DNA from: Symmachiella dynata
GTDB taxonomy: Bacteria > Planctomycetota > Planctomycetia > Planctomycetales > Planctomycetaceae
DNA: 64,000 nucleotides
Direction: 5' to 3'
Assembly: GCF_007747995.1 (NCBI RefSeq)
Contig: NZ_CP036276.1
Location: 2,781,001 to 2,845,000, forward strand
Each line of letters begins with the position of its first letter. The first letter of the stretch is position 1. Positions 1-64,000 of the stretch are shown piece after piece. The notes under the pieces are model-generated. The model did no database searches. It was not told the origin of the DNA and saw nothing but the letters and a program-made list of their open reading frames with translations. A program made the position numbers and the translations under genes.

Positions 1-285
1 GACGGCATCACGGACATTCGCAATGGTTTCTACTTTGTCAGCGATAAAAAAGTCGTCATCTATTTGCAGGCTGCCCCCGATACGCCACTGACAAAAATCC
101 CGTTTGAAGACATTCGTGAGGTCGAACTCTATCGAAACGAGTCATTTTTTGAGGACAGCGAAATCACGCTTTCCTTAGAAGACGGCCAGGTGCTCTCGTT
201 CCCGGTTTCAAGTGAATTCGATCGTGATCAAAAGTTCTTCGAGGCGATCAAAGACCGTACGGACAAGGCATCCAAGAGTCAGTAA
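1..285 (+). CDS. Unknown protein, C-terminal part only
   Basis: The reading frame is open from the first base of the window, so the start lies upstream and only about 94 residues are visible. The visible part is acidic and soluble, with alternating short strands: 'FYFVSDKKVVIYLQ' is followed by 'IPFEDIREVELYRNES' and 'EITLSLEDGQVLSFPV'. This pattern resembles a small beta domain of the PH or DUF304 kind, but that is only an impression. There are no membrane segments and no cysteines in the visible part. It ends at a TAA. The next 475 bases have no gene. I do not recognise the family. Confidence 0.6.
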   Translation, partial: DGITDIRNGFYFVSDKKVVIYLQAAPDTPLTKIPFEDIREVELYRNESFFEDSEITLSLEDGQVLSFPVSSEFDRDQKFFEAIKDRTDKASKSQ

Positions 286-760
286 GTGTCGGCCAACCAG
301 GCAAGGACGCAAGACAGTCACAACCACGCGCCCTCGTGACTAACGATCCCAGCGAATTTGTATCACCACCGTATCGGCCGGGCGAGGTTTTTGGCAATGT
401 CACATACCGACCGGATTCTCAGACCAAATGGGGTCTAACGGACGAAAGTCTAGGGAGTGGCCAGATGAAAGAGGAAATCACTGCTTTGAGTCAGTCCCGC
501 GATTGAAGATATTTGTGCTGGGGGCAAGCGATAGGGTGCAGCGAGGTTCGGCCGAAGCCTCGCCCTCCCAGTTTGAAAACAAGCCCTCAGCTGCAAACTA
601 ACCGGAGATCAGTGTTTCGGCGAATCATTCTTGCATCCCCAACGAGAGAGTCGGATAATCAGGCGAATATGACGTGTCTGAGAAGACGCACAACCGGATG
701 GTCACTCCTCTCTTTACGGCACTTTGTCTGCCAAAACACTGTTGTCCGCTCGAAAATAAC
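286..760. other. Intergenic stretch with a decayed gene start
   Basis: No convincing gene. Around 431-483 it carries a near copy of the leader and start of the gene at 1687. Around 540-570 it carries an imperfect GC-rich palindrome (GCGAGG ... GCCTCGC) that resembles hairpins near 46813 and 48326. Otherwise nothing recognisable. Confidence 0.5.
431..483 (+). pseudogene. Duplicated leader and start codon of the gene at 1687, aborted after 13 codons
   Basis: The bases from GTCTAACGGACGAAAG through the ribosome-binding site (TAGGGAGTGGCCAG) and ATG at 467 match 1651-1703 with only a few differences. Here the frame reads MKEEITALSQSRD and then stops, whereas the copy at 1687 continues for 107 residues. 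It is either a remnant of a tandem duplication or a repeated translation-initiation cassette. The match is direct; the history is inferred. Confidence 0.5.
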
Positions 761-1435
761 ATGCATTGCCCATCCTGCGAAACTCCTTTGGAACGCTCGT
801 TGTTTCAGGGAGTAACCATCGACAGTTGCACCACATGCGACGGAATGTGGTTCGACCCTGACGAACTTCGTACTGCCCTCCAGCGGGCAACCTCGCCGCC
901 GCCCGCTGGACCAAAATCACAAATCAACGCAACGCCCCTGCCGTGCCCGAAATGTCAGACTGAGATGCCTGTCGTTGATTACGCATACCACTCGGGAATC
1001 GATATCAACCGCTGCAACCGTTGTTTGGGAGTCTGGCTTTCACGCGGCCAATTCGATCAGATTGCGCAATATGGTGTGGGCACCCCGACCGTCAATCGAT
1101 TGGCTGCGAACCACATCGATATCATCAAAGACGCCAACCGAAGGCTATTCGGTCGCGAACTGCTCCGCTCCCGTTTTGTTTCTGGTTTTGTCGCCGTCCT
1201 CTACTTGGTGAGCGCGCTTGTTTTTGGCACCCCTGAGGTCGCTCTGAAGTTGGTCCGCTTCTTGCTGTTACCCCTCTTGTGCATTTGGTTCGCGGATGGA
1301 ATTGGCAACCTCACCGGCATTTCATTAGGCCTTGGGCGGCCAGTCATCACCGAGAAGACGCCCGGCGACTTTGTTGCAATTGGCGGCTGGCTGTTGATGC
1401 TTTGTCCTGCCTTTGTGGCGCTTGTTGCTTGGTAA
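761..1435 (+). CDS. Double zinc-ribbon membrane protein (zf-TFIIB type)
   Basis: 224 residues from the ATG at 761. I chose this start because the zinc ribbon begins straight after it (MHCPSCETPLER); the frame is also open to a GTG at 674. Two zinc ribbons of the TFIIB-type family are visible: CPSC paired with CTTC (about residues 3-31) and CPKC paired with CNRC (about 62-93), each second pair followed by a G-x-W motif ('CDGMWFDPDEL', 'CLGVWLSRGQF'). After a charged linker the C-terminal half (about 135-224) is strongly hydrophobic with three or four membrane spans. Zinc-ribbon proteins of this kind are common in planctomycetes and have no settled function; nucleic-acid or protein binding at the membrane is a guess. 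Confidence 0.75.
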   Translation: MHCPSCETPLERSLFQGVTIDSCTTCDGMWFDPDELRTALQRATSPPPAGPKSQINATPLPCPKCQTEMPVVDYAYHSGIDINRCNRCLGVWLSRGQFDQIAQYGVGTPTVNRLAANHIDIIKDANRRLFGRELLRSRFVSGFVAVLYLVSALVFGTPEVALKLVRFLLLPLLCIWFADGIGNLTGISLGLGRPVITEKTPGDFVAIGGWLLMLCPAFVALVAW

Positions 1436-1650
1436 CGACGGACAACATGACTTTACGCAAGGTCCCTTCGGGATCATCTTTGCTCTTTTGCAGCGGACGA
1501 TCACGATGGTACACTGCTTGGGAATTCAGTGGGACTCGCTTCGGTTGCGGCGGTGACGTAAAAACTTCCCGTTCGATGGCTGGTCGTTGTGATCTTCAAC
1601 AACCGGCAGGCGAGCGCGTCCTGTCGCGACGCGAGTTGAATTCTTCGGCA

Positions 1651-1703
1651 TGGAGTCTAACGGACGAAACTCTAGGGAGTGGCCAGATGAGTGAGAAAAT
1701 CAC
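1651..1703 (+). repeat. Second copy of the duplicated leader/RBS/start segment
   Basis: Matches 431-483 across the leader, the GGGAG ribosome-binding site and the first codons. This copy serves the gene starting at 1687. Confidence 0.6.
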
Positions 1704-2010
1704 TGTCGAACTTGACTCGAAGTGGGAGCGCCGCGTGAACTCACCGCTATTCTGGGTAGTGTCAGCACTAACCGGCGTCTCGATAACCTATGCCCCGTTT
1801 TACCTCCATTGGGCTGGCCAAGGCGGTGATTCCGAATCTTCAGGGTGGCTGGTTCCGGCCTGCTTTGCCGTCATCTACTTGGTTCCACTCTTTTACATCA
1901 AACTTGGCGCTGAAGTCATCAAATCGATTCATGCAAAACGGGATCAAGACAAAGTCGACTGGTTTCCCTTGATGATGAATCGCCTTGGTCGTTTGTTTCG
2001 GCATCGCTGA
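1687..2010 (+). CDS. Small membrane protein, unknown
   Basis: 107 residues, beginning MSEKITVELDSKWERR behind a clear ribbon of purines (GGGAG, 8 bases upstream of the ATG). Two membrane spans are visible, about residues 20-40 ('SPLFWVVSALTGVSITYAPF') and 53-75 ('WLVPACFAVIYLVPLFYIKL'). A basic, aromatic C-terminus follows (KVDWFPLMMNRLGRLFRHR). I do not recognise a family. Its leader and first codons are duplicated 1.2 kb upstream. It lies downstream of the zinc-ribbon gene with a 251-base spacer, so co-transcription is uncertain. Confidence 0.6.
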   Translation: MSEKITVELDSKWERRVNSPLFWVVSALTGVSITYAPFYLHWAGQGGDSESSGWLVPACFAVIYLVPLFYIKLGAEVIKSIHAKRDQDKVDWFPLMMNRLGRLFRHR

Positions 2011-2436
2011 ACTAGGGCATGCCCACCGTTCGCTTCTTTCATCGCCGACGTTTAGAAGTTCCATTGAGCCAAATCGCGCCCATGGCACGGGACGATGGCA
2101 CGTTGATTGATAAGCTACGTTTTTCGCACTTCTCACTGTGCCGAATGGCAATGTGATCAGCCGACGCGCGATGAGATCACGAATGGAAAGTTTTGTGACA
2201 TACGAGGTTTCACCTTCAGCTCCCCAGTTGTTCAATGTTATAAATACCTATCTGCAATATGAAAATTTACGGTTATATAGTAGTTCACCGAGGTCGAAGC
2301 AGCCTTGGTCCTTGATTGACCGTTCGGTCTATTAAACATGGTTTTTGTCTGGTAAACTTATTGAACGGTTGTTCGACGTTTTCCGCCTCATTGAGGGGCG
2401 GCGTCGGGTGTGTTGTACGAATCGACGAGGTTGAAG
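2011..2436. other. Intergenic stretch, no feature seen
   Basis: No supportable gene on either strand. The AT content rises around 2235-2345, which would suit a promoter for the gene at 2437, but no clear -35/-10 pair stands out. Confidence 0.4.
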
Positions 2437-2706
2437 ATGGCTTCCCAAATTCATGCGGATGTTGACCCGACGCGAACTCCCCAGCGTCTTGGTTCCGCGA
2501 ATTACCTTCTCTACATCGTGTTCGGCATGGTCCTGTTCGGAGCAATCGCGAGTGCTTTTCAGGATGCCAGTTCTCAGACACAATTATGGCTCATTATACT
2601 GGGACCAACCATCTGTTGCTTGGGAGTGTATGTCATCAGACTCGAAAGTCGGATTGCCGGTTTGGAGTCGCAAATGGATCGTCGCCAACCTGTGGACGAC
2701 GCCTAA
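2437..2706 (+). CDS. Small two-span membrane protein, unknown
   Basis: 89 residues from the ATG at 2437. The first 22 residues are hydrophilic, then come two hydrophobic spans, about 24-43 ('YLLYIVFGMVLFGAIASAF') and 51-67 ('LWLIILGPTICCLGVYVIRL'). A short amphipathic C-terminal helix with a likely coiled-coil pattern follows (ESRIAGLESQMDRR). No family recognised. The frame is open to a TTG/GTG upstream, but the ATG gives the best-looking N-terminus. It stands alone, with spacers of about 430 and 290 bases. Confidence 0.5.
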   Translation: MASQIHADVDPTRTPQRLGSANYLLYIVFGMVLFGAIASAFQDASSQTQLWLIILGPTICCLGVYVIRLESRIAGLESQMDRRQPVDDA

Positions 2707-2995
2707 CGTTGACTGCCACGCGGAGTCTGAAGACTTGAAAATGGGGGCAGCCAAAATACGTCGGCAGTCCGCTCTGCTCCCCATGCCGAAATGATGGTCT
2801 CTCAACGAGTGACAGCGGCCTTTTGCGAGCTTTCATCCGACTCGCTAACGTGCTTTCGAGCGCGTAGGCGTGCTTGTGGCTCTCAATAAAACGTTGCGCA
2901 TGAGACACGCCAGAAAACACACGGATTCTCGGACCAAGCCTCATCGTACCCAATCCGAATCACGTTTCGGCTGTTACACCATGAGGTTTCGTATC

Positions 2996-3658
2996 ATGCG
3001 CACCAACTACGAAGCTCACGACATTCCCTACAGGCGTAAGAAAGCTGCCGGTTGGCCTGGGTGGAATTCTGCGGAAGAAGTCCACGATTGCATTCAAACA
3101 CTCAATGGGCTGTTAGAACCGCTTGAGGTTGCTTCAACAGCGGACGTCTGCGAGATCGGCTGCGGAGCAGGAAACCTGACAGATACTCTCGCCGATCGCG
3201 GCTGGTCTGTAACCGGTGTCGATGTGTCGAATGTGGCAATTCACTGGGCTCGGGAACGGTGTCGACAACAAAACGTGACATTTCTCCGAGGGAACATCTG
3301 TGAACGGGAGTTGTTCGCTCCCGCGTCTTTCGACTTAATCATTGACGGTCTCTGTCTGCATTGCATCATCGGAGAAGACCGTGATCGCGTGATTTCTAAT
3401 CTTAGCTACTGGCTGAAGCCGGGCGGGAGAATCGTTGTCTTCACAATGTGTGGTGAGCCAAAAGGAAAAGATCGTGCTGGGTACGATCCAAAATCACGTT
3501 GTGCATTCTCGGGCGATATTGCAGTCAGGTATTTCGCGAAAGCGGAAGAGATCATCGATGAATTCCGCAAGGAATCGCTCCAGTGCACATTTCAGCAGGT
3601 CGTGGACCCGCCCAACGAGCAAGCGTCCTTGCGGGCGCTGTTCGAGAAACCGAGATAG
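2996..3658 (+). CDS. Class I SAM-dependent methyltransferase
   Basis: 220 residues from the ATG at 2996; a second in-frame ATG lies at 2981. Motif I of the Rossmann-fold methyltransferases is clear: 'VCEIGCGAGNLTDTLADRG' (about residues 50-68). The acidic end of strand 2 follows ('SVTGVDVS'). The motif IV region is 'FDLIIDGLCLHCI' and the post-motif 'YWLKPGGRIVVFTM'. This is the Methyltransf_11/25 type seen in small-molecule methylases; the substrate cannot be read from the sequence. The C-terminal part carries 'YFAKAEEIIDEF', matching the region where related enzymes position their acceptor. No neighbour suggests a pathway. Confidence 0.8.
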   Translation: MRTNYEAHDIPYRRKKAAGWPGWNSAEEVHDCIQTLNGLLEPLEVASTADVCEIGCGAGNLTDTLADRGWSVTGVDVSNVAIHWARERCRQQNVTFLRGNICERELFAPASFDLIIDGLCLHCIIGEDRDRVISNLSYWLKPGGRIVVFTMCGEPKGKDRAGYDPKSRCAFSGDIAVRYFAKAEEIIDEFRKESLQCTFQQVVDPPNEQASLRALFEKPR

Positions 3659-3724
3659 ACCGGAGAGCCAAACCCCGCCGACCGCGTCTGACTGCGGGCA
3701 GGGAAGTAGCTTTTAGTTGAGCGC

Positions 3725-3762
3725 ACAAAAAAAACCGCCGACGTATGCACGTCAACGGTTTC
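3725..3762 (-). terminator. Intrinsic terminator downstream of a PEP-CTERM remnant
   Basis: On the minus strand an AACCGTTGACGT / ACGTCGGCGGTT stem (12 pairs with two G-U) encloses a 4-base loop and is followed by eight T and then GTGCGC. It has the same build as the terminators after the intact PEP-CTERM genes. Confidence 0.75.
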
Positions 3763-3793
3763 CCTGCCCCACAAGGTTCTTTGACCAGCTATT

Positions 3794-3856
3794 CTAGACG
3801 GACTGCTGCCGTTTGCGTCGCCAGCCAACTCCGGCCCGAGCCAAGCCGCCTATTTA
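3794..3856 (-). pseudogene. Remnant of a PEP-CTERM gene (sorting tag only)
   Basis: Read on the minus strand this gives 'IGGLARAGVGWRRKRQQSV' and a stop. It lines up without gaps with the 'IGGLALVGYGVRRKRQQAA' tail of the intact gene at 5073. A stop codon lies directly before it and no upstream body or signal peptide can be found. A matching terminator lies 34 bases downstream, close to the 27-28 bases seen after intact genes. This is the eroded 3' end of a former cluster member. Confidence 0.7.
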
Positions 3857-3937
3857 AACTAGACGTATAAAGGTACGGCGAGCGTATGCACAATCTTCCG
3901 AAAATCCTTGAGTTTCAGAAAATAGCTGAATGCGCAC

Positions 3938-3970
3938 AAAAAAACGCCGACGCTTCACGCCGACGGTTGG
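3938..3970 (-). terminator. Intrinsic terminator (PEP-CTERM-cluster type)
   Basis: On the minus strand CGTCGGCG, a 5-base loop and CGTCGGCG pair through two G-U wobbles, then T7 and GTGCGC. The nearest upstream minus-strand gene is the PilZ-like gene ending at 4097, so it either ends that transcript or is left from a lost PEP-CTERM gene. Confidence 0.65.
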
Positions 3971-4096
3971 AAATTTAAGTTGCAATCTGTTCCGCGCAGT
4001 CTGACACCGGTTGTGCCGCCACGAGCAGTGATACGCCGGCGGAGCCCGGGAGACCGGCCAAGGGGTTGGCTTTCAAGTCGGGCCTGCAGAATCAAG

Positions 4097-4594
4097 TCAT
4101 TCGCCCGGCAGGGAGTCCACGATCCCCAGAAACTTGCCGCCACTCATCAGAAACTTTCCACAACCGGGGAAGGGCTGTTCCCAGCCCGCAGCTGTCCAGC
4201 AAATTTCCAACAACAGCGAAATGCTTTCTTCCTCAGCCGGAGCGTAGGTGAGGACGGCATGTGACGTTTGCAGCGGCTCGGAGTGGAGAAAACTGATCCC
4301 CCGTAAGGTCACGTCTTGCGAGTAGACTTGGATATCGCCCAGCGGGCAATCGACGTACTCAATCACGCCTTCATCGAAATTCACCGGCAGCACTTCGATG
4401 GGCCAACACAGCGGATAGCGATCCCGAGCACGACGTTCATCCTGTCGCAATTGGTCATTCGGGCAGCGCCGCTTGAAGAGGGACAGGTCGGCGAAACGCT
4501 CGTCGTGACGAATGCGTTTGAGCAAACGTTGAATAGCGGGCACATCCTGCCGCAGAACCTGTTTGACGCCATAGCTCAGCGTTGAAATGACCAT
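4097..4594 (-). CDS. PilZ-like domain protein (putative c-di-GMP binder)
   Basis: 165 residues, soluble. Two features of PilZ domains are visible in the right order. First, an arginine-rich entry 'RRARDRYPLCWPIEVLPV' (about residues 54-71) could supply the RxxxR motif. Second, 'DVTLRGISFL' (about 94-103) fits D/N-x-S/T-x-x-G. Planctomycete PilZ proteins often begin their domain with a similar 'R-x-x-R-Y-P' stretch. The N-terminal 45 residues are helical and charged. A role in cyclic di-GMP-dependent control is inference; the match is weak enough that a different beta-barrel is possible. It lies at the head of the PEP-CTERM cluster, on the same strand. Confidence 0.55.
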   Translation of the reverse strand: MVISTLSYGVKQVLRQDVPAIQRLLKRIRHDERFADLSLFKRRCPNDQLRQDERRARDRYPLCWPIEVLPVNFDEGVIEYVDCPLGDIQVYSQDVTLRGISFLHSEPLQTSHAVLTYAPAEEESISLLLEICWTAAGWEQPFPGCGKFLMSGGKFLGIVDSLPGE

Positions 4595-5012
4595 CGCCTT
4601 GCTTCCCGTATTTGGTTGGGGATGGAATGATGAACCGCGGATTGGGAACCCTCAGCGCCGCAAGATCGTGGTCACCACTTTAGCCCAGGCAGCGTGACCG
4701 GTCTGTCATCGAAAGGGCCAGTCGGTTTTCGAACGGCCCAGTCGGTTTTCAAAAGGCCCGGTACAGTCCATCTTGAACGACCAATACAAACGTAGTCCAC
4801 GGATTTCCACGTGTCAAATTTACTCAATACGCAGGGATTCCCTGAGGCTTTGAACCGGTTTGCAAAACGGGTGATGCTTGGACCAAAGGCTTGCAATTTT
4901 GTGTCCGCAGACCACGTCTCAGGGATGTATCAGCAGGTTTGGAAACGATAAGTAGGAACTATCCCTTAGCTGACCAAAAATTCCCGGAGATTATTAAAAA
5001 AACAACAGCGCA
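4595..5012. other. Intergenic stretch with a short tandem repeat
   Basis: No convincing gene; a 74-codon open frame on the minus strand over 4672-4896 has no homology I recognise. At 4711-4760 two head-to-tail copies of a 22-base unit (GGCCCAGTCGGTTTTC...) are present. Confidence 0.4.
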
Positions 5013-5047
5013 CGAAAAAACCGCCGACGTTTTTACGCCGACGGTTG
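5013..5047 (-). terminator. Intrinsic terminator of the PEP-CTERM gene at 5073
   Basis: Minus-strand stem AACCGTCGGCG / CGTCGGCGGTT (11 pairs, two of them G-U) with a 5-base loop, then T6 and CGTGCGC. It lies 27 bases past the stop codon. The segment from here through the sorting-tag codons is almost identical to 5823-5950. Confidence 0.85.
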
Positions 5048-5072
5048 GAAGGTCAATTGAGCGATTCAAACC

Positions 5073-5672
5073 TCAAGCAGCTTGTTGCCGCTTACGCCGC
5101 ACTCCGTATCCGACCAAGGCCAAGCCGCCGATGCCAAGCAGGGCAAACGTGCTTGGTTCGGGGACGGTCTGCACGACGATATTGTCGAACTGGTGGCCTT
5201 CTTCGTTATGTGTTCCCTGTACCCAGGAGACCGAGGTCAGATTGGAAAACGTGCTGTTGAAATTGAATTGCGTAAAGCCGAATACCGTTGGCGTGAAGGT
5301 CTGCATCGTTGTACCCCCGCCTGACAAGTTGCCAGTAAATGTGACCGGCGGTGAAGTGCCTAAAAAATGACCAAATGAGAGTTCGATGCTTAATAAATTA
5401 AAGGGCATGTTGTTGACATTCGACAAAGTCGCTACTCCGCCATCTATCGCCTGAAGAAGACTGGCCGACCCTGCATAGAAAACGTTTGCTGGTCCTCGAG
5501 CACGTAAATGGGTGCCCACAATTTGGAATCCGTCTTCGACGTATGGGCTGGGTACAATAATGCTATCGGGATCGGGGGTCTCAAAAACATCGAAGTCAAT
5601 CGTGACCATCCCCGCCTGAGCAGAGGAAACCAAAACAAGAGTGACCAAACCGGCAATAAGAACGTGTTTCAC
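5073..5672 (-). CDS. PEP-CTERM exported protein 1
   Basis: 199 residues, GTG start, ribosome-binding site AGAGG. The signal peptide is 'MKHVLIAGLVTLVLVSSAQA', likely cut after AQA. The body (about 21-170) is beta-rich, without cysteine ('IDFDVFETPDPDSIIVPSP', 'FNLLSIELSFGHFLG'). It looks like the secreted galactose-binding-like domains that often carry these tags. The C-terminus is a complete sorting tag: VPEPSTFALL, a hydrophobic span, then RRKRQQAA. In PEP-CTERM systems the tag is processed by an exosortase after export; no exosortase gene is in this window. The promoter at 5736 is shared with its neighbours and the 3' end is nearly identical to that of the gene at 5881. The molecular role of the body is unknown. 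Confidence 0.9.
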   Translation of the reverse strand: MKHVLIAGLVTLVLVSSAQAGMVTIDFDVFETPDPDSIIVPSPYVEDGFQIVGTHLRARGPANVFYAGSASLLQAIDGGVATLSNVNNMPFNLLSIELSFGHFLGTSPPVTFTGNLSGGGTTMQTFTPTVFGFTQFNFNSTFSNLTSVSWVQGTHNEEGHQFDNIVVQTVPEPSTFALLGIGGLALVGYGVRRKRQQAA

Positions 5673-5735
5673 GAGAAAGAACCTCTGAACCGAATGTGGT
5701 GATGAAAATAATCCACTTGCCTATTCCTAGTCACC

Positions 5736-5764
5736 ATTGTGCCCCAGGAAAACCGGCATATCAA
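5736..5764 (-). promoter_or_regulatory. Promoter of the PEP-CTERM gene at 5073
   Basis: On the minus strand TTGATA, 17 bases ending in GGGG, then CACAAT. This is a sigma-70-like pair, and the GGGGCACAATGG block is repeated at 6512 and 7421 with the same spacing. Start of transcription is expected about 60 bases before the GTG. Confidence 0.7.
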
Positions 5765-5822
5765 GCAGAAACGTCCCAAATCCTATAATTTCCCCAAAAC
5801 TGACCAGCGGCGCTCGCGCACG

Positions 5823-5855
5823 AAAAAACCGCCGACGTTTTCACGCCGACGGTTG
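5823..5855 (-). terminator. Intrinsic terminator of the PEP-CTERM gene at 5881
   Basis: Same stem as at 5013 with one loop-base difference, followed by T6 and CGTGCGC, 27 bases past the stop codon. Confidence 0.85.
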
Positions 5856-5880
5856 GAAGGTCAATTGAGCGATTCAAACC

Positions 5881-6444
5881 TCAAGCAGCTTGTTGCCGCT
5901 TACGCCGCACTCCGTATCCGACCAAGGCCAAGCCACCGATGCCGAGCAGGGCGAAGGTGGACGGTTCAGGGACGACGACGTGATCGTCGGTCCATGTTGC
6001 TTCAAAGGCGATGACAGAAAGCGGCTGAGAAAAACTGACATTCACAAAGAAGTTTTGCCCCGGCTGTAGAATCAGCGAAGGATCGGGAGCTTCAAACCAA
6101 ATCGTGTTGCCGTTCATGACGGTCATGTCCCAATCATCTTGCCCACCGCTGAATGGAGCGAGTCGAAAGACGTCATTGAATCCAGTTTGATCAATGACAA
6201 CCCCCGTCGGCAGGTCAAATGTGATATGAAAATCACTGACCGGCACATTGCCTCCCCAAGGAATATTCCCTTCGCCAACACCGGGCATTCCCCAACCATC
6301 TGAATTCAATAACCAGGGATTTCCAAAAGGATCCGTTCCGGATGTTCCAGCTCCACCCCAAGCTGAGACCACACCGGCGTTGGCAGTCGCTGAGGTGAGA
6401 GACATTGCAATCAGAGCGAGACTTAAAAGAATGAGTTTTTTCAT
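5881..6444 (-). CDS. PEP-CTERM exported protein 2
   Basis: 187 residues. The signal peptide 'MKKLILLSLALIAMSLTSA' with cleavage near ANA differs from the MKH(I/V/L)L type of the other three genes. The mature body is Gly/Trp/Asp-rich ('WGGAGTSGTDPFGNPWLLNS', 'FHITFDLPTGVVIDQTGF') and looks like a beta-sandwich. The C-terminal tag is VVPEPSTFALL, hydrophobic span, RRKRQQAA. The last 20 or so codons and the terminator are nearly identical in DNA to those of the gene at 5073, although the bodies are unrelated; that points to exchange of the 3' end. The promoter is of the shared type (6512). Function of the body unknown; probably cell-surface or envelope. Confidence 0.9.
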   Translation of the reverse strand: MKKLILLSLALIAMSLTSATANAGVVSAWGGAGTSGTDPFGNPWLLNSDGWGMPGVGEGNIPWGGNVPVSDFHITFDLPTGVVIDQTGFNDVFRLAPFSGGQDDWDMTVMNGNTIWFEAPDPSLILQPGQNFFVNVSFSQPLSVIAFEATWTDDHVVVPEPSTFALLGIGGLALVGYGVRRKRQQAA

Positions 6445-6511
6445 GAGCTACCTCTTGGGCTGATGGGAGTCGAAACCGTTGTTACAGCGCGCTCTCCTCT
6501 TTCAATTTGCC

Positions 6512-6540
6512 ATTGTGCCCCGCCACAATCAGAATATCAA
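6512..6540 (-). promoter_or_regulatory. Promoter of the PEP-CTERM gene at 5881
   Basis: Minus strand: TTGATA, 17-base spacer ending GGGG, CACAAT, then GG. Identical -35 and -10 to the site at 5736, while most of the spacer differs. Confidence 0.7.
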
Positions 6541-6664
6541 GAAAAATCGGCATGATCCCTATAATAATTCCAAAGTGAGTTATCCGGACGGATGAGTCGG
6601 AGGAGAGAGGAAGTTGGAAACAATCGAATCCGGCCCGCGCATCAACAACCACCCCCACAGCGCA

Positions 6665-6700
6665 CGAAAAAACCGCCGACGCACCCGCGTCGACGGTTTG
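6665..6700 (-). terminator. Intrinsic terminator of the PEP-CTERM gene at 6726
   Basis: Minus-strand stem AACCGTCGACGC / GCGTCGGCGGTT with a 4-base loop (GGGT), then T6 and CGTGCGC, 27 bases past the stop. The loop side differs from the other copies but the pairing is kept. Confidence 0.85.
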
Positions 6701-6725
6701 AAGTTCAATTATAGCAAATCAAGTT

Positions 6726-7358
6726 TCAGGCTGCTTGTTGCCGACTGCGACGGACTCCGTATCCGACCAAGGCGATGACACCAATGCCGAGCAGAGCGAA
6801 AGTGCTCGGTTCGGGGACGGCAGCAGTATTGCCGAAGCTAAGATTGTCCATGATAAATAAATCATTATTAGTGGTCGCGGTCTGATTGTGATCCAGAACG
6901 AAGCTCGAAAATGGTGTGTCTGAAATAACGCCAAAGAATTGGACTCCAGAATCAGTAGGTACTGTGACTGTCATGCCACCAGCAGTCAGAGTTGATCGTT
7001 CTGCACTAGAGAAATCAGCACCGACTGCCGTCACCGCACTAGGAAGTCCAAACGTGTGCGGTCCTGTTTCTGAAGTTCCGCCTCCTGAGGAGACACTCCA
7101 AACATCACCTACGAACTGATTTGAACTCACTTGAGGAAAACCCTGAGAGCTAACCCCCGGGTAAGAGAATGTCACAAGCCCCAACGTATGTGTCACATTT
7201 GCGGCAAGCGTTCCGGTATCGGGGAGGGTGAAGCTTTCTGTTTGGAATGCGGAAAGTTGTGCTTCCCAAGTCGCACGGTCGGTAAACGTAATCAGTCCCG
7301 CCTGAGCAGACGTAACGAAGCTAAGACTGACCAAACCGGCTAGGAGAATGTGTTTCAT
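6726..7358 (-). CDS. PEP-CTERM exported protein 3
   Basis: 210 residues. The signal peptide is 'MKHILLAGLVSLSFVTSAQA', nearly the same as in the gene at 5073. The body contains 'FTDRATWEAQLSAFQTESF' and 'TSETGPHTFGLPSAVTAVGA'. This resembles the many PEP-CTERM proteins with a F-x-D-R-x-x-F/W-x-x-A opening and a lectin-like beta-sandwich, which is a family impression only. The tag is AAVPEPSTFALL, a hydrophobic span and RRSRQQAA. Promoter at 7421, terminator at 6665. It is exported and probably exosortase-processed; substrate or partner unknown. Confidence 0.9.
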   Translation of the reverse strand: MKHILLAGLVSLSFVTSAQAGLITFTDRATWEAQLSAFQTESFTLPDTGTLAANVTHTLGLVTFSYPGVSSQGFPQVSSNQFVGDVWSVSSGGGTSETGPHTFGLPSAVTAVGADFSSAERSTLTAGGMTVTVPTDSGVQFFGVISDTPFSSFVLDHNQTATTNNDLFIMDNLSFGNTAAVPEPSTFALLGIGVIALVGYGVRRSRQQAA

Positions 7359-7420
7359 GGGGAGAATCTCAGAATTAAAGGTAATGGTGAAATTGAGTCG
7401 CTTGCCTATTCCAAGTCACC

Positions 7421-7449
7421 ATTGTGCCCCAGGATTACCCGCATTTCAA
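7421..7449 (-). promoter_or_regulatory. Promoter of the PEP-CTERM gene at 6726
   Basis: Minus strand: TTGAAA, 17-base spacer ending GGGG, CACAAT, then GG. The leader just downstream shares GGAATAGGCAAG with the leader of the gene at 5073. Confidence 0.7.
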
Positions 7450-7607
7450 GAAAAAGCATTGCAATTCCTGCAAACTTCCCAAACAACATATGCTGGCCAG
7501 CATGTTGGGAAATGTCGTGCAGCACAGAAACAGCCCGCGAATTGGCAGCCGTTGCCAGCCGTCACTCAACCAGACGTAAACGTTGATGTGGAAAATCGCA
7601 CGCAGCG

Positions 7608-7952
7608 CTAAATCAGGCAGTCGATCCCGTCCAGCGCCATGTGAATCAGCAGACCAAGTCCCACGAGATGCACCAAGTCGATTGCACGTCGCCAACCCGA
7701 AGAGCTTTCCTTCTGTGCCACAAGCAGAGGAAGTGCAAACATCAAGGCATAGACCACAATCGCGGGGATTGAGTGCAGTGGATGGAAGCCGATTGAACAT
7801 CGCTCGGGATCGTAGATGGGATCGGCCAGCAAGTGATCCAAGTCGACCAGCATCGTCGCGATGAGAATCAGAAAGACATATCGCCAGCGGCTGCGATAGA
7901 AGGTGAGCGCTACGATTAACGGCACAGCGAAATGGGAGGCCAAGTGCAACAT
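7608..7952 (-). CDS. Small integral membrane protein, DUF6122-like
   Basis: 114 residues, mostly membrane. Polar motifs sit between the spans: 'HLASHF' near the start, 'DLDHLLADPIYDPERCSIGF' followed by HPLHS (about 41-64), and 'HMALDGIDCL' at the end. Conserved His/Asp residues in a small membrane protein recall the YdjM-like membrane metal-dependent hydrolase group, and the DPxRCSxGFHPLHS signature is the one I associate with DUF6122. Possible metal binding is inferred. It lies inside the PEP-CTERM cluster on the same strand but has no sorting tag. A 250-base spacer separates it from the promoter of the gene at 6726. Confidence 0.65.
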   Translation of the reverse strand: MLHLASHFAVPLIVALTFYRSRWRYVFLILIATMLVDLDHLLADPIYDPERCSIGFHPLHSIPAIVVYALMFALPLLVAQKESSSGWRRAIDLVHLVGLGLLIHMALDGIDCLI

Positions 7953-8151
7953 ACCAGCAAATTACAACCTTCGATTCCGTCCTTCAAGCAGAGGAACGGC
8001 GGGCAAACGTATTTGCGAAAGAAATGGTCGTGTCGTCCTCAGTACGACTAGGGCAACCGCACAGGACGTTTGGTGGTTTGGTGGCGCAGTGTCCCACTCG
8101 CTGGCCCATTCATAGCCATAAGACGACGCGATGGTTTGCACAACAGCCAAT

Positions 8152-8182
8152 AAAAAACGCCGACGTTTTCACGCCGACGGTT
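8152..8182 (-). terminator. Intrinsic terminator of the PEP-CTERM gene at 8209
   Basis: Minus-strand stem CCGTCGGCG / CGTCGGCG with a short loop followed by TTTTTT, 28 bases past the stop. It lacks the GTGCGC that follows the T-run in the other copies. Confidence 0.8.
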
Positions 8183-8208
8183 GGAAGGTTTATTGAGCAG
8201 TTCAAGCC

Positions 8209-8895
8209 TCAGGCCGCTTGTTGCCGCCGACGCCGGACACCGTATCCGACCAAGGCTAGGCCACCGATGCCGAGCAGGGCGAAGGTGCTGGGTTCGGGGA
8301 CGGCGACCATCCCGTTGACGACCAGGTTGTCAAAACCAGCGTTGTTGCCAAAGCTACCGGGGGTGTTGCTGGCCGTGATGCGTAGGATGTAGTTCGTATT
8401 CGCGGCGAGTATGTTCCCCGACAAGTCAAAGGAGACCGGTTGGGGCTGAACTGGCGGATTATCGTTTTGTGGATAGATGTTGTTGACCGAGTCGGAATCA
8501 AGAATCCCGCCGTTCAACAGATCAATCCGCAGGTCCAGATCTCGGTTTTTCGGCTGAAAAATCCCGTTCCGATCCAGAATGTAAGCATCGAGTGTCACCG
8601 TGTCCAATTGCAACGCGGACGAACCCACGTTGAGTGCAATGTCGACTGTCCATTGCCCCGCAGGAGCAAAGTTTTTATTCACGGCAAAGATGTTTTGAGC
8701 ATCAGGCGTGTCAAACAGGTTGTCGGAGGCCGTCAGTGACCCAGGATCAGCGACACCGTTGACCGTCCAGGTCAGATTCGAAGCGGTTGCTCCGCTGACC
8801 GTACGTCCGTCAAAATCCGTGGAAGCAATAATTCCAGCCTCGACGTTTCCTACCAAACCAAGCGCGACCATGCCGGCAAGAAGAAGGTGTTTCAT
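8209..8895 (-). CDS. PEP-CTERM exported protein 4
   Basis: 228 residues from the ATG at 8895; an in-frame ATG 21 bases upstream would only lengthen the signal peptide. The signal peptide is 'MKHLLLAGMVALGLVGNVEA'. The body contains 'STDFDGRTVSGATASNLTW', 'GQWTVDIALNVGSSALQLD' and 'NTNYILRITASNTPGSFGNN'. This is a beta-sandwich pattern like carbohydrate-binding or DUF4465-type secreted domains. The tag is VAVPEPSTFALL, a hydrophobic span, RRRRQQAA. It lacks the GGGGCACAAT promoter of the other three; a looser TTGTCG-N16-TATAAC lies at 8963-8990. Its 3' end is the most diverged of the four. Confidence 0.9.
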   Translation of the reverse strand: MKHLLLAGMVALGLVGNVEAGIIASTDFDGRTVSGATASNLTWTVNGVADPGSLTASDNLFDTPDAQNIFAVNKNFAPAGQWTVDIALNVGSSALQLDTVTLDAYILDRNGIFQPKNRDLDLRIDLLNGGILDSDSVNNIYPQNDNPPVQPQPVSFDLSGNILAANTNYILRITASNTPGSFGNNAGFDNLVVNGMVAVPEPSTFALLGIGGLALVGYGVRRRRQQAA

Positions 8896-8962
8896 TCGTG
8901 GGTATCCTCGGGGCAATTCTTATCCAAGTTAACTTCTGAGGCACTTAGATTAACGCATGGCA

Positions 8963-8990
8963 AAACGAGTTGTTATACAAATTCGCTGCA
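8963..8990 (-). promoter_or_regulatory. Possible promoter of the PEP-CTERM gene at 8209
   Basis: On the minus strand TTGTCG and TATAAC are separated by 16 bases, about 70 bases before the ATG. A fair sigma-70 match but not the promoter type shared by the other three cluster genes. Confidence 0.35.
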
Positions 8991-9090
8991 ATTCGACAAG
9001 AATTCCAAAATAGTACAGCTGCCGGTCCCGATTCGAGTTCTCCGAGCGGCAATACGGCACAAAAACGGCCCGCAATTCGGCACACAGCGC

Positions 9091-9126
9091 ACAAAAAAAC
9101 CGCCGACGCCCCCGCGCCGACGGTTG
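9091..9126 (-). terminator. Intrinsic terminator downstream of the second PEP-CTERM remnant
   Basis: Minus-strand AACCGTCGGCG / CGTCGGCGGTT stem, T7 and GTGCGC; same build as at 5013. Confidence 0.75.
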
Positions 9127-9149
9127 GAGTTCAAATTGCCGGTCAAAAC

Positions 9150-9210
9150 TCTAGCCGCATGTCGCTGCTTGCGACGGACTGTATCCAACCAAGGCCAAGC
9201 CACCTACAGC
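9150..9210 (-). pseudogene. Frameshifted remnant of a PEP-CTERM gene
   Basis: On the minus strand 'GGLALVGY' is readable in one frame. After the equivalent of a 2-base deletion, 'TVRRKQRHAA' is readable in another. Together they match 'GGLALVGYGVRRKRQQAA' of the intact genes. The terminator lies 25 bases beyond the expected stop. No signal peptide or body can be found upstream on the minus strand; the cupin gene begins close by. Confidence 0.7.
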
Positions 9211-9233
9211 AGATCACCCTGATCCTACCCAAA

Positions 9234-9587
9234 TCACACCGGCGGAATGTACTTGTTAAACAACTCCGCATAGTCCTCGCGGACCGGGCTAAAGACGTCC
9301 AGCACCACGGCGGGGCCGTTCACCGCGACGGCTTTGTGCGGTGTGTTGGGGGGAATGATGAACAGCGAACCCGCTTCGCAAATCCGCGTCTCGTCGCCGA
9401 TCGTCAGTTCCACTTGCCCCTTGATCAGCATGCCCCCTTGTTCGTGCGGATGGTCGTGCAGCGGGACAACGGCGCCCTCGTCCATTTCCAGATACGAGAG
9501 CATCAGCTTTTCGCCATAAGGCGTCCGCATACGGCAACCGGGGACCGGTTCGATGGCCTCAATGGTATTGATGTCAATAAACGGCAT
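9234..9587 (-). CDS. Small cupin-domain protein
   Basis: 117 residues from the ATG at 9587, which has GGAAAGG 6 bases upstream; the frame is open further but the extra residues are not cupin-like. A single cupin_2 barrel is visible. Cupin motif 1 is 'VVPLHDHPHEQGGMLIKGQ', with H, H, E and the following Gly positions expected for metal binding. Motif 2 is 'GSLFIIPPNTPHKAVAV', supplying the last His. A metal-dependent small-molecule or sensory role is typical for stand-alone cupins of this size; no substrate can be read. It is followed downstream by the eroded PEP-CTERM tail. Confidence 0.8.
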   Translation of the reverse strand: MPFIDINTIEAIEPVPGCRMRTPYGEKLMLSYLEMDEGAVVPLHDHPHEQGGMLIKGQVELTIGDETRICEAGSLFIIPPNTPHKAVAVNGPAVVLDVFSPVREDYAELFNKYIPPV

Positions 9588-9628
9588 GGTATCCCTTTCC
9601 GGCGTGCTACTTTCTATCCCTAAAAAAA

Positions 9629-9772
9629 TTAACCACGAAAAAGACGAAAGACACGAAAAAAGAAACTGCGTTGTTTTCATCCCAAGCTGTTGTATTGAGT
9701 TGAAATACAGCGCCGCAAGTCTTAGTCGTTGGCATTGGGATATTTCGTGTATTTCGCTTCTTTCGTGGTGAG
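9629..9772. repeat. Inverted-repeat element, CACGAAAGA flavour
   Basis: Left arm TTAACCACGAAAAAGACGAA..., right arm TTTCGTGTATTTCGCTTCTT... ending in TCGTGGTGAG. The arms pair imperfectly around a 75-base centre. Same flavour as 45375-45519. Confidence 0.65.
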
Positions 9773-9803
9773 TTTTATCTGCACCCGCTTCGCAGTCAGG
9801 GGA

Positions 9804-9941
9804 TTAGCCACAGAGTTCACAGAGGACACAGAGAAAAAAGGCTTTAGTCCTTAGGCTTTAGACTGTAGGGTTGGGAATTCGGAAATTGGGCGTTTTCCTA
9901 CGGTCTAAAGCCTACAGTCTAAAGTCTCTGTGTCCTCAGTG
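9804..9941. repeat. Inverted-repeat element, CACAGAGGA flavour
   Basis: The left arm is three 9-base units (CACAGAGTT, CACAGAGGA, CACAGAGAA) and the right arm is ACTCTGTGTCCTCAGTG-like. An inner pair GGCTTTAGACTGTAGG / TACAGTCTAAAG extends the fold. It abuts the stop codon of the aminotransferase at 9942. Confidence 0.65.
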
Positions 9942-11138
9942 TTATAACGCATCGCGCAATGCGTCGGCCAAGGCATCGATGTCGCGAGCGGTGGTGTAGA
10001 GGTGGCAAGAGACGCGTAACATGCGTCGCCCGTGCCAATGGATCACCGGGACTTCGATGCGGTGTTTCTTCCAGAGCAATCCTTGTAGTGGATCGCGGAC
10101 CCCTTTTTTCATTGGGGGTTCATCGCCCGCGGGGAGGGGCAGGGCGATCATCGAACCGTACCAAGCGGGGCTGTCGGGTAGGTCGCAGGACAATCCCGTT
10201 ACTTCGGCGATGCGATACCGCGCGTATTGAGCCAGATCATGCGAACGCCGGCGGAAATTGCAGACACCTGCCCGGCACAGAAAATCGATGGCTGTGGGAA
10301 TCGTCAATTGCGCTGCTGCATCGCGGGTCCCCGGCCAGTGGAATTCGTCCTGCCACCGCGCCTCGGCCCCCGCCAAGCTGCCGCCCCAACTGATGACCAA
10401 CGGCTCGAGTTGTTTTTGAACCCGCGGATGGGCATACAGAAAGCCGGACCCGAACGGTGCCGCCAACCATTTGTGCCCGCTGGCAACGTAATACTCACAA
10501 CCCAACGCATCGAGGTCCAGCGGTAACATGGCCAACGCGTGCGGACCGTCGATACAAACCGGCACGCCCTTTTTCTGCGCGCGGTTGCAAATCTCTGCGA
10601 CGGGAAAAATCACCGCTGTCGGCGAGGCAATGTGGTCCACGACCAACAACCGCGTCTTCTCCGTGACGGCGGTAAACAGCGAGTCGACCAGTTCTGTGGT
10701 GTCGGTCAGGGGATCGGGCAAGGTGTGGACGATGAGTTTCGCGCCCGCTTGTTTGCAAATCGTCCGCCAGATTCTGAGCACCGCGCCGTAGGCATGATTC
10801 GTGGTAAGGACTTCGTCGCCCGGTTTCAGGTTCAACGACTTGGCCACGATGTTCATTCCGGTCGTCGCATTGTCGACGAACGCCAAATTGTCGGCCGAAG
10901 TCCCGACGAATTCGCCCAGGTATTCCGCCGCATGCATCAGTTCCGATTCCATCTGCCGCACGAAGAAGTCGAACGGCTGAGCTTCCAATTGGTCGGTCCA
11001 ACTGTGCCGCACGTTTTGGACTTCGCGGGCAGCGGGACCGAAGGAGCCGTGATTCAAATAGATCACATCGGGCGGCAACGACCATTCCCGCCGCCAATGC
11101 CGCCAAGCAATATCGTTCTCAGCTGAGGTGTAGCTCAT
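9942..11138 (-). CDS. Class V aminotransferase, isopenicillin-N-epimerase-like
   Basis: 398 residues from the ATG at 11138. A PLP-dependent fold-type I enzyme. The N-terminus 'VIYLNHGSFGPAAREV' is the substrate-binding start typical of this group. 'VDNATTGMNIV' lies in the phosphate-binding region. The PLP-contacting Asp is in 'KGVPVCIDGPHALAMLPLDL' and the Schiff-base Lys in 'SGHKWLAAPFGSGFLY' (about residue 230). The C-terminal 'MLRVSCHLYTTARDIDALAD' matches the small domain. Members act as epimerases, cysteine desulfurase-like lyases or kynureninase-like enzymes; the reaction here is not known. Its stop codon touches an inverted-repeat element. Confidence 0.85.
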   Translation of the reverse strand: MSYTSAENDIAWRHWRREWSLPPDVIYLNHGSFGPAAREVQNVRHSWTDQLEAQPFDFFVRQMESELMHAAEYLGEFVGTSADNLAFVDNATTGMNIVAKSLNLKPGDEVLTTNHAYGAVLRIWRTICKQAGAKLIVHTLPDPLTDTTELVDSLFTAVTEKTRLLVVDHIASPTAVIFPVAEICNRAQKKGVPVCIDGPHALAMLPLDLDALGCEYYVASGHKWLAAPFGSGFLYAHPRVQKQLEPLVISWGGSLAGAEARWQDEFHWPGTRDAAAQLTIPTAIDFLCRAGVCNFRRRSHDLAQYARYRIAEVTGLSCDLPDSPAWYGSMIALPLPAGDEPPMKKGVRDPLQGLLWKKHRIEVPVIHWHGRRMLRVSCHLYTTARDIDALADALRDAL

Positions 11139-11220
11139 GGAAGACTTCGGAAATATCAAGGGGATGTAGGAATCGTTTGTGGATAGCTCAGTGGGAAACA
11201 ACGGGACCGGCGACCGGGAA

Positions 11221-12201
11221 CTATTCGTTCGCCTCGTCCGTGGACCCCTTAAACAATTTGCGTCCCAATCGTTGATTGTAGGCCGTCCAACGGGATTTGA
11301 CGTTGGGATCGTCGTCGATGTCGCGGAGAAATTCGTTCACCTTGGCATCAAGGTTGTCGATGTGATGTAGCACGACCGCTTCGGGCGTCATCGGGACTTT
11401 GGGGCTGCCAAACTCGTGCGTGCCATGATGGCTGAGAATTAGGTGTTTGATCCGCAGGGCGGTTTCTTCGGGGAAGGGAGTCTCGTTTTCGGCGTTCCAT
11501 TCAGCCAATTTTTCATTCAGCATCTCGACACCGATGACCAGATGTCCCAGCAGTTGTCCGGCGTCGGTGTAGAGAAAACTGTCCTCGTAACCCAGTTCAC
11601 GGATTTTTCCCGAATCGTGCAACAGGACGCCCGCCTTGACCAGATTGAAGTCGACATTGGGGTACAGCGGGGCGATCCGGTCGGCGACCTCCATCATATT
11701 GACCGCATGTTCCAGCAATCCCCCCAAGTACGCATGATGCGCTTTGGTGCCGGCGGGGGCTTGCGTGAAGCCTTGCATAAACGTTTCGTCCGCTAGAAAA
11801 CGTTGGAGCAGCGACCGCACGTTCTCATCGTCCAAGTCGGCGACCAGTTCCGTCAACCGGACGGTGAGACGCTGGACGTCGCAGGCTGCTTGCGGGGCGA
11901 ATTCTTCGGGGTCGAGTCCGTCGGCCGGGACGCCTTCGATCTTGGTGAGGATCATTTGCAGCGTCCCTTGGAACATCTGCACTTTGGCCTGCACTTTGAC
12001 GAAGTCACCGGAATCAATGTGAGCCATCGCCGGTTCGTTGACATTCCACATCAAGCCGCTGATCGCGCCGGTTTTATCGCGGAGATTGGCTAAGAGGTAG
12101 GTATTGCCGTTGCGATTGGCCCGCAACTGTTTGTCGGCGATGACATAGATTTCTTCGACGGACTCTCCGTCAACTAATTCACGAACGGTACGGCGTGACA
12201 T
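11221..12201 (-). CDS. 3'-5' exoribonuclease YhaM-like (OB fold plus HD domain)
   Basis: 326 residues. The N-terminal OB-fold domain (about 1-110) carries 'GNTYLLANLRDKTGAISGLM', the nucleic-acid-binding strand pattern of YhaM/CBF1. The HD phosphohydrolase domain (about 150-310) has the His of 'GLLEHAVNMMEVAD', the HD pair in 'AGVLLHDSGKIRELGY', 'LILSHHGTHEFGSP' and the closing Asp in 'VVLHHIDNLDAKVNEF'. YhaM-type enzymes are Mn-dependent 3'-5' exonucleases of RNA or single-stranded DNA in Gram-positive bacteria, and similar proteins are widespread in planctomycetes. The spacer to the next gene downstream (same strand) is 82 bases. The C-terminus is Asp/Glu-rich. Confidence 0.85.
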   Translation of the reverse strand: MSRRTVRELVDGESVEEIYVIADKQLRANRNGNTYLLANLRDKTGAISGLMWNVNEPAMAHIDSGDFVKVQAKVQMFQGTLQMILTKIEGVPADGLDPEEFAPQAACDVQRLTVRLTELVADLDDENVRSLLQRFLADETFMQGFTQAPAGTKAHHAYLGGLLEHAVNMMEVADRIAPLYPNVDFNLVKAGVLLHDSGKIRELGYEDSFLYTDAGQLLGHLVIGVEMLNEKLAEWNAENETPFPEETALRIKHLILSHHGTHEFGSPKVPMTPEAVVLHHIDNLDAKVNEFLRDIDDDPNVKSRWTAYNQRLGRKLFKGSTDEANE

Positions 12202-12646
12202 ACGGGGGACTTTCTTGCGGCGATGATCCGCCTGGGATAAGAGAATGCTGATATCGACGAATCGACGGCGGCGATTCTAATGCCTTGCCCAATCCCCCAA
12301 CAAGGCAACAGCAACATTGGTGTGCCAATGGTCTCGCCCAGCCCGTAGGAAGCATCGCGACGCACCTGTCTCGCGTAGGACGATTGATGATCCCCCGGAC
12401 CAATACGCCGCACACGCTTGGGCGAAAGGGATTAGCCACAGAGCGACGCCCCAAGTCTTTGCTAAGGGCCCCATGAATTATTCTGCTACAAATGAACTTC
12501 CAGCCGGATTCGATTCTTCCCATTGCGATGAATGACGTGGAAACCTGACATGTTCCGATTTGACAGTCATTAGAGATGACAAACCCACGCGGTAACGCAT
12601 TCTCGATGAAAATCGCAAGCGGGTCGCCACTTCAATTCGCTCGACT
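12202..12646. other. Intergenic stretch, nothing recognised
   Basis: Several open frames on both strands cross this region but none resembles a protein family or has a ribosome-binding site. A single fragment of the GATTAGCCACAGAG repeat arm is present near 12430. Confidence 0.4.
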
Positions 12647-13309
12647 TCACTGCTTGGAGACGTCAGAGGATTCGCCGTTCGTAGGTGTCATGATCGAGAT
12701 CTTCTTCGAATTCGCGACAAGTGTCAGCAAACCCGAATGTTCACCAAACTCTCGTAATGTTTTACCGTAAGTTTGTTTCGGAAAGCTGAAGATAGACGTG
12801 TTGATTAAATGGGGCGTTAATCGATCAGCGTCCCAAACGAATACCTGCAATTCGGTAACAACCTCTCCTTGCTTGTCGGGCAGGGACAAGCCGACTAAGG
12901 CGTAGACATCGGCGAGCATAAATTGCTTGGAACCAGCGAGAATTGAGATTGTATTCGAAGTTTTGTTCAATGACAGCAACGGACTCTGTCGCACAAGGTA
13001 GTTGAGTCTTAGCTTGTATGCGATCACCGGCCCAGTAATCGCAAGCACCCCGGCTAATCCGATCCCTCCCCAGATCAGTGGCTCCAAACTCTCACCTTCA
13101 TTTTTTGTGACAATGAAGGCGACCATTGCCAAGAAGATTGTTGAATTCAAGACGGCCAAGAAGGCAAGTGACCACCATGGTGTTTTGGGTGGGACGATTC
13201 GAATTTCATCCTCGACCGATTCGACCACCAAGGGAAAATCGGTAGAATAGAAGCTGCCGAGCAATTGTAAATCATCGGTTGCAATTGCAAGTGGTTCGTC
13301 GTCGATCAC
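12647..13309 (-). CDS. Membrane protein, unknown
   Basis: 220 residues with a GTG start. Two membrane spans are visible, about residues 46-67 ('WWSLAFLAVLNSTIFLAMVA') and 78-98 ('LIWGGIGLAGVLAITGPVIA'). A soluble C-terminal half of about 120 residues follows, with alternating strands ('PLLSLNKTSNTISILAGSKQ', 'VVTELQVFVWDADRLTPHLI'). The arrangement, two spans followed by a beta domain, is like the bacterial PH-domain membrane proteins, but the match is not strong enough to name. No family recognised. It stands alone with long spacers. Confidence 0.55.
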   Translation of the reverse strand: MIDDEPLAIATDDLQLLGSFYSTDFPLVVESVEDEIRIVPPKTPWWSLAFLAVLNSTIFLAMVAFIVTKNEGESLEPLIWGGIGLAGVLAITGPVIAYKLRLNYLVRQSPLLSLNKTSNTISILAGSKQFMLADVYALVGLSLPDKQGEVVTELQVFVWDADRLTPHLINTSIFSFPKQTYGKTLREFGEHSGLLTLVANSKKISIMTPTNGESSDVSKQ

Positions 13310-13460
13310 CGTTTGATACCTTGCGCGTGAGGTGGTCTGCAGGGTAATTATGATCGTTTGAAGTGAATTGTCAAAGAGTCAGGTTCTAAGTGTAGTGGCC
13401 CAGGGTTAATGGCTCATCGACTGCTTCAAATTATGAGGCGTCGGACCGACGTTGCAAAAA

Positions 13461-13489
13461 CACTGCTGGACAAGCCAGCAGTGGCACCC
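13461..13489. repeat. Palindromic repeat, GCCACTGCTGG family
   Basis: CACTGCTGGACAAGCCAGCAGTG followed by GCACCC. It is the same hairpin as at 33752 and as the left arms at 19682 and 29011. Confidence 0.8.
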
Positions 13490-13525
13490 AACAATCGAGT
13501 ACTTTCTAGTTTTTCAACCGCTCTA

Positions 13526-14149
13526 CTAGCGCGGCTTACGCCACATCAGCCACAGCGGCGGGCCGCCGTTGGGGAATTGAATCTGCTGTGTGACCTCGAA
13601 GCCGTGCCGTTCGTAAAACGGTAGGTTCTGTTCTTTGCTGTTCTCCAAATAGGCGGGCAGGCCCTCGCGGTCCATGCGCTCGAGCATCGGTTGCATCAGT
13701 TTGGAACCGATCCCTTGGCCGCGCAGTTCTGGGAGTGTGCCGATGGCGAAGAGATAGTAGTGCGGCTCGTGCGGATGGTTTCCGTCGACGACCGCTTGCA
13801 CTTGCAGCAGCCGCCGCAAGCCCCGCCAACGGACGGTGCGCAACACCGCGGGGAGTTGTTGGAGCGTTTCCAGCAAGCCGACCTGCGTGCTGATCCCCGG
13901 CGGCAACCACATCGTCGCCCCGGTGCCGTCGCTCATGAGGTAGTTTTCATCGTGCCGCACATAGAGCGTATCGGCCATCATCTGAAAAAACTGACGAACC
14001 GCCGCCGCCCGCCGATGATCCTGCCGCACAAACCAATTCACAGCCGGGTCATCATCAAAGGCACGAGCAATGATATCGATCACGGTCGAAGTCTGAGCAG
14101 CGGTCGCCTTGACCACCGCATCGCCAGTTTGAGAATCAGCTATGGTCAT
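13526..14149 (-). CDS. GNAT-family N-acetyltransferase
   Basis: 207 residues. The acetyl-CoA pyrophosphate-binding motif A is 'IGTLPELRGQGIGSKLMQPM' (R-x-x-G-x-G, about residues 135-154). Motif B is in 'YLENSKEQNLPFYERHGFEV', with the final Tyr/Phe pattern of the family. The N-terminus ('IIARAFDDDPAVNWFVRQD') and a middle region with 'GATMWLPPG' are typical of the group that covers many planctomycete and actinobacterial stress-related acetyltransferases. The acceptor is unknown. The divergent gene 349 bases away is unrelated. Confidence 0.85.
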   Translation of the reverse strand: MTIADSQTGDAVVKATAAQTSTVIDIIARAFDDDPAVNWFVRQDHRRAAAVRQFFQMMADTLYVRHDENYLMSDGTGATMWLPPGISTQVGLLETLQQLPAVLRTVRWRGLRRLLQVQAVVDGNHPHEPHYYLFAIGTLPELRGQGIGSKLMQPMLERMDREGLPAYLENSKEQNLPFYERHGFEVTQQIQFPNGGPPLWLMWRKPR

Positions 14150-14498
14150 GGGGGCTTACAAATTTGACGCGGATGGTTTTAGGGCATCCACAATTTAGAA
14201 GATTGCCCGCTGGCACACCAGGAAGCTGGGCGCGTTTCTCGCGTAGAAGGGTGGTCAGCACTTGGCGAAATTGGTTGACGGGAATTCATGTGATTGGGGT
14301 AAATGAACATTTGACGGAACGCCGTGCTTTTAGTGGTCGGTTATACTGGGGCAAGTTAGAATTGACTGAACCGTCTCGTAATAGATGTTAACGCAGGTCC
14401 AGACGATTAGATGGATCATTTCAGATTAGGCGATTTCCTGATACACCAAAGTATTTCCCCAGCAAGTTACTACCCCATATTGGACTGAGATTGATTGG
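14150..14498. other. Divergent intergenic stretch
   Basis: It lies between two divergent genes and should hold both promoters; no confident -35/-10 pair or repeat was seen. Confidence 0.35.
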
Positions 14499-15467
14499 AT
14501 GACAGACGCGCACATCCTGCTCGAACACGTGTCGATGGTTCGACGGCTGCTCGTGACGAGCAATGATTCGGAGGTTGTCCGTGTCGGCAAACTCGGCGAG
14601 ATCACCTATCTGGTTGAAGAACAGATCACGAAAAACACACTGGAAGTTATCGATGTTTTTTTGACCTCGGGAAAGCTGCCAGACGCCGCAAGGCAATGGT
14701 GGCAGTCGAAGCGTGACGCTTTTGAACCCTATGTGGGAAAGCGGCTGTTGAAGATCGGCATGTCTTGTGGCCCGCGTCACCATCACCGTGAAGTGTATGT
14801 CGATTCAAAGGCCGAAAGCATCGTGTTTTTGGTGGGCTTTGATCGCCCTGAAATGCTGCCGGAAGAACTTGAGGATGCAACACCAGCGGACCGCGTACGC
14901 TGGATATTCGATCATTCGTCCAGTGACACAAGGGCAGAAGGGCAACGGGTCGTGGAAGTCCTGTTGGCCGGTCGTGATGCCTCGGAACTATCATCCGAGG
15001 AGTTGCTCCTGCTTGCCAAGGGCTACAACTGGTGGGGGCAGAACGAAAAGGCATTGGAGACGGCAAAACTTGGACTCACGCGTACACCGCACAGTAGCGA
15101 GTGGCTCTCCGATGCTCGCCTATACCTTCATAACGCGCACTTTGACGACTTGCCACGGTTCCTCAGTTCGTGTGATGCGTGCATCGCCGAAGCGATCGGG
15201 CCGGCGGCCTTTTGGCATCTCCTGAAAGCGGGTGCATTCATTAAGATCGCCTCGGGCGAGCAGGAAATAGAAGAGTACAAGTGGATTCCAGGTGATCCAA
15301 TCAAGCATCCGGAATTACTGCGACCAGCAGCGGATGCAGTTCAGGCAGCCCTCGCCTGCGATCCAGGATTACGAGACCAGGCAAAGGCACCGGATTGGGT
15401 TGGGGACTGGAACTTGAGATTTGCGGCTTTGTTGCAAGAGCCAGCGTACAGCCATTTGAAGCAATAG
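14499..15467 (+). CDS. Unknown soluble protein with a TPR-like middle
   Basis: 322 residues, no signal peptide or membrane span. The middle (about 165-215) reads 'LLLLAKGYNWWGQNEKALET' and then AKLGLTRTPHSSEW. This fits one tetratricopeptide unit (W/G/Y/A/P positions), and the next segment ('LSDARLYLHNAHFDDLPRFL') may be a second. The N-terminal 120 residues contain 'GKLGEITYLVEEQITKNTLE' and a His cluster 'GPRHHHREVYV'. I recognise no family for it. A scaffold or protein-interaction role would fit a TPR, but this is a guess. The start lies just after TTGATTGG with only weak Shine-Dalgarno character. Confidence 0.6.
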   Translation: MTDAHILLEHVSMVRRLLVTSNDSEVVRVGKLGEITYLVEEQITKNTLEVIDVFLTSGKLPDAARQWWQSKRDAFEPYVGKRLLKIGMSCGPRHHHREVYVDSKAESIVFLVGFDRPEMLPEELEDATPADRVRWIFDHSSSDTRAEGQRVVEVLLAGRDASELSSEELLLLAKGYNWWGQNEKALETAKLGLTRTPHSSEWLSDARLYLHNAHFDDLPRFLSSCDACIAEAIGPAAFWHLLKAGAFIKIASGEQEIEEYKWIPGDPIKHPELLRPAADAVQAALACDPGLRDQAKAPDWVGDWNLRFAALLQEPAYSHLKQ

Positions 15468-15567
15468 TGAATTAGGTGCTGAGGCCACATCGGTCGAGGG
15501 CACCGCTGGATTTCGCGATTCGATAGAGACACGCATTTGGGTACGCACGGACGATATCAGCCGATAC
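15468..15567. other. Spacer before the tRNA terminator
   Basis: No gene. Convergent boundary between the unknown plus-strand gene and the minus-strand tRNA. Confidence 0.3.
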
Positions 15568-15613
15568 AAAAAAACAAACCCCTGCCGCAAAATGAATTGC
15601 AGCAGGGGTTTAA
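15568..15613 (-). terminator. Intrinsic terminator of tRNA-Cys
   Basis: Minus strand: AAACCCCTGC, a 16-base loop, GCAGGGGTTT, then GTTTTTTT. A 10-pair perfect stem with a T-run, 5 bases past the tRNA 3' end. Confidence 0.85.
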
Positions 15614-15617
15614 GTAG

Positions 15618-15691
15618 AGGCGCCGGTCGGATTTGAACCGACGAATGGCGGATTTGCAATCCGCTGCCTTGGACCACTTGGCTACGGCGCC
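15618..15691 (-). tRNA. tRNA-Cys (GCA)
   Basis: A 74-base cloverleaf on the minus strand. The acceptor stem is GGCGCCG / CGGCGCC with discriminator U, the base used by cysteine tRNAs. The anticodon arm is GCGGA, loop TTGCAAA, TCCGC, giving anticodon GCA. The T arm has GGTTCGAATCC. The 3' CCA is not encoded. It stands alone with its own terminator directly behind it. Confidence 0.95.
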
Positions 15692-16126
15692 TTGTTGAAT
15701 CGTTCTGAGTCGTTTTTTTCTTGGGTCGTCTTCTCTTCAGGGCGATCTGCCGAGCAGGATAGGAACTCTTCCCGTTTTGGGTCAACCCTGTTGCAGGCAA
15801 AATTTTCTGAAAACGTTAGCTGCGAAACCTGGGTAGTTTAGAGGGCTGTTTCTGCCCCGTTCTTCACCGCAAAGTCCGCTGCCGGTATCAACAGTTCTCC
15901 AGGAACAGTAAGGACCTGGGTCACACGGTTTCGGTTCGACCCGTGTCGAAGTCACCGTTGCTGACAGGAACATACTTCGTCATTCTCGCGAGGGGACTTT
16001 AGGGATTGCGACACTTTCAGGGGTGGAACTCGTTGAAACGAATGCGCTTATTGCGGCGCGGATTCGTGGCGCACGGTCACCTGCAATGATGCCCTTCTGC
16101 CTAATACGTAGCAGCTAGAGGGTCTC
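15692..16126. other. Intergenic stretch upstream of tRNA-Cys
   Basis: This should hold the tRNA promoter on the minus strand and the end of the enolase-family gene. No gene or repeat recognised. Confidence 0.35.
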
Positions 16127-17479
16127 TCAAAACCCCAGTCCCAGACCGTCCAGCTCGGATGTGGCTACTGTGCCGTCGGTGATTTTGAACATGGCGGGGA
16201 AGAGTTTTGCCCAGCGTTTGTTGCCGGCGGGGCAGTATTGGCGGCCGTTGCCTTCGATGGCGGCGACACCGGGGATGCGGGCGGCCAGGCTGGCGGAGTG
16301 CAGGAAGGAGAAACCTGGGCAGGTGAGATCCTGCACGCAGAGGAACATCTCCATTTTCTGTGCCGCTGCGGCCATCAACAGGGCTTCGGTGTGCCCCTTA
16401 CAGGCTTTGAGCGCGACGCCGGAATAACCTTGTTCGCGGCTGAGCAGCAGGGCATCGTAGTCGATCAGCGATTCGTCGATGACGACCGGCTTGAGTTTGG
16501 CCGCTTCGTGCATCCGATTTTCGGGATTGGCTTTGAGATCGCGGTGCGTCGGTTGCTCGATGTATTGCACGCGGTCCCAGGCTTCGCCCCGTTGGTCGCG
16601 GATGCGGGCCAGGAAATCGAGCACGTATTGCACGTCGGCGCATTTCTCATTGAAATCAAGCGAGTAAAACCACTCGTTGCAACCCCGTGCTGCTTGCGCC
16701 TGTGCCGCCACTTGATCGATGGCGGCCACGCGGGCGACGTCCCAATCGAGGTCGTCGCCGTTGAGTTTGATTTTCAGATGCGTCAACCCGTCGGCGGCGA
16801 TCCATTCCTCAAGGGTTTCCGGCAGATCATCGCCGATCGGTTCTTGGACGTCGGCTGTGGTCAGCGGATCGAGAGCGCCCACGAGATGGTACAGTGGCAT
16901 CTTGGGTTTGGGTGTGCGGAGCGTGTATTGATCCAGATACTCTCCCTCGAACTGCTCGTCGAGATATTCGGCGAGGTCGTAGTTCATGAACTCTTCGGAG
17001 AGCATGTCGTAGCTATTCATGTCCGCCGCACGGCCGTAGGCATCATGCAAGGCGGCATCGAGCGGGCTGGCAGCGACCATTTGCGCAAGCTCGGGGAATT
17101 CGCCGGCGATGTCCATTTTCTTGACGATCTTGCCGGCCATGTGCGAGTATTCGCCGGACAGACGGTAGATCGTGTCGAGCGGATGATCGAACTCAGGATA
17201 GGCTTCGGCCAGTTCGACGGTTTGTTGGGCCATTTTTTTGATGGCCGCCGCCGATTGATCCGGCGTGACCTCAGCCGAAGGCCAAGCCCAGATATTGCCC
17301 AACGGCATGCTGCCGAACCCGGTGGCCACCCGGCCGTCCCGGCTTTCCACGTCGACCTCGACATTGATCAACTCAGTCGATTCCACGACGCGCCCGCCGA
17401 ATTTCAGCGGCGTGCGGAAGTCCAATGATTCGAATGTACAACGGGCTTCAAGAATCCTGACGTCGGTGGACTTTGACAT
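16127..17479 (-). CDS. Enolase-superfamily enzyme (mandelate racemase / muconate cycloisomerase group)
   Basis: 450 residues. The acid/base lysines are in 'HLKIKLNGDDLDWDV' (K-x-K, about 233-235) at the end of strand 2. The metal ligands follow on successive strands: Asp in 'FYSLDFNEKC', Glu in 'VQYIEQPTHRDL', then Asp in 'KPVVIDESLIDYD'. The opposite base lies in 'VALKACKGHTEALL'. The N-terminal capping domain (1-130) begins 'VRILEARCTFESLDFRTPLK'. All catalytic positions appear present. The substrate is unknown, probably an acid sugar or another carboxylate, and the protein is longer than the usual 370-400 residues. The ATP-grasp gene lies 135 bases upstream on the same strand. Confidence 0.85.
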   Translation of the reverse strand: MSKSTDVRILEARCTFESLDFRTPLKFGGRVVESTELINVEVDVESRDGRVATGFGSMPLGNIWAWPSAEVTPDQSAAAIKKMAQQTVELAEAYPEFDHPLDTIYRLSGEYSHMAGKIVKKMDIAGEFPELAQMVAASPLDAALHDAYGRAADMNSYDMLSEEFMNYDLAEYLDEQFEGEYLDQYTLRTPKPKMPLYHLVGALDPLTTADVQEPIGDDLPETLEEWIAADGLTHLKIKLNGDDLDWDVARVAAIDQVAAQAQAARGCNEWFYSLDFNEKCADVQYVLDFLARIRDQRGEAWDRVQYIEQPTHRDLKANPENRMHEAAKLKPVVIDESLIDYDALLLSREQGYSGVALKACKGHTEALLMAAAAQKMEMFLCVQDLTCPGFSFLHSASLAARIPGVAAIEGNGRQYCPAGNKRWAKLFPAMFKITDGTVATSELDGLGLGF

Positions 17480-17614
17480 GGTTCCTATGCGGGTGAAATC
17501 AAACTCAGCGAGAATTGGGGAAATCGGACTGTCTGATCTTAACCACAGGCGCGCGGATGATCAAGAAATGTTAACGGAATCAGCTATTTCCGCCTGACTT
17601 AGGTGCATCGCTCG

Positions 17615-18799
17615 TTAATAGATTGCTTTCGAAAGGTTCACAAGTTGCGCGAAACCATCGTCATCGTTTGCCCCGTCGGCGAAAACGGTACAAATAGGAT
17701 GCCCCGCCTCGACCGTGCTACCCGGTGCTGGGATGTCGGCGATTTGGGGTGACCAGGGAAGTGGCGAAACGGCGAAACGGCTTTCCAGGTCGGGGACCGC
17801 ATAAGCATTCGGGGCAAAAACAATTGCCTTGGCGGCGACGCCCGTTTGTTCAACGCGGGACACGGCAACCTGCCGGCGAAAATCGTCGCGGGTCGTTTTC
17901 TCCGTTTCAGCAGAAGCTGCGTCCGCACGGCAGACCTGGCAATGCCATCCCAGCAGGGGGAGGTCCCAACACCGCTCAAAGACCTCGACCGAGGCGGTGT
18001 AACGGGGATTCACTTCCGTCAGCCAGGCGGTGGCTCCATCGCATAAAAAATCGCAGCCAAACAAGCCTCGCATTTCTCCAAACTGCGCAATCGTTTGTCC
18101 CATCTCTTGGATTTGTCGTTCCACGGCGTACGGCAGCGTGGTGGGGCCGATCGAGCCGCAATAGGCAAAGGGTGTGGCATGAAACTCCGCCACGCCGACC
18201 AATTGCCGTGTGATGCCAATCAGTTCCGCTCCGCTGGGAAACGCCATAAACAGTGCGGAATAGGCCTCTCCGTCAGCCCGGCGTTGAAAATAGACCGGGG
18301 GGTGCCGTAACAACGAAACAGCGGCAGCGATGTTCCAACGTCTGATCCGTGTGCCGCCGGCGCTGAACAGCGGTTTGCAGACCCATGTTCCGTCCGGCTC
18401 CGGTTGATCTCGATGAGCGCGGACCTGAAGCACGGGGAAATCCTGTTCCTGCAAGTGGTGCGACAAGGCGAGCGGATCGCGCACGCGGGCCAATGTGGCG
18501 GGGCTGTTGCCGAGCAGCGTCCGTTGCGCAGCGATGTCGGCGACGGTTTGGGGAAAGTTTTCCAATGCTCCGGTGTAGAGCCAATCTGCCGGCGGTAATT
18601 GGGCAACGGTAGCGGCGATATCATCGGGGTAACGGGGAATGCGCACCACCGTGGCGGCGCGGGCCAGATCGGTGTCGGCAAACAGGTCCGCACAGACCGG
18701 CCCGATGCCCGCGCGGAGAGCCGAGAAAGCGGCTGCACGGGTACTGGCGCCGCAAATCAGCAGCGGCTGTGGATTGGTTGGGGAACGTTCTTTGGGCAT
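17615..18799 (-). CDS. ATP-grasp protein, possibly of the H4MPT pathway
   Basis: 394 residues. The N-terminal pre-ATP-grasp domain begins 'PLLICGASTRAAAFSALRAG', a Rossmann-like start. The ATP-grasp core has 'WVCKPLFSAGGTRIRRW' (a lysine plus Gly-rich loop) and 'YFQRRADGEAYSALFMAF'. The metal-binding end is 'GLFGCDFLCDGATAWLTEVN' followed by PRYTAS (E-x-N-P-R). The family ligates carboxylates to amines or thiols using ATP. ATP-grasp genes are known neighbours of fae and other tetrahydromethanopterin genes in methylotrophs and planctomycetes, so a cofactor or glutamyl-ligation role is plausible here. This gene is divergent from fae, which starts 278 bases away. Confidence 0.75.
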   Translation of the reverse strand: MPKERSPTNPQPLLICGASTRAAAFSALRAGIGPVCADLFADTDLARAATVVRIPRYPDDIAATVAQLPPADWLYTGALENFPQTVADIAAQRTLLGNSPATLARVRDPLALSHHLQEQDFPVLQVRAHRDQPEPDGTWVCKPLFSAGGTRIRRWNIAAAVSLLRHPPVYFQRRADGEAYSALFMAFPSGAELIGITRQLVGVAEFHATPFAYCGSIGPTTLPYAVERQIQEMGQTIAQFGEMRGLFGCDFLCDGATAWLTEVNPRYTASVEVFERCWDLPLLGWHCQVCRADAASAETEKTTRDDFRRQVAVSRVEQTGVAAKAIVFAPNAYAVPDLESRFAVSPLPWSPQIADIPAPGSTVEAGHPICTVFADGANDDDGFAQLVNLSKAIY

Positions 18800-19076
18800 C
18801 GGTGTGGTTTTGGCGGTCTGCGATACTGGAATTCCGGGGTCTGAATTGGTATAGATGCCGGAGTAACACTGCTTTTTTTGTGATTCATGTCAGGTCGTCA
18901 CTGCGTTAGCAGAAGATTTTGCTTTCTTTCGAAAGCCCGGTCTCGCCGGATTGTGGTTGTCACCACAGCTGTTTTCGTTTGTCGAACGCAAGATTGGCGC
19001 GCCATGCTAGGATTATTGTTTCTAGTTGTACGAAACTGATGATACGACGCCACAGTCAAATTTAGGAGAGAAGCTT
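18800..19076. promoter_or_regulatory. Divergent promoter region between the ATP-grasp gene and fae
   Basis: 277 bases without a gene, probably carrying both promoters. TTGTCG lies at 18979 and TAGGAT at 19008, but their spacing is too long for a standard sigma-70 pair, so I call no specific promoter. Confidence 0.35.
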
Positions 19077-19574
19077 ATGTCGATGTACGTTGGAGAATCG
19101 CTGGTCGGCGAAGGAAATGAAGTGGCCCATATCGATCTGTTGATCGGTGACAAAACCGGTCCGGTCGGTGCGGCGTTTGCCAGCGCATTGGCTGATCAGT
19201 CGATGGGACACAGCAACTTGTTGGCCGTGCTCGAACCGAACTTGGCCGTCAAACCTTCGACCGTAATGATCACCAAGGTCACGATCAAGGGTGCCAAGCA
19301 AGCCGTGCAAATGTTCGGCCCCGCCCAATACGCCGTCGCCAAAGCTGTGGCTGATAGCGTCGAAGAAGGTGTGATCCCCAAAGATCAATGCGAAGATCTG
19401 GTGATTGTCTGCGGTGTCTTCATCCACTGGGAAGCCGAAGACGACAAGAAGATCTACGAATACAACTACGCCGCCACCAAGGAATCGATCGCCCGCGCTA
19501 TGAAAAATGAGCCGAGCGCCGACGAAATGGTCGCCAAAAAAGGCGCCGCCAGCCATCCGTTCTCGGGTGTGTAA
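19077..19574 (+). CDS. fae: Formaldehyde-activating enzyme
   Basis: 165 residues, start ATG with AGGAGAG 7 bases upstream. Fae condenses formaldehyde with tetrahydromethanopterin to methylene-H4MPT, the entry step of H4MPT-linked formaldehyde oxidation or detoxification in the cytoplasm. The conserved family segments are all here: 'GEGNEVAHIDLLIGDKTGPV' (carrying the catalytic His), 'GHSNLLAVLEPNLAVKPSTV', 'VTIKGAKQAVQMFGPAQYAV' and 'DLVIVCGVFIHWEAEDDKKI'. Length matches the stand-alone enzyme of methylotrophs and planctomycetes. mtdB follows 220 bases downstream after a clear terminator, so the two may be separate units. Confidence 0.95.
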   Translation: MSMYVGESLVGEGNEVAHIDLLIGDKTGPVGAAFASALADQSMGHSNLLAVLEPNLAVKPSTVMITKVTIKGAKQAVQMFGPAQYAVAKAVADSVEEGVIPKDQCEDLVIVCGVFIHWEAEDDKKIYEYNYAATKESIARAMKNEPSADEMVAKKGAASHPFSGV

Positions 19575-19606
19575 CGCGGTCACGGCGTAAATTGGAAAAC
19601 TCTGCG

Positions 19607-19645
19607 AAGCGGAGTATCGCCTTGGCGCGGTGCTCCGCTTTTTAA
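19607..19645 (+). terminator. Intrinsic terminator of fae
   Basis: AAGCGGAG, an 18-base loop, CTCCGCTT and T3-T5. It lies 33 bases past the fae stop. Confidence 0.75.
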
Positions 19646-19681
19646 TTGCGCGGTCAAAGACGAGTGGATTCCATTCACCGT

Positions 19682-19760
19682 GTGCCACTGCTGGCTTGTC
19701 CAGCAGTGTTTCATTTGGCCGTGCGTATTGCACTGCCGGACAAGCCGCCAGTGGCACCCC
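19682..19760. repeat. Paired palindrome element, GCCACTGCTGG family
   Basis: The left hairpin GCCACTGCTGGCTTGTCCAG... and the right hairpin CACTGCCGGACAAGCCGCCA... face each other across about 25 bases. It sits in the short spacer directly before mtdB, 34 bases from its ATG. Confidence 0.75.
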
Positions 19761-19793
19761 TTTTCGACTCGACAATACGATTTGCTATTCACC

Positions 19794-20657
19794 ATGAAAC
19801 GCATTCTGATCCAACTTGATACCGACCCGCAGCCGAGTACCTTTGACCGCGTGGTTGCCGTTGATTCCGAGGTTGACCAGCTGTTTAGTTATGGCGGCAT
19901 CACCGTCGACAATGCCGAACCACTCGTGCATGGGGCGATGTTCACTCGTGGACCGAAGGACCTGAAGAGCACGGCGATTTTTGTCGGCGGCAGTGACGTG
20001 TCCGCCGGAGAAGCGGTGTTGGCCAAGGTGCAAAAAACGTATTTTGGGCCGGTACGGGTCTCAGTGATGATGGACTCCAACGGCTCCAACACGACCGCCG
20101 CCGCCGCCGTGCTGTGTGCCCAACGGCATTTGAACCCCGCAGGCAGTGAGGCGTTGGTCTTGGGCGGGACCGGTCCGGTGGGATTGCGGGCGGCACAAAT
20201 TTTGGCTGGCTTGGGGGCGAAGGTTCGTTTAGCATCGCGCTCGGTCGAACGGGCTGAACAAGCGTGTGCGGCAATTCGCGCGCAGGTTGAAGACGCACAA
20301 CTCACGCCGGTCGCTACCGGGAACGATGCGGAAACCATACAGGCCTGCGACGGGGCCGGACTGATCATCGCCGCTGGGGCAGCAGGCGTACAATTCCTTT
20401 CCGCCGAACAACGCGGTTCGCTCGATGCGCTCAAAGTTGCCATCGACCTCAACGCCGTGCCGCCGGTCGGATTGGAGGGCGTCGACATGATGGATACGGG
20501 CAAAGAAGTCGACGGCGTGATCTGTTACGGCGCGATCGGCGTAGGCGGCCTCAAAATGAGAATCCACAAAGCCGCTGTACGACGGTTGTTTGAATCCAAT
20601 GCTCACGTGTTGGATACGGCGGCGATTTATGAAATTGGACGAGAACTCGGGCAGTAA
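19794..20657 (+). CDS. mtdB: NAD(P)-dependent methylene-H4MPT dehydrogenase
   Basis: 287 residues from the ATG at 19794. It oxidises methylene-tetrahydromethanopterin to methenyl-H4MPT, the step after Fae. The opening 'MKRILIQLDTDPQPSTFDRV' and 'YGGITVDNAEPLVHGAMFTR' are characteristic of the MtdA/MtdB family. The nucleotide-binding loop is 'ALVLGGTGPVGLRAAQILA' (about residues 122-140), and the C-terminal 'KMRIHKAAVRRLFESNAHVL' is also conserved in the family. A palindromic repeat sits just upstream and may separate its transcription or message stability from fae. The assignment to MtdB rather than MtdA rests on its place beside fae. Confidence 0.9.
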   Translation: MKRILIQLDTDPQPSTFDRVVAVDSEVDQLFSYGGITVDNAEPLVHGAMFTRGPKDLKSTAIFVGGSDVSAGEAVLAKVQKTYFGPVRVSVMMDSNGSNTTAAAAVLCAQRHLNPAGSEALVLGGTGPVGLRAAQILAGLGAKVRLASRSVERAEQACAAIRAQVEDAQLTPVATGNDAETIQACDGAGLIIAAGAAGVQFLSAEQRGSLDALKVAIDLNAVPPVGLEGVDMMDTGKEVDGVICYGAIGVGGLKMRIHKAAVRRLFESNAHVLDTAAIYEIGRELGQ

Positions 20658-20698
20658 AAGGTTTCGGGACGGCGCGTTCTGCTAATTCTGCTAAGGAA

Positions 20699-20881
20699 AA
20701 GGCCTCGCGCAGAGACGCCAAGGCGCAGAGAGTTGGCTTGAGAGGGGAAGGTGTTGTTTAACGCTGGTTGGTCGTGTGCGGATTAGTTGGGAACTGGTAC
20801 TGCTGATTCATAATCGCGGGTTTACGATGGTTTCCTTCTTTTCTTCTTTGCGACTCCGCGTCTCTGCGCGAGGCCTTTTTT
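20699..20881. repeat. Inverted-repeat element, CGCAGAGA flavour
   Basis: The left arm GCCTCGCGCAGAGACGCCAA... contains three 8-base units (CGCAGAGA, CGCCAAGG, CGCAGAGA). The right arm is the near-exact complement ending GCGCGAGGCCTTTTTTT. It lies between mtdB and the next gene, and its T-run end could act as a terminator. Confidence 0.7.
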
Positions 20882-20903
20882 TGCAACAGATGCGTCTCTC
20901 GTC

Positions 20904-20938
20904 CTACATGCAAAGGTGCGTCGCGACGCATCCTACAA
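20904..20938. repeat. GGTGCGTCGCGACGCACC palindrome
   Basis: GGTGCGTCGCGACGCATCC, flanked by TACATGCAAA and TACAACA. Other copies lie at 42482, 48560, 57964 and 60451. Confidence 0.75.
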
Positions 20939-20953
20939 CAGGGGAACGTGGTT

Positions 20954-22846
20954 ATGCGATTGACTTTGTTGGTACTGCTGGCTGTGGCTTTGGAATCTGT
21001 TCACGTTTGTGCGGCGGATGATCTGGCAACGGCGCTCAAGCAGCCGATTCTTACGTCGGAGCAATCGGCAAAGCAAGCAGCAGATTTTGTAGTCAAACGC
21101 ATTCCCAAGTTACAGCAGGCGGATTCCGCTGAGGCTTGGCAACGCGATGCCGAGGCATTGCGGCTAAAGGTGCTGGAGGAGGTCGTGTTCAAAGGGGTGC
21201 CGGCCAAGTGGCGGGAGGGCCAGCCGCGGGTGGAGTGGCTGGATGTGATAGAAACGGGCCACGGTTATAAAATCAAAAAGCTCCGCTACGAAGCATTACC
21301 GGGGCTGTGGATCCCGGCGTTGTTGTATGAACCGGACAAGTTGGACGGAAAAGTGCCGGCGGTGCTCAACGTCAATGGGCACGACAGCAACGGCAAGTCG
21401 GCCGACTACAAACAGCTCCGCTGCATCAATCTGGCCAAACGGGGCATCCTGGCGCTGAACACCGAATGGCTGCGAATGGGAGAGCTGCGGGGTTCGGCCT
21501 ATTCGCACGACGATCTGGCGACGCTCGATTTGTGCGGCGTGAGCGGGTTGAGCGTGTTCTATTTGGCGATGTCGCGGGGCTTGGATGTGCTGACGAGTCA
21601 ACCGCACGCTGATCTCGATCGCGTTGCCATGACGGGGCTGTCTGGCGGCGGTTGGCAAACGATCATCCTCAGTTCACTCGACACGCGGATCAAAGTCTCG
21701 ATCCCGGTTGCCGGATACAGTTCATTGACGCAGCGCGTCATCCACCACGACAGCATCGGTGATTTGGAACAAAACCCGACCGATCTGGTGAAGTATGCTG
21801 ACTACGTGCACCTGACCGCCTTGCTCACGCCGCGGCCGGCGCTGCTGATTTATAATCGCACCGACAATTGTTGCTTCAAGTCCCCCACCGTCCGCCCAAA
21901 CACGTATGAACCGGTCGTCCCGTTTTATCAGCAGGCGGGGGCCGCAGATGCGTTTGAGTATTATGAAAACACCGACCCCGGCACACACAATTATGAACTC
22001 GACAACCGGCAGCAGTTGTACCGATTTTTGACCAAACATTGGTCGCTGGAGAACGGCGACGCGGCGGAGATTGCTTCGAACGATGAAATTATGACCGCCG
22101 AGGAACTGACCGTCGGTGTGCCGGCGAACAACACCAATTTTCGCGTCTTGGCCGAAGAGGTCGCGCAGCGACTGCCGCGCGAATTGACCGGCACAGCGGA
22201 CGAACGACGGCAACTGCTCAAACAAATTCTCCGCTGGGAAGATCGCAATATTTCGGCTGAACCTCAGGGGGAACCGACAACCGTGGGCGAACTGACTGTC
22301 AGCCGTGTTTTGGTCCGCGACGATGACTGGAGTCTGCCCGCTGTCATGGTTGCTCCGGAAAACTTCACCGAGTCGGTGATGTTCATCGCCGATAGCGGGT
22401 TTGCCAATCATGCGGACGAGATTGCAAAATTAGCCGGCGAGGGCAAGCGTGTTGTCAGTTTCGATCCGGTGCTGATGGGAGCGGCGCAGCCGCCGGGTTC
22501 GCTTTATCAACATGCTCAGTTGATCGCCACGGTCGGCGCGCGGCCGTTGGGTATCCAAGCGAGTCAGATTCTGGCTGCCGTCCGTTTAGCGAATCAGCAT
22601 TTCGAAACCCAAAGCCTCCAAGTGCTGGCCCGCGGCCCACGCAGCAGTCTTGCCGCACTCTGCGCTGACGCGTTGGATGCAGAGAACCAGATCGCCGCCG
22701 TGGAGGCCGCTGAATTGCCGGAAACGCTCAAAGCCTATCTCCGCGAAGGCCGCAAATACAATCGCACACCGGAGACGTATTGCTTCGGTTTGCTGGAGTA
22801 CTTTGATTTGCCGCAGTTGCGGGCAATGGGGCAGGCGGAGAAATAA
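20954..22846 (+). CDS. Secreted alpha/beta hydrolase (acetyl-xylan-esterase-like)
   Basis: 630 residues from the ATG at 20954 (AGGGGAA upstream). Signal peptide 'MRLTLLVLLAVALESVHVCA' with cleavage near CAA. The first half is an alpha/beta hydrolase: strand 'VPAVLNVNGHDSNGKSADY' with an oxyanion region, nucleophile elbow 'MTGLSGGGWQTIIL' (Ser, about residue 226), acid region 'RPALLIYNRTDNCCFKS', and a catalytic His in 'TDPGTHNYELDNRQQLYRF'. The second half repeats a weaker hydrolase-like segment ('VMFIADSGFANHADEIAKLA') with no nucleophile seen. Large secreted esterases of this kind in planctomycetes often act on polysaccharide esters; the substrate here is unknown. Confidence 0.75.
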   Translation: MRLTLLVLLAVALESVHVCAADDLATALKQPILTSEQSAKQAADFVVKRIPKLQQADSAEAWQRDAEALRLKVLEEVVFKGVPAKWREGQPRVEWLDVIETGHGYKIKKLRYEALPGLWIPALLYEPDKLDGKVPAVLNVNGHDSNGKSADYKQLRCINLAKRGILALNTEWLRMGELRGSAYSHDDLATLDLCGVSGLSVFYLAMSRGLDVLTSQPHADLDRVAMTGLSGGGWQTIILSSLDTRIKVSIPVAGYSSLTQRVIHHDSIGDLEQNPTDLVKYADYVHLTALLTPRPALLIYNRTDNCCFKSPTVRPNTYEPVVPFYQQAGAADAFEYYENTDPGTHNYELDNRQQLYRFLTKHWSLENGDAAEIASNDEIMTAEELTVGVPANNTNFRVLAEEVAQRLPRELTGTADERRQLLKQILRWEDRNISAEPQGEPTTVGELTVSRVLVRDDDWSLPAVMVAPENFTESVMFIADSGFANHADEIAKLAGEGKRVVSFDPVLMGAAQPPGSLYQHAQLIATVGARPLGIQASQILAAVRLANQHFETQSLQVLARGPRSSLAALCADALDAENQIAAVEAAELPETLKAYLREGRKYNRTPETYCFGLLEYFDLPQLRAMGQAEK

Positions 22847-22957
22847 TCGCCTTCGTGCAGAATTAATTTGCGTTCGGGAGGCGGATCTTGAAGAATACGG
22901 TCATCGCCGTATGCACCGATGCTGGCGGTCGCGTTTCTTTTCCGCGGAGGTCACTTG

Positions 22958-23383
22958 ATGACGGACTTACGATTAGCGATTGGCTTGGTCGCGTTGATGA
23001 GTGGTCTGATGGTCATGTCCAACATCTTGGCGATCGTCTTCGGCCTCCGACTCAAGCGATTGTTGCGTGACGTGCCTTGTATCGAGTCCTACGACGATTT
23101 GTATGATCTCAAGGCTGAAGTGCGCGTGCAGATGCATGGGGCTTTGCTGGGTTTAGCCTTGATCGGTCTGACGCTGCTGACCACGGTCGCCGGCACCATT
23201 CTCTACGGGCGGATTTTTTTCTTCATCGCGATGCTCGTCTGCTCTTTGTACGGCGTAACCGCGTTTTGGCTGACGAATCTCGAAAAAAAGGTGCGCGCGA
23301 TTCCTGTGACCAATGATGAGTTTCAAAAGGAACGCGACCATATCGCGCATGTATGGGTCAAGAAGGCGTTCCCCGATTGGTAA
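22958..23383 (+). CDS. Small membrane protein, unknown
   Basis: 141 residues, ATG with GGAGGT 7 bases upstream. Three hydrophobic spans are visible, about residues 5-27 ('LAIGLVALMSGLMVMSNILA'), 60-82 ('GALLGLALIGLTLLTTVAGT') and 84-103 ('YGRIFFFIAMLVCSLYGVTA'). A charged cytoplasmic-looking tail follows ('KKVRAIPVTNDEFQKERDHI'). No family recognised. It follows the esterase gene by 111 bases on the same strand and may be co-transcribed. Confidence 0.6.
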   Translation: MTDLRLAIGLVALMSGLMVMSNILAIVFGLRLKRLLRDVPCIESYDDLYDLKAEVRVQMHGALLGLALIGLTLLTTVAGTILYGRIFFFIAMLVCSLYGVTAFWLTNLEKKVRAIPVTNDEFQKERDHIAHVWVKKAFPDW

Positions 23384-23408
23384 GCCCGTGTGCTGTCTCC
23401 GCAGTCCT

Positions 23409-23486
23409 AGTAGGTCATGCTGTGCATGACGATGCTTGGAGAAACGTCGCTCTTTCGCGATTCGTCATGCACAGCATGACCTACTG
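23409..23486. repeat. Inverted repeat, GTAGGTCATGCTGTGCATGAC family
   Basis: AGTAGGTCATGCTGTGCATG... at the left and its complement ...CACAGCATGACCTACT at the right, 33 bases apart. The left arm is itself palindromic (GTCATGCTGTGCATGAC). A single arm recurs near 48252. Confidence 0.75.
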
Positions 23487-23505
23487 GTCGCTTACACGCC
23501 GCTGA

Positions 23506-24081
23506 TCAACTATCCTCGGAGACTTCCGCCCCTTCGATGTAATCCCGCAACAGCGTAAAGGCCGTTCGTTCTCGGTCGCCGCCGGTCTTTTCGACCAGGA
23601 TGGCCAATGCGTCCATCTGTGTGGCGATTTCTGCTGCCGGCAACAGGTGTACGCGGGTTGCCAAAATTGCTGCTTCTAAAACCGCATGTTTGGCGCGGTT
23701 GAAGCCGAAGAAATCGCGGAGGCGGCCTGTATGCACGACCCGCGCTCGGAGAGTGGTCCGCTCTTGGGAATCGTCGAAGTCGTCGATTTCGAATTCATAC
23801 CAACGGCAGGCGTCTTCTAGGATCGTTCCCTCGATCACCTCGGCCGGTCGCGTGACGAGCGGAGCGGTGGGGAGTCCGATGGCGGCTTCGGCCAGCAACA
23901 ACACATCGTCGACCACATGGAACACGCCTTGCGGGCGTTGGCGGAGGTTTTGATAAGTCTGCGACGTCTTGAAGGGCCGCAAAACGAACGAGGACATCGC
24001 CTCATCCACAATCGGCCCCATCGGAGCCACATTGAGTCGCCCCGCCTGATCCAACGTCGTAACAATACCTTCCAAAATCAT
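23506..24081 (-). CDS. DUF447-like protein (possible H4MPT-pathway protein)
   Basis: 191 residues from the ATG at 24081. The opening 'MILEGIVTTLDQAGRLNVAP' with 'MGPIV' and then 'FVLRPFKTSQTYQNLRQRPQ' resembles a flavin-reductase-like split barrel. This is the pattern I associate with DUF447, a family known mainly from methanogens, methylotrophs and planctomycetes. Further conserved-looking stretches are 'FEIDDFDDSQERTTLRARVV' and 'FFGFNRAKHAVLEAAILATR'. A role in H4MPT synthesis or C1 transfer has been suggested for genes of this kind because of their company; here it lies 3 kb from fae and mtdB. The reaction is unknown. Confidence 0.7.
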   Translation of the reverse strand: MILEGIVTTLDQAGRLNVAPMGPIVDEAMSSFVLRPFKTSQTYQNLRQRPQGVFHVVDDVLLLAEAAIGLPTAPLVTRPAEVIEGTILEDACRWYEFEIDDFDDSQERTTLRARVVHTGRLRDFFGFNRAKHAVLEAAILATRVHLLPAAEIATQMDALAILVEKTGGDRERTAFTLLRDYIEGAEVSEDS

Positions 24082-24184
24082 CCGCGTTCCACCGGTCCGG
24101 TCTGTGGTTATTTGTCGAAGAGGAGGGTAATCATCGCACAACCTCTGTCGCTGCGAAAGCCTGACGTTAGCCGAGGGGTTTTCT

Positions 24185-24440
24185 TAGCCACAGATTGAAC
24201 ACAGATGAAACACAGATTCCGAGATAGAAAAAATCTCACGTCAATGAGCGGGCAGGTTCCAGTCCGAAATGCAACGACACCGGCTTCGTCATTCGTCAAA
24301 TTGAAAGTTTGTATTTTTGTGTTGGATTTCATTCTGCGACTTTTGGCGTGGATTGCTGTGTACGACGGCAAGCCGTCGGTTTGGGCTTTCTTTTCCGACC
24401 TCCCAGGATCTGTGTTTGATCGGTGTTCAATCTGTGGCTA
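24185..24440. repeat. Inverted-repeat element, CACAGATTGAA flavour (complete)
   Basis: The left arm TAGCCACAGATTGAACACAG... has three 11-base units (CACAGATTGAA, CACAGATGAAA, CACAGATTCC). The right arm ...GATCTGTGTTTGATCGGTG then TTCAATCTGTGGCTA is its complement. The 190-base centre has no gene. It sits between two divergent genes. An isolated left arm is at 30172. Confidence 0.75.
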
Positions 24441-24478
24441 ATTTCCGAGAAACCACTGTCACGGCGGCTTCGGCTGGC

Positions 24479-24493
24479 GGGGGGGTGGGGGGG
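24479..24493 (+). promoter_or_regulatory. G7-T-G7 tract directly before the sigma factor start
   Basis: Two runs of seven G separated by one T touch the ATG at 24494. They occupy the ribosome-binding position. Slippage or a G-rich fold could alter initiation. Confidence 0.45.
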
Positions 24494-25162
24494 ATGTTAG
24501 ACTGGATGTGTTGTGGAATTGACAAATATCCAAGCGGTGCGGGTGTGGCTGTGCGACTTGATGATGCGGAAATCATGCAGCGGGTGAAAACGGGTGACGT
24601 CGCCTTGTTTGACGAACTCGTGCGCCGTTATCGCGAGCCGCTGTTGCATGTTGCTTGGAGTAAACTGGGGCATCGCGAGTGGGCTGAGGATGTTGTGCAG
24701 GAGGCGTTTCTGGCCGCTTATGCCGCGCGGGCGACCTATAATCCTGATTTTGCGTTTCGGACGTGGTTGTGGACGATCCTGCTGAATCTTTGCCGCCGGC
24801 AATGGAAACGCCGTGCTGCGAAGGGGCAGGAACTGACACAAGCGTTTCAGTCCGAACGGGGGCAAAGCGAACCAGGGACCGCCGGAGTTCGGGAACCGGT
24901 TTCGCACGACTGCGGATTGGCACAGATGTTGGAGACGGAGCAACGTCAAAATGTGCTACGGATGATTGCCCAACTGCCCGAACCGCAAGGAGACGCGATC
25001 CGTTTGCGGTTTTTTGCCGGTTTGAAATTCGACGAGATCGCCGCGGCCATGGAGAGTGCAGTCAGTACAGCCAAGGTGCGTGTCCGCAATGGCCTGCGGG
25101 AATTGACGCGGCAATTGCAAAACGACGACGAGGGTCCGCCGAGGCGCGGGCCTTTCAATTGA
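24494..25162 (+). CDS. ECF-type RNA polymerase sigma factor
   Basis: 222 residues. Region 2 is clear: 'MQRVKTGDVALFDELVRRYR', then 'HREWAEDVVQEAFLAAYAAR' (2.2) and 'FAFRTWLWTILLNLCRRQWK' (2.4). Region 4 carries 'LPEPQGDAIRLRFFAGLKFD', then EIAAAMESAVSTAKVRVRNGL, a helix-turn-helix. The linker between the two is long and Gln/Glu-rich. The start is uncertain. The ATG at 24494 follows a G7-T-G7 tract, and GTG codons at 24545 and 24551 lie closer to the conserved region. The anti-sigma-like gene downstream begins 154 bases later and is likely its regulator. Confidence 0.85.
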   Translation: MLDWMCCGIDKYPSGAGVAVRLDDAEIMQRVKTGDVALFDELVRRYREPLLHVAWSKLGHREWAEDVVQEAFLAAYAARATYNPDFAFRTWLWTILLNLCRRQWKRRAAKGQELTQAFQSERGQSEPGTAGVREPVSHDCGLAQMLETEQRQNVLRMIAQLPEPQGDAIRLRFFAGLKFDEIAAAMESAVSTAKVRVRNGLRELTRQLQNDDEGPPRRGPFN

Positions 25163-25168
25163 ATAGAA

Positions 25169-25251
25169 CCAGTTTCAAAACCCGGTTGTGCTTGTTTTCG
25201 AAACGTACAGATCAGTGTCAGTGAAACGCGTCAGAGGGTTTTGAAACGACT
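25169..25251. repeat. 83-base inverted-repeat element (CCAGTTTCAAAACCC type)
   Basis: CCAGTTTCAAAACCCGGTTG at the left and AGAGGGTTTTGAAACGACT at the right form a 13-base terminal inverted repeat. The central bases also match the copy at 42387-42470. It lies between the sigma factor and its probable anti-sigma gene. Confidence 0.75.
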
Positions 25252-25315
25252 TGTAAGAATACATCTCGAAACAGATAGTGCTTCCCAACCGAAATCATTG
25301 AGCGGTGTAAGAGCG

Positions 25316-26020
25316 ATGAATTGTGACCAAGCCTTTGAATGTCTGACCGATCCTGAAACCGGCGACGATTCCGCATTGCAGGATCATCTCGATCACTGTC
25401 CGCGTTGTCGTGACATGGCGGAGATTCTCGAACCGGCGCTGCGGTTTGTCACGGGCGATGCCGCGCAAGATTGGTCGACGTCGGCATGGGAGTTCTCCAC
25501 AAACGTCACCAACCCGGCGACACAGTCGCAGCCGTTTTTGACCGAGCAGGCGGTGCGTGTGGCGGAAGAGGCGGCGAGCGGGTTATCGGCGCGCAGCAAT
25601 CGGCAGCAGCGGACGCGTCGCAATCGCTGGTTGGCGGTCGCCTTGTTGGCACCGATGTTCGCCCTGGCCATGTTCCTGGCCGAACAAGACGACACCTCGA
25701 ATGCACAACCTCCACGGCAATACCGTGCCAGCGGCCCGGCACTGGGGACCTGTACCCGGACCAGCGTGGCCATGCTCGCTAAACGAGATGAAACCAACCG
25801 CGAGATCAGCGCCTACGAAGTGGTGCTATCTTGCAACGTCTGCCATCTATTGGATCGTCCGGTCCGCCGCGACGCGCAAGATCCTCTCAAATTGCAACCG
25901 GCCAAACCGGTGGAAGCGGGAGGTCATTGGGAGACGACGCCGGGGGCTGCGCATGTCTCGACCGGCATCTCATTTCGCTGGCAAATGGCGGCCCGCGCCT
26001 CTCAAAATCGTGCGTGCTGA
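25316..26020 (+). CDS. Probable anti-sigma factor with a CxxCH motif
   Basis: 234 residues. The N-terminus has the zinc anti-sigma (ZAS) motif in 'DHLDHCPRCRDM' (H24-x3-C28-x2-C31), the usual sigma-binding element. One membrane span (about 105-122, 'WLAVALLAPMFALAMFLAEQ') separates it from a C-terminal region expected outside the cytoplasm. That region carries CNVCH at 173-177, a c-type haem attachment signature. The surrounding fold is not recognisable as a cytochrome, and the tail ('ARASQNRAC') looks unusual, so a frame or sequence problem there cannot be excluded. Its place after an ECF sigma gene supports a regulatory pair. Redox or haem sensing is a hypothesis. Confidence 0.6.
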   Translation: MNCDQAFECLTDPETGDDSALQDHLDHCPRCRDMAEILEPALRFVTGDAAQDWSTSAWEFSTNVTNPATQSQPFLTEQAVRVAEEAASGLSARSNRQQRTRRNRWLAVALLAPMFALAMFLAEQDDTSNAQPPRQYRASGPALGTCTRTSVAMLAKRDETNREISAYEVVLSCNVCHLLDRPVRRDAQDPLKLQPAKPVEAGGHWETTPGAAHVSTGISFRWQMAARASQNRAC

Positions 26021-26391
26021 GTTCGCACAAACCGATTTGCCTATCTCAGTTCGCAATCTCGAATTGAGACGCAAAAATTGGCTCAGCTAGCGCCGATTTC
26101 GGCTTGCCGGTATCGTCCGATTCGAGTATTTACCTTCCACTCTCCGCGGTTTGATGCGCGGGGCCTGTGTGCAATTTGCCATGACGGCTCGGTCCGCATG
26201 GTGAAATGGACGCGACGGTCTCGCATTTTTCAAGCCTCGCGACAGTCTGATTCTCTCAACACTTCTGCGATTTCACATCGAGTTCACATCTTCACAAGCA
26301 TCAGCGGCATCATCATAGCTAGGTTTTAGCTACGGTGCGGTCTCTGCTCGTTTGGTTGGCGGCTAGTCCGCCCTGTGGGAATATATAGCAA
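26021..26391. other. Intergenic stretch before the Omp85 gene
   Basis: No supportable gene or repeat. It probably carries the promoter of the gene at 26392; no confident -35/-10 pair seen. Confidence 0.35.
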
Positions 26392-28968
26392 ATGAACGGT
26401 GTCCACATTGACACCCACGGCAGGCGAACTTTAGGGCGCCGACGGTGCGCTGGGTTGTGCGCTCTGGCTGTGCTGGTGTTTGTTACGGCGGGTTCGGTCT
26501 CGCCGGATTTGGGATTGCGCGTCGCCGCCGCACAAGAAGAAGTGGTTAGGACCGTGGGTGGCGAAACTCTGCTCAAGATTCGTCGCGTGGAAGTGGAAGG
26601 CAACCGCACCATTCCCGTCGACGCGATCGCCCGCAAAATTAAGATCCGCCCGGACCAAGAGGTCACCGCGCAACAAATCCGCGCCGAAGTACAATCATTA
26701 CACAAAACACGCTGGTTCATCGATGTGAAGGAGAAACTCCGAGAGACAGACGATGGCGATGGTTACGTGTTGGTGTTCAATGTCCGCGAACGGCCGATCT
26801 TGCAGGACGTGGTCTACAAAGGCAACGAGGAAATCAAAACCAAGCAGCTTGCGGCGATTACGAATCTGCGCAAAGGAAGTGCCTTCGACGTTAGCTTGAA
26901 CCGTGATTCGGTGCGGGCCATTGAATCATATTACCATGAAAAAGGATTCATTCACTGTAAAGTGACTTTGGAGAAGGGGGACCACGAGGATGACCGCGAA
27001 GTGATCTTTCTGATCGATGAAGGTCCCAAGGTGGTTGTCACCAAAATCAAATTCGAAGGAAACGATTTCTTTTCCGGACCGTTGTTGAGAACCAAAGTCG
27101 TGACCAAAACACGTAAGTTGGGATTCTTCGGCGGCAAATTTGACCCGGCCACCATTCCCGACGATATCGTCGCCCTGAAGGAATACTATTTCAGCCTGGG
27201 ATTCTTTGATGTCAAAATCGAAAACGACGTCAAGCAGTCCAAGGATGGCTCGAAGGTGCAGCTCACTTATACGATCGATGAAGGCATTCGCTACAAAGTC
27301 GGCGAAATCCGCTTCAACGGACCCCGCGTGATTGCTGAGGAGACCTTTCGCGAACAACTGAAACTGCGCGAAGGGGATGAGTTCGACGAACGGAAACTGA
27401 ACGCCGACATCGCCATGATCAAGGCGGCCTACGGCAAGTTGGGCCGGATTTTTGCCGTCGTGAATACCGGGTCGAAGTATTACGACGAACCGGGCAAGAT
27501 GGATTTGGTGTTTGACGTCAACGAAGATCAGCCGTATCGCATCAATAAAATTATTGTCAAATTCAAAGGTGAGTATCCGACCACCAAGGAATCGACCGTC
27601 TTAGATCGCATTCCGATCAAACCGGGCGACTTGGCCGATCCGGCCGTGTTGAAATTGGCAAAAAGTCGATTAGAAGGCTCTCAGTTGTTTGCCGGCCGAG
27701 GCCAACCGGGGACTCCTCCCTCGTTGGAAGTCAAACAAATTGACGATGAACAGACCGAAACCGCTGCGCGGGAGGTGATTCGCGCCCAATACACCGACGC
27801 GCCGGCGCAGAATCCAATTATCAACAACAGCCCCCAAGGGGATCCCTTTGGCGAATCGTTATCACTTCCCCCGGCAAACTGGGTCAATCCTCGGATGTTG
27901 GACTTGGAAGTGGGCGTAGAAGAGGCACAGACCGGCCGGTTGATGATCGGTGCTGGTGTGAACAGTGACAGCGGATTGGTTGGATCCGTGGTGTTGGATG
28001 AACGCAATTTCGATATTATGCGTCCCCCCACCAGTTGGGATGACATCTGGTCCGGACGGGCCTGGCGGGGAGCGGGTCAGCAATTCCGTTTGGAAGCTGT
28101 GCCTGGTACGGTCGTGAATCGGTATTTGGCCAACTGGCGTGATCCTTATGCGTTTACGTTTCTGGACCGTGATGTGAGCTTTGGAGTCAGCGGATTCTTC
28201 TTCAATCGGATTTATGACGACTGGGATGAACAACGTTTAGGGGGCCGCGTCACACTGGGGATGCAGCTCGATCGCGAATGGTCCCTGGGGACGGCGTTTC
28301 GTTTGGAAGATGTGGAAATCTCGAATCCCGACGTACCGACACCCCCCTCGTTGGAAGAAGCAGTGGGCAACAATTTTCTGTCGACCGTACGCACAAGCAT
28401 TTCACACGACACACGTGATGCGGCATTCTTGCCGAGCGAAGGGCACTTTGTCGAAGCGGCCTATGAGCAGGCGTTTGGCGATTACAGTTACCCGAAATTT
28501 GAACTCGAAGGGAGTCAGTACTTTCAAGTCGGATCGCGTGCCGATGGCAGTGGTCGTCAAATCGTGACTCTGCGGGGCCAATTTGGATACACCGGCGAAG
28601 ATACGCCGATCTTCGAGAAGTTCTATGCCGGTGGTTACCAAAGCTTTCGTGGTTTCCGTTTTCGCGGCGTTTCACCACGTGAGTTCGACGTAACGGTCGG
28701 TGGCGAGTTCCTGACGTTGGGAACGGTGGAATACATGGTGCCGTTGATGGCCAACGACAGCGTGCAAGCGGTCGTCTTCTCCGACTTTGGTACGGTTGAA
28801 GAAAACGTCACCTTCCGCCACTTCCGAGCCTCGGTCGGTGCCGGTCTGCGAATCACAGTTCCCGCCTTGGGCCCCGTGCCGTTGGCCCTCGACTGGGCTG
28901 TACCTGTGGCCGACCAACCGTACGACGACCGACAGCTGTTCGCGTTCTACTTCGGTGTGTTTAACTAA
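26392..28968 (+). CDS. bamA: BamA-like Omp85 outer membrane assembly protein
   Basis: 858 residues. The N-terminus is basic followed by a hydrophobic stretch, a signal peptide of about 47 residues ending near 'LRVAAAQEEV'. Several POTRA domains follow (about 55-480): 'LLKIRRVEVEGNRTIPVDAI', 'RPILQDVVYKGNEEIKTKQL', 'KVVVTKIKFEGNDFFSGPLL' and 'YKVGEIRFNGPRVIAEETF' each begin one. The barrel (about 520-858) holds 'GGYQSFRGFRFRGVSPREFD' (the RGF/RGY motif of Omp85 lid loops) and ends 'FAFYFGVFN'. BamA inserts beta-barrel proteins into the outer membrane. The last residue is Asn after Phe, slightly off the usual terminal Phe. Confidence 0.9.
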   Translation: MNGVHIDTHGRRTLGRRRCAGLCALAVLVFVTAGSVSPDLGLRVAAAQEEVVRTVGGETLLKIRRVEVEGNRTIPVDAIARKIKIRPDQEVTAQQIRAEVQSLHKTRWFIDVKEKLRETDDGDGYVLVFNVRERPILQDVVYKGNEEIKTKQLAAITNLRKGSAFDVSLNRDSVRAIESYYHEKGFIHCKVTLEKGDHEDDREVIFLIDEGPKVVVTKIKFEGNDFFSGPLLRTKVVTKTRKLGFFGGKFDPATIPDDIVALKEYYFSLGFFDVKIENDVKQSKDGSKVQLTYTIDEGIRYKVGEIRFNGPRVIAEETFREQLKLREGDEFDERKLNADIAMIKAAYGKLGRIFAVVNTGSKYYDEPGKMDLVFDVNEDQPYRINKIIVKFKGEYPTTKESTVLDRIPIKPGDLADPAVLKLAKSRLEGSQLFAGRGQPGTPPSLEVKQIDDEQTETAAREVIRAQYTDAPAQNPIINNSPQGDPFGESLSLPPANWVNPRMLDLEVGVEEAQTGRLMIGAGVNSDSGLVGSVVLDERNFDIMRPPTSWDDIWSGRAWRGAGQQFRLEAVPGTVVNRYLANWRDPYAFTFLDRDVSFGVSGFFFNRIYDDWDEQRLGGRVTLGMQLDREWSLGTAFRLEDVEISNPDVPTPPSLEEAVGNNFLSTVRTSISHDTRDAAFLPSEGHFVEAAYEQAFGDYSYPKFELEGSQYFQVGSRADGSGRQIVTLRGQFGYTGEDTPIFEKFYAGGYQSFRGFRFRGVSPREFDVTVGGEFLTLGTVEYMVPLMANDSVQAVVFSDFGTVEENVTFRHFRASVGAGLRITVPALGPVPLALDWAVPVADQPYDDRQLFAFYFGVFN

Positions 28969-29010
28969 TGCGACAGCGCCGGGTTAGTACGCTCTTCGTT
29001 CACGTTTAGA

Positions 29011-29122
29011 GTGCCACTGCTGGCTTGCCCAGCAGTGCGTTTGTCGATTGTCGTTTGTCGTCGATTCGCATGGACAACTCGCCCTTCCACCGCACTGGCG
29101 GACGAGCCGCCAGTGGCACCCC
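29011..29122. repeat. Paired palindrome element, GCCACTGCTGG family
   Basis: The left hairpin GTGCCACTGCTGGCTTGCCC... and the right hairpin CACTGGCGGACGAGCCGCCA... enclose about 50 bases. Same layout as 19682-19760. Confidence 0.75.
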
Positions 29123-29205
29123 ACGATTTTGGTGTGCTCATTGACTTATTGCGAATCAACCTATTCGACACAGTGGAAATTCCGATTCTGCAGGCTGCGG
29201 GCGGT

Positions 29206-30003
29206 CTATACCCGATCGGTTGGTTGAAATAGCGGGTTGCGGCTGAGTCGTAGTTTGTGCGCCCAATACTGCGTTAAGACGCCCAACGTAGTGATGCCGT
29301 ATTTGAGGCTGCGCTGAAAGTTAATGCTTGAGGCTTCGGCAAAGTAGCGGACCGGAACCGGGATGTCTCCCAGTTTGAATCCAAAGCGGACAGCCTGCGC
29401 GAGAAATTGGCTGTCGAAGACAAAGTCATCGGAATTGCGCTCAAACGGGATGGTCTCCAGCACTTCGCGGCGGTAGGCGCGAAAGCCGCTGTGGAAATCG
29501 CCCAGGTTCTGCCCCAGTGCGATATTCTCAACAATCGTCAGCAGCCGATTGGCGAAATACTTGTACGGCGGCATGCCCCCATCCAGAGCTTCTTTTCGCG
29601 TGCGAATCCGCGAGCCGAGTACGCAATCGCAGATTCCCAGCCGCAGAATCTCCACCGCCAGCGGGATCACGCGGCTGTCGTATTGATAGTCGGGATGGAT
29701 CATCACGATAAACTCAGCCTGTTGTTCTAGGGCGTAGCGGTAGCAGGTCTTTTGGTTCCCGCCATAGCCCAGGTTGTGTTCGTGCTCAATCACCGTCAGC
29801 CCCAATTCGCGGGCGAGTTCGACGGTGTTGTCGCTGCTACAGTCATCGACCAGCACGATCTCGTCGACGGTCCCGGCGGGAATATCGGCTAAGGTTTTGC
29901 GAAGCGTCGATGCGGCATTGTAGGCCGGCATCACGGCGACAACGCGGCCTGTTTTTTCGTCAGGCGCAGTCTGGGGATTACTCATGGAAGTCTGTGTGGG
30001 CAT
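29206..30003 (-). CDS. Family 2 glycosyltransferase (dolichol-phosphate-mannose-synthase-like)
   Basis: 265 residues from the ATG at 30003; a second in-frame ATG is at 29985 and neither has a good ribosome-binding site. GT-A fold signature: '[20 protein letters not shown]' at the start, '[20 protein letters not shown]' for the nucleotide, '[20 protein letters not shown]' with the metal-binding acidic residues, and '[20 protein letters not shown]' for the acceptor region. No membrane span. Such enzymes move a sugar from a nucleotide donor to a polyprenyl phosphate or to a glycan; the acceptor is unknown. Confidence 0.8.
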
Positions 30004-30609
30004 GGGGGAGTATTTCGGGCAAATAGAATTGAATGGACCCGCGAACAAGATGTGCGGAAACGAGAAGTCGGACGTTTCGATCTGTATCCTATAGTCACCG
30101 TGCTCGAAAGGCTACCGCCGCAGCCACCCTGAGTGCGGTAGAACCCCAACCAGGCGTGGCTGTTTTTTCTCTAGCCACAGATTGAACACAGATTAAACAC
30201 AGATTTTTTCGGGGTGAGATCAAAAATCCCAAACCGACCGCTTGCGGTCGCACTGTGCGATCCCGACCGGACAACGTGCCCGTGTGATTTGTGATACGAA
30301 ACAATATGGTTTTTTGTGGGAGGGCGATTTGCCTGGGTGGACGTATTTGGGTGGATCAACAGAAGTCTTTGCAATAATTTCGTACATCGCAGACGCGCTT
30401 TGACCGTTTGCAGTGCAGGGGAGAGGACGGGCGGCAATCGACAGAAGCTGACGGCGGAATCTGGGCAGGACTTAATGGCAAACGAGGCGCCTGGGAAAAC
30501 ACGTTGCGTGGCGAACTCGACTGCGGGTTGCTGGAAAGTCGCACGGGGAGTTGCTAGTTTAAAGCGGTCGAATGAACGAAATTTCCCTTAAAAAAATACG
30601 GGCGGCTGT
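30004..30609. other. Intergenic stretch with a single repeat arm
   Basis: Divergent spacer between the glycosyltransferase and the TRAP operon. 30172-30210 is an isolated left arm of the CACAGATTGAA element. The remainder has open frames without family resemblance. The 60 bases before 30610 are AT-rich and end with a weak ribosome-binding site. Confidence 0.4.
30172..30210. repeat. Isolated arm, CACAGATTGAA flavour
   Basis: TAGCCACAGATTGAACACAG... with units CACAGATTGAA, CACAGATTAAA, CACAGATTTT. No right arm follows within 400 bases. Confidence 0.7.
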
Positions 30610-31698
30610 ATGACAGATCATAAACGTATTCTGACCCAATGGTGCGTCCCGGTCGGCGCTTGTCTCACGATGGCGGCGACGCTCTTTATGGCTGGTTGCG
30701 GAGGTGGTGGCAACGGCGATGGGACGGGCGGAGGAGATGGCAGCGGGGGCGGACGTCAATTTTTGGATATGGGCACAGCCCCGGCCGGCGGAGCATTTTT
30801 CACCGTCGGCAACGCGCTGGCTGAAGTGCTCAATTCGCAAAAAGGGGACAACGACTGGAAAGTCACCGCCAAAGGGACCAAAGGGACACAGGAAAACATT
30901 CGCGGGATTGATTCCGGCAAGTTAAAATTGGGACTGGCCAATGCCGCGATCACCTATTTTGCCGTCCGCGGCGAAGAGGGGTGGGACAAAAAATATCCCA
31001 TCAAATCGGTGATGACGCTGGCCCCCAACGTGGCCATGTTCATTTCCAAAGAAGATGGCGGGCCCCAAACCATTGCTGATCTCAAAGGCAAGCGCGTTGT
31101 GGTTGGTCCCTCGGGGGCGGGATTTGAATTCTTTATCAAACCGCTGCTGGAAGAGCACGGCGTGACTTACGACGATTTTATTCCCTCGAACAACACCCAA
31201 TCGGCCGCTGTGGACGAACTGGGCGACGGCGCTGTCGATGCAGCCTTCTTGGGCGGAGCAGTTCCCACATCGTCGATCACACAGGCTTGTTCGACGCACG
31301 ACATTCATTTCATCCCGTTTGACGAAGCTGCCAAAGCAGCGCTGATTGAAAAGTATCCCTTCTTCCATCCGGCGACCATCAAAGCGGACGTTTACTCCGA
31401 TTTGACGGAGGATTTTGAAGGCTTGAACGTCGGCAGCATGCAACTCATCACACACGCCGACGTCGATGAGGACATGATCTATCAGGTCACCAAGACCATC
31501 TACGAGAACGCCGCTGAAGTGCAAAAGAAGCACGCTGCGGGGAAAGCGATCAATCCCAAGGTTGTGGTGCGGAACACCGGCACGGAGTTCCACCCTGGAG
31601 CGATTCGCTACTACAAGGAAATCGGCATTTGGCCCAATGCGGACGCTGCTGAGCCTGCCGGTGAAGAACCCGCTGCCAAAGAAGAATCCGCTGAATAG
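30610..31698 (+). CDS. TAXI-family TRAP transporter solute-binding lipoprotein
   Basis: 362 residues. Lipoprotein signal ending 'MAATLFMAGC' (lipid Cys at 30), then a Gly-rich linker before the folded part. 'FLDMGTAPAGGAFFTVGNAL' is the ligand-binding start typical of TAXI proteins, and 'GLANAAITYFAV', 'LKGKRVVVGPSGAGFEFFI' and 'VDAAFLGGAVPTSSITQ' are the next conserved blocks. It captures a solute in the periplasm for the permease that follows 12 bases downstream. TAXI TRAP systems often carry C4-dicarboxylates, glutamate or other carboxylates; the substrate here cannot be read. The C-terminus is Glu/Ala-rich. Confidence 0.85.
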   Translation: MTDHKRILTQWCVPVGACLTMAATLFMAGCGGGGNGDGTGGGDGSGGGRQFLDMGTAPAGGAFFTVGNALAEVLNSQKGDNDWKVTAKGTKGTQENIRGIDSGKLKLGLANAAITYFAVRGEEGWDKKYPIKSVMTLAPNVAMFISKEDGGPQTIADLKGKRVVVGPSGAGFEFFIKPLLEEHGVTYDDFIPSNNTQSAAVDELGDGAVDAAFLGGAVPTSSITQACSTHDIHFIPFDEAAKAALIEKYPFFHPATIKADVYSDLTEDFEGLNVGSMQLITHADVDEDMIYQVTKTIYENAAEVQKKHAAGKAINPKVVVRNTGTEFHPGAIRYYKEIGIWPNADAAEPAGEEPAAKEESAE

Positions 31699-31710
31699 GA
31701 AACGCACTCG

Positions 31711-33684
31711 ATGATTGAGCGGATTAAGGGCGCGCTAATTCCGACATTAGCCGTCGTGTTGTGTCTGTTCACGTTGCTGGAAGTGAACAGCTTCACGCAC
31801 TTGTTACAGCAGGAACAATCCAAGCTGGCCGTCTTTGCCATGCTGGGAATGGTGCTCTGTTTCCTGACCTTTCCACTGCACAAAAAGCTTGAACATTCGA
31901 AGATCTCGCAACTGTTCGACTTCGTGTTGGCGGCTGGGACCGTTGCATGCTGCGGATATGTGGTCGTGCAAATGGAGCCGGTTTTCGAGAGTTTGTGGAT
32001 CGACGGACAGTCATTGGGCAATCGCGCCGGCATGAATCTTCCGGTCGATATGTACGTGGGACTGGTCGGTCTGGTGTTGGTGTTGGAAGCGACCCGTCGC
32101 TCGATCGGTTTGGCCTTGCCGATTCTCGCCATCGCATTTTTGTTGTTCGCGTATTACGGCCGCGCATTGCCGGATTGGGCGTTTCCGCACTCCGGTTTGG
32201 ACTTGGACGGATTGGCCTCCAGTACATTCCTGCAAAGCACCGGTATTTTCGGCGTGGCGCTGAACGTGATGTTCAAGTATGTGTTCTTGTTCGTGATCTT
32301 CGGCGCGTTTCTAGAAATCACCGGCGGCACGCAGTTCATCATCGACTTTTCAGAGAAAGTCTTCGGCGGCAGCGCGGGTGGTCCAGCCAAAATCGCTGTG
32401 TTGGGCAGCGGATTGATGGGTTCGTTGTCCGGCAGTGCGGTTGCCAATGCCGTCACCACTGGGACATTCACGATCCCCATGATGCGCAATGCTGGATTTA
32501 AGCCGCACATTGCCGGTGGCATCACGGCTGCCGCTGCATCGGGCGGAGCATTGGTCCCGCCGATTATGGGGGCGGGCGCTTATATGATGCTGGAGATCGT
32601 CAATCCCGAAGGGGGATTCGTCTCGATCATGAAGGCGGCCATTGTGCCGGCGATCCTGTACTACTTCTCGATTTTTATGATCGTACATTTCTCAGCCAAA
32701 CGCATCGGTGCACATGAGGTTAAGGACTCTGAAAGCAAAGACCGTACAATTTGGCAATTGCTGTTTTCGTTTGAAGGCATGATATTCTTCGGCGCTTTGG
32801 CATCGCTGATCGGGTTTTTACTTGTCCCCTTCTCAGCATTCCGGTCGGTCACGTATACACTAGGCGTCATTCTTGTCTTGGGGGTCATTCACCCCGGCAA
32901 CCGGATCACGTTAGGTGAGATTCGCGATGCACTGGTGAAATCGGCGCGCGGCGGTGTTTCGCTGATTGCCGCTAGTGCCTGCGTGGGGATCATCATCGGG
33001 ATTGTTCAAGCCACCGGTGTTGCCGGCGACTTCAACAGCCAGATCGCCAAGGTGGTCGAGCACAATCTGTTTTTCGCGCTCGTGGGCATTATGACGGTCT
33101 CGATCATTTTGGGCATGGGAGTTCCCTCGGCCGTCTGTTATTTGCTGATGGCGACGCTCATGGGGCCGCTGTTGGGGGAATTGGGCGTGCCGTTGTTGGC
33201 AGCTCATATGTTCATCTTCTATTTTGGCATGATGTCCATGGTCACCCCCCCGGTGGCATTGGCTGCCTATGCCAGTGCTTCGATCGCCGGTTCGACGATC
33301 ATGGAGACGGCCTTTGCCGCATTTCGATTTTCTCTCATCGGGTTTGTGCTCCCCTACATGTTCATCTATCGCCCGGAATTGTTGCTGATGAATATCAACG
33401 GCGGTCCGGCAAACTGGGGGCTGGTGGTGGTCGAAGTTGGGATAGCCGTGCTGGGAACGGTTGCCCTGGCAGCGGGGATTACCGGATTCATGTTTCAGCG
33501 GTTCAACGACCCAACCCGCGCAGGCGTCTTAGCGGCGGCGGTGCTATTATTGGCCCCGCACAAAGTCGAAATTGCCGCCGACGATCCCGCCTTCAACACC
33601 GTCCGTATTTTGATGACCACAGCCGGGGCGGCGTTGTTTCTTATCTTAGCAGTCACCAACCACATGTCGGGTAAGAAGACTTAA
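31711..33684 (+). CDS. TRAP transporter fused permease (DctQ-DctM type)
   Basis: 657 residues, almost wholly membrane. The first 130 residues are the small-subunit-like part. The large part starts around 'MYVGLVGLVLVLEATRRSIG' and carries the family motifs 'GLMGSLSGSAVANAVTTGTF' (about 230-249), 'GGITAAAASGGALVPPIMGA' and 'IILGMGVPSAVCYLLMATLM'. It moves solute into the cytoplasm driven by a Na+ or H+ gradient. Fused permeases are the normal partner of TAXI binding proteins. It is separated by only 12 bases from the binding-protein gene, so the two form one operon. Confidence 0.9.
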   Translation: MIERIKGALIPTLAVVLCLFTLLEVNSFTHLLQQEQSKLAVFAMLGMVLCFLTFPLHKKLEHSKISQLFDFVLAAGTVACCGYVVVQMEPVFESLWIDGQSLGNRAGMNLPVDMYVGLVGLVLVLEATRRSIGLALPILAIAFLLFAYYGRALPDWAFPHSGLDLDGLASSTFLQSTGIFGVALNVMFKYVFLFVIFGAFLEITGGTQFIIDFSEKVFGGSAGGPAKIAVLGSGLMGSLSGSAVANAVTTGTFTIPMMRNAGFKPHIAGGITAAAASGGALVPPIMGAGAYMMLEIVNPEGGFVSIMKAAIVPAILYYFSIFMIVHFSAKRIGAHEVKDSESKDRTIWQLLFSFEGMIFFGALASLIGFLLVPFSAFRSVTYTLGVILVLGVIHPGNRITLGEIRDALVKSARGGVSLIAASACVGIIIGIVQATGVAGDFNSQIAKVVEHNLFFALVGIMTVSIILGMGVPSAVCYLLMATLMGPLLGELGVPLLAAHMFIFYFGMMSMVTPPVALAAYASASIAGSTIMETAFAAFRFSLIGFVLPYMFIYRPELLLMNINGGPANWGLVVVEVGIAVLGTVALAAGITGFMFQRFNDPTRAGVLAAAVLLLAPHKVEIAADDPAFNTVRILMTTAGAALFLILAVTNHMSGKKT

Positions 33685-33751
33685 GCTGCTGGATGCCGTG
33701 GTTTGGTTTGGCGGAGGCTTTGCTTTTTATTATGAGTCGCTGTTTTCGCTC

Positions 33752-33781
33752 GCACTGCTGGACAAGCCAGCAGTGGCACCC
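33752..33781. repeat. Palindromic repeat, GCCACTGCTGG family
   Basis: CACTGCTGGACAAGCCAGCAGTGGCACCC. It lies in the convergent spacer between the TRAP operon and the histidine kinase gene. Confidence 0.8.
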
Positions 33782-33816
33782 GGTCTTGTTGAGACCGAAC
33801 GGGTCTGGCTGAGTGC

Positions 33817-35247
33817 TTACGAGGGTTGTGCCAACGGAAACCGTAACGTGAAAGTTGTGCCGCGGCCGACGGTGCTGGAGATCTCGATTTGGCCATCGGC
33901 CGACTGCACCATGTGCTTGACGATCGCCAGTCCCAGGCCGGTTCCCCCCTGGTCGCGCGAACGGCCACGGTCGACGCGGTAGAAGCGTTCGAAGATGCGG
34001 TTGAGATGTTTTTGCGGAATGCCGATGCCTGTATCCTCGACCTCGATCACTCCTTGCGAATCGTCAGCGTACCAAGAGACCGTCACGGAACCTTCTTCCG
34101 ACGTGTATTTGATGGCGTTGTCGACCAGATTGGAAAGGATCGTATCCAGGGCTTCGTCGCCAATGGCAACGATCACCGGGGTTTCGGGCGCGTGCAGCGT
34201 GACAGTCACACTCTTGCGGTCAGCGGCCGGGCGATGGTGTTCTTTGCAGCGCTGGGCGATATGAGCAATGTCGGTGGGCGCGGGAGTTGGATTCGCATCA
34301 TCGGCTTCAATATGAGCCAAGGTCAACAGGTCCCGCACGGTCGCATCCAATCGACCCGCTTGTTCGTCGATGGTATTCAAAAACTTGATGCGATGGTTCT
34401 CGTCATCAATGGCTCCATTGAGCAACGTTTCCACATAGGCTCGTATCGAGGTGATTGGCGTTTTGAGTTCGTGGGATGCATTGGCGACGAATTCCTGCCG
34501 GACTTTTTCTAAGCGACGGATCTCTGTGATGTCGTGCGCGACGACCACCGCTCCCGGTGCCGGCTTTCCGGCCAAGCGAGCGACGCTCATCGCCAAGATT
34601 CGTGTCTTGGGGGTATGGATTTGCATCTCGCCATGAATGGGAGCTGATTGTTTGAGCGCAGCTGCGATCCATTCCTGCAATTGCGGATTGCGAATCAACT
34701 CCCAAATCGGACGGCCCAGCGCGGTTCCTTCGGTCAGTCCGAACATCCGGCACGCCGCACCGCCGGCAAGAATAATCCGTTGTTCCGAATCGACTGCGAT
34801 CACACCTTCGGCCAGACTGTCGATCACAATCCGCAACTGGTCCCGTTCGGTCTTCAGATGTCGCATACGACCGGCGACGAGCATCGACATCTTGGCCAAA
34901 GATTCCGCCAAGCCCGGATAGGCCACCGCTGTTGTCGCGGGAAGCGGCATATCGAAGCGGCCTTCGGTCATTTTTTCCAGCACCAGCGCCAAGTCTTGCA
35001 GTGGTTGGCGCATGCGGCGCTCCACCAAAAAATGGACCAGCCACGAGATGACCATCAAGATGCCAATTGCCGCAGCGGTGCTCCACAGGACGGCACTGAT
35101 GTGGTCCCGCAATGTGAAGGAAACGACAAGAATCAACACGCCGATGACCGCGATCCCCAATCGGTAAACGGCGGTCCATCCGCCCCACGGTGAAGAGGCG
35201 TTCGTGGCCAAGGCGTTTTCAGTTGTCGATGAGCGGGTTGCATTCAC
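33817..35247 (-). CDS. Sensor histidine kinase, PhoR-like
   Basis: 476 residues, GTG start. Two membrane spans ('VYRLGIAVIGVLILVVSFTL' and 'VLWSTAAAIGILMVISWLVH', about 28-72). HAMP linker ('RRMRQPLQDLALVLEKMTEG'). PAS domain ('IVIDSLAEGVIAVDSEQRII'). Dimerisation and phosphoacceptor 'FVANASHELKTPITSIRAY' (about 260). ATPase with N box 'ILSNLVDNAIKYTSEEGSV', G1 'VEDTGIGIPQKHLNRIFER' and G2 'DQGGTGLGLAIVKHMVQ'. All catalytic boxes are present. There is almost no periplasmic loop, so the signal is likely membrane or intracellular. No response regulator lies in the neighbourhood. It follows the RidA gene by 46 bases on the same strand. Confidence 0.9.
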   Translation of the reverse strand: MNATRSSTTENALATNASSPWGGWTAVYRLGIAVIGVLILVVSFTLRDHISAVLWSTAAAIGILMVISWLVHFLVERRMRQPLQDLALVLEKMTEGRFDMPLPATTAVAYPGLAESLAKMSMLVAGRMRHLKTERDQLRIVIDSLAEGVIAVDSEQRIILAGGAACRMFGLTEGTALGRPIWELIRNPQLQEWIAAALKQSAPIHGEMQIHTPKTRILAMSVARLAGKPAPGAVVVAHDITEIRRLEKVRQEFVANASHELKTPITSIRAYVETLLNGAIDDENHRIKFLNTIDEQAGRLDATVRDLLTLAHIEADDANPTPAPTDIAHIAQRCKEHHRPAADRKSVTVTLHAPETPVIVAIGDEALDTILSNLVDNAIKYTSEEGSVTVSWYADDSQGVIEVEDTGIGIPQKHLNRIFERFYRVDRGRSRDQGGTGLGLAIVKHMVQSADGQIEISSTVGRGTTFTLRFPLAQPS

Positions 35248-35293
35248 GGCTGTACGATCGGCGAAGAAGGCCTACGGACCGAAGTGGTATTGG

Positions 35294-36499
35294 TTAGTTG
35301 GGAAGGACGGCAATCATGTCGAGCGTGATCGTTCGCCCCGTACGGCCCACGCCGCGGACTGCCGCCTTCGAAGCCGCGGGCGGACGCTGGGGATTGTACA
35401 CCTGGGGACGGTATTCGTTTAATGCCTTGCTGACCGCCGCATCCGAGACGTAATACGTCGCCTTGGCCAGATGGTCGAAGTCGCTCTGTGATTTTTCCAG
35501 AATGCTCGCTAAACGTTTGAAGATTGCAGGCACCTGCGCTTCTGCACTGTCTCCGTACAGCCCGGAAATGTAGACCCGCCGTCCAGTTCCGACTGTTGCA
35601 ACGCGGCTAAATACCGGCGAGGAGGTCATCCAGGACGGTGTGGAGAATGTCAGCGGCGCTTGTTCCGCATCGCCTTCAACTGCGGGGAGATAAGCGATCA
35701 ACTCGATTTCGATGCTATCGGTCGCCATCCATTCGACCGGGACATGCGCGGGAATGGGGTCGCCTTGAAAATGAGCGGCGATTTCTCCGTCGACGACGGC
35801 CAGGTCGGTCATGGGATTTAAGAATGATTTGAGCTGAACGACGTGTGCGCGTTTCAGGCCCAGAAACTTCAGGGTCTTCTCAAGATTCACCAACGTGTTA
35901 CGCGTGCGTGCAGCTAGGTCGTCCCCTTTTTCTGCTTGTCCCGAGATATAGACCACACCGCCGCGCGGCAGGATCGAAACCGTTGCCGGGTGTTCCTGTG
36001 TAGCGCCGGGAAGGGAACGGTGTGAAACCTGTGGCGGGCCGTCGCCGGGAATGGCTGCGACGGCATCCAGGGCGACTAAGACGCCCGGTTGTGCCAAGGT
36101 CCCCGAGACAAACGTGACCGCCGGTTGGGCATGGGGGGCGAGTTGTTTTTTTAGCACCGTTTGAACCGCATCTGCCTGGGCGTCATCTGCGAGATAGAAA
36201 TTCAGTTTGACAACGTGCTGAAGGTCCGTGTCGGCCAGTTTGAGGACGTCCGGCAGTTGGGCGAGCAGCGCCTGTGTTTGGGCTGCCGCATCACCTGGAC
36301 CGATCAGTTTTCCGTCGTTGTCCAAAGGCAACAGTTGTGAGGTGTGGGCCAACGCCACGTCGTCGATGCTGACGGCAACGGCAAGACCGGTTTGCGGATC
36401 GGTTTCGATCACCGAGATGCGGCTGTCATCCGCTCGGCATGGGGAAACAGACAACGCGGCCACCACCATGCTCGCCGTTAGAATTCGCCAGTTTGTCAT
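35294..36499 (-). CDS. Exported protein with three RidA (YjgF) modules
   Basis: 401 residues from the ATG at 36499 (AGAGGAACG upstream). A GTG at 36541 would overlap the stop of the preceding gene by 4 bases. Signal peptide 'MTNWRILTASMVVAALSVSP' with cleavage after CRA. Three RidA-fold modules follow: about 30-140 ('LKLADTDLQHVVKLNFYLAD'), 150-265 ('GGVVYISGQAEKGDDLAART') and 275-400 ('GRRVYISGLYGDSAEAQVPA'). Single-domain RidA proteins hydrolyse reactive enamine/imine intermediates of PLP enzymes in the cytoplasm, so export is unexpected. The key Arg of active RidA near 'PAVTFVSG' and equivalents is not obvious. It lies directly after a PLP aminotransferase gene. Confidence 0.8.
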   Translation of the reverse strand: MTNWRILTASMVVAALSVSPCRADDSRISVIETDPQTGLAVAVSIDDVALAHTSQLLPLDNDGKLIGPGDAAAQTQALLAQLPDVLKLADTDLQHVVKLNFYLADDAQADAVQTVLKKQLAPHAQPAVTFVSGTLAQPGVLVALDAVAAIPGDGPPQVSHRSLPGATQEHPATVSILPRGGVVYISGQAEKGDDLAARTRNTLVNLEKTLKFLGLKRAHVVQLKSFLNPMTDLAVVDGEIAAHFQGDPIPAHVPVEWMATDSIEIELIAYLPAVEGDAEQAPLTFSTPSWMTSSPVFSRVATVGTGRRVYISGLYGDSAEAQVPAIFKRLASILEKSQSDFDHLAKATYYVSDAAVSKALNEYRPQVYNPQRPPAASKAAVRGVGRTGRTITLDMIAVLPN

Positions 36500-36537
36500 A
36501 TCGTTCCTCTTCGCACTCATTCGTGGTCTTATTTCGG

Positions 36538-37914
36538 TCACACCAATGTTTCTAAGGCTTCGCCTATTCCAGCAATTCCATCAACCACAGCTTCGGGGGG
36601 AATGACCAACGGTGGACAGACCTTAACGGTTTCGCGATTGGTATGAAATAACATCACTCCTCGTTTGACTGCTTCCCAGACCAAATCGCGTGCCAGTGCC
36701 TTGTCCGGTTTGCCGGTGGCCGGATCGCGGAGGTGAATTGCGTTGAGCAGGCCCAATCCGCTGACCCGGGCGATGTGCTTGGGAAAGCGTTGCTGCAGTT
36801 TCCGCAGTTCCTCGCGGGCGATCTGTCCGGTTCGGTCCGCTTTTTCGATCAATCCTTCATCAAAAATGACATCCAAGTTTGCCAATGCCGCTGCACACGA
36901 GAGAGGATGTCCGGCGTGTGTGGTGGTGATGTCGGCGGGGTTCAGCGTATCCAAAATCGCCGCTGGTCCCAACACCGCCGCCAAGGGCAGCGACGACGAA
37001 ATTCCTTTCCCCACACATAGCAGATCGGCGCGGACATCGTAATGTTCATGGGCGAACAGTTTACCCGTTCGTCCGAATCCTGTTTGGATTTCATCGAAAA
37101 TTAATAGAATGTCATGAGCATCTGCCCAGCGACGCAGAGCTTGCATATAGTCCACCGGAAAGGGGAGAGCGCCCCAACCTTGCAGGGTTTCGATGAACAC
37201 GGCGGCGATCTGACCGGAGTGGACGTCACGTTCGGCTAGTGCGGCGATTGATTCGTCGAGTTGCGTGGGTCCGTCCCGGTTGTCGGTCGGGAAGGGAATG
37301 TGGTGGATCGCCGTGTCGGGATGTTGCAGCCAGGGTTTCGCCGCCGATGTGCCCGAGAGTTGGTGCGCTCCCAGCGTCCATCCGTGAAAATCGCCGCTAA
37401 AGGCGAGGAGATGATATTTGCGTGGATCCCGTTTCTGTCCCCATTCCCGCGCCACTCGCAAAGCGGCCTCGATGGCTTCAGAGCCGACCGTCCACAGGTA
37501 AGCTTTGTCCATGCCGGGTGGGGCCAATTCCACCAAGCGACGGGCCAGTCGCACGCGGATTTCGGATGCAAAACTGAACTGCGCCAACAAGCCCTCTTCC
37601 ACATGTGCTGCCAAGGCGGCCCGAATGGCCGGGTGTCCGTGGCCGCTGTTGCAGGCGACGGCGGTGGAGCTGAAATCAATCCAGCAGTTCCCGGCCGCGT
37701 CGAAAACCTGATATTTTTCAGCACGGTCCCAGACAATCGGCGGCTGATAGCAATTCACCTGCGGAAAAAACCGTACCGCATCGGCCAGAACGGGAGCTGT
37801 TTCGGGGGCAGGCAATGCGGTGGTGATCCGTCGAAACGGCGTCTCGACCGGGGTGCATGCCTGGGGTGAAAAGGTAAACGCATTCGGCAGACCGCTGCTT
37901 TCCCGCTCTGTCAT
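36538..37914 (-). CDS. Class III aminotransferase
   Basis: 458 residues. PLP fold-type I, class III. 'DFSSTAVACNSGHGHPAIRA' opens the domain, 'TVGSEAIEAALRVAREWG' and 'FSGDFHGWTLGAHQLSG' hold the cofactor ring. 'LLIFDEIQTGFGRTGKLFAH' supplies the PLP-binding Asp, and the Schiff-base Lys is in 'LLCVGKGISSSLPLAAVLGP'. Substrates in this class include 4-aminobutyrate, acetylornithine and other omega-amino acids; the specific one is unknown. Cytoplasmic. Downstream on the same strand are the RidA-module gene and a histidine kinase, so the three may be one operon. Confidence 0.85.
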   Translation of the reverse strand: MTERESSGLPNAFTFSPQACTPVETPFRRITTALPAPETAPVLADAVRFFPQVNCYQPPIVWDRAEKYQVFDAAGNCWIDFSSTAVACNSGHGHPAIRAALAAHVEEGLLAQFSFASEIRVRLARRLVELAPPGMDKAYLWTVGSEAIEAALRVAREWGQKRDPRKYHLLAFSGDFHGWTLGAHQLSGTSAAKPWLQHPDTAIHHIPFPTDNRDGPTQLDESIAALAERDVHSGQIAAVFIETLQGWGALPFPVDYMQALRRWADAHDILLIFDEIQTGFGRTGKLFAHEHYDVRADLLCVGKGISSSLPLAAVLGPAAILDTLNPADITTTHAGHPLSCAAALANLDVIFDEGLIEKADRTGQIAREELRKLQQRFPKHIARVSGLGLLNAIHLRDPATGKPDKALARDLVWEAVKRGVMLFHTNRETVKVCPPLVIPPEAVVDGIAGIGEALETLV

Positions 37915-38228
37915 GGTTTTCCTGACTCAAATTCAATATATTTTCGCCAGTGGTCTGGCGATGAGGCGAATTTTTCTGTTGAGGCGTCAATCCTCAGTGC
38001 TTGCCTGCAGAATTGCAAGTCTTTGGGCGGCCGTGGCAACATGGGCGAACCATTGACGAGTCGCCCTGTCAATCGCTATACGCAATGGGCTGTTTTTTAA
38101 CGAGACATTTTGGCATTTCGCGCGCCGCTTGAATCAGGCGGGCTCAATCACCCCCTGTACGCGTAATTTACCGTCGAAAACCGACTCCCGCCGGGAGTGG
38201 GACTCTATATCTTTAGGAAGCTGTACTG
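37915..38228. other. Divergent spacer between the aminotransferase and serC
   Basis: No gene. A GC-rich imperfect palindrome CTCCCGCCGGGAG lies at 38187-38199 just before serC and may be a regulatory or structural site. Confidence 0.4.
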
Positions 38229-39308
38229 ATGACCAAACGTGTCTACAATTTTTCCGCCGGTCCCGCGGTTCTGCCGGTGGAGGTTTTGGAAGAAGCCCGC
38301 GAAAATCTGCTCAGCTTGGGCGATACGGGTGTGGGGATCATGGAGCATTCCCATCGTGGCAAGGCGTTTGTGGCCGTGTATGAAGAGGCGGTTTCACTCT
38401 GCCGGGAGTTGGCGGCGATTCCCGACAACTATCACGTCCTGTTCCTACAAGGGGGGGCCTCGTCGCAGTTCTTTATGCTGCCGATGAATTTCCTGCCCAA
38501 GGAGAGCACGGCTGATTATTTGGTCACGGGGTCCTGGGCCAAAAAAGCGGTCGCCGAGGCGCAGCGATTTGGCAATGTGCATGTCGCCGGCAGCAGCCAG
38601 GATCGCAATTTCTGTTATATCCCCAGCGATTGTTCCTACAGCGACGATGCCGTCTACACGCACTACACGTCGAACAACACAATCTTCGGGACGCAATTCG
38701 CAACCGTGCCGGATGTCGCCTGCGAGACGCTGGTGTGCGATATGAGCAGCGATATTTTCTCCCGGCCGATCGACGTCTCAAAATATGGCGTGATTTATGC
38801 CGGTGCGCAGAAAAACCTCGGCCCCAGCGGCGTGACGTTGGTCATCATCCGCGACGACTTAGTGCAGCAGGGACCGACCGACATTCCGACGATGCTGCAA
38901 TACCGCACGCACGCCGACAACGACTCGATGTTCAATACCCCCCCGACGTTCGGGATTTATATCATGGGGCTGATTTTCAAATGGATCAAAGCCCGCGGCG
39001 GCTTGGCAGCAGTTGGTGAACAGAATCGTGACAAGGCGGGCAAACTGTACGAGTACCTGGATCACAGCCGTCTGTTTAACGGCACCGCTGATCTGGAAAG
39101 CCGGTCTCAAATGAACGTGACATTCGTCACGGGCGATGCGGATTTGGATGCCCAGTTCATCTCGCAATCCGAAGCGGCGGGATTTAGCGGTCTGAAAGGG
39201 CACCGCAGCGTGGGCGGCATGCGGGCCAGCCTGTACAATGCATTTCCCACCGACGGCGTAGACGCGTTGATTGAATTCATGAAGCGTTTCGAAGCCGAGC
39301 AAGGGTGA
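38229..39308 (+). CDS. serC: Phosphoserine aminotransferase
   Basis: 359 residues, the usual length. It transaminates 3-phosphohydroxypyruvate to phosphoserine in serine synthesis, and the matching step of pyridoxal 5'-phosphate synthesis. Family signatures: '[20 protein letters not shown]' at the start, '[12 protein letters not shown]', '[20 protein letters not shown]', the PLP Lys in '[20 protein letters not shown]' (about 195), and '[20 protein letters not shown]'. Start ATG, AGGAAG 9 bases upstream. It ends 109 bases before the next gene. Class V aminotransferase fold. Confidence 0.95.
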
Positions 39309-39417
39309 GACGATGTTTGTGCTGCTGCCATGTTGAAACGTTGTGAGACGAGGCTTGGCAGTGGGTAGTCGAAGTGGTCGCTGGTCGAAATTCTTCTGAA
39401 GGACAGGTGAGCCGATC

Positions 39418-39699
39418 GTGAATTTTTTCAAGAATTATCTCGAAAGGCACCAGCATCCCGGTAACCAATTTCTGCATCTCATTGGGTTGCCGATCACATT
39501 CGCCCTGCCGGTGTACTTTTTAGTGCATCACAATTGGCAGTGGGCGTTGGGGGCATTTATTGCCGGTTATGCACTGCAATTCCTGGGTCATGCCATCGAA
39601 GGCAACGACGCGGGGGAGATGATCGTCGTCAAAAAACTTTTGGGCAAGCCGTACATTGCGGTCGTGCCTCGTTCAAAAGAGTCAAAGTTTGACGATTAG
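39418..39699 (+). CDS. Mpo1-like (DUF962) small membrane protein
   Basis: 93 residues, GTG start behind AGGTGAG. 'YLERHQHPGNQFLHLIGLPI' is the characteristic entry of the Mpo1/YGL010W family, with its conserved His residues. Then comes a span 'TFALPVYFLVHHNWQWALGA', and then 'QFLGHAIEGNDAGEM', the second conserved His block. In yeast Mpo1 is a Fe(II)-dependent dioxygenase shortening 2-hydroxy fatty acids by alpha-oxidation; bacterial relatives are not well studied. The family assignment rests on the two His blocks. It lies downstream of serC, possibly co-transcribed. Confidence 0.75.
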   Translation: MNFFKNYLERHQHPGNQFLHLIGLPITFALPVYFLVHHNWQWALGAFIAGYALQFLGHAIEGNDAGEMIVVKKLLGKPYIAVVPRSKESKFDD

Positions 39700-39914
39700 T
39701 GCGCCGATACTGCTTATGACGGTTTTAGCGCGCCCGATGTGTCGTTTTATTGAGACGCATGCGCGGACCTCTCCGTATTCCGGATCGTCATCCGGGATGT
39801 GGCGGGGCTTTTCAACCGTCAGCGACGAGATGGTCCTGATTGCTTTGGGGGACCTGGCTCGTTCGCCTCAACTGAGAAGCAGATTCATCGGTACTTTTGC
39901 GGCAAGGACGCACC

Positions 39915-42230
39915 ATGCGAAAGCAATCTTTCCGGCAATTTGTCAGCCTGTTGTTAATCAGCTGCCTATTCACCGGCTGTGCGAGCAACCCCACGTTGTC
40001 CTACCTGGGCAACGCCCAGTTGACAGATTATCGGGCCGACGCCGAACGGATTGCCTATCCTGATTCGTGCGAGGTCCCCCCGGAATCCGCAACGTTTGCC
40101 AATCCGCCCCGCAACGTGAGGGACCGGAACCATGATGAAGCCTGGGATATGCCATTGGCTGAGGCAATTCACTTGGCGCTGCTGAACAACAAAATTGTAC
40201 GAACATCCAGCCGCACAGCAACCGGCGCCATCGCGGCTGGCTCGGCTGGGGGCACATCCACCAGCACGATCGTGAGCTCACCGCAAGCAGTGGCATCGGT
40301 CTATGATCCAGCCATTCAGGAAACGGGCGTGCTCTTTGGCAGTCGCGGTGTTGAATCCGCCCTGTCCGAGTTTGACACCCAGTTTACGACTAGCATGGTC
40401 TGGGGCCGTGACGAACAAATTCAAAACAACCTGTTCCTCGCCGGTGGTATTCCCGACGGGGCGACCTTGCAGTCCGACACCGCTCAGATGCAAGCGGAGT
40501 TGTCGAAGGTTCAAGCAAACGGTGGACAACTGTCGTTGAGCCACTTGGTGAACTACAACTACAACAACTCTCCCGGTAACCTGTTCCCGTCGGTGTATAC
40601 CGGCAACGTGCAACTTGGCTATCGTTTGCCGATGTGGGCTGGTTCGGGGACGGAGTTCACGCGGATCGCTGGTCCGGTTTCGGAAAACATTACAGGGATC
40701 GGCGGTGTGAGCCAAGGTGTGGTCATCGCCCGGATTAATAACGACATCACGATTGCCGACTTCGAAATCCAAGTCCGCAATATGATCAAAGATGTTGAGG
40801 ATATTTATTGGAACCTGTATCTGGCCTATCGCCGTTACGACGCTGAAGTCGTCGCCCGGAACAGTGCCCTGCGAACTTGGCGGGAAGTCAAATCCAAATT
40901 CGAAGTCGGAGCACGAGGGGGGAGTGCCGCTGACGAAGCTCAAGCACGCGAACAATACTTCGACGCCAAAGCCCGTGCCGAAGTGGAGCTGAACAACATC
41001 TACTCCATGGAGCTCGAATTGCGGCGGATGCTGGGGCTGCCGGTCAATGACGGTCGCATTATTCGTCCCTCCGATGTACCGATTACCGCCGAATTCATTC
41101 CCGACTGGTACGTGGCCTTGGCTGAGGCACTCACTCGTCGGACGGAATTACGACGACAAAAATGGAATATCAAGAGTCTCGACCTGCAGTTGATTGCCGC
41201 AGAAAACCTGGCGAATCCACGGCTGGACTTTGTGTCGGCCTACCAGGTGAATATGTTTGGTGACAACCTCTTCGGGAACAATGATAATGACAGTGTTGGA
41301 ACGGCCCAGGGACTCAACAGTGCCTATGAACGTTTGACACAAGGCAGCCAAACCGGTTGGCAACTCGGCTTCCAATTCTCGATGCCGCTCGGTTTACGGC
41401 GTACCTTGGCACAAGTCCGCAACATTGAGTTGCGATTGGCTCAGGCCCGCGAATTGTTGGCGACGCAGGAAGTTGATATTAGCCACGAACTGGCCAACGG
41501 CTTCCAAGCGTTGAATCTCAATTACCAAACGGCCCAAACTCGCTTTAACCAAGGCCGCGCTGCTCACTTGCAGTTGCAAGCCTTCGAAGCGGAGTACAAG
41601 GTCGGTACCAAAACGTTGGACTTGTTACTTCAAGCTCAAACGCGTTTGGCCCGCGCCCAAATCGAATATTACAGTGCCATCATCGAATACACGAAGTCGA
41701 TCACCAACATTCAATTCCGCAAAGGAACCTTGTTGGAATACAACAACATTCACTTGGCTGAAGGGGCCTGGAGTCCTGAAGCTTATGAAGAAGCCCTACG
41801 TCGTGCTTGGGCTCGCAGCTACGCCTTTGAGTCGGATCTGATGCACACCGAACCGGCACCGTTCGTCAACGACGGTCGTGTGATGGGACCGGTGGAATTC
41901 ACCTCCGAAGCGGTCAACATGCCCGGCCCGGCCAACGGAAGTGAGTCGATGGAGATTCCGCTGACCGATCCGAACGGTATCGTCCCGCCGCCGCCCGCCC
42001 CTCCGCTGGATGGGGAACTGGAAGGAGCCGGCTCTAGCGATTTTCGCGAGCCTGTCCCGGCCCTGCCGCCCGCTGAGGGAAGTTATGACGGCGATGTCAG
42101 CATCGACTGGAACGCGGATTTCGACGAAGAGCAAGCCAAAGCCTTGTTCGAAACGGAAAGCGACCAGGAGACCGCGGGGTACGAGAAGGTCAACTTCTCC
42201 GACGCACCCGTGATCGACAACGGATATTAA
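39915..42230 (+). CDS. TolC-like outer membrane efflux lipoprotein
   Basis: 771 residues from the ATG at 39915. Lipoprotein signal 'SLLLISCLFTGCASN' with the lipid Cys at 22. OEP (TolC) repeats are visible: 'PLAEAIHLALLNNKIVRTSS' early on, 'VRNMIKDVEDIYWNLYLAYR' and 'ARAEVELNNIYSMELELRRM' as the first helical pair, and 'QVRNIELRLAQARELLATQE' with 'QLQAFEAEYKVGTKTLDLLL' as the second. This makes the outer membrane channel of a type I secretion or efflux system. It is longer than usual because of an N-terminal insert and a Pro-rich tail of about 120 residues. No inner-membrane partner is next to it. Confidence 0.85.
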   Translation: MRKQSFRQFVSLLLISCLFTGCASNPTLSYLGNAQLTDYRADAERIAYPDSCEVPPESATFANPPRNVRDRNHDEAWDMPLAEAIHLALLNNKIVRTSSRTATGAIAAGSAGGTSTSTIVSSPQAVASVYDPAIQETGVLFGSRGVESALSEFDTQFTTSMVWGRDEQIQNNLFLAGGIPDGATLQSDTAQMQAELSKVQANGGQLSLSHLVNYNYNNSPGNLFPSVYTGNVQLGYRLPMWAGSGTEFTRIAGPVSENITGIGGVSQGVVIARINNDITIADFEIQVRNMIKDVEDIYWNLYLAYRRYDAEVVARNSALRTWREVKSKFEVGARGGSAADEAQAREQYFDAKARAEVELNNIYSMELELRRMLGLPVNDGRIIRPSDVPITAEFIPDWYVALAEALTRRTELRRQKWNIKSLDLQLIAAENLANPRLDFVSAYQVNMFGDNLFGNNDNDSVGTAQGLNSAYERLTQGSQTGWQLGFQFSMPLGLRRTLAQVRNIELRLAQARELLATQEVDISHELANGFQALNLNYQTAQTRFNQGRAAHLQLQAFEAEYKVGTKTLDLLLQAQTRLARAQIEYYSAIIEYTKSITNIQFRKGTLLEYNNIHLAEGAWSPEAYEEALRRAWARSYAFESDLMHTEPAPFVNDGRVMGPVEFTSEAVNMPGPANGSESMEIPLTDPNGIVPPPPAPPLDGELEGAGSSDFREPVPALPPAEGSYDGDVSIDWNADFDEEQAKALFETESDQETAGYEKVNFSDAPVIDNGY

Positions 42231-42270
42231 GCCAGGTTGCAAATAAACGCCCCTCACACGAACGACTTCT

Positions 42271-42308
42271 CCCTCTCCCTCTGGGAGAGGGCCGGGGGTG
42301 AGGGTTTT
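42271..42308. repeat. CCCTCTCCCTCTGGGAGAGGG hairpin (REP-like)
   Basis: CCCTCTCCCTCTGGGAGAGG followed by GCCGGGGGTGAGGGTTTTC. A widespread hairpin repeat in bacterial spacers; a second copy lies at 48391-48430. Confidence 0.8.
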
Positions 42309-42386
42309 CAAGCTCGATCAGGTTCTCACGTTCTAAGTCTTTTAGCGTGAGGCCTTTTCCGATGGTGGGCAGCAATCGTTCTACAA

Positions 42387-42470
42387 CCAGTTTTAAAACC
42401 CGGTTGCGCTTGTTCTAGAAACATTCAGATCAGTTTCAGTGAGACGCGACAGAGGGTTTTGAAACTACTT
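42387..42470. repeat. 84-base inverted-repeat element (CCAGTTTCAAAACCC type)
   Basis: Second copy of the element at 25169, with the same terminal inverted repeat and centre; it carries a TTTTAAAACCC variant in the left end. Confidence 0.75.
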
Positions 42471-42481
42471 TTACGCAGAAT

Positions 42482-42500
42482 GGTGCGTCGCGACGCACCC
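42482..42500. repeat. GGTGCGTCGCGACGCACC palindrome
   Basis: Perfect 18-base palindrome, one of five copies in the window. Confidence 0.8.
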
Positions 42501-42540
42501 GACGGCAACCGTGGCTAGTTTGTTTGTTGGCAGAGACGTG

Positions 42541-43008
42541 CTATGGGAGCGTGGGGCCTAAGCCGACGATGGAATCCCGTGGGATCTTGGCATCGAGCAA
42601 TGCCTGCTCCAGATTTTCTTCTGCACGCGCACGAGCGGACGGGGCGCGGATGACGCGAACGCGAATTCCATTTTCATCACCTGTGGTTGCGGTGGCCAAT
42701 TCCACGACCTGCTCTAAGGTGATTTCCTGAAGCGTGCCATCCGTCTCGGCAGCAATCCAGTATCCACGGTCTTTGATCGTAATCTGTAGATCGCTGAGCG
42801 GACTCACCGGGGTGGTTTGGGGGTCCGCTTCGGCGGGGGGAGGTTCTTTCTCGTTGAGGTCTGGTTTGGAGCCTTGCACGGGAATCACGCCATCGCCGCC
42901 ATCAAATTTGGGGAGCCAATTGCCGAGGAACGTTCCAGCAACGACTCCCAACAGAACCAATCCGCTACTGATCTTTACACCGCGGGTGACTTTCTTGGTA
43001 ATCGTCAT
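42541..43008 (-). CDS. Single-span periplasmic protein of an ExbD-like set
   Basis: 155 residues. One membrane span (about 12-31, 'ISSGLVLLGVVAGTFLGNWL'), then a Pro-rich linker, then a C-terminal fold 'SDLQITIKDRGYWIAAETDG' with 'ARAEENLEQALLDAKIPRDS'. Span plus linker plus small mixed domain is the layout of ExbD/TolR, although the usual Asp in the span is missing here. It lies 38 bases after the coiled-coil ExbD-like gene. It may complete a proton-driven membrane complex whose output is unknown. Confidence 0.55.
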   Translation of the reverse strand: MTITKKVTRGVKISSGLVLLGVVAGTFLGNWLPKFDGGDGVIPVQGSKPDLNEKEPPPAEADPQTTPVSPLSDLQITIKDRGYWIAAETDGTLQEITLEQVVELATATTGDENGIRVRVIRAPSARARAEENLEQALLDAKIPRDSIVGLGPTLP

Positions 43009-43046
43009 CGGACTTTGGCCTCAATCCAACTTTTCAAATGAAGGCG

Positions 43047-43841
43047 TTATTGCAGTGGTGGTGAAAACCCTAGGATTGCGTATTCAAAACGAGTGCGACG
43101 ATCACTGTCATCGTACATCTTTTGCGTGACCTCGGCGACGCCCGTGATGGCTGCCTGACGCACGGAGAACTGCGCGTCGGACCATGAGACGAGTAAGATG
43201 ACCAGATTTTTTGGCTGTGGCAATGCTTTATAACGGGCGTAGATTTCGGCGCTAAAACGCTCGGGGGTTTCGGCGCGAAATTTAAACGTCTTTCCGGCAG
43301 CGGTCATGGTCGTCAAGTTGTCGTCGCCGATATGAATGTCCCACACGTCACAACGTTTGAGTAATTCCCGCCAAGTCCGCAGGTGTTTGACCATCTCTGC
43401 GGCGCGACTGCCGGCCATGGTTTCGATTTCGCGGCGCAGTTCGTCGCGTTCCACCTCGGACCGGGCTGCCAAGACGCGTTTGATGGTTTCCTGCGGCAAG
43501 CGAAAGAGCCGCGACAGGATTTCCCCCAGTTCTTGGATCTCCTCCCGCGATTGTCGCAACTCGTCGCTGATTTCTGTTTCGCGTTCTTGCATGGTCGATT
43601 GCAACCGGTTGCGTTCGATCTGCAATTGGTTCCGCTCTTGCTCGGCAACTTCTAGTTTGGCCAAGAGTTGCAAACGGGCCAACTCCGCCGTGTCTTGCGC
43701 TGCATTCAGTTTTTGAGCAACTTCGACCGCCTGCGTTTCGGCCGTCTCTTGGACTTCCATGTACTGCGCAAAGATCACGATCAACAGCAGATCCAGCAGC
43801 GGTGTCAATTGAAACGAGAGTTTGCGTCGCGACAACTTCAT
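43047..43841 (-). CDS. ExbD/MotB-like protein with a coiled coil
   Basis: 264 residues, ATG overlapping the stop of the preceding gene by 4 bases (ATGA). The N-terminus 'KLSFQLTPLLDLLLIVIFAQ' is an ExbD/TolR-type anchor with the essential Asp in the span. A long coiled coil follows (about 35-125, 'LLAKLEVAEQERNQLQIERN' and on). The C-terminal periplasmic part carries 'NLVILLVSWSDAQFSVRQAA', the strand pattern of ExbD or related domains. Coupled with the ExbB-like gene it should form a proton channel and periplasmic lever. The coiled coil is longer than usual for ExbD. Confidence 0.7.
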   Translation of the reverse strand: MKLSRRKLSFQLTPLLDLLLIVIFAQYMEVQETAETQAVEVAQKLNAAQDTAELARLQLLAKLEVAEQERNQLQIERNRLQSTMQERETEISDELRQSREEIQELGEILSRLFRLPQETIKRVLAARSEVERDELRREIETMAGSRAAEMVKHLRTWRELLKRCDVWDIHIGDDNLTTMTAAGKTFKFRAETPERFSAEIYARYKALPQPKNLVILLVSWSDAQFSVRQAAITGVAEVTQKMYDDSDRRTRFEYAILGFSPPLQ

Positions 43842-44488
43842 GCCGGTTCCTCCGGCACGAGCGAGAGTTCCCGTTTGGCGCGGACGATCGTATCCCGCAC
43901 ATGCTCGCGGTTTTCCGCCAGACGTTCGAATCGCGTTTCCAGCACGCTGTTTAAAAACATCAGCAAAATTCCGGCTGAGAGTCCGGCGAAGGTCGACCAA
44001 ATCGCGTCGCCGAAGCGGCTGACGATTGCGCCGACGGTGTTGGCATCGCCACCGGATTGCAGAGCGGCGCCGATGGCGAGGATCGTGCCCAACACGCCCG
44101 CCAACGGATAGGCTTCGATCATGGTGCGGCAGATGTTGTAGGAAGTTTCAAATGCCATCGAATGCAAATACCGCCGACGTTCATCCAAGACGTTGATCCG
44201 CGCAATCAACATCCGCCGGTCCGCATCGCCATTGGGGTCTTGTAACACTTCGTCGACGTCCGCCAAAAAAGCTTCAATCTGATCCGACAGATGACTGGTG
44301 CCGTCGAAGAGACTGCGGTGTTTGAGACCCCGCGTGAATTCGTCTAAGGAGGCGGCGATTTTTTTCAGATCGCGGCGAAACCAGATCCACAACAAAATGA
44401 AAAACACAACGTGCACCGCGCAGGCAACTGCGATGACGAACGTCGACAGGGCAGAAAGATTACCGAGGGCAGCCGTCAATGGGTTCAT
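43838..44488 (-). CDS. MotA/TolQ/ExbB-like proton channel
   Basis: 216 residues. First span at about 16-37 ('FVIAVACAVHVVFFILLWIW'), then a cytoplasmic helical section, then the conserved channel region 'MIEAYPLAGVLGTILAIGAA' (about 117-136) and 'DAIWSTFAGLSAGILLMFLN'. Those are the two spans that hold the conserved Thr/Gly/Pro residues of the MotA/TolQ/ExbB family. It should couple proton flow to motion of the ExbD-like partner. Three-gene set transcribed together. The client process is not shown by any neighbour: TolC lies beyond, on the other strand. Confidence 0.75.
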   Translation of the reverse strand: MNPLTAALGNLSALSTFVIAVACAVHVVFFILLWIWFRRDLKKIAASLDEFTRGLKHRSLFDGTSHLSDQIEAFLADVDEVLQDPNGDADRRMLIARINVLDERRRYLHSMAFETSYNICRTMIEAYPLAGVLGTILAIGAALQSGGDANTVGAIVSRFGDAIWSTFAGLSAGILLMFLNSVLETRFERLAENREHVRDTIVRAKRELSLVPEEPA

Positions 44489-44644
44489 GAATGCTCAGAT
44501 TGTGTTGATGATCCGCAAAGGGCAAGACAGCACCGGACGTTCCGGCGCACCGCTGAATGCGTCTGTACAACAATTCCGCACCCACGGTCCAGGTCATTCT
44601 GGCATTTCCGGCGTGTGCGGACAAGGGGACCTGACAACCGCGGG

Positions 44645-45313
44645 CTAGGGCAGGGGGGCATGCGCGTCGGCCGACTTGCGTTCCAGAATGTAGACAGCGC
44701 TATCTGCACGGACATTGGCCGCCCAGGCCTGTTCGACGGCGCGGCCGCGGATAATCGCCAACTCCTTGACGATCCGCCCCTCAACCACATCCACCAGATC
44801 ACGAAAATCGGGCATCGACATCAAATGCAAATTCGGCGTGTTGTACCACTGATACCGTTCCGAGGAGGAGACCGGCGCGCGGCCCCACAGCAATTGATTC
44901 CAGCGGACACGCCAATGTCCAAAATTCGGCACCACCACTAATGCCCGGTTGGCCACACGCAACATCTCTTCCAAAATCACGTGCGGATGCCGCACCTGTT
45001 GCAACGTTTGGCTGAGCACAGCGAAGTCGAAGGATTGGCTGGGAAAGTCTTCCAAACCGAGATCCAAGTCAGCTTGGATGACCGGCACGCCGGCGGTCAT
45101 GCATTGAATCATCGCCCGGCGGCTCATTTCCACGCCCAATATCTCGGCGCTTTTGATCCGCCGCAATTCGGAGAGCAGTAGCCCATCCCCGCACCCCAGG
45201 TCCAACACACGACTCCCTTCGTCGATGTGCTCCATGATCACACGGTCCGTCAGCGCAGCCGAGGGACTCGGCATCTTGTAGCGACGTTTTTCTTTGGGGC
45301 GACTTGTGGACAT
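44645..45313 (-). CDS. metW: MetW-like methyltransferase-fold protein
   Basis: 222 residues from the ATG at 45313. Rossmann-fold methyltransferase motif I 'SRVLDLGCGDGLLLSELRRI' (about 33-52), the MetW-specific 'ILGVEMSRRAMIQCMTAGVP' and 'DLDLGLEDFPSQSFDFAVLS' with 'QTLQQVRHP', then 'VVPNFGHWRVRWNQLLWGRA' and 'YQWYNTPNLHLMSMPDFRDL'. These are the hallmark blocks of MetW. MetW pairs with MetX in homoserine acetylation in several bacteria, stimulating or maturing its activity. Here metX lies just upstream on the same strand, separated by an inverted-repeat element of about 145 bases. Confidence 0.9.
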   Translation of the reverse strand: MSTSRPKEKRRYKMPSPSAALTDRVIMEHIDEGSRVLDLGCGDGLLLSELRRIKSAEILGVEMSRRAMIQCMTAGVPVIQADLDLGLEDFPSQSFDFAVLSQTLQQVRHPHVILEEMLRVANRALVVVPNFGHWRVRWNQLLWGRAPVSSSERYQWYNTPNLHLMSMPDFRDLVDVVEGRIVKELAIIRGRAVEQAWAANVRADSAVYILERKSADAHAPLP

Positions 45314-45374
45314 CACGGGGTCTCTACTTGGCTCGGACTTTTGCCGCAACCATGGACAAGCTATCGGGAAAAAA

Positions 45375-45519
45375 ATTAACCACGAAAGACACGAAATACA
45401 CGAAATTAAAATATAGAGAAAACGACAAAGACCTACCGCGTTAAACTCGAAATCAAAAACAATTTGAATGAAAACAACTTAGTGTTTTTCGTGTGTTTCG
45501 TGTCTTTCGTGGTTTATCT
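45375..45519. repeat. Inverted-repeat element, CACGAAAGA flavour (complete)
   Basis: The left arm has three 9-base units (CACGAAAGA, CACGAAATA, CACGAAATT). The right arm is the complement ending CTTTCGTGGTTTATC. It occupies the metX-metW spacer. Confidence 0.75.
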
Positions 45520-45574
45520 TTTAGGGCAAAAATTCCGACGTTCGTCGTACAGGATAAAATATCAAAATGTCGCG

Positions 45575-46750
45575 TCATTTGGTGGCGTACGCTTCGGCCA
45601 AAAATGGTTTGAGCATCTCTTCCAGTTGGTCGACTTCCAATAAGAATGAATCGTGACCGTAAGGGCTTTCGAGTTCCACCGCTGTGACATGCCGCCGTGC
45701 TTGAATCAACGCGCTGACGATTTCGCGGCTTTGCGCGATCGGAAACAACCAATCGGTCGTGTAGCTCGTCACCAAAAACCGCGATTGTGTGGCGGAAAAT
45801 GCTTCGGGGAGTGAGCCGTAGGATTTGGCCAAATCAAAATAATCCATCGCCCGCGTCAGGTACAAATAGCTGTTGGCGTCGAACCGCTCAACAAAGCGTT
45901 TTCCTTGGTGATGCAGGTAGCTTTCGATTTGGAATTCCGTTTCACGCATCAATTCATAAGCAAACTGGTCGCTGTGTTGCAGGCGGCGGCCGAATTTCTT
46001 TTCGATGGAGGCTTCGGACAAGTACGTGATATGCGCCACCATTCGCGCTAGCGCGAGTCCAAAATGTGGATCGTCGTCTTGGTTGTAATAGTTCCCTTTG
46101 TAGAAATGTGGATCCGTCACAATCGCCCGCCGCCCGACCGCGTTGAAGGCGATGCCTTGCGCCGAGAGGCGCGGACCGGATGCCAAGATGACCGCCGTGC
46201 GTAACATGTCGGGAAAACGTGCGGCCCATTCCAAGGCTTGCATCCCACCCAGGCTACCGCCGATCGCTCCCAACAATCGCTCGATGCCTAAGTGCCGGAC
46301 CAGTGCGGCGTGCACCTCGACCATGTCGCCAATCGTGACAAACGGAAACTCCAAAGCATAGGGGGTCTCTGTGCCCGGCTTGGGGGACATCGGTCCGGTC
46401 GTCCCTTGGCAGCCACCCAATACATTCGCGCAGATCACAAAATACTTGTTGGTGTCCAAGCCCTTGCCCGGTCCAATCAATTCATCCCACCAACCGGTTT
46501 TCTCATCCTTGGCCGAATGCCGTCCCGCCACGTGGGCATCGCCGGTCAAAGCATGGCAGACAAAGATGGCGTTGTCCCGTTTTTCCGACAGCGTGCCGTA
46601 GGTCTCATAGGCGACATGGACCGGCCCCAGAAGATTTCCTTCGGCCACCTTCAAGCTGTGTGGGGGGACAAACAGGTCGACGTACTGCGTCGAGACCAAG
46701 CCGACCGACCGCTCATCGGCGTCTTTGTGTGGAGTATCTTCAGTGCTCAT
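45575..46750 (-). CDS. metX: Homoserine O-acetyltransferase
   Basis: 391 residues from the ATG at 46750; an upstream ATG would add seven residues. It acetylates homoserine with acetyl-CoA at the start of methionine synthesis. Alpha/beta hydrolase fold: 'VHVAYETYGTLSEKRDNAIF', 'ALTGDAHVAGRHSAKDEKTG', 'ICANVLGGCQGTTGPMSPKP', nucleophile elbow 'LGAIGGSLGGMQALEWAARF', acid 'LVTSYTTDWLFPIAQSREIV', and catalytic His in 'ELESPYGHDSFLLEVDQLE'. All triad residues visible. MetW follows downstream. Cytoplasmic. Confidence 0.95.
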   Translation of the reverse strand: MSTEDTPHKDADERSVGLVSTQYVDLFVPPHSLKVAEGNLLGPVHVAYETYGTLSEKRDNAIFVCHALTGDAHVAGRHSAKDEKTGWWDELIGPGKGLDTNKYFVICANVLGGCQGTTGPMSPKPGTETPYALEFPFVTIGDMVEVHAALVRHLGIERLLGAIGGSLGGMQALEWAARFPDMLRTAVILASGPRLSAQGIAFNAVGRRAIVTDPHFYKGNYYNQDDDPHFGLALARMVAHITYLSEASIEKKFGRRLQHSDQFAYELMRETEFQIESYLHHQGKRFVERFDANSYLYLTRAMDYFDLAKSYGSLPEAFSATQSRFLVTSYTTDWLFPIAQSREIVSALIQARRHVTAVELESPYGHDSFLLEVDQLEEMLKPFLAEAYATK

Positions 46751-46912
46751 CGCCGCATTCGTCACAGCCACGACCAGTTCAATTTCAAGGTCTCAAAGAA
46801 TTAAAAAGGAATCCGGGAGGGCGAGGCTCCCGTTGCGTTTCGCGTGGTATCATTTTCGCCGAGTTGGCGGGGAATTCAAGCGGTGCGGGAAATGAACGGT
46901 CTGGTTTTTTCG

Positions 46913-47803
46913 TTATTCCGTCGCTGAACCGCCGAAGTAAGAGCGATCCCGTTGATCGTAACCCTCGTACTCCAAAAGTTCATAAAGCTTCGCCCGCGTT
47001 TGCATCCGGTCCAACAGTCCCTGTTGCGTCCCCTCTGCAGCTAGTTCCCGCAGTCCCGATTCGACCGCATTCATGGCGATACGGAACATCGACACAGGAA
47101 ATAGCACTGCCCGGTAGCCGATTTGTGATAATTCTGTGAAGGACAACAGTGGACTCTTGCCAAACTCCGTCATATTGGCCATCAATGGGACTTCGACCGC
47201 TTCGGCAAATTGGGCAAATTCTTCCGGCGTTTGCAGTGCTTCGGGGAAAATCATATCGGCCCCTGCCTCGACATAGGCCCGTGCGCGGGAGACCGCTGCA
47301 TCAAATCCTTCGGTGGCCCGTGCATCGGTCCGGGCGATCAACACGAACGACGGATCATTGCGGGCCGCTGCGGCTGCTTTGATTTTTCCCGCCATTTCCC
47401 GCTCGCTCACCAAGGTTTTTCCGCTCAGGTGTCCGCAGCGTTTGGGAAGTTGCTGATCCTCCAGATGAATTCCCGCAATCCCGGCCGATTCAAAACAGTG
47501 CACGGTTCGCTCCACGGAGAGCGCTTCGCCGAACCCCGTATCGGCATCGGAAATCACCGGGATGTCGACCGCCTGCGCCAAGTAACGGCCTTGATCAACA
47601 AACTCCGTCAGCGAAATCAAACCGACATCCGGCACCGCCGCCAACCCCGCCGACAACGCAGCGCCGGATTGATAGGCTGCCGCAAAACCCGCCTGCTGCG
47701 CCATCCGCGCAACCAGCGCATTGAACACGCCGGGAATCATGATCGGACTGTTTTCATAGGCTTGTCGAAATCGCGCGCCGGGAGTTGTTGTCATCGCGTC
47801 CAT
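46913..47803 (-). CDS. prpB: Methylisocitrate-lyase-like enzyme (PrpB / PEP mutase group)
   Basis: 296 residues, ATG at 47803; an in-frame ATG three codons on has a better ribosome-binding site. Isocitrate lyase / PEP mutase fold. 'AAYQSGAALSAGLAAVPDVG', 'PVISDADTGFGEALSVERTV' (metal and substrate site) and 'IHLEDQQLPKRCGHLSGKTL' carry the family motif. KRCGH holds the catalytic Cys. 'FVLIARTDARATEGFDAAVS' and 'LMANMTEFGKSPLLSFTELS' follow. This matches methylisocitrate lyase, which cleaves 2-methylisocitrate to pyruvate and succinate in propionate use. No other methylcitrate-cycle gene is adjacent, so a related lyase is possible. Confidence 0.8.
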   Translation of the reverse strand: MDAMTTTPGARFRQAYENSPIMIPGVFNALVARMAQQAGFAAAYQSGAALSAGLAAVPDVGLISLTEFVDQGRYLAQAVDIPVISDADTGFGEALSVERTVHCFESAGIAGIHLEDQQLPKRCGHLSGKTLVSEREMAGKIKAAAAARNDPSFVLIARTDARATEGFDAAVSRARAYVEAGADMIFPEALQTPEEFAQFAEAVEVPLMANMTEFGKSPLLSFTELSQIGYRAVLFPVSMFRIAMNAVESGLRELAAEGTQQGLLDRMQTRAKLYELLEYEGYDQRDRSYFGGSATE

Positions 47804-47860
47804 TGCTCCGCAGTCTGTTGTATTTTGTTAGGAGGGAAGGGGGCTGTCCCGATTCGCGCG

Positions 47861-48244
47861 TTATCCTTGCACGGCAATTGCCGTGGCTGTGGCATAGGCG
47901 CGGCAGTGGGAGAGCGTCACCATCACTTGCGTCACGCCGAGGCCGTCAGCGACTTCTTTCGCGCCGCCGCTCATAAGGATGTCCGGTCGACCGGACTTGT
48001 GGTTGCTGACTTCAATGTCTCGCCAACTCATGCCACGGACCCAACCGGTGCCGAGTGTTTTCATCACAGCTTCCTTGGCTGCCCACCGCGCGGCATAGTG
48101 CTGCAGGTATTCTTTGCGGCGCTGGCAATATTGAATTTCGTTTTCGGTATAAACGCGATTCAAAAACAACTCACCATGCCGTTCGATCATACGTCCAATC
48201 CGCACGATTTCGGTGATGTCCGTTCCAATGCCCAAGATGTTCAT
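47861..48244 (-). CDS. acpS: Holo-[acyl-carrier-protein] synthase
   Basis: 127 residues, the normal length. It transfers 4'-phosphopantetheine from CoA to the serine of acyl carrier protein. Family motifs: 'ILGIGTDITEIVRIGRMIE' with the Mg-binding Asp, 'FLNRVYTENEIQYCQRRKEY', 'YAARWAAKEAVMKTLGTGWV' with the catalytic Glu, and 'VMVTLSHCRAYATATAIAV'. Cytoplasmic trimer in known cases. It lies between the PrpB-like gene and a repeat-rich spacer; no obvious operon with lipid genes. Confidence 0.95.
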   Translation of the reverse strand: MNILGIGTDITEIVRIGRMIERHGELFLNRVYTENEIQYCQRRKEYLQHYAARWAAKEAVMKTLGTGWVRGMSWRDIEVSNHKSGRPDILMSGGAKEVADGLGVTQVMVTLSHCRAYATATAIAVQG

Positions 48245-48607
48245 AGCTTGTGTCGGTCATGCTGTGCATGACGTGCCTCAATGGTAATTCGTTGCAAGTC
48301 GGTCTCTCGATGGACATCACGCGTCCCGGGAGGGCGAAGCTCCTGCGGAGCCGTTTTTTATTTTTGTGATCCATACCCATCCAAAACATACCCCCTCTCC
48401 CTCTGGGAGAGGGCCGGGGTGAGGGTTTTCGCATAACCAGCGATCATCCACTTCACTCAATCTGTCCGACACGTTGAAACCCCTGCGGTATACCCGGGGG
48501 GGCGATGCTTTTGCGGATGCGTTTTTTTATGGTTGCGAATCGTTCGTACTACTTAGAAAGGTGCGTCGCGACGCACCCTGCGGGGGATAGTTGTCCCCTC
48601 TTTTAGC
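48245..48607. other. Repeat-rich intergenic stretch
   Basis: Contains four different repeats in 360 bases: a GGTCATGCTGTGCATGAC arm (48252-48271), a CGGGAGGGCGAAGCTCCTGC hairpin (48326-48353), a CCCTCTCCCTCTGGGAGAGG hairpin (48391-48430) and a GGTGCGTCGCGACGCACC palindrome (48560-48578). A weaker GGGGGGGCGATGC copy of the second family lies near 48497. No gene. Confidence 0.65.
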
Positions 48608-49444
48608 TTACTGTGCGTTGTCGTTGCCGTCCAATAGGGTAGTCAGTTGCGCCAACGTTTCTCGATTGGGTTGGACGGTGACCACGACGCTGGTTGCTTG
48701 TCCTGGTTGTTCGCGGGTACAGCGGATGACTGGGATGGCTGAGCTACAGCGACAGGACGTGTATTCCAAATGGAGTCGGCCCCCTTCGGGAATCGCCGGC
48801 TGCTCTTTGTTGGTGAGCAACTGCAAACAACGGTTTCCTGCTGTCGATCCCAGTACGACCGACCGTTGCGGTTCATGCCACGATTCGCACGTCACGCAAA
48901 ACGGGGCGCTGACCAAACGTGCTGCTACGAATGCGCCGGCCAGGCCGCCCAATAAAACTTCCAACCCCAGCAACAGTCGCGGCCAGTTTGCTGCCGACTG
49001 CAACAGGGACCATGAGGATTCTGTGAGCGGCGAAAAGCGGAGGGTCAGGTAATCGTTGAATGTATCGGTGGGAGGTGGGGTTTCGCCGAATGCGGGGTTG
49101 TCGAAAATCAGGGCCGCCTGGGATTGCTCGGCCAGCCTATCGCGTTTTGAATTGCGCCACACTCGGTAGCTCTCGCCGATCTGGCCGGACAGGGCGATGA
49201 TGGTCATGAGTAGCGCGGCTGGGAATAAGACGCGCCGATAGTGCATCCGGCATTGGCGGGCGATTTGTCCGATCACCCAACCGGCAGCCAAGCCTAGGAC
49301 AATGCTATACAGGCCGAGCAATTTTAGTCGTGCGGGTACGTAAGCGGCTGCGACCATCAACACCGACAGCGCGACGACGCACAGCATCAGCCACGTCGTC
49401 AAACGCCCGGCGATTGTTGTCGCCGACTCGCGAGGCTTGTCCAT
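48608..49444 (-). CDS. Multi-span membrane protein, unknown
   Basis: 278 residues. Four hydrophobic spans, about residues 17-37 ('WLMLCVVALSVLMVAAAYVP'), 41-62, 70-88 and 157-177. The C-terminal 95 residues are soluble and include cysteines in a loose pattern: 'FCVTCESW' at about 183-190 and 'YTSCRCSSAIPVIRC' later. Those could bind a metal or form disulfides. No family recognised. It is the last gene in a minus-strand run after trpS, with a gap of about 40 bases. Confidence 0.55.
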   Translation of the reverse strand: MDKPRESATTIAGRLTTWLMLCVVALSVLMVAAAYVPARLKLLGLYSIVLGLAAGWVIGQIARQCRMHYRRVLFPAALLMTIIALSGQIGESYRVWRNSKRDRLAEQSQAALIFDNPAFGETPPPTDTFNDYLTLRFSPLTESSWSLLQSAANWPRLLLGLEVLLGGLAGAFVAARLVSAPFCVTCESWHEPQRSVVLGSTAGNRCLQLLTNKEQPAIPEGGRLHLEYTSCRCSSAIPVIRCTREQPGQATSVVVTVQPNRETLAQLTTLLDGNDNAQ

Positions 49445-49487
49445 GGTCCATCTCCCTTGTCAGGTCAAGGAGTCGCTGGCGGGGCGA

Positions 49488-50462
49488 TCATTGATGCGCG
49501 CTGAGCCCACAAGCGGATCGCACGCGTTCCAGCACCTCTTGTCCCTTGGCCCGCGCCACGATCGCGCCGTCGCGCAGAATGTCGCGGACCGTGTCGGGGG
49601 TTTTCTCCAATTCTGCGCGGCGCTCACGCGCCTCGGCAAAGTAAGCCAAGGCTGCTTCGTACACCGCTTGTTTCGCATCACCGTAACCCATCCCCCCGGC
49701 GCGATACCGCCCAGCCAATTCCGCTTGTTGTGCTTCCTCGGCGAAGAGTTTGTACAAGGCGAACACCGGGCACGTCTCGGGATCCTTGGGCTCCTCGACC
49801 GTCTTCGAATCGGTTTTGATCGACATCACTTTTTTACGCATTTTCTTAGGCGCTTCGAAGACTTCGATCGTGTTGCCGTAACTCTTCGACATCTTTTCGC
49901 CGTCCGTGCCGGGAACTTTGGCCGTGGCGTCGAGTGTTTGCCCGTTGGGCAGCGTCAAGGCTTCGGTGCCGTAAATCACATTGAACCGCTGCGCGATATC
50001 ACGCGTGACTTCAATATGCTGTACCTGATCGGCTCCGACGGGGACCACATCGCTGTCGTAGAGCAAAATGTCCGCCGCCATCAGCACGGGATAGTTGAAC
50101 AGCCCCGCATCGGCGGCCAGCCCCTTCGCCTTTTTGTCTTTGTAGGCGTGGCATTTTTCCAGCAGGCTCATTTGCGTGACCGTCATCAGCAACCACGTCA
50201 GTTCCGAGACCTCGGGAATGTCCGATTGCAAAAACAACGTTGCTTGTTGGGGATCAAGGCCCAGTGCCAACAAGTCAACGGCGGCGCTGTGCGAATTATC
50301 CCGCAAGACCTGCGCATCGCGAATCGTCGTCAGCGCGTGCAGGTCGGCGACGAAATAAAATGACTGCTCGTTGTTTTGCAGGGCGATGTATTGAGCGATG
50401 GCGCCGAAATAATTACCCCAATGAGGGCGGCCGGTCGGTTGAATTCCGGAGAGAACTCGCAT
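49488..50462 (-). CDS. trpS: Tryptophanyl-tRNA synthetase
   Basis: 324 residues. It charges tRNA-Trp. Class I synthetase motifs: the HIGH-equivalent in '[20 protein letters not shown]', '[20 protein letters not shown]', the Trp pocket '[20 protein letters not shown]' and '[20 protein letters not shown]', and KMSKS in '[20 protein letters not shown]'. Length and order match the family. Start ATG at 50462. It lies upstream of the unknown membrane protein gene and 96 bases downstream of pyrD, same strand. Confidence 0.95.
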
Positions 50463-50557
50463 GAATTACGTCTCGATGTCGTGTGCGGTGGTGAATGTTT
50501 GAAATCGGCCTCCAGCATCGCCGGTGGCTGGGAAAGAATGGTTCGATGCCGATACGT

Positions 50558-51475
50558 TTAACGCGCGGGAATCTGCAATGTGCCAACGATGTCGCCGACG
50601 GATTGGCAGTTTTGCTCGGTCAAGATTTCGGATAATTCGGTGACCAATTGCTGAGCCAGTCCTGGATTGTAGAAATTAGCTGTGCCGATTTGAACCGCCG
50701 TTGCTCCAGCGATCAGGAATTCCATGACGTCGTCGATCGATTGAATTCCGCCGATGCCGATGATGGGAACATTAACGGCTTGCGCCACCTGCCAGACGAT
50801 CCGCAGCGCCAGCGGCTTAATTGCCGGGCCGCTCAGCCCGCCGATGACATTTCCCAGAATCGGTTTGCGACGCCGCCAATCGATGGCCATGCCTTGAAAG
50901 GTGTTCACCAACGAAACCGCATCGGCACCCGCCTCGGCGGCGGCTTGAGCGATTTCGACGACACTCGTCACGTTGGGGGTCAATTTGGCAATCACTGGCA
51001 AGTCACACGCATTGCGAACCTGCGAGACGACCTCAGCTGCCAGTCGGGGGTCGGTGCCAAAATCAACGCCGCCGCTGACGTTGGGGCAGGAGATATTCAG
51101 CTCCAAGCCAGCAACCTGCTTGTGCTGCCCGACCTTGGCGGCCATCTGCACGAATTCTTCGGTATTCCGCCCCGCAATGTTCACGATGATGGCGGTCTCT
51201 AAGCCAAGAAGATAATCCAACGTCTTGGCGAGAAAGGCATCGATCCCATCGTTGTCCAGGCCGATGGAGTTGAGCAACCCGGATGAGGCTTCGACCGTCC
51301 GTGGGGGGGGATTGCCGATGCGCGGGGCGGCTGTGAGCGTTTTGGGAATGATGCCGCCCAATTGTTTGAAATCGACAAACGCGGCCATTTCGCGGGCATA
51401 ACCAAAGGTGCCGGAAGCCACGAGAATCGGATTTGCTAATTTGAGGCGGTTGAGTTGGACGCTGAGTTGAGGCAC
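50558..51475 (-). CDS. pyrD: Dihydroorotate dehydrogenase, class 1
   Basis: 305 residues, GTG start. It oxidises dihydroorotate to orotate in pyrimidine synthesis. FMN-binding barrel: '[20 protein letters not shown]', '[20 protein letters not shown]', '[20 protein letters not shown]', the catalytic Cys in '[20 protein letters not shown]' and '[20 protein letters not shown]'. The end is '[20 protein letters not shown]' and '[18 protein letters not shown]'. The catalytic Cys marks class 1 rather than the Ser-containing class 2. Class 1B needs a PyrK partner, not seen here. Cytoplasmic. Confidence 0.95.
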
Positions 51476-51622
51476 GAGAGTTTCGATGATTGTGGTACAG
51501 GATTATTTTAAGGGCAGGGGCGAAGTGAGATTGCACCCCATGTTGCTGGATGTTTGCTCATCGTAGCTACCAACGAATGGGTGGGCAATGATGGGTGCGG
51601 CGCGGCGATATCGGTCTGCGCA

Positions 51623-51667
51623 CAAAAAAAAACGGCACTTCGCGCAGGTGGCGCGAAATGCCGGTTG
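51623..51667 (-). terminator. Intrinsic terminator of the small lipoprotein gene
   Basis: Minus strand: AACCGGCATTTCGCGCC, a short loop, GCGCGAAGTGCCGTT, then T9 and GTGCGC. The stem sequence is unrelated to that of the PEP-CTERM terminators, yet the same GTGCGC follows the T-run. Confidence 0.85.
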
Positions 51668-51798
51668 GATCCATGGTTGTCCGCGGACAATCAGGCAATC
51701 CCAGAACGGTTCTGCCCGGTTGTGTGGCCCCGTGAATTCAATGGGGGCCCCGTGTTCTGTCCCACACAGAAAGTGTGCGGGATGTTCTGCTGCGTGTC

Positions 51799-52017
51799 TT
51801 AGAGCACACCACCGTGCGTCCGGTAGGGTGTCGTGTGGTCGGGCATGTCCAGGAACCAAAAACGTTCCCAGGTGTTCGGAATGTGACGCAAGTTTTCCGA
51901 CGTATAGATCAACTCGCGGGCCCGACGGTCGGGGCTTGACGAATAAATCGGGGTGACGCAACCCACACTGACCACAAAGAGTACGGCCACAGCCGCACCA
52001 AGAATTGCCTTCCGCAT
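51799..52017 (-). CDS. Small lipoprotein, unknown
   Basis: 72 residues from the ATG at 52017, with a strong AGGAGG 7 bases upstream. Lipoprotein signal 'MRKAILGAAVAVLFVVSVGC' with the lipid Cys at 20. The mature part is short and aromatic: 'SSSPDRRARELIYTSENLRH' and 'WERFWFLDMPDHTTPYRTHG'. No family recognised, but the good ribosome-binding site, lipobox and terminator (51623) make it real. Membrane-anchored in the periplasm. Confidence 0.75.
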   Translation of the reverse strand: MRKAILGAAVAVLFVVSVGCVTPIYSSSPDRRARELIYTSENLRHIPNTWERFWFLDMPDHTTPYRTHGGVL

Positions 52018-52297
52018 GTCAAACCTCCTGAATGACACAAAACCTCCGTGCTTGCTACTGACGAAGCATCACGGCTGAAATCCATTTCGCTAACACGGGA
52101 ACTAATCGCCGTACTAGTCGACTCGTTACGATCATTTGCCGGAACGGCCCAGTGGGTGTTCCAATGAAAGTGTCTTCGTGTTTTGGGTCAAATTAGGGAC
52201 GCGGATGGCGGGCGTAATTGAGATGAAACCAGTTTTGAGAATCACTGGGGGGATTTTCGTCTCACCGCCGATGTGTTGTTGTTTGTAAGTAGGCTTG

Positions 52298-52759
52298 CTA
52301 GCCCGGGTTGTGCGAATCGTGCGAACTGACCGAGGCCACCGAATTGGGATAGGTCGTTTGGCCCGGCAGGGAATTTGTATTGCCGGACTCGGTGTTCGAC
52401 GCATTCGTACCGGGAGGTGTTTCTCCGCCCGCTGCTTGTGCCGTATGTTGTTGCGCCAAAGCCGATTGCGCGGCTTCAACTTCCAACTGCAACACCTTCT
52501 CTTCCATTTCCTTGCCCGGTTTGAATGTGACAACGAACTTCTCAGGCACAAAGACTTTATCGCCGGTCCGCGGATTGCGTGCTTTACGCGCTGCCCGCTT
52601 CTTGACTTCGAAAACGCCAAAGTTTCGTAACTCAATCCGCCCGTCGCGGACCAGGGTATCTACGATGGCATCGAAGGTCTTCTGGACGATCTCTTTCGTC
52701 TTCAGTTGTGTCAGTCCGATTTCCTCGGAAATGGCTTTGACGATTTCTTTTTTGGTCAC
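52298..52759 (-). CDS. HU/IHF-family DNA-binding protein with a long tail
   Basis: 153 residues from a GTG at 52759, 6 bases after GGGAGA. HU fold over residues 1-92: '[20 protein letters not shown]' helices, '[20 protein letters not shown]' and '[20 protein letters not shown]' for the DNA-binding arm (RNPRTG is the classic tip), and [11 protein letters not shown]. Then an extra tail of about 60 residues rich in Gln, Ala, Ser, Asn and Pro ('[20 protein letters not shown]'). HU proteins bend and compact DNA; the tail is longer than usual and likely disordered. Promoter at 52831. Confidence 0.9.
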
Positions 52760-52830
52760 GACTGAAGTCTCCCGAAAGAGTGCCCGCCGGACGGTCCCGG
52801 CCTCACATTGAGCCAAAGGAATATGTCTCA

Positions 52831-52860
52831 ACTGTAATGCCAAAACGGACTTAGTGTCAA
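52831..52860 (-). promoter_or_regulatory. Possible promoter of the HU-family gene
   Basis: Minus strand: TTGACA (perfect -35), 18-base spacer, TACAGT. It lies 70-100 bases before the GTG start. Confidence 0.5.
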
Positions 52861-53323
52861 GTGGATTCTCTGTGGACCGTACGCTTCGGCCCGTATCTGC
52901 TGCTAATTTTACCCAAAAGTTGTATTTGTATTTGACATGAAACAACGTTGTGACTGAAAACACTGCAAGAAAAGTTGCTGTGCCGTTTGGTTCTGTCGGC
53001 GACGACGTTCATGAATAGTGTGTTTTGTTTAACTCGTTTCTCAGTAGTTGGTTATAGTGATTTACGAGTTCGGCATTGTCTGTCATGCCCTTCGTATTTC
53101 ACAGTTCGTCAACCAGGCTCTCTGGATCGTTGAGAGAGGATCGACTCACCCTTGTCTTGATCATCGGCCAGGCGCTCGACGCATAATCAACAAAACCGAT
53201 AAAATTGGCAGAAGTTCGCCATTTTTCCTGCCAGCTTAGCCCGACATTGGTCTGAATGTCGTTGTAATCGCGTGACACAACCTCTTGATTTAAAAAGATA
53301 TCGGCTGTGCGCGACCGGCAGAA
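52861..53323. other. Intergenic stretch, nothing recognised
   Basis: AT-rich, between two minus-strand genes. No gene, RNA or repeat that I can support. Confidence 0.35.
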
Positions 53324-53740
53324 TCAGATCTGGATCTTTGCTGCTTCCGCTTCGATCTGCTCGAGGCTGAAGAAGTTTCCTTGCCCAGCGCCGGGACATT
53401 CTCGCTTCACGTCTTCCCACTCGGCTTCGCTTTCGAGATTCGATTCCCAGAAGGGCCAGGTGCGACATTGGATGGGGCGGACCGGATAGATTGTGCAGCC
53501 CCGTTTTTCCGGATCGAAAAAGGTGCAGTCTCCGTTGGCAAAATCTTTGAGCGTGCGGCGACCGGCGAAGAGCTTCGTGTGCTCGATCTTGACCGCTCCG
53601 ACCGGCTCATCAATGAATTCGGCGATTTGGTGCAACTCCTCGTCGGTCACCCAAACCACACCGGGGGCTCCTGTGCAGCAATTGCCGCAACCTGTGCACT
53701 CGAATCGTAAACCATCGCTGTACCAGGGTTTCTTCGACAT
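53324..53740 (-). CDS. YkgJ-family cysteine cluster protein
   Basis: 138 residues from the ATG at 53740. Cysteine clusters are clear: 'FECTGCGNCCTGAPGVVW' (about 14-31), 'GDCTFFDPEKRGCTIYPVRP' and 'IQCRTWPFW', the layout of the YkgJ / Fe-S or zinc cluster family (PF03692). The function of the family is not settled; a metal-binding, possibly oxidoreductase or protein-modifying role has been suggested. Cytoplasmic. mobA is divergent from it, 123 bases away, so the two are not one operon. Confidence 0.85.
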   Translation of the reverse strand: MSKKPWYSDGLRFECTGCGNCCTGAPGVVWVTDEELHQIAEFIDEPVGAVKIEHTKLFAGRRTLKDFANGDCTFFDPEKRGCTIYPVRPIQCRTWPFWESNLESEAEWEDVKRECPGAGQGNFFSLEQIEAEAAKIQI

Positions 53741-53863
53741 CACCGACCGGCCATAATGCAATTGAAAGAATACGGATAGACTTTTGAAATGAGCGCAGGC
53801 GGAGTGACCGCCTGTGTCAGGGTAACCGCCAGCTGGAATTGCCGAAAGTGAAAAGACAAAAGC

Positions 53864-54496
53864 GTGGAAGCTGAAACGACCGAAAATGTTGCTGGAATCG
53901 TCCTCTGTGGGGGCGAAAGTCGCCGGATGGGGCAATCCAAGGCCTGGTTGTCTTTCGGGCCGGAGGTGTTGTTACAACGTATCGTGCGCGTGCTGTCGAC
54001 CGTTGTCTCGCCTGTTGTCGTCGTAGCAGCTCAGGGGCAGGAACTTCCCGAATTGCCGGCGGACGTGATCATTGCCCGCGATGAACAGCCGGCGCTCGGT
54101 CCGTTGGGGGGATTGGCTGCTGGATTGAGCGCGTTGCCCGAGTCGATCGAGGCGGTCTATGCCGCCGCCTGTGATGCCCCGTTGCTCAAACCGGAATTCG
54201 TCGTCGAAATCATCGGGCGTTTGAAATACCATGACATCGCGATCCCCCGCGATGGGAAATACTATCATCCCTTGGCGGCCGTTTATCGCCGTTGCGTTGA
54301 AGCGAAAGTCCGTGCCTTGATTGCTGAAGACCGCTTGCGGCCGTTTTATTTGTTGGAATCGTCAGATGTTTGTGAGATAGACGTCGAGGATCTGCGCCGC
54401 ATCGATCCCGAATTGGACTCCCTGCGGAATACAAATACCCCTGAAGACTATCAAGCTGCCTTGGTAGCGGCAGGCTTGGCTATGGAACAACAATGA
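53864..54496 (+). CDS. mobA: Molybdenum cofactor guanylyltransferase
   Basis: 210 residues, GTG start. It attaches GMP to molybdopterin to give the guanine-dinucleotide form. NTP-transferase signature 'GIVLCGGESRRMGQSKAWLS' (L-C-G-G-x3-R-M-G-x-x-K, about 11-30), then 'VIIARDEQPALGPLGGLAAG' and the metal-binding 'AVYAAACDAPLLKPEFVVEI', then 'YYHPLAAVYRRCVEAKVRAL'. All as expected. The stop overlaps the moeA start by 4 bases, so the two are translationally coupled. Confidence 0.9.
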   Translation: MEAETTENVAGIVLCGGESRRMGQSKAWLSFGPEVLLQRIVRVLSTVVSPVVVVAAQGQELPELPADVIIARDEQPALGPLGGLAAGLSALPESIEAVYAAACDAPLLKPEFVVEIIGRLKYHDIAIPRDGKYYHPLAAVYRRCVEAKVRALIAEDRLRPFYLLESSDVCEIDVEDLRRIDPELDSLRNTNTPEDYQAALVAAGLAMEQQ

Positions 54497-55746
54497 CCAG
54501 CGGTTCTTCCTCCCATCTCGATGTCCGCATGCGCGGCTTTTCCGCACGGGCACTCGTTGCGCAGGTCCGGGAGTGGATCGATGAAGAGTCCATTCCGCTC
54601 TCCGGCGAGGAGGTGGGGATTGCTGAAGCGCATGGTCGAGTATTGGCGGCGGATGTCGTCTCCACCATCGATGTCCCCGAATTTCATCGTGCGGCGATGG
54701 ATGGTTATGCGCTGCGGGGGGCGGAGACGACCGGGGCGGGGGATTATAACCGGCTGGCTTTTGAAATCGTGGGCGAATCGTTGCCGGGACGCGCGTTCGC
54801 GGGCCGTGTGCAAGCTGGGCAAGCGGTGCGGATCATGACCGGGGCTCCGATTCCCGACGGCGCCGATGCCGTATTGCCGGCGGAGTATGCCAGCGAGAAC
54901 GACAACCGGGTCGAGATCAGCACCGCCGTCGCTCCGCAGAAGCATGTCGCCCCCCGTGGCGAAGATGTCAAACAGGGCACAACGATCGCCGCCGCGAGTC
55001 GCCGCTTGCGTCCACAGGATGTCGGTTTATTGGCGTCGGTGGGCTGCGCGACGGTGCCGGCGATTCGACAACCGCGGGTGAGAATTCTGGCGACCGGGAA
55101 TGAAATCGTGCAACCAGGAGACGAACGCAAACCGCATCAGATCTTCGATGCCAATTCGCATATGCTCGGCGGACTGGTTGCCCGTGACGGCGGCGTGCTG
55201 GAATCCTGTTCCGCGCTTGCCGATTCGCGCGAGGCGATTCGAGACGCGATGATCGCTCCGGGCGCCGATGTGGTGCTGGTCACCGGCGGGTCGAGTGTCG
55301 GTGCGGAGGATCATGCTCCGATGGTTCTGGCAGCTGAAGGCGAATTGGCGATTCACGGCATTGCCATGCGGCCCTCCAGTCCGGCCGGCATGGGGAAAAT
55401 CGGCAAGCGGTTGGTGTTTTTATTACCCGGCAATCCGGTCTCGTGCCTTTGTGCGTATGATTTTTTCGCCGGCCGAGCAATCCGTTTGTTGGGCGGCCGC
55501 AGTGCCGAGTGGCCGTATGCTAGTCGAAGCGTGCCGGTGGGGCGTAAAATCGTCTCGGCGGTCGGCCGTATGGATTATGTCCGCGTGGCCATTGTCGAAG
55601 GTTGCGTCGAACCATTGGCCGTCGGTGGGGCTTCGATCTTGTCCTCCACCACGCGGGCGGATGGCTTTGTGATCATTCCCGAATCGAGCGAAGGCGTCGC
55701 GCCGGGGGGTGAGGTTCTGTTTTATCAGTATGATTTGATTTCGTAA
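54493..55746 (+). CDS. moeA: Molybdopterin molybdenumtransferase
   Basis: 417 residues. It inserts molybdate into adenylated molybdopterin. Domains in order: 'AHGRVLAADVVSTIDVPEFH' and 'RAAMDGYALRGAETTG' (N-terminal domain), 'VRIMTGAPIPDGADAVLPAE' (the conserved Gly/Pro/Asp block), 'ILATGNEIVQPGDERKPHQI' and 'DVVLVTGGSSVGAEDHAPMV' with the molybdate/AMP site, 'LAIHGIAMRPSSPAGMGKIG' and 'LVFLLPGNPVSCLCAYDFFA'. Overlaps mobA. A second, fused MoeA gene lies 230 bases downstream on the same strand. Confidence 0.95.
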   Translation: MTSGSSSHLDVRMRGFSARALVAQVREWIDEESIPLSGEEVGIAEAHGRVLAADVVSTIDVPEFHRAAMDGYALRGAETTGAGDYNRLAFEIVGESLPGRAFAGRVQAGQAVRIMTGAPIPDGADAVLPAEYASENDNRVEISTAVAPQKHVAPRGEDVKQGTTIAAASRRLRPQDVGLLASVGCATVPAIRQPRVRILATGNEIVQPGDERKPHQIFDANSHMLGGLVARDGGVLESCSALADSREAIRDAMIAPGADVVLVTGGSSVGAEDHAPMVLAAEGELAIHGIAMRPSSPAGMGKIGKRLVFLLPGNPVSCLCAYDFFAGRAIRLLGGRSAEWPYASRSVPVGRKIVSAVGRMDYVRVAIVEGCVEPLAVGGASILSSTTRADGFVIIPESSEGVAPGGEVLFYQYDLIS

Positions 55747-55788
55747 GGTCATTCGCGGTGCGACAATTTTCAGGTCATTCGATGATTG

Positions 55789-55893
55789 TGAAACCCTTTC
55801 AGGGTTTTATTTTGAGAATCGATCATCCACCTAGGGTGCGCTCACTGCGTTCGCGACCCTAGGCTATGATGTATAACGCCTTTGGCGTTAAAG
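55789..55893. repeat. Triple hairpin cluster between the two moeA-type genes
   Basis: Three hairpins in a row: AAACCCTTTCAGGGTTT (55791-55808), CCTAGGGTGCGCTCACTGCG with its partner CGCGACCCTAGG (55830-55863), and TAACGCCTTTGGCGTTA (55873-55890). This composite is a repeat form I have seen in planctomycete spacers; its function is unknown. Confidence 0.7.
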
Positions 55894-55978
55894 TTCCGGG
55901 CATCCGATGTTTGGAGTACCCTTGGGACGCCAATGACCGGGCGAATAACTAAACGGGTTCGTGTTTTTGCGAATCTCC

Positions 55979-57955
55979 ATGACGGCGGATGACATGTCTT
56001 TGCACAATATTGATGAGGCCGCACGGCAGCAGCAGTTTTTGGATGTGATTGATCGGGACGAAGCCCGTGCGCGATTCCATGCCCATTTGACGCTGCAGCC
56101 GTTGGGGACGGAAACAGTGACTCTCAGCGGGGCGCTCAATCGTGTGTTGTCGGATGAAATCCGGGCGACGGTTGATGTGCCGGGATTTGACCGGGCGAAC
56201 GTGGATGGTTTTGCCGTTCAGGCGGCTGATACATTCGGTGCCAGCGAAGATGCACCGCGATCCGTCTCGCTCAACGACGAAGTCATCACCCCCGGCGTGC
56301 AAGCGGGGATTGTGGTTCAACCGGGGACGGCGACGCCCATCGCCACTGGCGCCGTTGTGCCGCGCGGTGCGGATGCGATTGTGATGATCGAACATACCGA
56401 TATGGTCGCTGATGCTACGGATCGCAGTTTGGAAATCAACCGCGCTGTGGCAGCGGGCGGGCATATTACGTTTGCCGGTACGGACATCGCCAAAGGAGAA
56501 ACGGTTATACGTCGCGGGGCATTGCTCACCTCGCGGGAGATCGGTGTCTTGGCGGCGATTGGGCGGGATCGTGTCGAGGTGTTTCGCAAACCACGCGTGG
56601 CAGTGATCTCGACCGGCAGCGAAATCATTCCTCCCGGGGCACAGAGTACGCCCGGCGCGGTCTACGACTCCAACGCTGCGATTGTGTCGGCTGCTGTGGA
56701 AGAATTGGGCGGCGAACCGGTTCCGTTGGGGGTGATTGCCGACGATGAAACGAAATTGCGAGCGGCAGTCCAACAGGGGCTTGATTGTGATATTATTGTC
56801 CTCTCGGGCGGAACGTCGAAAGGGGCAGGGGATCTTTCGTATCGCGTGGTCAGCGAACTGACCGATCCGGGTATCGTGGCGCATGGCGTGGCCTTGAAAC
56901 CGGGTAAGCCGATCTGTCTCGCGGTCACCGGCGGCAAACCGGTTGTGATTTTGCCGGGATTTCCCACGTCGGCGATTTTCACGTTTCACGAATTCGTCGC
57001 CCCCGTGATTCGCGCGCTGGCGGCTCGCAAAGATGCCCAAGCGGCGACGGTCACGGCGACGTTGCCACTGCGGGTGAACTCTGAACGGGGCCGTACGGAA
57101 TACCTGCTTGTCAGTCTGGTGCGCCGCGGCGACGATTTGGCGGCGTATCCGATGGGCAAAGGTTCGGGGTCGGTGACGACGTTCAGTGGAGCGGACGGAT
57201 TTCTCACGATTGATTCGCAGACGGAAATGTTGGATGCGGACACGCGCGTTGAGGTGAAACTGCTCTCCCGCGAATTGCGGCCGGCTGATTTCGTTGCCAT
57301 TGGCAGCCATTGTGTCGGCTTAGATTATTTGTTGTCGCGAATGGAAGAGCGCGGGTTTGCGGTCAAGGTGCTCAACGTCGGCAGCCTGGGAGGATTGACG
57401 GCAGCGGCGCGCGGGGAATGTGATATTGCGGGAATTCATCTGATGGATGCAGCGACCGGTGCGTATAACCGTCCATTTCTGAAACCGGGACTGACACTGA
57501 TCGAAGGCTACCGCCGCTTGCAGGGGATTGTCTATCGACCGGGCGATGCGCGGTTTGAAAACAAAACAGCGGAACAAGCCGTTGCCGCTGCCTGTGCGGA
57601 TGCGGCGTGTGCGATGGTGAATCGCAACACCGGCAGCGGGACGCGGATTTTGATCGACCAATTGTTGGCCAAGGTGCGCCCGGAAGCCGAGGCGCCGCCT
57701 GCAGGCTATGGCATTCAGGCAAAGTCCCACAACGCCGTCGCCGCCGCTGTTGCCCGTGAATCGGCCGACTGGGGCGTGGCGATCGAGACGGTGGCCAGTC
57801 TGTACGATCTAGCGTTCATTTCGCTACAGGAGGAACACTACGATTTCGCCGTGCCGGAGAATCGTGCGCAAACCGCCGCCGTTCGCGCATTTAGTAAACT
57901 GCTCCAAGATGCGGAGGTCCGTGACGAATTACGGACCATGGGATTTCAGTTGTGA
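55979..57955 (+). CDS. MoeA fused to a periplasmic-binding-like domain
   Basis: 658 residues from the ATG at 55979; ATG also at 55994 and an in-frame GTG at 55961. Residues 1-430 are MoeA: 'LNRVLSDEIRATVDVPGFDR' then ANVDGFAVQAADTFG, 'PIATGAVVPRGADAIVMIEH', 'VAVISTGSEIIPPGAQSTPG' and 'DIIVLSGGTSKGAGDLSYRV'. Residues 435-658 are a PBP-like substrate-binding domain: 'DFVAIGSHCVGLDYLLSRME', 'NVGSLGGLTAAARGECDIAG', 'AMVNRNTGSGTRILIDQLLA' and 'YGIQAKSHNAVAAAVARESA'. This MoeA/PBP fusion is a recognised architecture whose domain may sense molybdate or tungstate-like oxyanions. It follows mobA and moeA on the same strand. Confidence 0.9.
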   Translation: MTADDMSLHNIDEAARQQQFLDVIDRDEARARFHAHLTLQPLGTETVTLSGALNRVLSDEIRATVDVPGFDRANVDGFAVQAADTFGASEDAPRSVSLNDEVITPGVQAGIVVQPGTATPIATGAVVPRGADAIVMIEHTDMVADATDRSLEINRAVAAGGHITFAGTDIAKGETVIRRGALLTSREIGVLAAIGRDRVEVFRKPRVAVISTGSEIIPPGAQSTPGAVYDSNAAIVSAAVEELGGEPVPLGVIADDETKLRAAVQQGLDCDIIVLSGGTSKGAGDLSYRVVSELTDPGIVAHGVALKPGKPICLAVTGGKPVVILPGFPTSAIFTFHEFVAPVIRALAARKDAQAATVTATLPLRVNSERGRTEYLLVSLVRRGDDLAAYPMGKGSGSVTTFSGADGFLTIDSQTEMLDADTRVEVKLLSRELRPADFVAIGSHCVGLDYLLSRMEERGFAVKVLNVGSLGGLTAAARGECDIAGIHLMDAATGAYNRPFLKPGLTLIEGYRRLQGIVYRPGDARFENKTAEQAVAAACADAACAMVNRNTGSGTRILIDQLLAKVRPEAEAPPAGYGIQAKSHNAVAAAVARESADWGVAIETVASLYDLAFISLQEEHYDFAVPENRAQTAAVRAFSKLLQDAEVRDELRTMGFQL

Positions 57956-57963
57956 TCAATGTT

Positions 57964-57983
57964 GGGTGCGTCGTGACGCACCT
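57964..57983. repeat. GGTGCGTCGTGACGCACC palindrome
   Basis: One base different from the GGTGCGTCGCGACGCACC copies; flanked on the right by TTTCTATGAAGG, the complement of the usual TAGAAA. Confidence 0.75.
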
Positions 57984-58032
57984 TTCTATGAAGGACAACA
58001 GACGGACAACTTTGCACAACAACATTGCAAAA

Positions 58033-58231
58033 GAAAACCTCACGCGAAGGCGCCAAGTCGCAGAGGTTTTGGCTGGGACGGACAGGTGTTCGTGATGGAT
58101 GGTTCATGGTTGGGGAGACTTCAATCCAATTGTTTTCAACCGACCGTGTGGGCTTGCGAAGCGCGGATGAAAATCAAATGGACAATGCAGATCTCTTTGC
58201 GAACTTTGCGGCTTTGCGTGAGGTTTTTTTA
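58033..58231. repeat. Inverted-repeat element, CCTCACGCAAAG flavour (complete)
   Basis: Left arm AAAACCTCACGCGAAGGCGC... and right arm ...TTTGCGGCTTTGCGTGAGGT are complements around a centre of about 120 bases. Same flavour as 60181-60385 and related to 20699-20881. Confidence 0.75.
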
Positions 58232-58413
58232 TACGATTTGTGGAACGGCACAGTAGGCGTTTAGCTCATTTGGCGGCGGTTGTTTCATTCCGTCGCGTCA
58301 GGCGAGTGACGATGGTTTTGGGTTTGCGATCGCGGTAAGCGGGAATTACAGTTCGAGCTGATAACGGATTCCACTGGAAAGTCTCGGCTCACCTTTCATG
58401 GAGGATCAACCCA
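58232..58413. other. Leader region of the WD40-repeat gene
   Basis: No gene; AT-rich stretch, ending in the ribosome-binding site GGAGG 11 bases before the ATG at 58414. Confidence 0.35.
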
Positions 58414-59628
58414 ATGGTCACCCCTGCAACGTCCGTACTCGCGCTGTGTTCTCTGATTCACGGATTTGCTCCGCCCGAAAATCAGCCGGAGACGATTACC
58501 ATCAGGACACATGGGGAGAATGCGGGAATTGTCGATGTCCAGGAAGTGGATCAGGGCAATGTGATTCTTGCGTTAGATGTTGAAGGCTGCGTTCGGGCAT
58601 GGGATCGCAATACCCCAAAACTGCTGTGGGAGAAAATCGACGTAGTTTGGAGTCCACATCTTTCCTTGACGCTTTCGCCCGATAAAAAACTGTTGGCGAC
58701 TGCTCAACAAGGGAGTGAGGTCGTGTGGATTTACGATGCCATAACGGGAGCAGAACGCCACAAACTTGCGGGCAACGATTCCTGGGTTTTCAAGACGGTG
58801 TTTTCGCCGGACGGCAGCCAATTGGCGTGTGCAGCGGGTGGTAATATTGCACTGTGGGATACGAATCATGGGAAGCTGCTACGAACACTAAGCCTTCAGA
58901 AAGAACCGGTCGCTCCACTTATCGCGATGGATTTTTCACCGGATGGCAAGATGCTGGCAGCGCCTCGCGACGATGGTTCGATTGGTCTTTTTGATTATCG
59001 CACCGGGAAGCTTTTGAAGTCGTTAAAGCCACCGCTTACGGAAGGTGTTGATTGGACTGTTGCATTGACGTTTAGCCCGAACGGCAAATACTTAGTCAGC
59101 CTGGGCCAACTCTTAGGTGTGACCTGGTGGAATTTAGAGACGGGGGATCATATGGACGTCTCGCGTCGCTATTCAGAAAAAAAACAGGAAATCAATTTCG
59201 ACTCTTCAACAGGGTTTTCATTGGTCGGCACCGTTTTCAGCCCTGATGGTGAGGAAATCATTTCGAACCACTACAACAAGGGAAAACTGGCGACAGCTAA
59301 GATTTGGAATCTAAAGTTAGGGGCGAATACACAGTCTTTTCCACTGAACGGCGAGGTTGGTTTATTCTCCTCCTGCTTTGACGACTCCGGGAAGCACGTG
59401 GCGACAGCCGTCATTGAGAGCGATAAAATAAACGATCCAAACGCCGTCGCGCAGGTCGACGTCTGGAAAAAGTCGAGTGGAAAGTCATTGCGGACACTCG
59501 AAATTCCTGTTGGCATGATTACGGCTCTCCGTTTCAACAAGACCGGCAACAGTCTGTTGATGGGCTGCGCGAACGGCGAAATCCGCGTCTGGAACTGGAA
59601 GCCGGAACGCGAAAACTCAACAAAATGA
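58414..59628 (+). CDS. WD40-repeat protein
   Basis: 404 residues. A short N-terminal stretch, 'ATSVLALCSLIHGFAPPENQ', may be a weak export signal. Six or seven WD40 blades follow, recognisable by repeats such as 'SLTLSPDKKLLATAQQGSEV', 'TVFSPDGSQLACAAGGNIAL', 'AMDFSPDGKMLAAPRDDGSI', 'ALTFSPNGKYLVSLGQLLGV', 'TVFSPDGEEIISNHYNKGKL' and 'ITALRFNKTGNSLLMGCANG', each ending in a 'x-W/F-D-x' turn. This forms a beta-propeller scaffold for protein binding. The partner is unknown. WD40 proteins are abundant in planctomycetes. Confidence 0.85.
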   Translation: MVTPATSVLALCSLIHGFAPPENQPETITIRTHGENAGIVDVQEVDQGNVILALDVEGCVRAWDRNTPKLLWEKIDVVWSPHLSLTLSPDKKLLATAQQGSEVVWIYDAITGAERHKLAGNDSWVFKTVFSPDGSQLACAAGGNIALWDTNHGKLLRTLSLQKEPVAPLIAMDFSPDGKMLAAPRDDGSIGLFDYRTGKLLKSLKPPLTEGVDWTVALTFSPNGKYLVSLGQLLGVTWWNLETGDHMDVSRRYSEKKQEINFDSSTGFSLVGTVFSPDGEEIISNHYNKGKLATAKIWNLKLGANTQSFPLNGEVGLFSSCFDDSGKHVATAVIESDKINDPNAVAQVDVWKKSSGKSLRTLEIPVGMITALRFNKTGNSLLMGCANGEIRVWNWKPERENSTK

Positions 59629-59721
59629 AATAGCCTGCCGTACGAATCATTTTAGGGGAGCGTCAGACGTCACACTCCGGCAGCTGAACGCGCAATCGTT
59701 TGGATCGAGGGAGTCATTTTT

Positions 59722-60147
59722 ATGTGGGAACAGATTGCGGCCCACGAACAACTGTGGTGGTGGTTGGGCGCACTTTCCGTTGTGTCGTTTGTGGGGGCGT
59801 TGCTCATCATTCCGGTGTTGGTGACGCGGATGCGGGCTGATTATTTTGTCTCCGATCAACCAGCCGCTGGAAGTTGGCGGGCCGAACACCCGGCGGTCCG
59901 CTGGACATTGTTGGTTCTCAAGAACGTGCTGGGTTTTGTGCTGTTGCTGGCGGGGATGGCGATGATTTTTTTGCCGGGGCAGGGGCTGTTGACGATGTTC
60001 ATTGGTTTGAGCCTGTTGAACTTTCCGGGCAAACGGCGGATTGAGATTGCCTTGCTGCGCAACCCGATTGTTTGGCGACCGATTTGTTGGATCCGCCGCA
60101 AAGCGGATCGTCCGATGTTGCAACTGCCTGACGACGTGCGTCATTGA
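59722..60147 (+). CDS. Small membrane protein with a PGPGW-like segment
   Basis: 141 residues. Two hydrophobic spans, about 13-35 ('WLGALSVVSFVGALLIIPVL') and 66-105. The second region has 'LLLAGMAMIFLPGQGLLTMF' then IGLSLLNFPGKRR, which follows the P-G-x-G layout of PGPGW-family transmembrane proteins (usual motif LPGPGWL). The C-terminus is basic. The family has no assigned function. It has its own weak ribosome-binding site and no obvious partner. Confidence 0.55.
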   Translation: MWEQIAAHEQLWWWLGALSVVSFVGALLIIPVLVTRMRADYFVSDQPAAGSWRAEHPAVRWTLLVLKNVLGFVLLLAGMAMIFLPGQGLLTMFIGLSLLNFPGKRRIEIALLRNPIVWRPICWIRRKADRPMLQLPDDVRH

Positions 60148-60180
60148 TCGTCCCAATAGGGAAGTGTTGCTATTGGTTGT

Positions 60181-60385
60181 AAAAAAGCCTCACGCAAAGT
60201 CGCGAAGGGCGCCAAGGAGGTACCGGGATAAACTGATTTAGGAACGACGGCTGCGTGGTGGGGATAACTTTTAAAAAAAAGAAATTGCTTGAGCAGGTAG
60301 GGCGTGAGCTATTTAAACCGCTGCTCGCTGCTTTGACATTGCATATCTCTTTGCGAGCTTTGCGGCTTTGCGTGAGGTTTTTCTT
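60181..60385. repeat. Inverted-repeat element, CCTCACGCAAAG flavour (complete)
   Basis: Left arm GCCTCACGCAAAGTCGCGAA..., right arm TTGCGAGCTTTGCGGCTTTG... ending CGTGAGGT. The arms are built of three units of 8-9 bases. Confidence 0.75.
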
Positions 60386-60450
60386 TTAGATTGGTTCACT
60401 CAAGCCATCGTAGGCACTTGGGGGCTGATTTGATTGGGGGAATCTGTTGT

Positions 60451-60487
60451 CCTACATAGAAAGGTGCGTCGTGGCGCATCCTACAAT
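60451..60487. repeat. GGTGCGTCGTGGCGCATC degenerate palindrome
   Basis: CCTACATAGAAAGGTGCGTC then GTGGCGCATCCTACAAT, the weakest of the five copies; flanks TAGAAA and CCTAC as in the others. Confidence 0.6.
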
Positions 60488-60538
60488 AAAAAAATCCCAC
60501 GCAGGCCGCAGGGGCTTGCGTGGGATTTTGGTTTTTTA
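60488..60538. terminator. Bidirectional intrinsic terminator
   Basis: AAAAAAATCCCACGCAGGCC, a GC-rich loop, then GCTTGCGTGGGATTTT followed by GGTTTTTT. AAAAATCCCACGC and GCGTGGGATTTT pair perfectly, with T-runs on both strands. It ends the minus-strand gene at 60560. Confidence 0.8.
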
Positions 60539-60559
60539 TTTGTCCGACTGCTGGGCCGA

Positions 60560-61234
60560 TTAAGCGGCGCGGCGATCGGATTCTTCTGGCGAGTAGGGCT
60601 GGTGTTGCGGTTGAGCCGGAGTACTCGCAGCGGGCGTATAGCCCGGGGGTTGGTAGTCGTGTCGCGTTTCTTCCGCGATTTGCGGACGCGGTTGTGGGGT
60701 CGATTCCGCTGCAGGAGTTTGCGCGGGAATTGGTGTCGAGGGTTCGCTGTCGGAAACGGTTTCCGGGGCGATGGCGACAGTCGGTGCGTAAGGGGCACTG
60801 GCGGCGATTTCGGGAGTGACTTGGGCAGCTGCCGGTGTCACGGTGGGAATCGCAGCGGGCGTTGTTGTTTGACCCACTACGCCGGCAATTGCTGGCGGAG
60901 CGGAAACAATCGCAGCCCATTCGGGGGTCAGGTCGTTCAATTCGGCGCAGTGCGTCGTGATTTTCGACCAAACCTTATGAATCATACCGCTTTTGCACCA
61001 GCGCTGGTACCAGCGGTGCACGGTACTGTCGTCACCAAACTGTTTGGGCAGTTTGTTCCATTTGCATCCGGTTTGTACGCGGTAGACGATGCCATTGATC
61101 ATCCGCCGCCAATCGGCGCGTTTGCGTCCGGTGCGTTTGGGGGGCGAGTCTTCCAGCAACAGCGGGTGAATCTGTTGCCACAGTTCGTCTGACATTTGCC
61201 AGGCGTTGTCCAGTTCCGTCTGGAATTCCGTCAT
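60560..61234 (-). CDS. Transposase DNA-binding domain fused to a Pro/Ala-rich tail
   Basis: 224 residues from the ATG at 61234, with AGGAGA 9 bases upstream. Residues 10-100 match the N-terminal domain of IS5/IS402-type transposases (DUF4096): 'MSDELWQQIHPLLLEDSPPK', 'WRRMINGIVYRVQTGCKWNK', then 'LPKQFGDDSTVHRWYQRWCK' and 'SGMIHKVWSKI'. The DDE catalytic domain that should follow is absent; instead there is a low-complexity tail of about 110 residues rich in Pro, Ala, Thr and Gln ('TTTPAAIPTVTPAAAQVTPE'). The gene has its own ribosome-binding site and terminator and no terminal inverted repeats, so it looks domesticated rather than a broken insertion sequence. Confidence 0.75.
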   Translation of the reverse strand: MTEFQTELDNAWQMSDELWQQIHPLLLEDSPPKRTGRKRADWRRMINGIVYRVQTGCKWNKLPKQFGDDSTVHRWYQRWCKSGMIHKVWSKITTHCAELNDLTPEWAAIVSAPPAIAGVVGQTTTPAAIPTVTPAAAQVTPEIAASAPYAPTVAIAPETVSDSEPSTPIPAQTPAAESTPQPRPQIAEETRHDYQPPGYTPAASTPAQPQHQPYSPEESDRRAA

Positions 61235-61626
61235 CCTTGTTTCTCCTGGTTTAGCACTCGAATCGTCCGTGATACTAGTGTGCATCTTTTCCATGTCCCG
61301 TTTTTGCCACCCTGTCCAAAACGTGGACGATGCTTCTTGCATCCTGAACGACACAGTCGAGGATTCAAGACCGGTCGGGATAAAACTAAAAATCGGGATT
61401 CGTTGCAACCCCGCTTTTAAGACGTTTTGCGGAAAAAGGGGAGGTTTTTTGGCAAAAATGCTGTTCTAAGATGGAAGAGGTTCAATTTTGTTCCCTGAAA
61501 ACTTCCTGCTCCCCCCAAATCAGCGAAATGCGCGGTGGGGCAGCGGTGCCGTTTTATCCTGCGCGGGAGGTCCCACGGAAGGGAGGGCACGGTGCCCTAG
61601 GGGCTTTGGGGCGTTAAGGCAGAGCC
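61235..61626. other. Intergenic stretch with a small hairpin
   Basis: No gene. AGGGCACGGTGCCCT at 61583-61597 is a small palindrome. The upstream side carries the promoter region of the transposase-domain gene; no clear -35/-10 pair seen. Confidence 0.35.
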
Positions 61627-61815
61627 CTAGCTCGTCCATTTATTGATGTACTTAATGGCCGAACCGAAAACATCGATGTTGAAGATCTGCCCAAAGAAAA
61701 ACACAAAGACCAGACAGACAGCCACAAGGAACAATAGTTTGCCAGGGGAATCGAACATGGTTTCACCAAGTTTGGGGTCGAGGTCGCAACATCCATGCAG
61801 AAATTGTGATTTCAT
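61627..61815 (-). CDS. Very small membrane protein, unknown
   Basis: 62 residues from the ATG at 61815, or 43 from the ATG at 61758 ('MFDSPGKLLFLVAVCLVFVF'). One strong membrane span runs from about 27 to 45 ('LLFLVAVCLVFVFFFGQIF'), and a short hydrophilic tail 'DVFGSAIKYINKWTS' follows. The longer form adds a Cys-containing 'FLHGCCDLDPKLGE'. Neither start has a strong ribosome-binding site. No family recognised. Codon pattern and the sharp hydrophobic profile argue for a real small protein, but the evidence is thin. Confidence 0.4.
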   Translation of the reverse strand: MKSQFLHGCCDLDPKLGETMFDSPGKLLFLVAVCLVFVFFFGQIFNIDVFGSAIKYINKWTS

Positions 61816-62171
61816 GACCGATTGACCACACACAGGGTGAGGTCGCGTTGTGCAGGCGAGGCAATCCGCATAGAACGCCGGTCTTCCAGAACTAGTTTGG
61901 CATCTCAAATGGGCTGGGGCAGGCAATTTTCCGGGGGGCTGGAAAAAAATGGGGGCTTGGCGACTGGTTGCTGGTGATCTGGTGGGCAATGAGGGACAGT
62001 CGGACCGGATGATGACGATCGTGTCGGATTTGAGCGATGGAAGGATCGACCGGATTGCCGCAGATCCCCACCCTCCGCGACCGGCGAGACCGAGTCACGA
62101 CTCGAATATTTGACGAGTGCAAACTCGAGTGTTTGCCGTGCTGATTTTTAATCCGCGGGACTGTGATTTTG

Positions 62172-62681
62172 TCACGTGCGCGATTTAAAGTCCGCCCAGA
62201 GACCGACAAAGTCGAACGCCACGATGATTCCGAACAGCCGTTGATTCGTATCGAGGACTAAAACGCGGTGGATGTCTTTGTCGAGCATCAATTGCGCGAC
62301 CTCGGTGGCGGTTGCTGTGGGACCCACCGAAATGAGTTCCCGGGTCATGACTTCGCTGACGGGGACTTCAGCAAATTCTTCCAATGCAAAGGCGCTGACC
62401 CGCACGCTTTCCCAGCGTTGGCGTTCCGGGTCGAAATGCCGGGCCATGTCGGAGTTGGCTTCCTGGGCAAATTCCGCGTGCTCCTGTTCAAAATTGAGGA
62501 TGTCGCCAGCGGTCACAACGCCGACGCAACGACTCTTGCTATCGATGACCGGCAGGCCGGTGACGTGATTCTCGGTCAAGATGGTCATCGTTTCTTGCAA
62601 GCTGTCCGTCGGGGCAACGGTGATGACATCGGTTTGCATGATATCCTGAGCCAAGATGTTCTGGTTTGCTGGCTTGGGCAT
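62172..62681 (-). CDS. CBS-domain pair protein
   Basis: 169 residues. Two CBS domains: first about 12-65 ('IMQTDVITVAPTDSLQETMT', 'VTGLPVIDSKSRCVGVVTAG' followed by DIL), second about 108-165 ('VMTRELISVGPTATATEVAQ' and 'IHRVLVLDTNQRLFGIIVAF' followed by D). CBS pairs bind adenosine nucleotides and act as regulatory modules; with no other domain, the protein may be a stand-alone sensor. A 40-residue insert lies between the two domains. Cytoplasmic. The neighbours give no hint of a target. Confidence 0.9.
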   Translation of the reverse strand: MPKPANQNILAQDIMQTDVITVAPTDSLQETMTILTENHVTGLPVIDSKSRCVGVVTAGDILNFEQEHAEFAQEANSDMARHFDPERQRWESVRVSAFALEEFAEVPVSEVMTRELISVGPTATATEVAQLMLDKDIHRVLVLDTNQRLFGIIVAFDFVGLWADFKSRT

Positions 62682-63289
62682 GGGGTGTTCCTTCCAGTCC
62701 GGTTCTCGGATCGCGGGGAATGTAATGCTCGCGGTCTCGCTGATACGAAAATAGCCCGGTAGCCGTTACACAACGGCGGCCGGGCTTTCATAGCAATCTT
62801 TACTGGGGCCGCCTCACGTGAACGGCATGTCTGGAATCACTTTACCATACGCGGAGGGAGGGATACTAGACCGGCTGGGCTGATTTCAGTTGGAGGGCGT
62901 CGCCATGCTCACCTGCAGGCGATGATTGGTGATCTGCCTGAGGTTGCCGGACGCAAGGGACGGTTTCTTCGGAACCGTCCGAGTGGGTGCCACGAGCGGC
63001 GTGTCCGCCGACGGGCGGCGGGAGAGGATCGCTTGCGCGTCCCGTTCCAGCCTGTGGGGACGAACTGCATCCTTCCCCCAGCCACCCTGAAGTTTGGGTG
63101 ACAATGCCATCGACGGACGAACCGCCCGTGGCACCCACTGTTGTTAATCAATGTTGCTTATCCGAGCGCGGAGGATGGCCGGCGGACGACCGTAGCAGGC
63201 TCCCGGTTTTTTGACCGGTGCAGACTTCGACCGACCACCGGACACCGTCGGAAATAGCATTCCGACAATGCCCTAGCGACTTATCGCCG
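62682..63289. other. Intergenic stretch with a diverged palindrome element
   Basis: 62985-63143 carries a diverged form of the paired GCCACTGCTGG element: GTGGGTGCCACGAGCGGCGT... on the left and ACGAACCGCCCGTGGCACCC on the right. Several open frames cross it but none is a recognisable gene. Confidence 0.5.
62985..63143. repeat. Diverged paired palindrome element (GCCACGAGCGGCG)
   Basis: The outer ends GTGGGTGCCAC and GTGGCACCCAC are exact complements; the inside is longer (about 130 bases) than in the copies at 19682 and 29011. Confidence 0.55.
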
Positions 63290-63568
63290 CTAGGGGCGGA
63301 ACGGGCGACGATGAGTCGTTTGCCGTTCCGGCGTCCGCGATAAAACCCAACCTAAAAACACGGTGATTAACGCCAAGTTGCGATATGATTCCCAAGTCAT
63401 CCCGTTGAATGTTGTTGCCACGAGATGGAATGTGCGATTTGACCAGTATTCGAGCGAGAGACTGCACAACGTGGCTGCAAGAAGTAAGCTGGTTGCCAGT
63501 ACGCAATGGACGACCCCCTGCCTGCGCCAGTCCGCCATTTGGTGAATACGTGAACGGAATGCTCTCAT
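63290..63568 (-). CDS. Small two-span membrane protein, unknown
   Basis: 92 residues, ATG at 63568 with GAGGAGC 7 bases upstream. Basic N-terminus ('MRAFRSRIHQMADWRRQG'), a span at about 19-38 ('VVHCVLATSLLLAATLCSLS'), a middle 'LEYWSNRTFHLVATTFNGMT', a second span at about 65-78 ('NLALITVFLGWVLS') and a basic tail. No family recognised. The good ribosome-binding site supports a real gene. Confidence 0.55.
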   Translation of the reverse strand: MRAFRSRIHQMADWRRQGVVHCVLATSLLLAATLCSLSLEYWSNRTFHLVATTFNGMTWESYRNLALITVFLGWVLSRTPERQTTHRRPFRP

Positions 63569-63827
63569 CGGAGTTGCTCCTCAATAGTTGAGGCCGATGC
63601 CAAGTGGTGAGATTAGCGACCAAAACGTATTGGCCGATCAGAACACTCACTATTGAAAGAGAGCATTCCTATCTGACACTGGCCTCGAAGTGTGGCCCGT
63701 AAAAAATAAACGTGAAGTGAAGTTAGAGAGTTGACAGACTTGTCTAACTAAACCGTAGGCCACGTTTGGCGGCGCGGCAAATGAGAAGATGTTGCCGGAA
63801 TGCGTTTTTTTGAAAAAAATACGCCGC
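63569..63827. other. Short spacer before the truncated end gene
   Basis: 259 bases between two minus-strand genes. No repeat or gene recognised; a T/A-rich TTTTTTTGAAAAAAAT lies at 63805-63820, possibly a weak hairpin end for the gene at the window edge. Confidence 0.35.
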
Positions 63828-64000
63828 CTATTTGTCCTTCTGAGTCGCGAGGAATTCCACAAGGTCGCGCAGGTCGAATGGGGTGAGCTGCTTGGTCAGA
63901 TCCTCGGGCATGGCGGATTTGCCTTTCACGCGCTCTTCGATGTGGGCGATGGGCACGGTGATGGTTTTGCCATCGGAGGTCATCAGCTTGAGTTGCTTGG
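63828..64000 (-). CDS. C-terminal end of a PVC-type haem-binding / dehydrogenase protein
   Basis: The minus-strand frame is open from the window edge and ends at a TAG at 63828, so only about 57 residues are seen. They read 'KLMTSDGKTITVPIAHIEER' ... 'VKGKSAMPEDLTKQLTPFDL' and then RDLVEFLATQKDK. This tail, with S-A-M-P-E-D-L-x-x-x-L-x-x-x-D-L-R-D-L-V-E-F-L, is the one I know from the ends of large planctomycete proteins with a PVC-type haem-binding C-terminal domain (CxxCH further upstream). The CxxCH itself lies beyond the window, so the assignment rests on the tail alone. Confidence 0.6.
   Translation of the reverse strand, partial: KQLKLMTSDGKTITVPIAHIEERVKGKSAMPEDLTKQLTPFDLRDLVEFLATQKDK

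Follow-up and report, generated by a model that had tools for sequence, protein, structure and literature searches.

Genes for unrelated PEP-CTERM proteins in Symmachiella dynata share near-constant DNA at their ends, consistent with replacement of bodies by recombination

The window analyzed here is a 64,000-nucleotide stretch of the Symmachiella dynata genome (G000:C1:2781001-2845000; source genome, G000, of 7,767,809 bases in one contig). It contains four genes for PEP-CTERM proteins, A to D, and three remnants that resemble their 3′ ends and lack a body (Table 1). For comparison we used the two other Symmachiella genomes in our collection, which holds three genomes of the genus: the congener G066 (7.6 Mb, 6 contigs) and G023.

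Table 1. Features of the window, in window coordinates, and further genes of the source genome with the same tag
Feature	Position	Strand	Description
Gene A	5073..5672	-	PEP-CTERM protein, 199 aa, GTG start, MKH-type signal peptide
Promoter-like box of A	5736..5764	-	TTGATA-17-CACAAT, consensus match only
3′ block of A	5008..5165	-	tag codons 5165-5076, stop 5075-5073, UTR, terminator stem 5046-5019
Gene B	5881..6444	-	PEP-CTERM protein, 187 aa, different signal peptide (MKKLILLSLALIAMS)
Promoter-like box of B	6512..6540	-	TTGATA-17-CACAAT, consensus match
3′ block of B	5816..5973	-	near-identical to that of A from mid-tag; terminator stem 5854-5827
Gene C	6726..7358	-	PEP-CTERM protein, 210 aa, MKH signal peptide
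Promoter-like box of C	7421..7449	-	TTGAAA-17-CACAAT, consensus match
3′ block of C	6660..6818	-	tag and terminator (hairpin 6671-6698)
Gene D	8209..8895	-	PEP-CTERM protein, MKH signal peptide; internal ATG taken as start (ORF list: 8916)
3′ block of D	8152..8301	-	tag and terminator with shorter stem (8179-8158)
Remnant E	9087..9204	-	second half of tag, UTR and intact terminator (9125-9098), without body
Remnant F	3721..3868	-	second half of tag (read GGLARAGVGWRRKRQQSV) and terminator (3726-3760), without body
Remnant F2	3932..3972	-	lone terminator
Flank and 3′ block of A	4109..5167	-	82% identical to congener locus with unrelated body upstream of tag
K1	source genome, 4655479		tag and terminator DNA
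K2	source genome, 4483121		tag and terminator DNA
K3	source genome, 4573364		tag and terminator DNA
K4	source genome, 212155		tag, different terminator
K5	source genome, 671217		tag, different terminator
K6	source genome, 3895993		tag without intact body

A search of the source genome with the protein sequence of the tag gave 28 matches (E up to 10), and 23 intact PEP-CTERM frames were read in it. Seven genes, namely A, B, C, D, K1, K2 and K3, have both the tag and the terminator DNA and are referred to here as cassette genes; apart from the tag-only K4 and K5, the remaining 14 PEP-CTERM genes bear different tags. PF07589 and TIGR02595 scored above cut-off in all nine proteins tested (A, B, C, D and K1 to K5), and putative N-terminal signal peptides were recognized by eye in the translations of the PEP-CTERM genes. 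The frame listing comprised 85 frames, from which five that were not PEP-CTERM were removed before bodies were compared. Two exosortase matches (PF09721) lie above cut-off in the genome, with 215 and 188 bits, and the tagged proteins probably reach the surface through exosortase. At G000:C1:1569994-1570752 (L320), an exosortase domain opens a 1751-aa open frame, the seen part of which continues into a repeat-rich region that is TPR-like by eye; directly upstream lies a small protein gene with a PEP-CTERM-like end (VPEMSS). A separate PEP-CTERM pair, at G000:C1:3369810 and 3499174, has bodies that are 98% identical (218 aa), 129 kb apart on opposite strands. No match to a window gene or to gene A was found in the plasmid collection. 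The window also contains an unexplained 56-base direct repeat, 91% identical, at 428-483 and 1650-1705 (TCTAACGGACGAAA..TCTAGGGAGTGGCCAGATGA).

The 3′ block common to the seven cassette genes spans ∼155 bp and consists of 30 tag codons (from VPEPST to the stop), the stop, the 3′ UTR and an intrinsic terminator. An earlier note on this DNA had described the 3′ ends of A and B as nearly identical, noncoding 3′ UTR included, with a shared coding part of about 40 codons. The near-identity was borne out, and the coding part is 30 codons long. The two ends are 94% identical over 159 bases (blastn E 5.9e-66), with nine mismatches at positions 6, 12, 13, 14, 18, 21, 30, 39 and 132 from tag base 1 and none more until base 159, where similarity stops just past the terminator T-run and GTGCGC. 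Eight of these mismatches fall in tag bases 1-39 and one in the next 119, and the near-identical stretch resembles a tract copied recently between the two genes, starting inside the tag. The tails of C (6665) and D (8152), which the earlier note had proposed for alignment at the DNA level, proved to be more diverged copies of the same block (ungapped identity 63% and 84%; blastn identity 80% and 87%).

Identity profiles in 15-base bins over the seven cassette genes (21 pairs) revealed a step at the border between body and tag. Specifically, of the ten bins upstream of the tag, nine were at background, with identities of 0.22-0.30, and the one adjoining the tag reached 0.37, so that the bodies indeed lack resemblance to one another, as had been claimed for A and B. 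Within the tag, identity per bin rose to 0.66-0.91. The 30 bases preceding the terminator 3′ arm gave 0.71-0.72, and the arm with its T-run 0.95-0.97. Identity then fell to 0.62 over the next 5 bases, and to 0.25-0.33 once 20 bases past the point where the 3′ arm begins. With 18 genes of S. dynata and G066 (153 pairs) the values were 0.25-0.28 in the body, 0.71-0.90 in the tag, 0.98-0.99 in the terminator 3′ arm, which is the most conserved piece of the block, and 0.26-0.31 at 20 bases or more beyond where that arm begins. Such a step in identity rules out simple tandem duplication followed by uniform divergence. NCBIfam NF038120 matched A (40 bits), C (33) and K2 (28.5) below threshold, in C and K2 mostly around the tag, and these matches were not used as a sign of common bodies. 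The AlphaFold models of A and B alone are of low confidence (mean pLDDT 34.4 and 45.1). Most matches in G023 are confined to the tag and do not extend over the terminator, and one of the 24 terminator-bearing genes comes from that genome.

The hairpin at the end of the block (9-13 pairs and a 4-base loop, then a T-run) reads as a terminator. Compared with shuffled sequences, its folding gave z-scores of −3.65 to −4.19 in A, B, C and E and −2.49 in D; for K2 the z-score was −1.45, with 18 of 200 shuffles folding as well, and is thus within chance. A generic terminator scan showed no excess (7 hairpins vs. 6.3 in shuffles), and C was absent from its list. One could suppose that selection alone produced the shared ends, the tag being kept for exosortase and the terminator and promoter for expression, with codon bias making the tags alike. 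The strong constraint on the tag amino acids fits this idea, as does the rank of the 3′ arm in conservation. However, at residues common to the A and B tags, 23 of 30 codons are identical, compared to 10.4 expected from codon usage, and the z-scores for codon identity are 1.7-4.9 across all 21 pairs (1.7-4.4 in the other 20). Moreover, the identity of A and B extends through the UTR, and the shared-terminator pattern had no match at any of the 14 PEP-CTERM genes of the genome with other tags. We therefore regard selection alone as highly improbable. These data uphold the earlier argument that the conservation exceeds what selection on the tag would give, since UTR and terminator are included and identical codons are in excess.

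The data also supported a second shared block, made up of the putative promoter and the signal peptide. Five of the seven cassette genes (A, C, D, K1 and K2) have the signal-peptide block in common, a TTGA(T/A)A-17-CACAAT promoter-like box is present in A, B and C, and a similar CACAAT box was noted by eye in K1 and K2. Among 13 genes with MKH or MKQ starts, identity fell from 0.86 over coding bases 1-15 to 0.65 at 45-60, 0.49 at 60-75 and 0.28-0.29 from base 75, and the upstream CACAATGG box reached 0.92 (36 pairs); five genes with starts missed by the pattern were left out of this profile, among them 1047589, which begins with MKH. Different signal peptides are found in B, K3 and K4, and K3, which lacks both the shared signal peptide and the shared promoter box, has its own of each. 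Hence the idea that signal peptides and promoters are common to the members holds for only some of them and fails for K3. Because B and K3 pair the 3′ block with different signal peptides, the 5′ and 3′ blocks are separable.

To place the blocks in their genomic context, we compared the loci with those of G066. At three syntenic loci, those of A, K1 and K2, the flank, terminator and tag are kept (82-94%) and the body is unrelated, the conserved stretch ending within 5 bases of the tag start; the same tail occurs on other bodies in a related genome, which the earlier note had suggested looking for. At K2, the flank, terminator and tag are 93.7% identical to G066 C3 over 2.2 kb, and the alignment ends exactly at tag base 1. 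There are zero mismatches to the congener gene from tag base 44 to 177, the bodies do not align, and at the 5′ end the alignment resumes 48 bases inside the gene, in the signal peptide (89.4%). Between these conserved ends S. dynata has one gene and G066 has three, none with a K2-like body; a search for the K2 body across the family, in 170 whole genomes, gave a match in its own genome and in none of the 169 others, which include both congeners. At K1, the alignment (89.5%) ends 5 bases beyond the tag start and resumes from 235 bases upstream of the gene, with several genes between the conserved ends in G066. The K1 terminator loop is unlike that of the congener, as are the ∼70 bases that follow it, and the flank further on matches again. 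Upstream of K1, another gene is followed by a same-type terminator that has no tag and is conserved in the congener (G000:C1:4656383 and G066 C3:401888). At A, where the comparison covers the 3′ side, 1.06 kb of flank, terminator and tag are 81.9% identical to the locus of G066 gene 1047589, ending 2 bases beyond the tag start, and the bodies are unrelated. Because the congener has several genes between the conserved ends at K1 and K2, differential loss from an ancestral array fits these two loci equally.

Two further genes are present or absent as a whole. K3 is missing from G066 over 1.5 kb, with flank alignments that overlap by 14 bases, and K4 is missing where S. dynata has 1,071 bases and G066 has 10. 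These indels, and the occurrence of 5′ and 3′ blocks apart from each other (B, K3 and K4), limit the earlier proposal that bodies are swapped between fixed ends, which otherwise gained from the second shared block at the 5′ end. We then compared the bodies with 289 kb of G066. None of the seven cassette bodies had a homolog there (tblastn E 1e-5), whereas 11 of the 14 other PEP-CTERM bodies did (Fisher P 0.0010); when the tag-only K4 and K5 were added to the cassette class, the counts were 1 of 9 versus 11 of 14 (P 0.0028), the body of K4 having no homolog in this DNA and that of K5 having one at 97%. The 289 kb had been chosen for tags found and for syntenic sites, so that untagged homologs elsewhere in G066 would be missed, except for K2.

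The earlier note had called the tail an exchangeable 3′ cassette. The A-B tract and the K1 terminator loop are in line with this in that they show copying of 3′ DNA, but at three loci tag, terminator and flank are what stays. A stronger form of the same idea is that tag, stop and terminator are a small mobile unit that inserts behind open frames. K3, with its own promoter and signal peptide and yet the shared 3′ block, would suit such an element, and so would 3′ remnants without bodies, of which seven were examined in two genomes. However, in G066 the entire genes K3 and K4, and not just their tags, are absent; at K1, K2 and A it is the tag that was retained; and insertion of a 3′ block alone behind an existing body was seen at none of the five loci compared with G066 (A, K1, K2, K3 and K4). 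Nor were target-site repeats seen, and the remnants begin at differing tag bases, from 24 to 63 by gapped alignment. A mobile 3′ element is thus a very unlikely explanation. Four of the seven remnants, which include those at window 3721-3868 and 9087-9204 and at G066 C2:1042137 and 1044214, start within tag bases 34-37 in gapped alignments, with P values of 0.026 and 0.027 under two scoring sets and 0.27 under a third. A common breakpoint was discarded, as the gapped P depends on scoring and ungapped alignment shows no clustering (P 0.96). A candidate recombination hot-spot motif, GTCGGCGG, was likewise rejected, with 42 occurrences versus 38 expected in 223 kb of the species' own DNA.

The most direct view of exchange came from three genes that stand in a row in G066, X (268607), Y (267318) and Z (266418). 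X and Y are alike in promoter, signal and body, with 98-113 matching columns in each block of 120 and 143 matches in the last 150 body bases. After the stop, X instead matches Z, at 179 of 196 positions over about 200 bases, ∼145 of which lie past the terminator, while the similarity of Y to X is gone past base 60 after the stop and the two show no resemblance past the terminator. The bodies of X and Z do not align. Judged from these alignments, X is a mosaic with the promoter and body of Y and the 3′ DNA of Z. The junction lies in or near the tag and cannot be placed more exactly because the X tag is about equally far from those of Y and Z (11 and 12 differences, respectively, in 93). Unequal recombination between tags in an array would be the simplest history for X. 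Two further results point the same way. First, a home-made, PHI-like recombination test on 24 3′ blocks found a fraction of 0.319 incompatible neighbor pairs compared to 0.395 in permuted data, a modest P of 0.014; this set left out the G023 gene and G066 510217, 517077 and 1181739, and included four added genes without the terminator pattern. Second, three pairs of homologous bodies (41, 49 and 62% at the amino acid level) bear tags of different classes.

These findings also bear on birth and death without exchange, according to which whole framed genes are duplicated or imported whole and often lost, and bodies diverge much faster than tag, UTR and terminator. Haft 2006 (PMC1569441) attributes lineage-specific tags to frequent duplication and loss. 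K3 and K4 are whole-gene indels of the kind expected, X and Y are a recent tandem duplicate in promoter and body, and a sharing pair in strain ZRK34 is a plain duplication, because the two genes with a common tag and 3′ DNA have homologous bodies (57% at the amino acid level). However, the UTR and flanks are 82-94% conserved where the coding body has no resemblance, identity rises between body and tag as a step within a few bases and not as a gradient, and X unites a Y-like 5′ part and body with Z-like 3′ DNA. We consider birth and death without exchange an unlikely account of the whole, although less so than the two alternatives above.

The explanation that we favor, and hold to be probably correct, is that the ends of these genes remain near-constant and their bodies are replaced by unrelated ones through unequal homologous recombination or gene conversion at the repeated ends. 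The frame would consist of the 5′ block (promoter and signal peptide) and the 3′ block (sorting tag, stop, UTR and intrinsic terminator). As copies of the end blocks, each roughly 150 bp of DNA or longer, are spread over the genome, they could serve as a substrate for homologous recombination between copies, with RecA-type recombination the likely agent. Unequal crossing over in arrays, together with gene conversion, would join bodies to the ends of other copies. Such recombination would multiply and delete genes, homogenize their ends and leave the bodies as the variable part, and tags without bodies would be its debris. A body that landed in the frame would at once be transcribed, exported, tagged and terminated, and the resulting turnover of surface proteins may be selected as beneficial.

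Similar arrangements were found outside the genus. In Schlesneria MAGs, three same-genome pairs, drawn from genes L230 and L239 (CAIVEI) and L224, L246 and L273 (CAIULL), have in common tag and/or terminator DNA of another sequence, and their bodies do not align (blastp E 0.054, 5.1 and 0.26). The pattern may thus be general in planctomycetes. A contig binned as Pseudomonadales (L208; JAHRVQ010000026.1, 82825-94345) has a PEP-CTERM gene at 5368-6093, adjoining AraC-type regulator genes, with Symmachiella-type signal-peptide DNA (82% over 83 bases), tag-terminator DNA (78% over 153) and an unrelated body; the rest of its 11.5 kb gave no other match to the loci fetched from three genomes. This one contig, for which mis-binning or a chimera is possible, is a hint that framed genes may pass to other phyla. 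More broadly, and only tentatively, the frame could be an open platform, in which planctomycetes would keep inserting unrelated bodies, some of them imported, between a constant promoter and signal and a constant tag and terminator by recombination at these ends. Every genus would have tag-terminator DNA of its own, and framed genes could reach other phyla.

PEP-CTERM proteins have so far appeared as fast-evolving orphans with a common tag, explained by duplication and loss. Haft 2006 (PMC1569441) explains in this way "rapidly evolving protein sets" with little orthology among congeners and with tags that form species-specific clades; lineage-specific expansion was already known. The Symmachiella proteins are like other PEP-CTERM/exosortase substrates (TIGR02595, PF07589; PMC1569441) in having a signal peptide, a variable body and a PEP motif followed by a hydrophobic stretch and a basic end, and in their species-specific tag clades. 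They differ from that description: the tag there is a protein module, whereas the repeated unit here is DNA that includes UTR and terminator, and here, unlike under duplication and loss, one locus carries different bodies in two genomes and one gene is a mosaic. The DNA motif of that paper is upstream and proteobacterial. In the open-access literature, as represented by titles and abstract openings and with subscription papers outside its scope, no shared tag-terminator DNA block or in-place body replacement was described. If the end blocks are recombination blocks, orphan bodies, species-specific tags and poor orthology would share one cause, and there would be a one-step route from a new or foreign coding sequence to an exported surface protein. 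The hosts of such a route would be bacteria with an attached lifestyle, on algae among other surfaces; the source of the window is a marine planctomycete.

Among other known systems, integron cassette arrays, like the genes described here, line up unrelated frames in the same orientation, with a 3′ element that is repeated. The repeat here, however, is half coding, as it contains the tag, and ends in a hairpin of 9-13 pairs with a 4-base loop and a T-run; this short, T-followed 3′ hairpin looks unlike an attC site. Programmed antigenic or phase variation involves an expressed locus and silent donors with a high switching rate, and silent donors are argued against here because the copies have promoter-like boxes, which are consensus matches. 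Neisserial pilin and opa are families of surface proteins that diversify by recombination between conserved ends. They differ from the present genes in that the bodies here are unrelated sequences and not related variants, and in that the copies here carry their own promoter-like boxes where examined, but there, and probably here, the conserved ends provide homology for exchange of the part between them.
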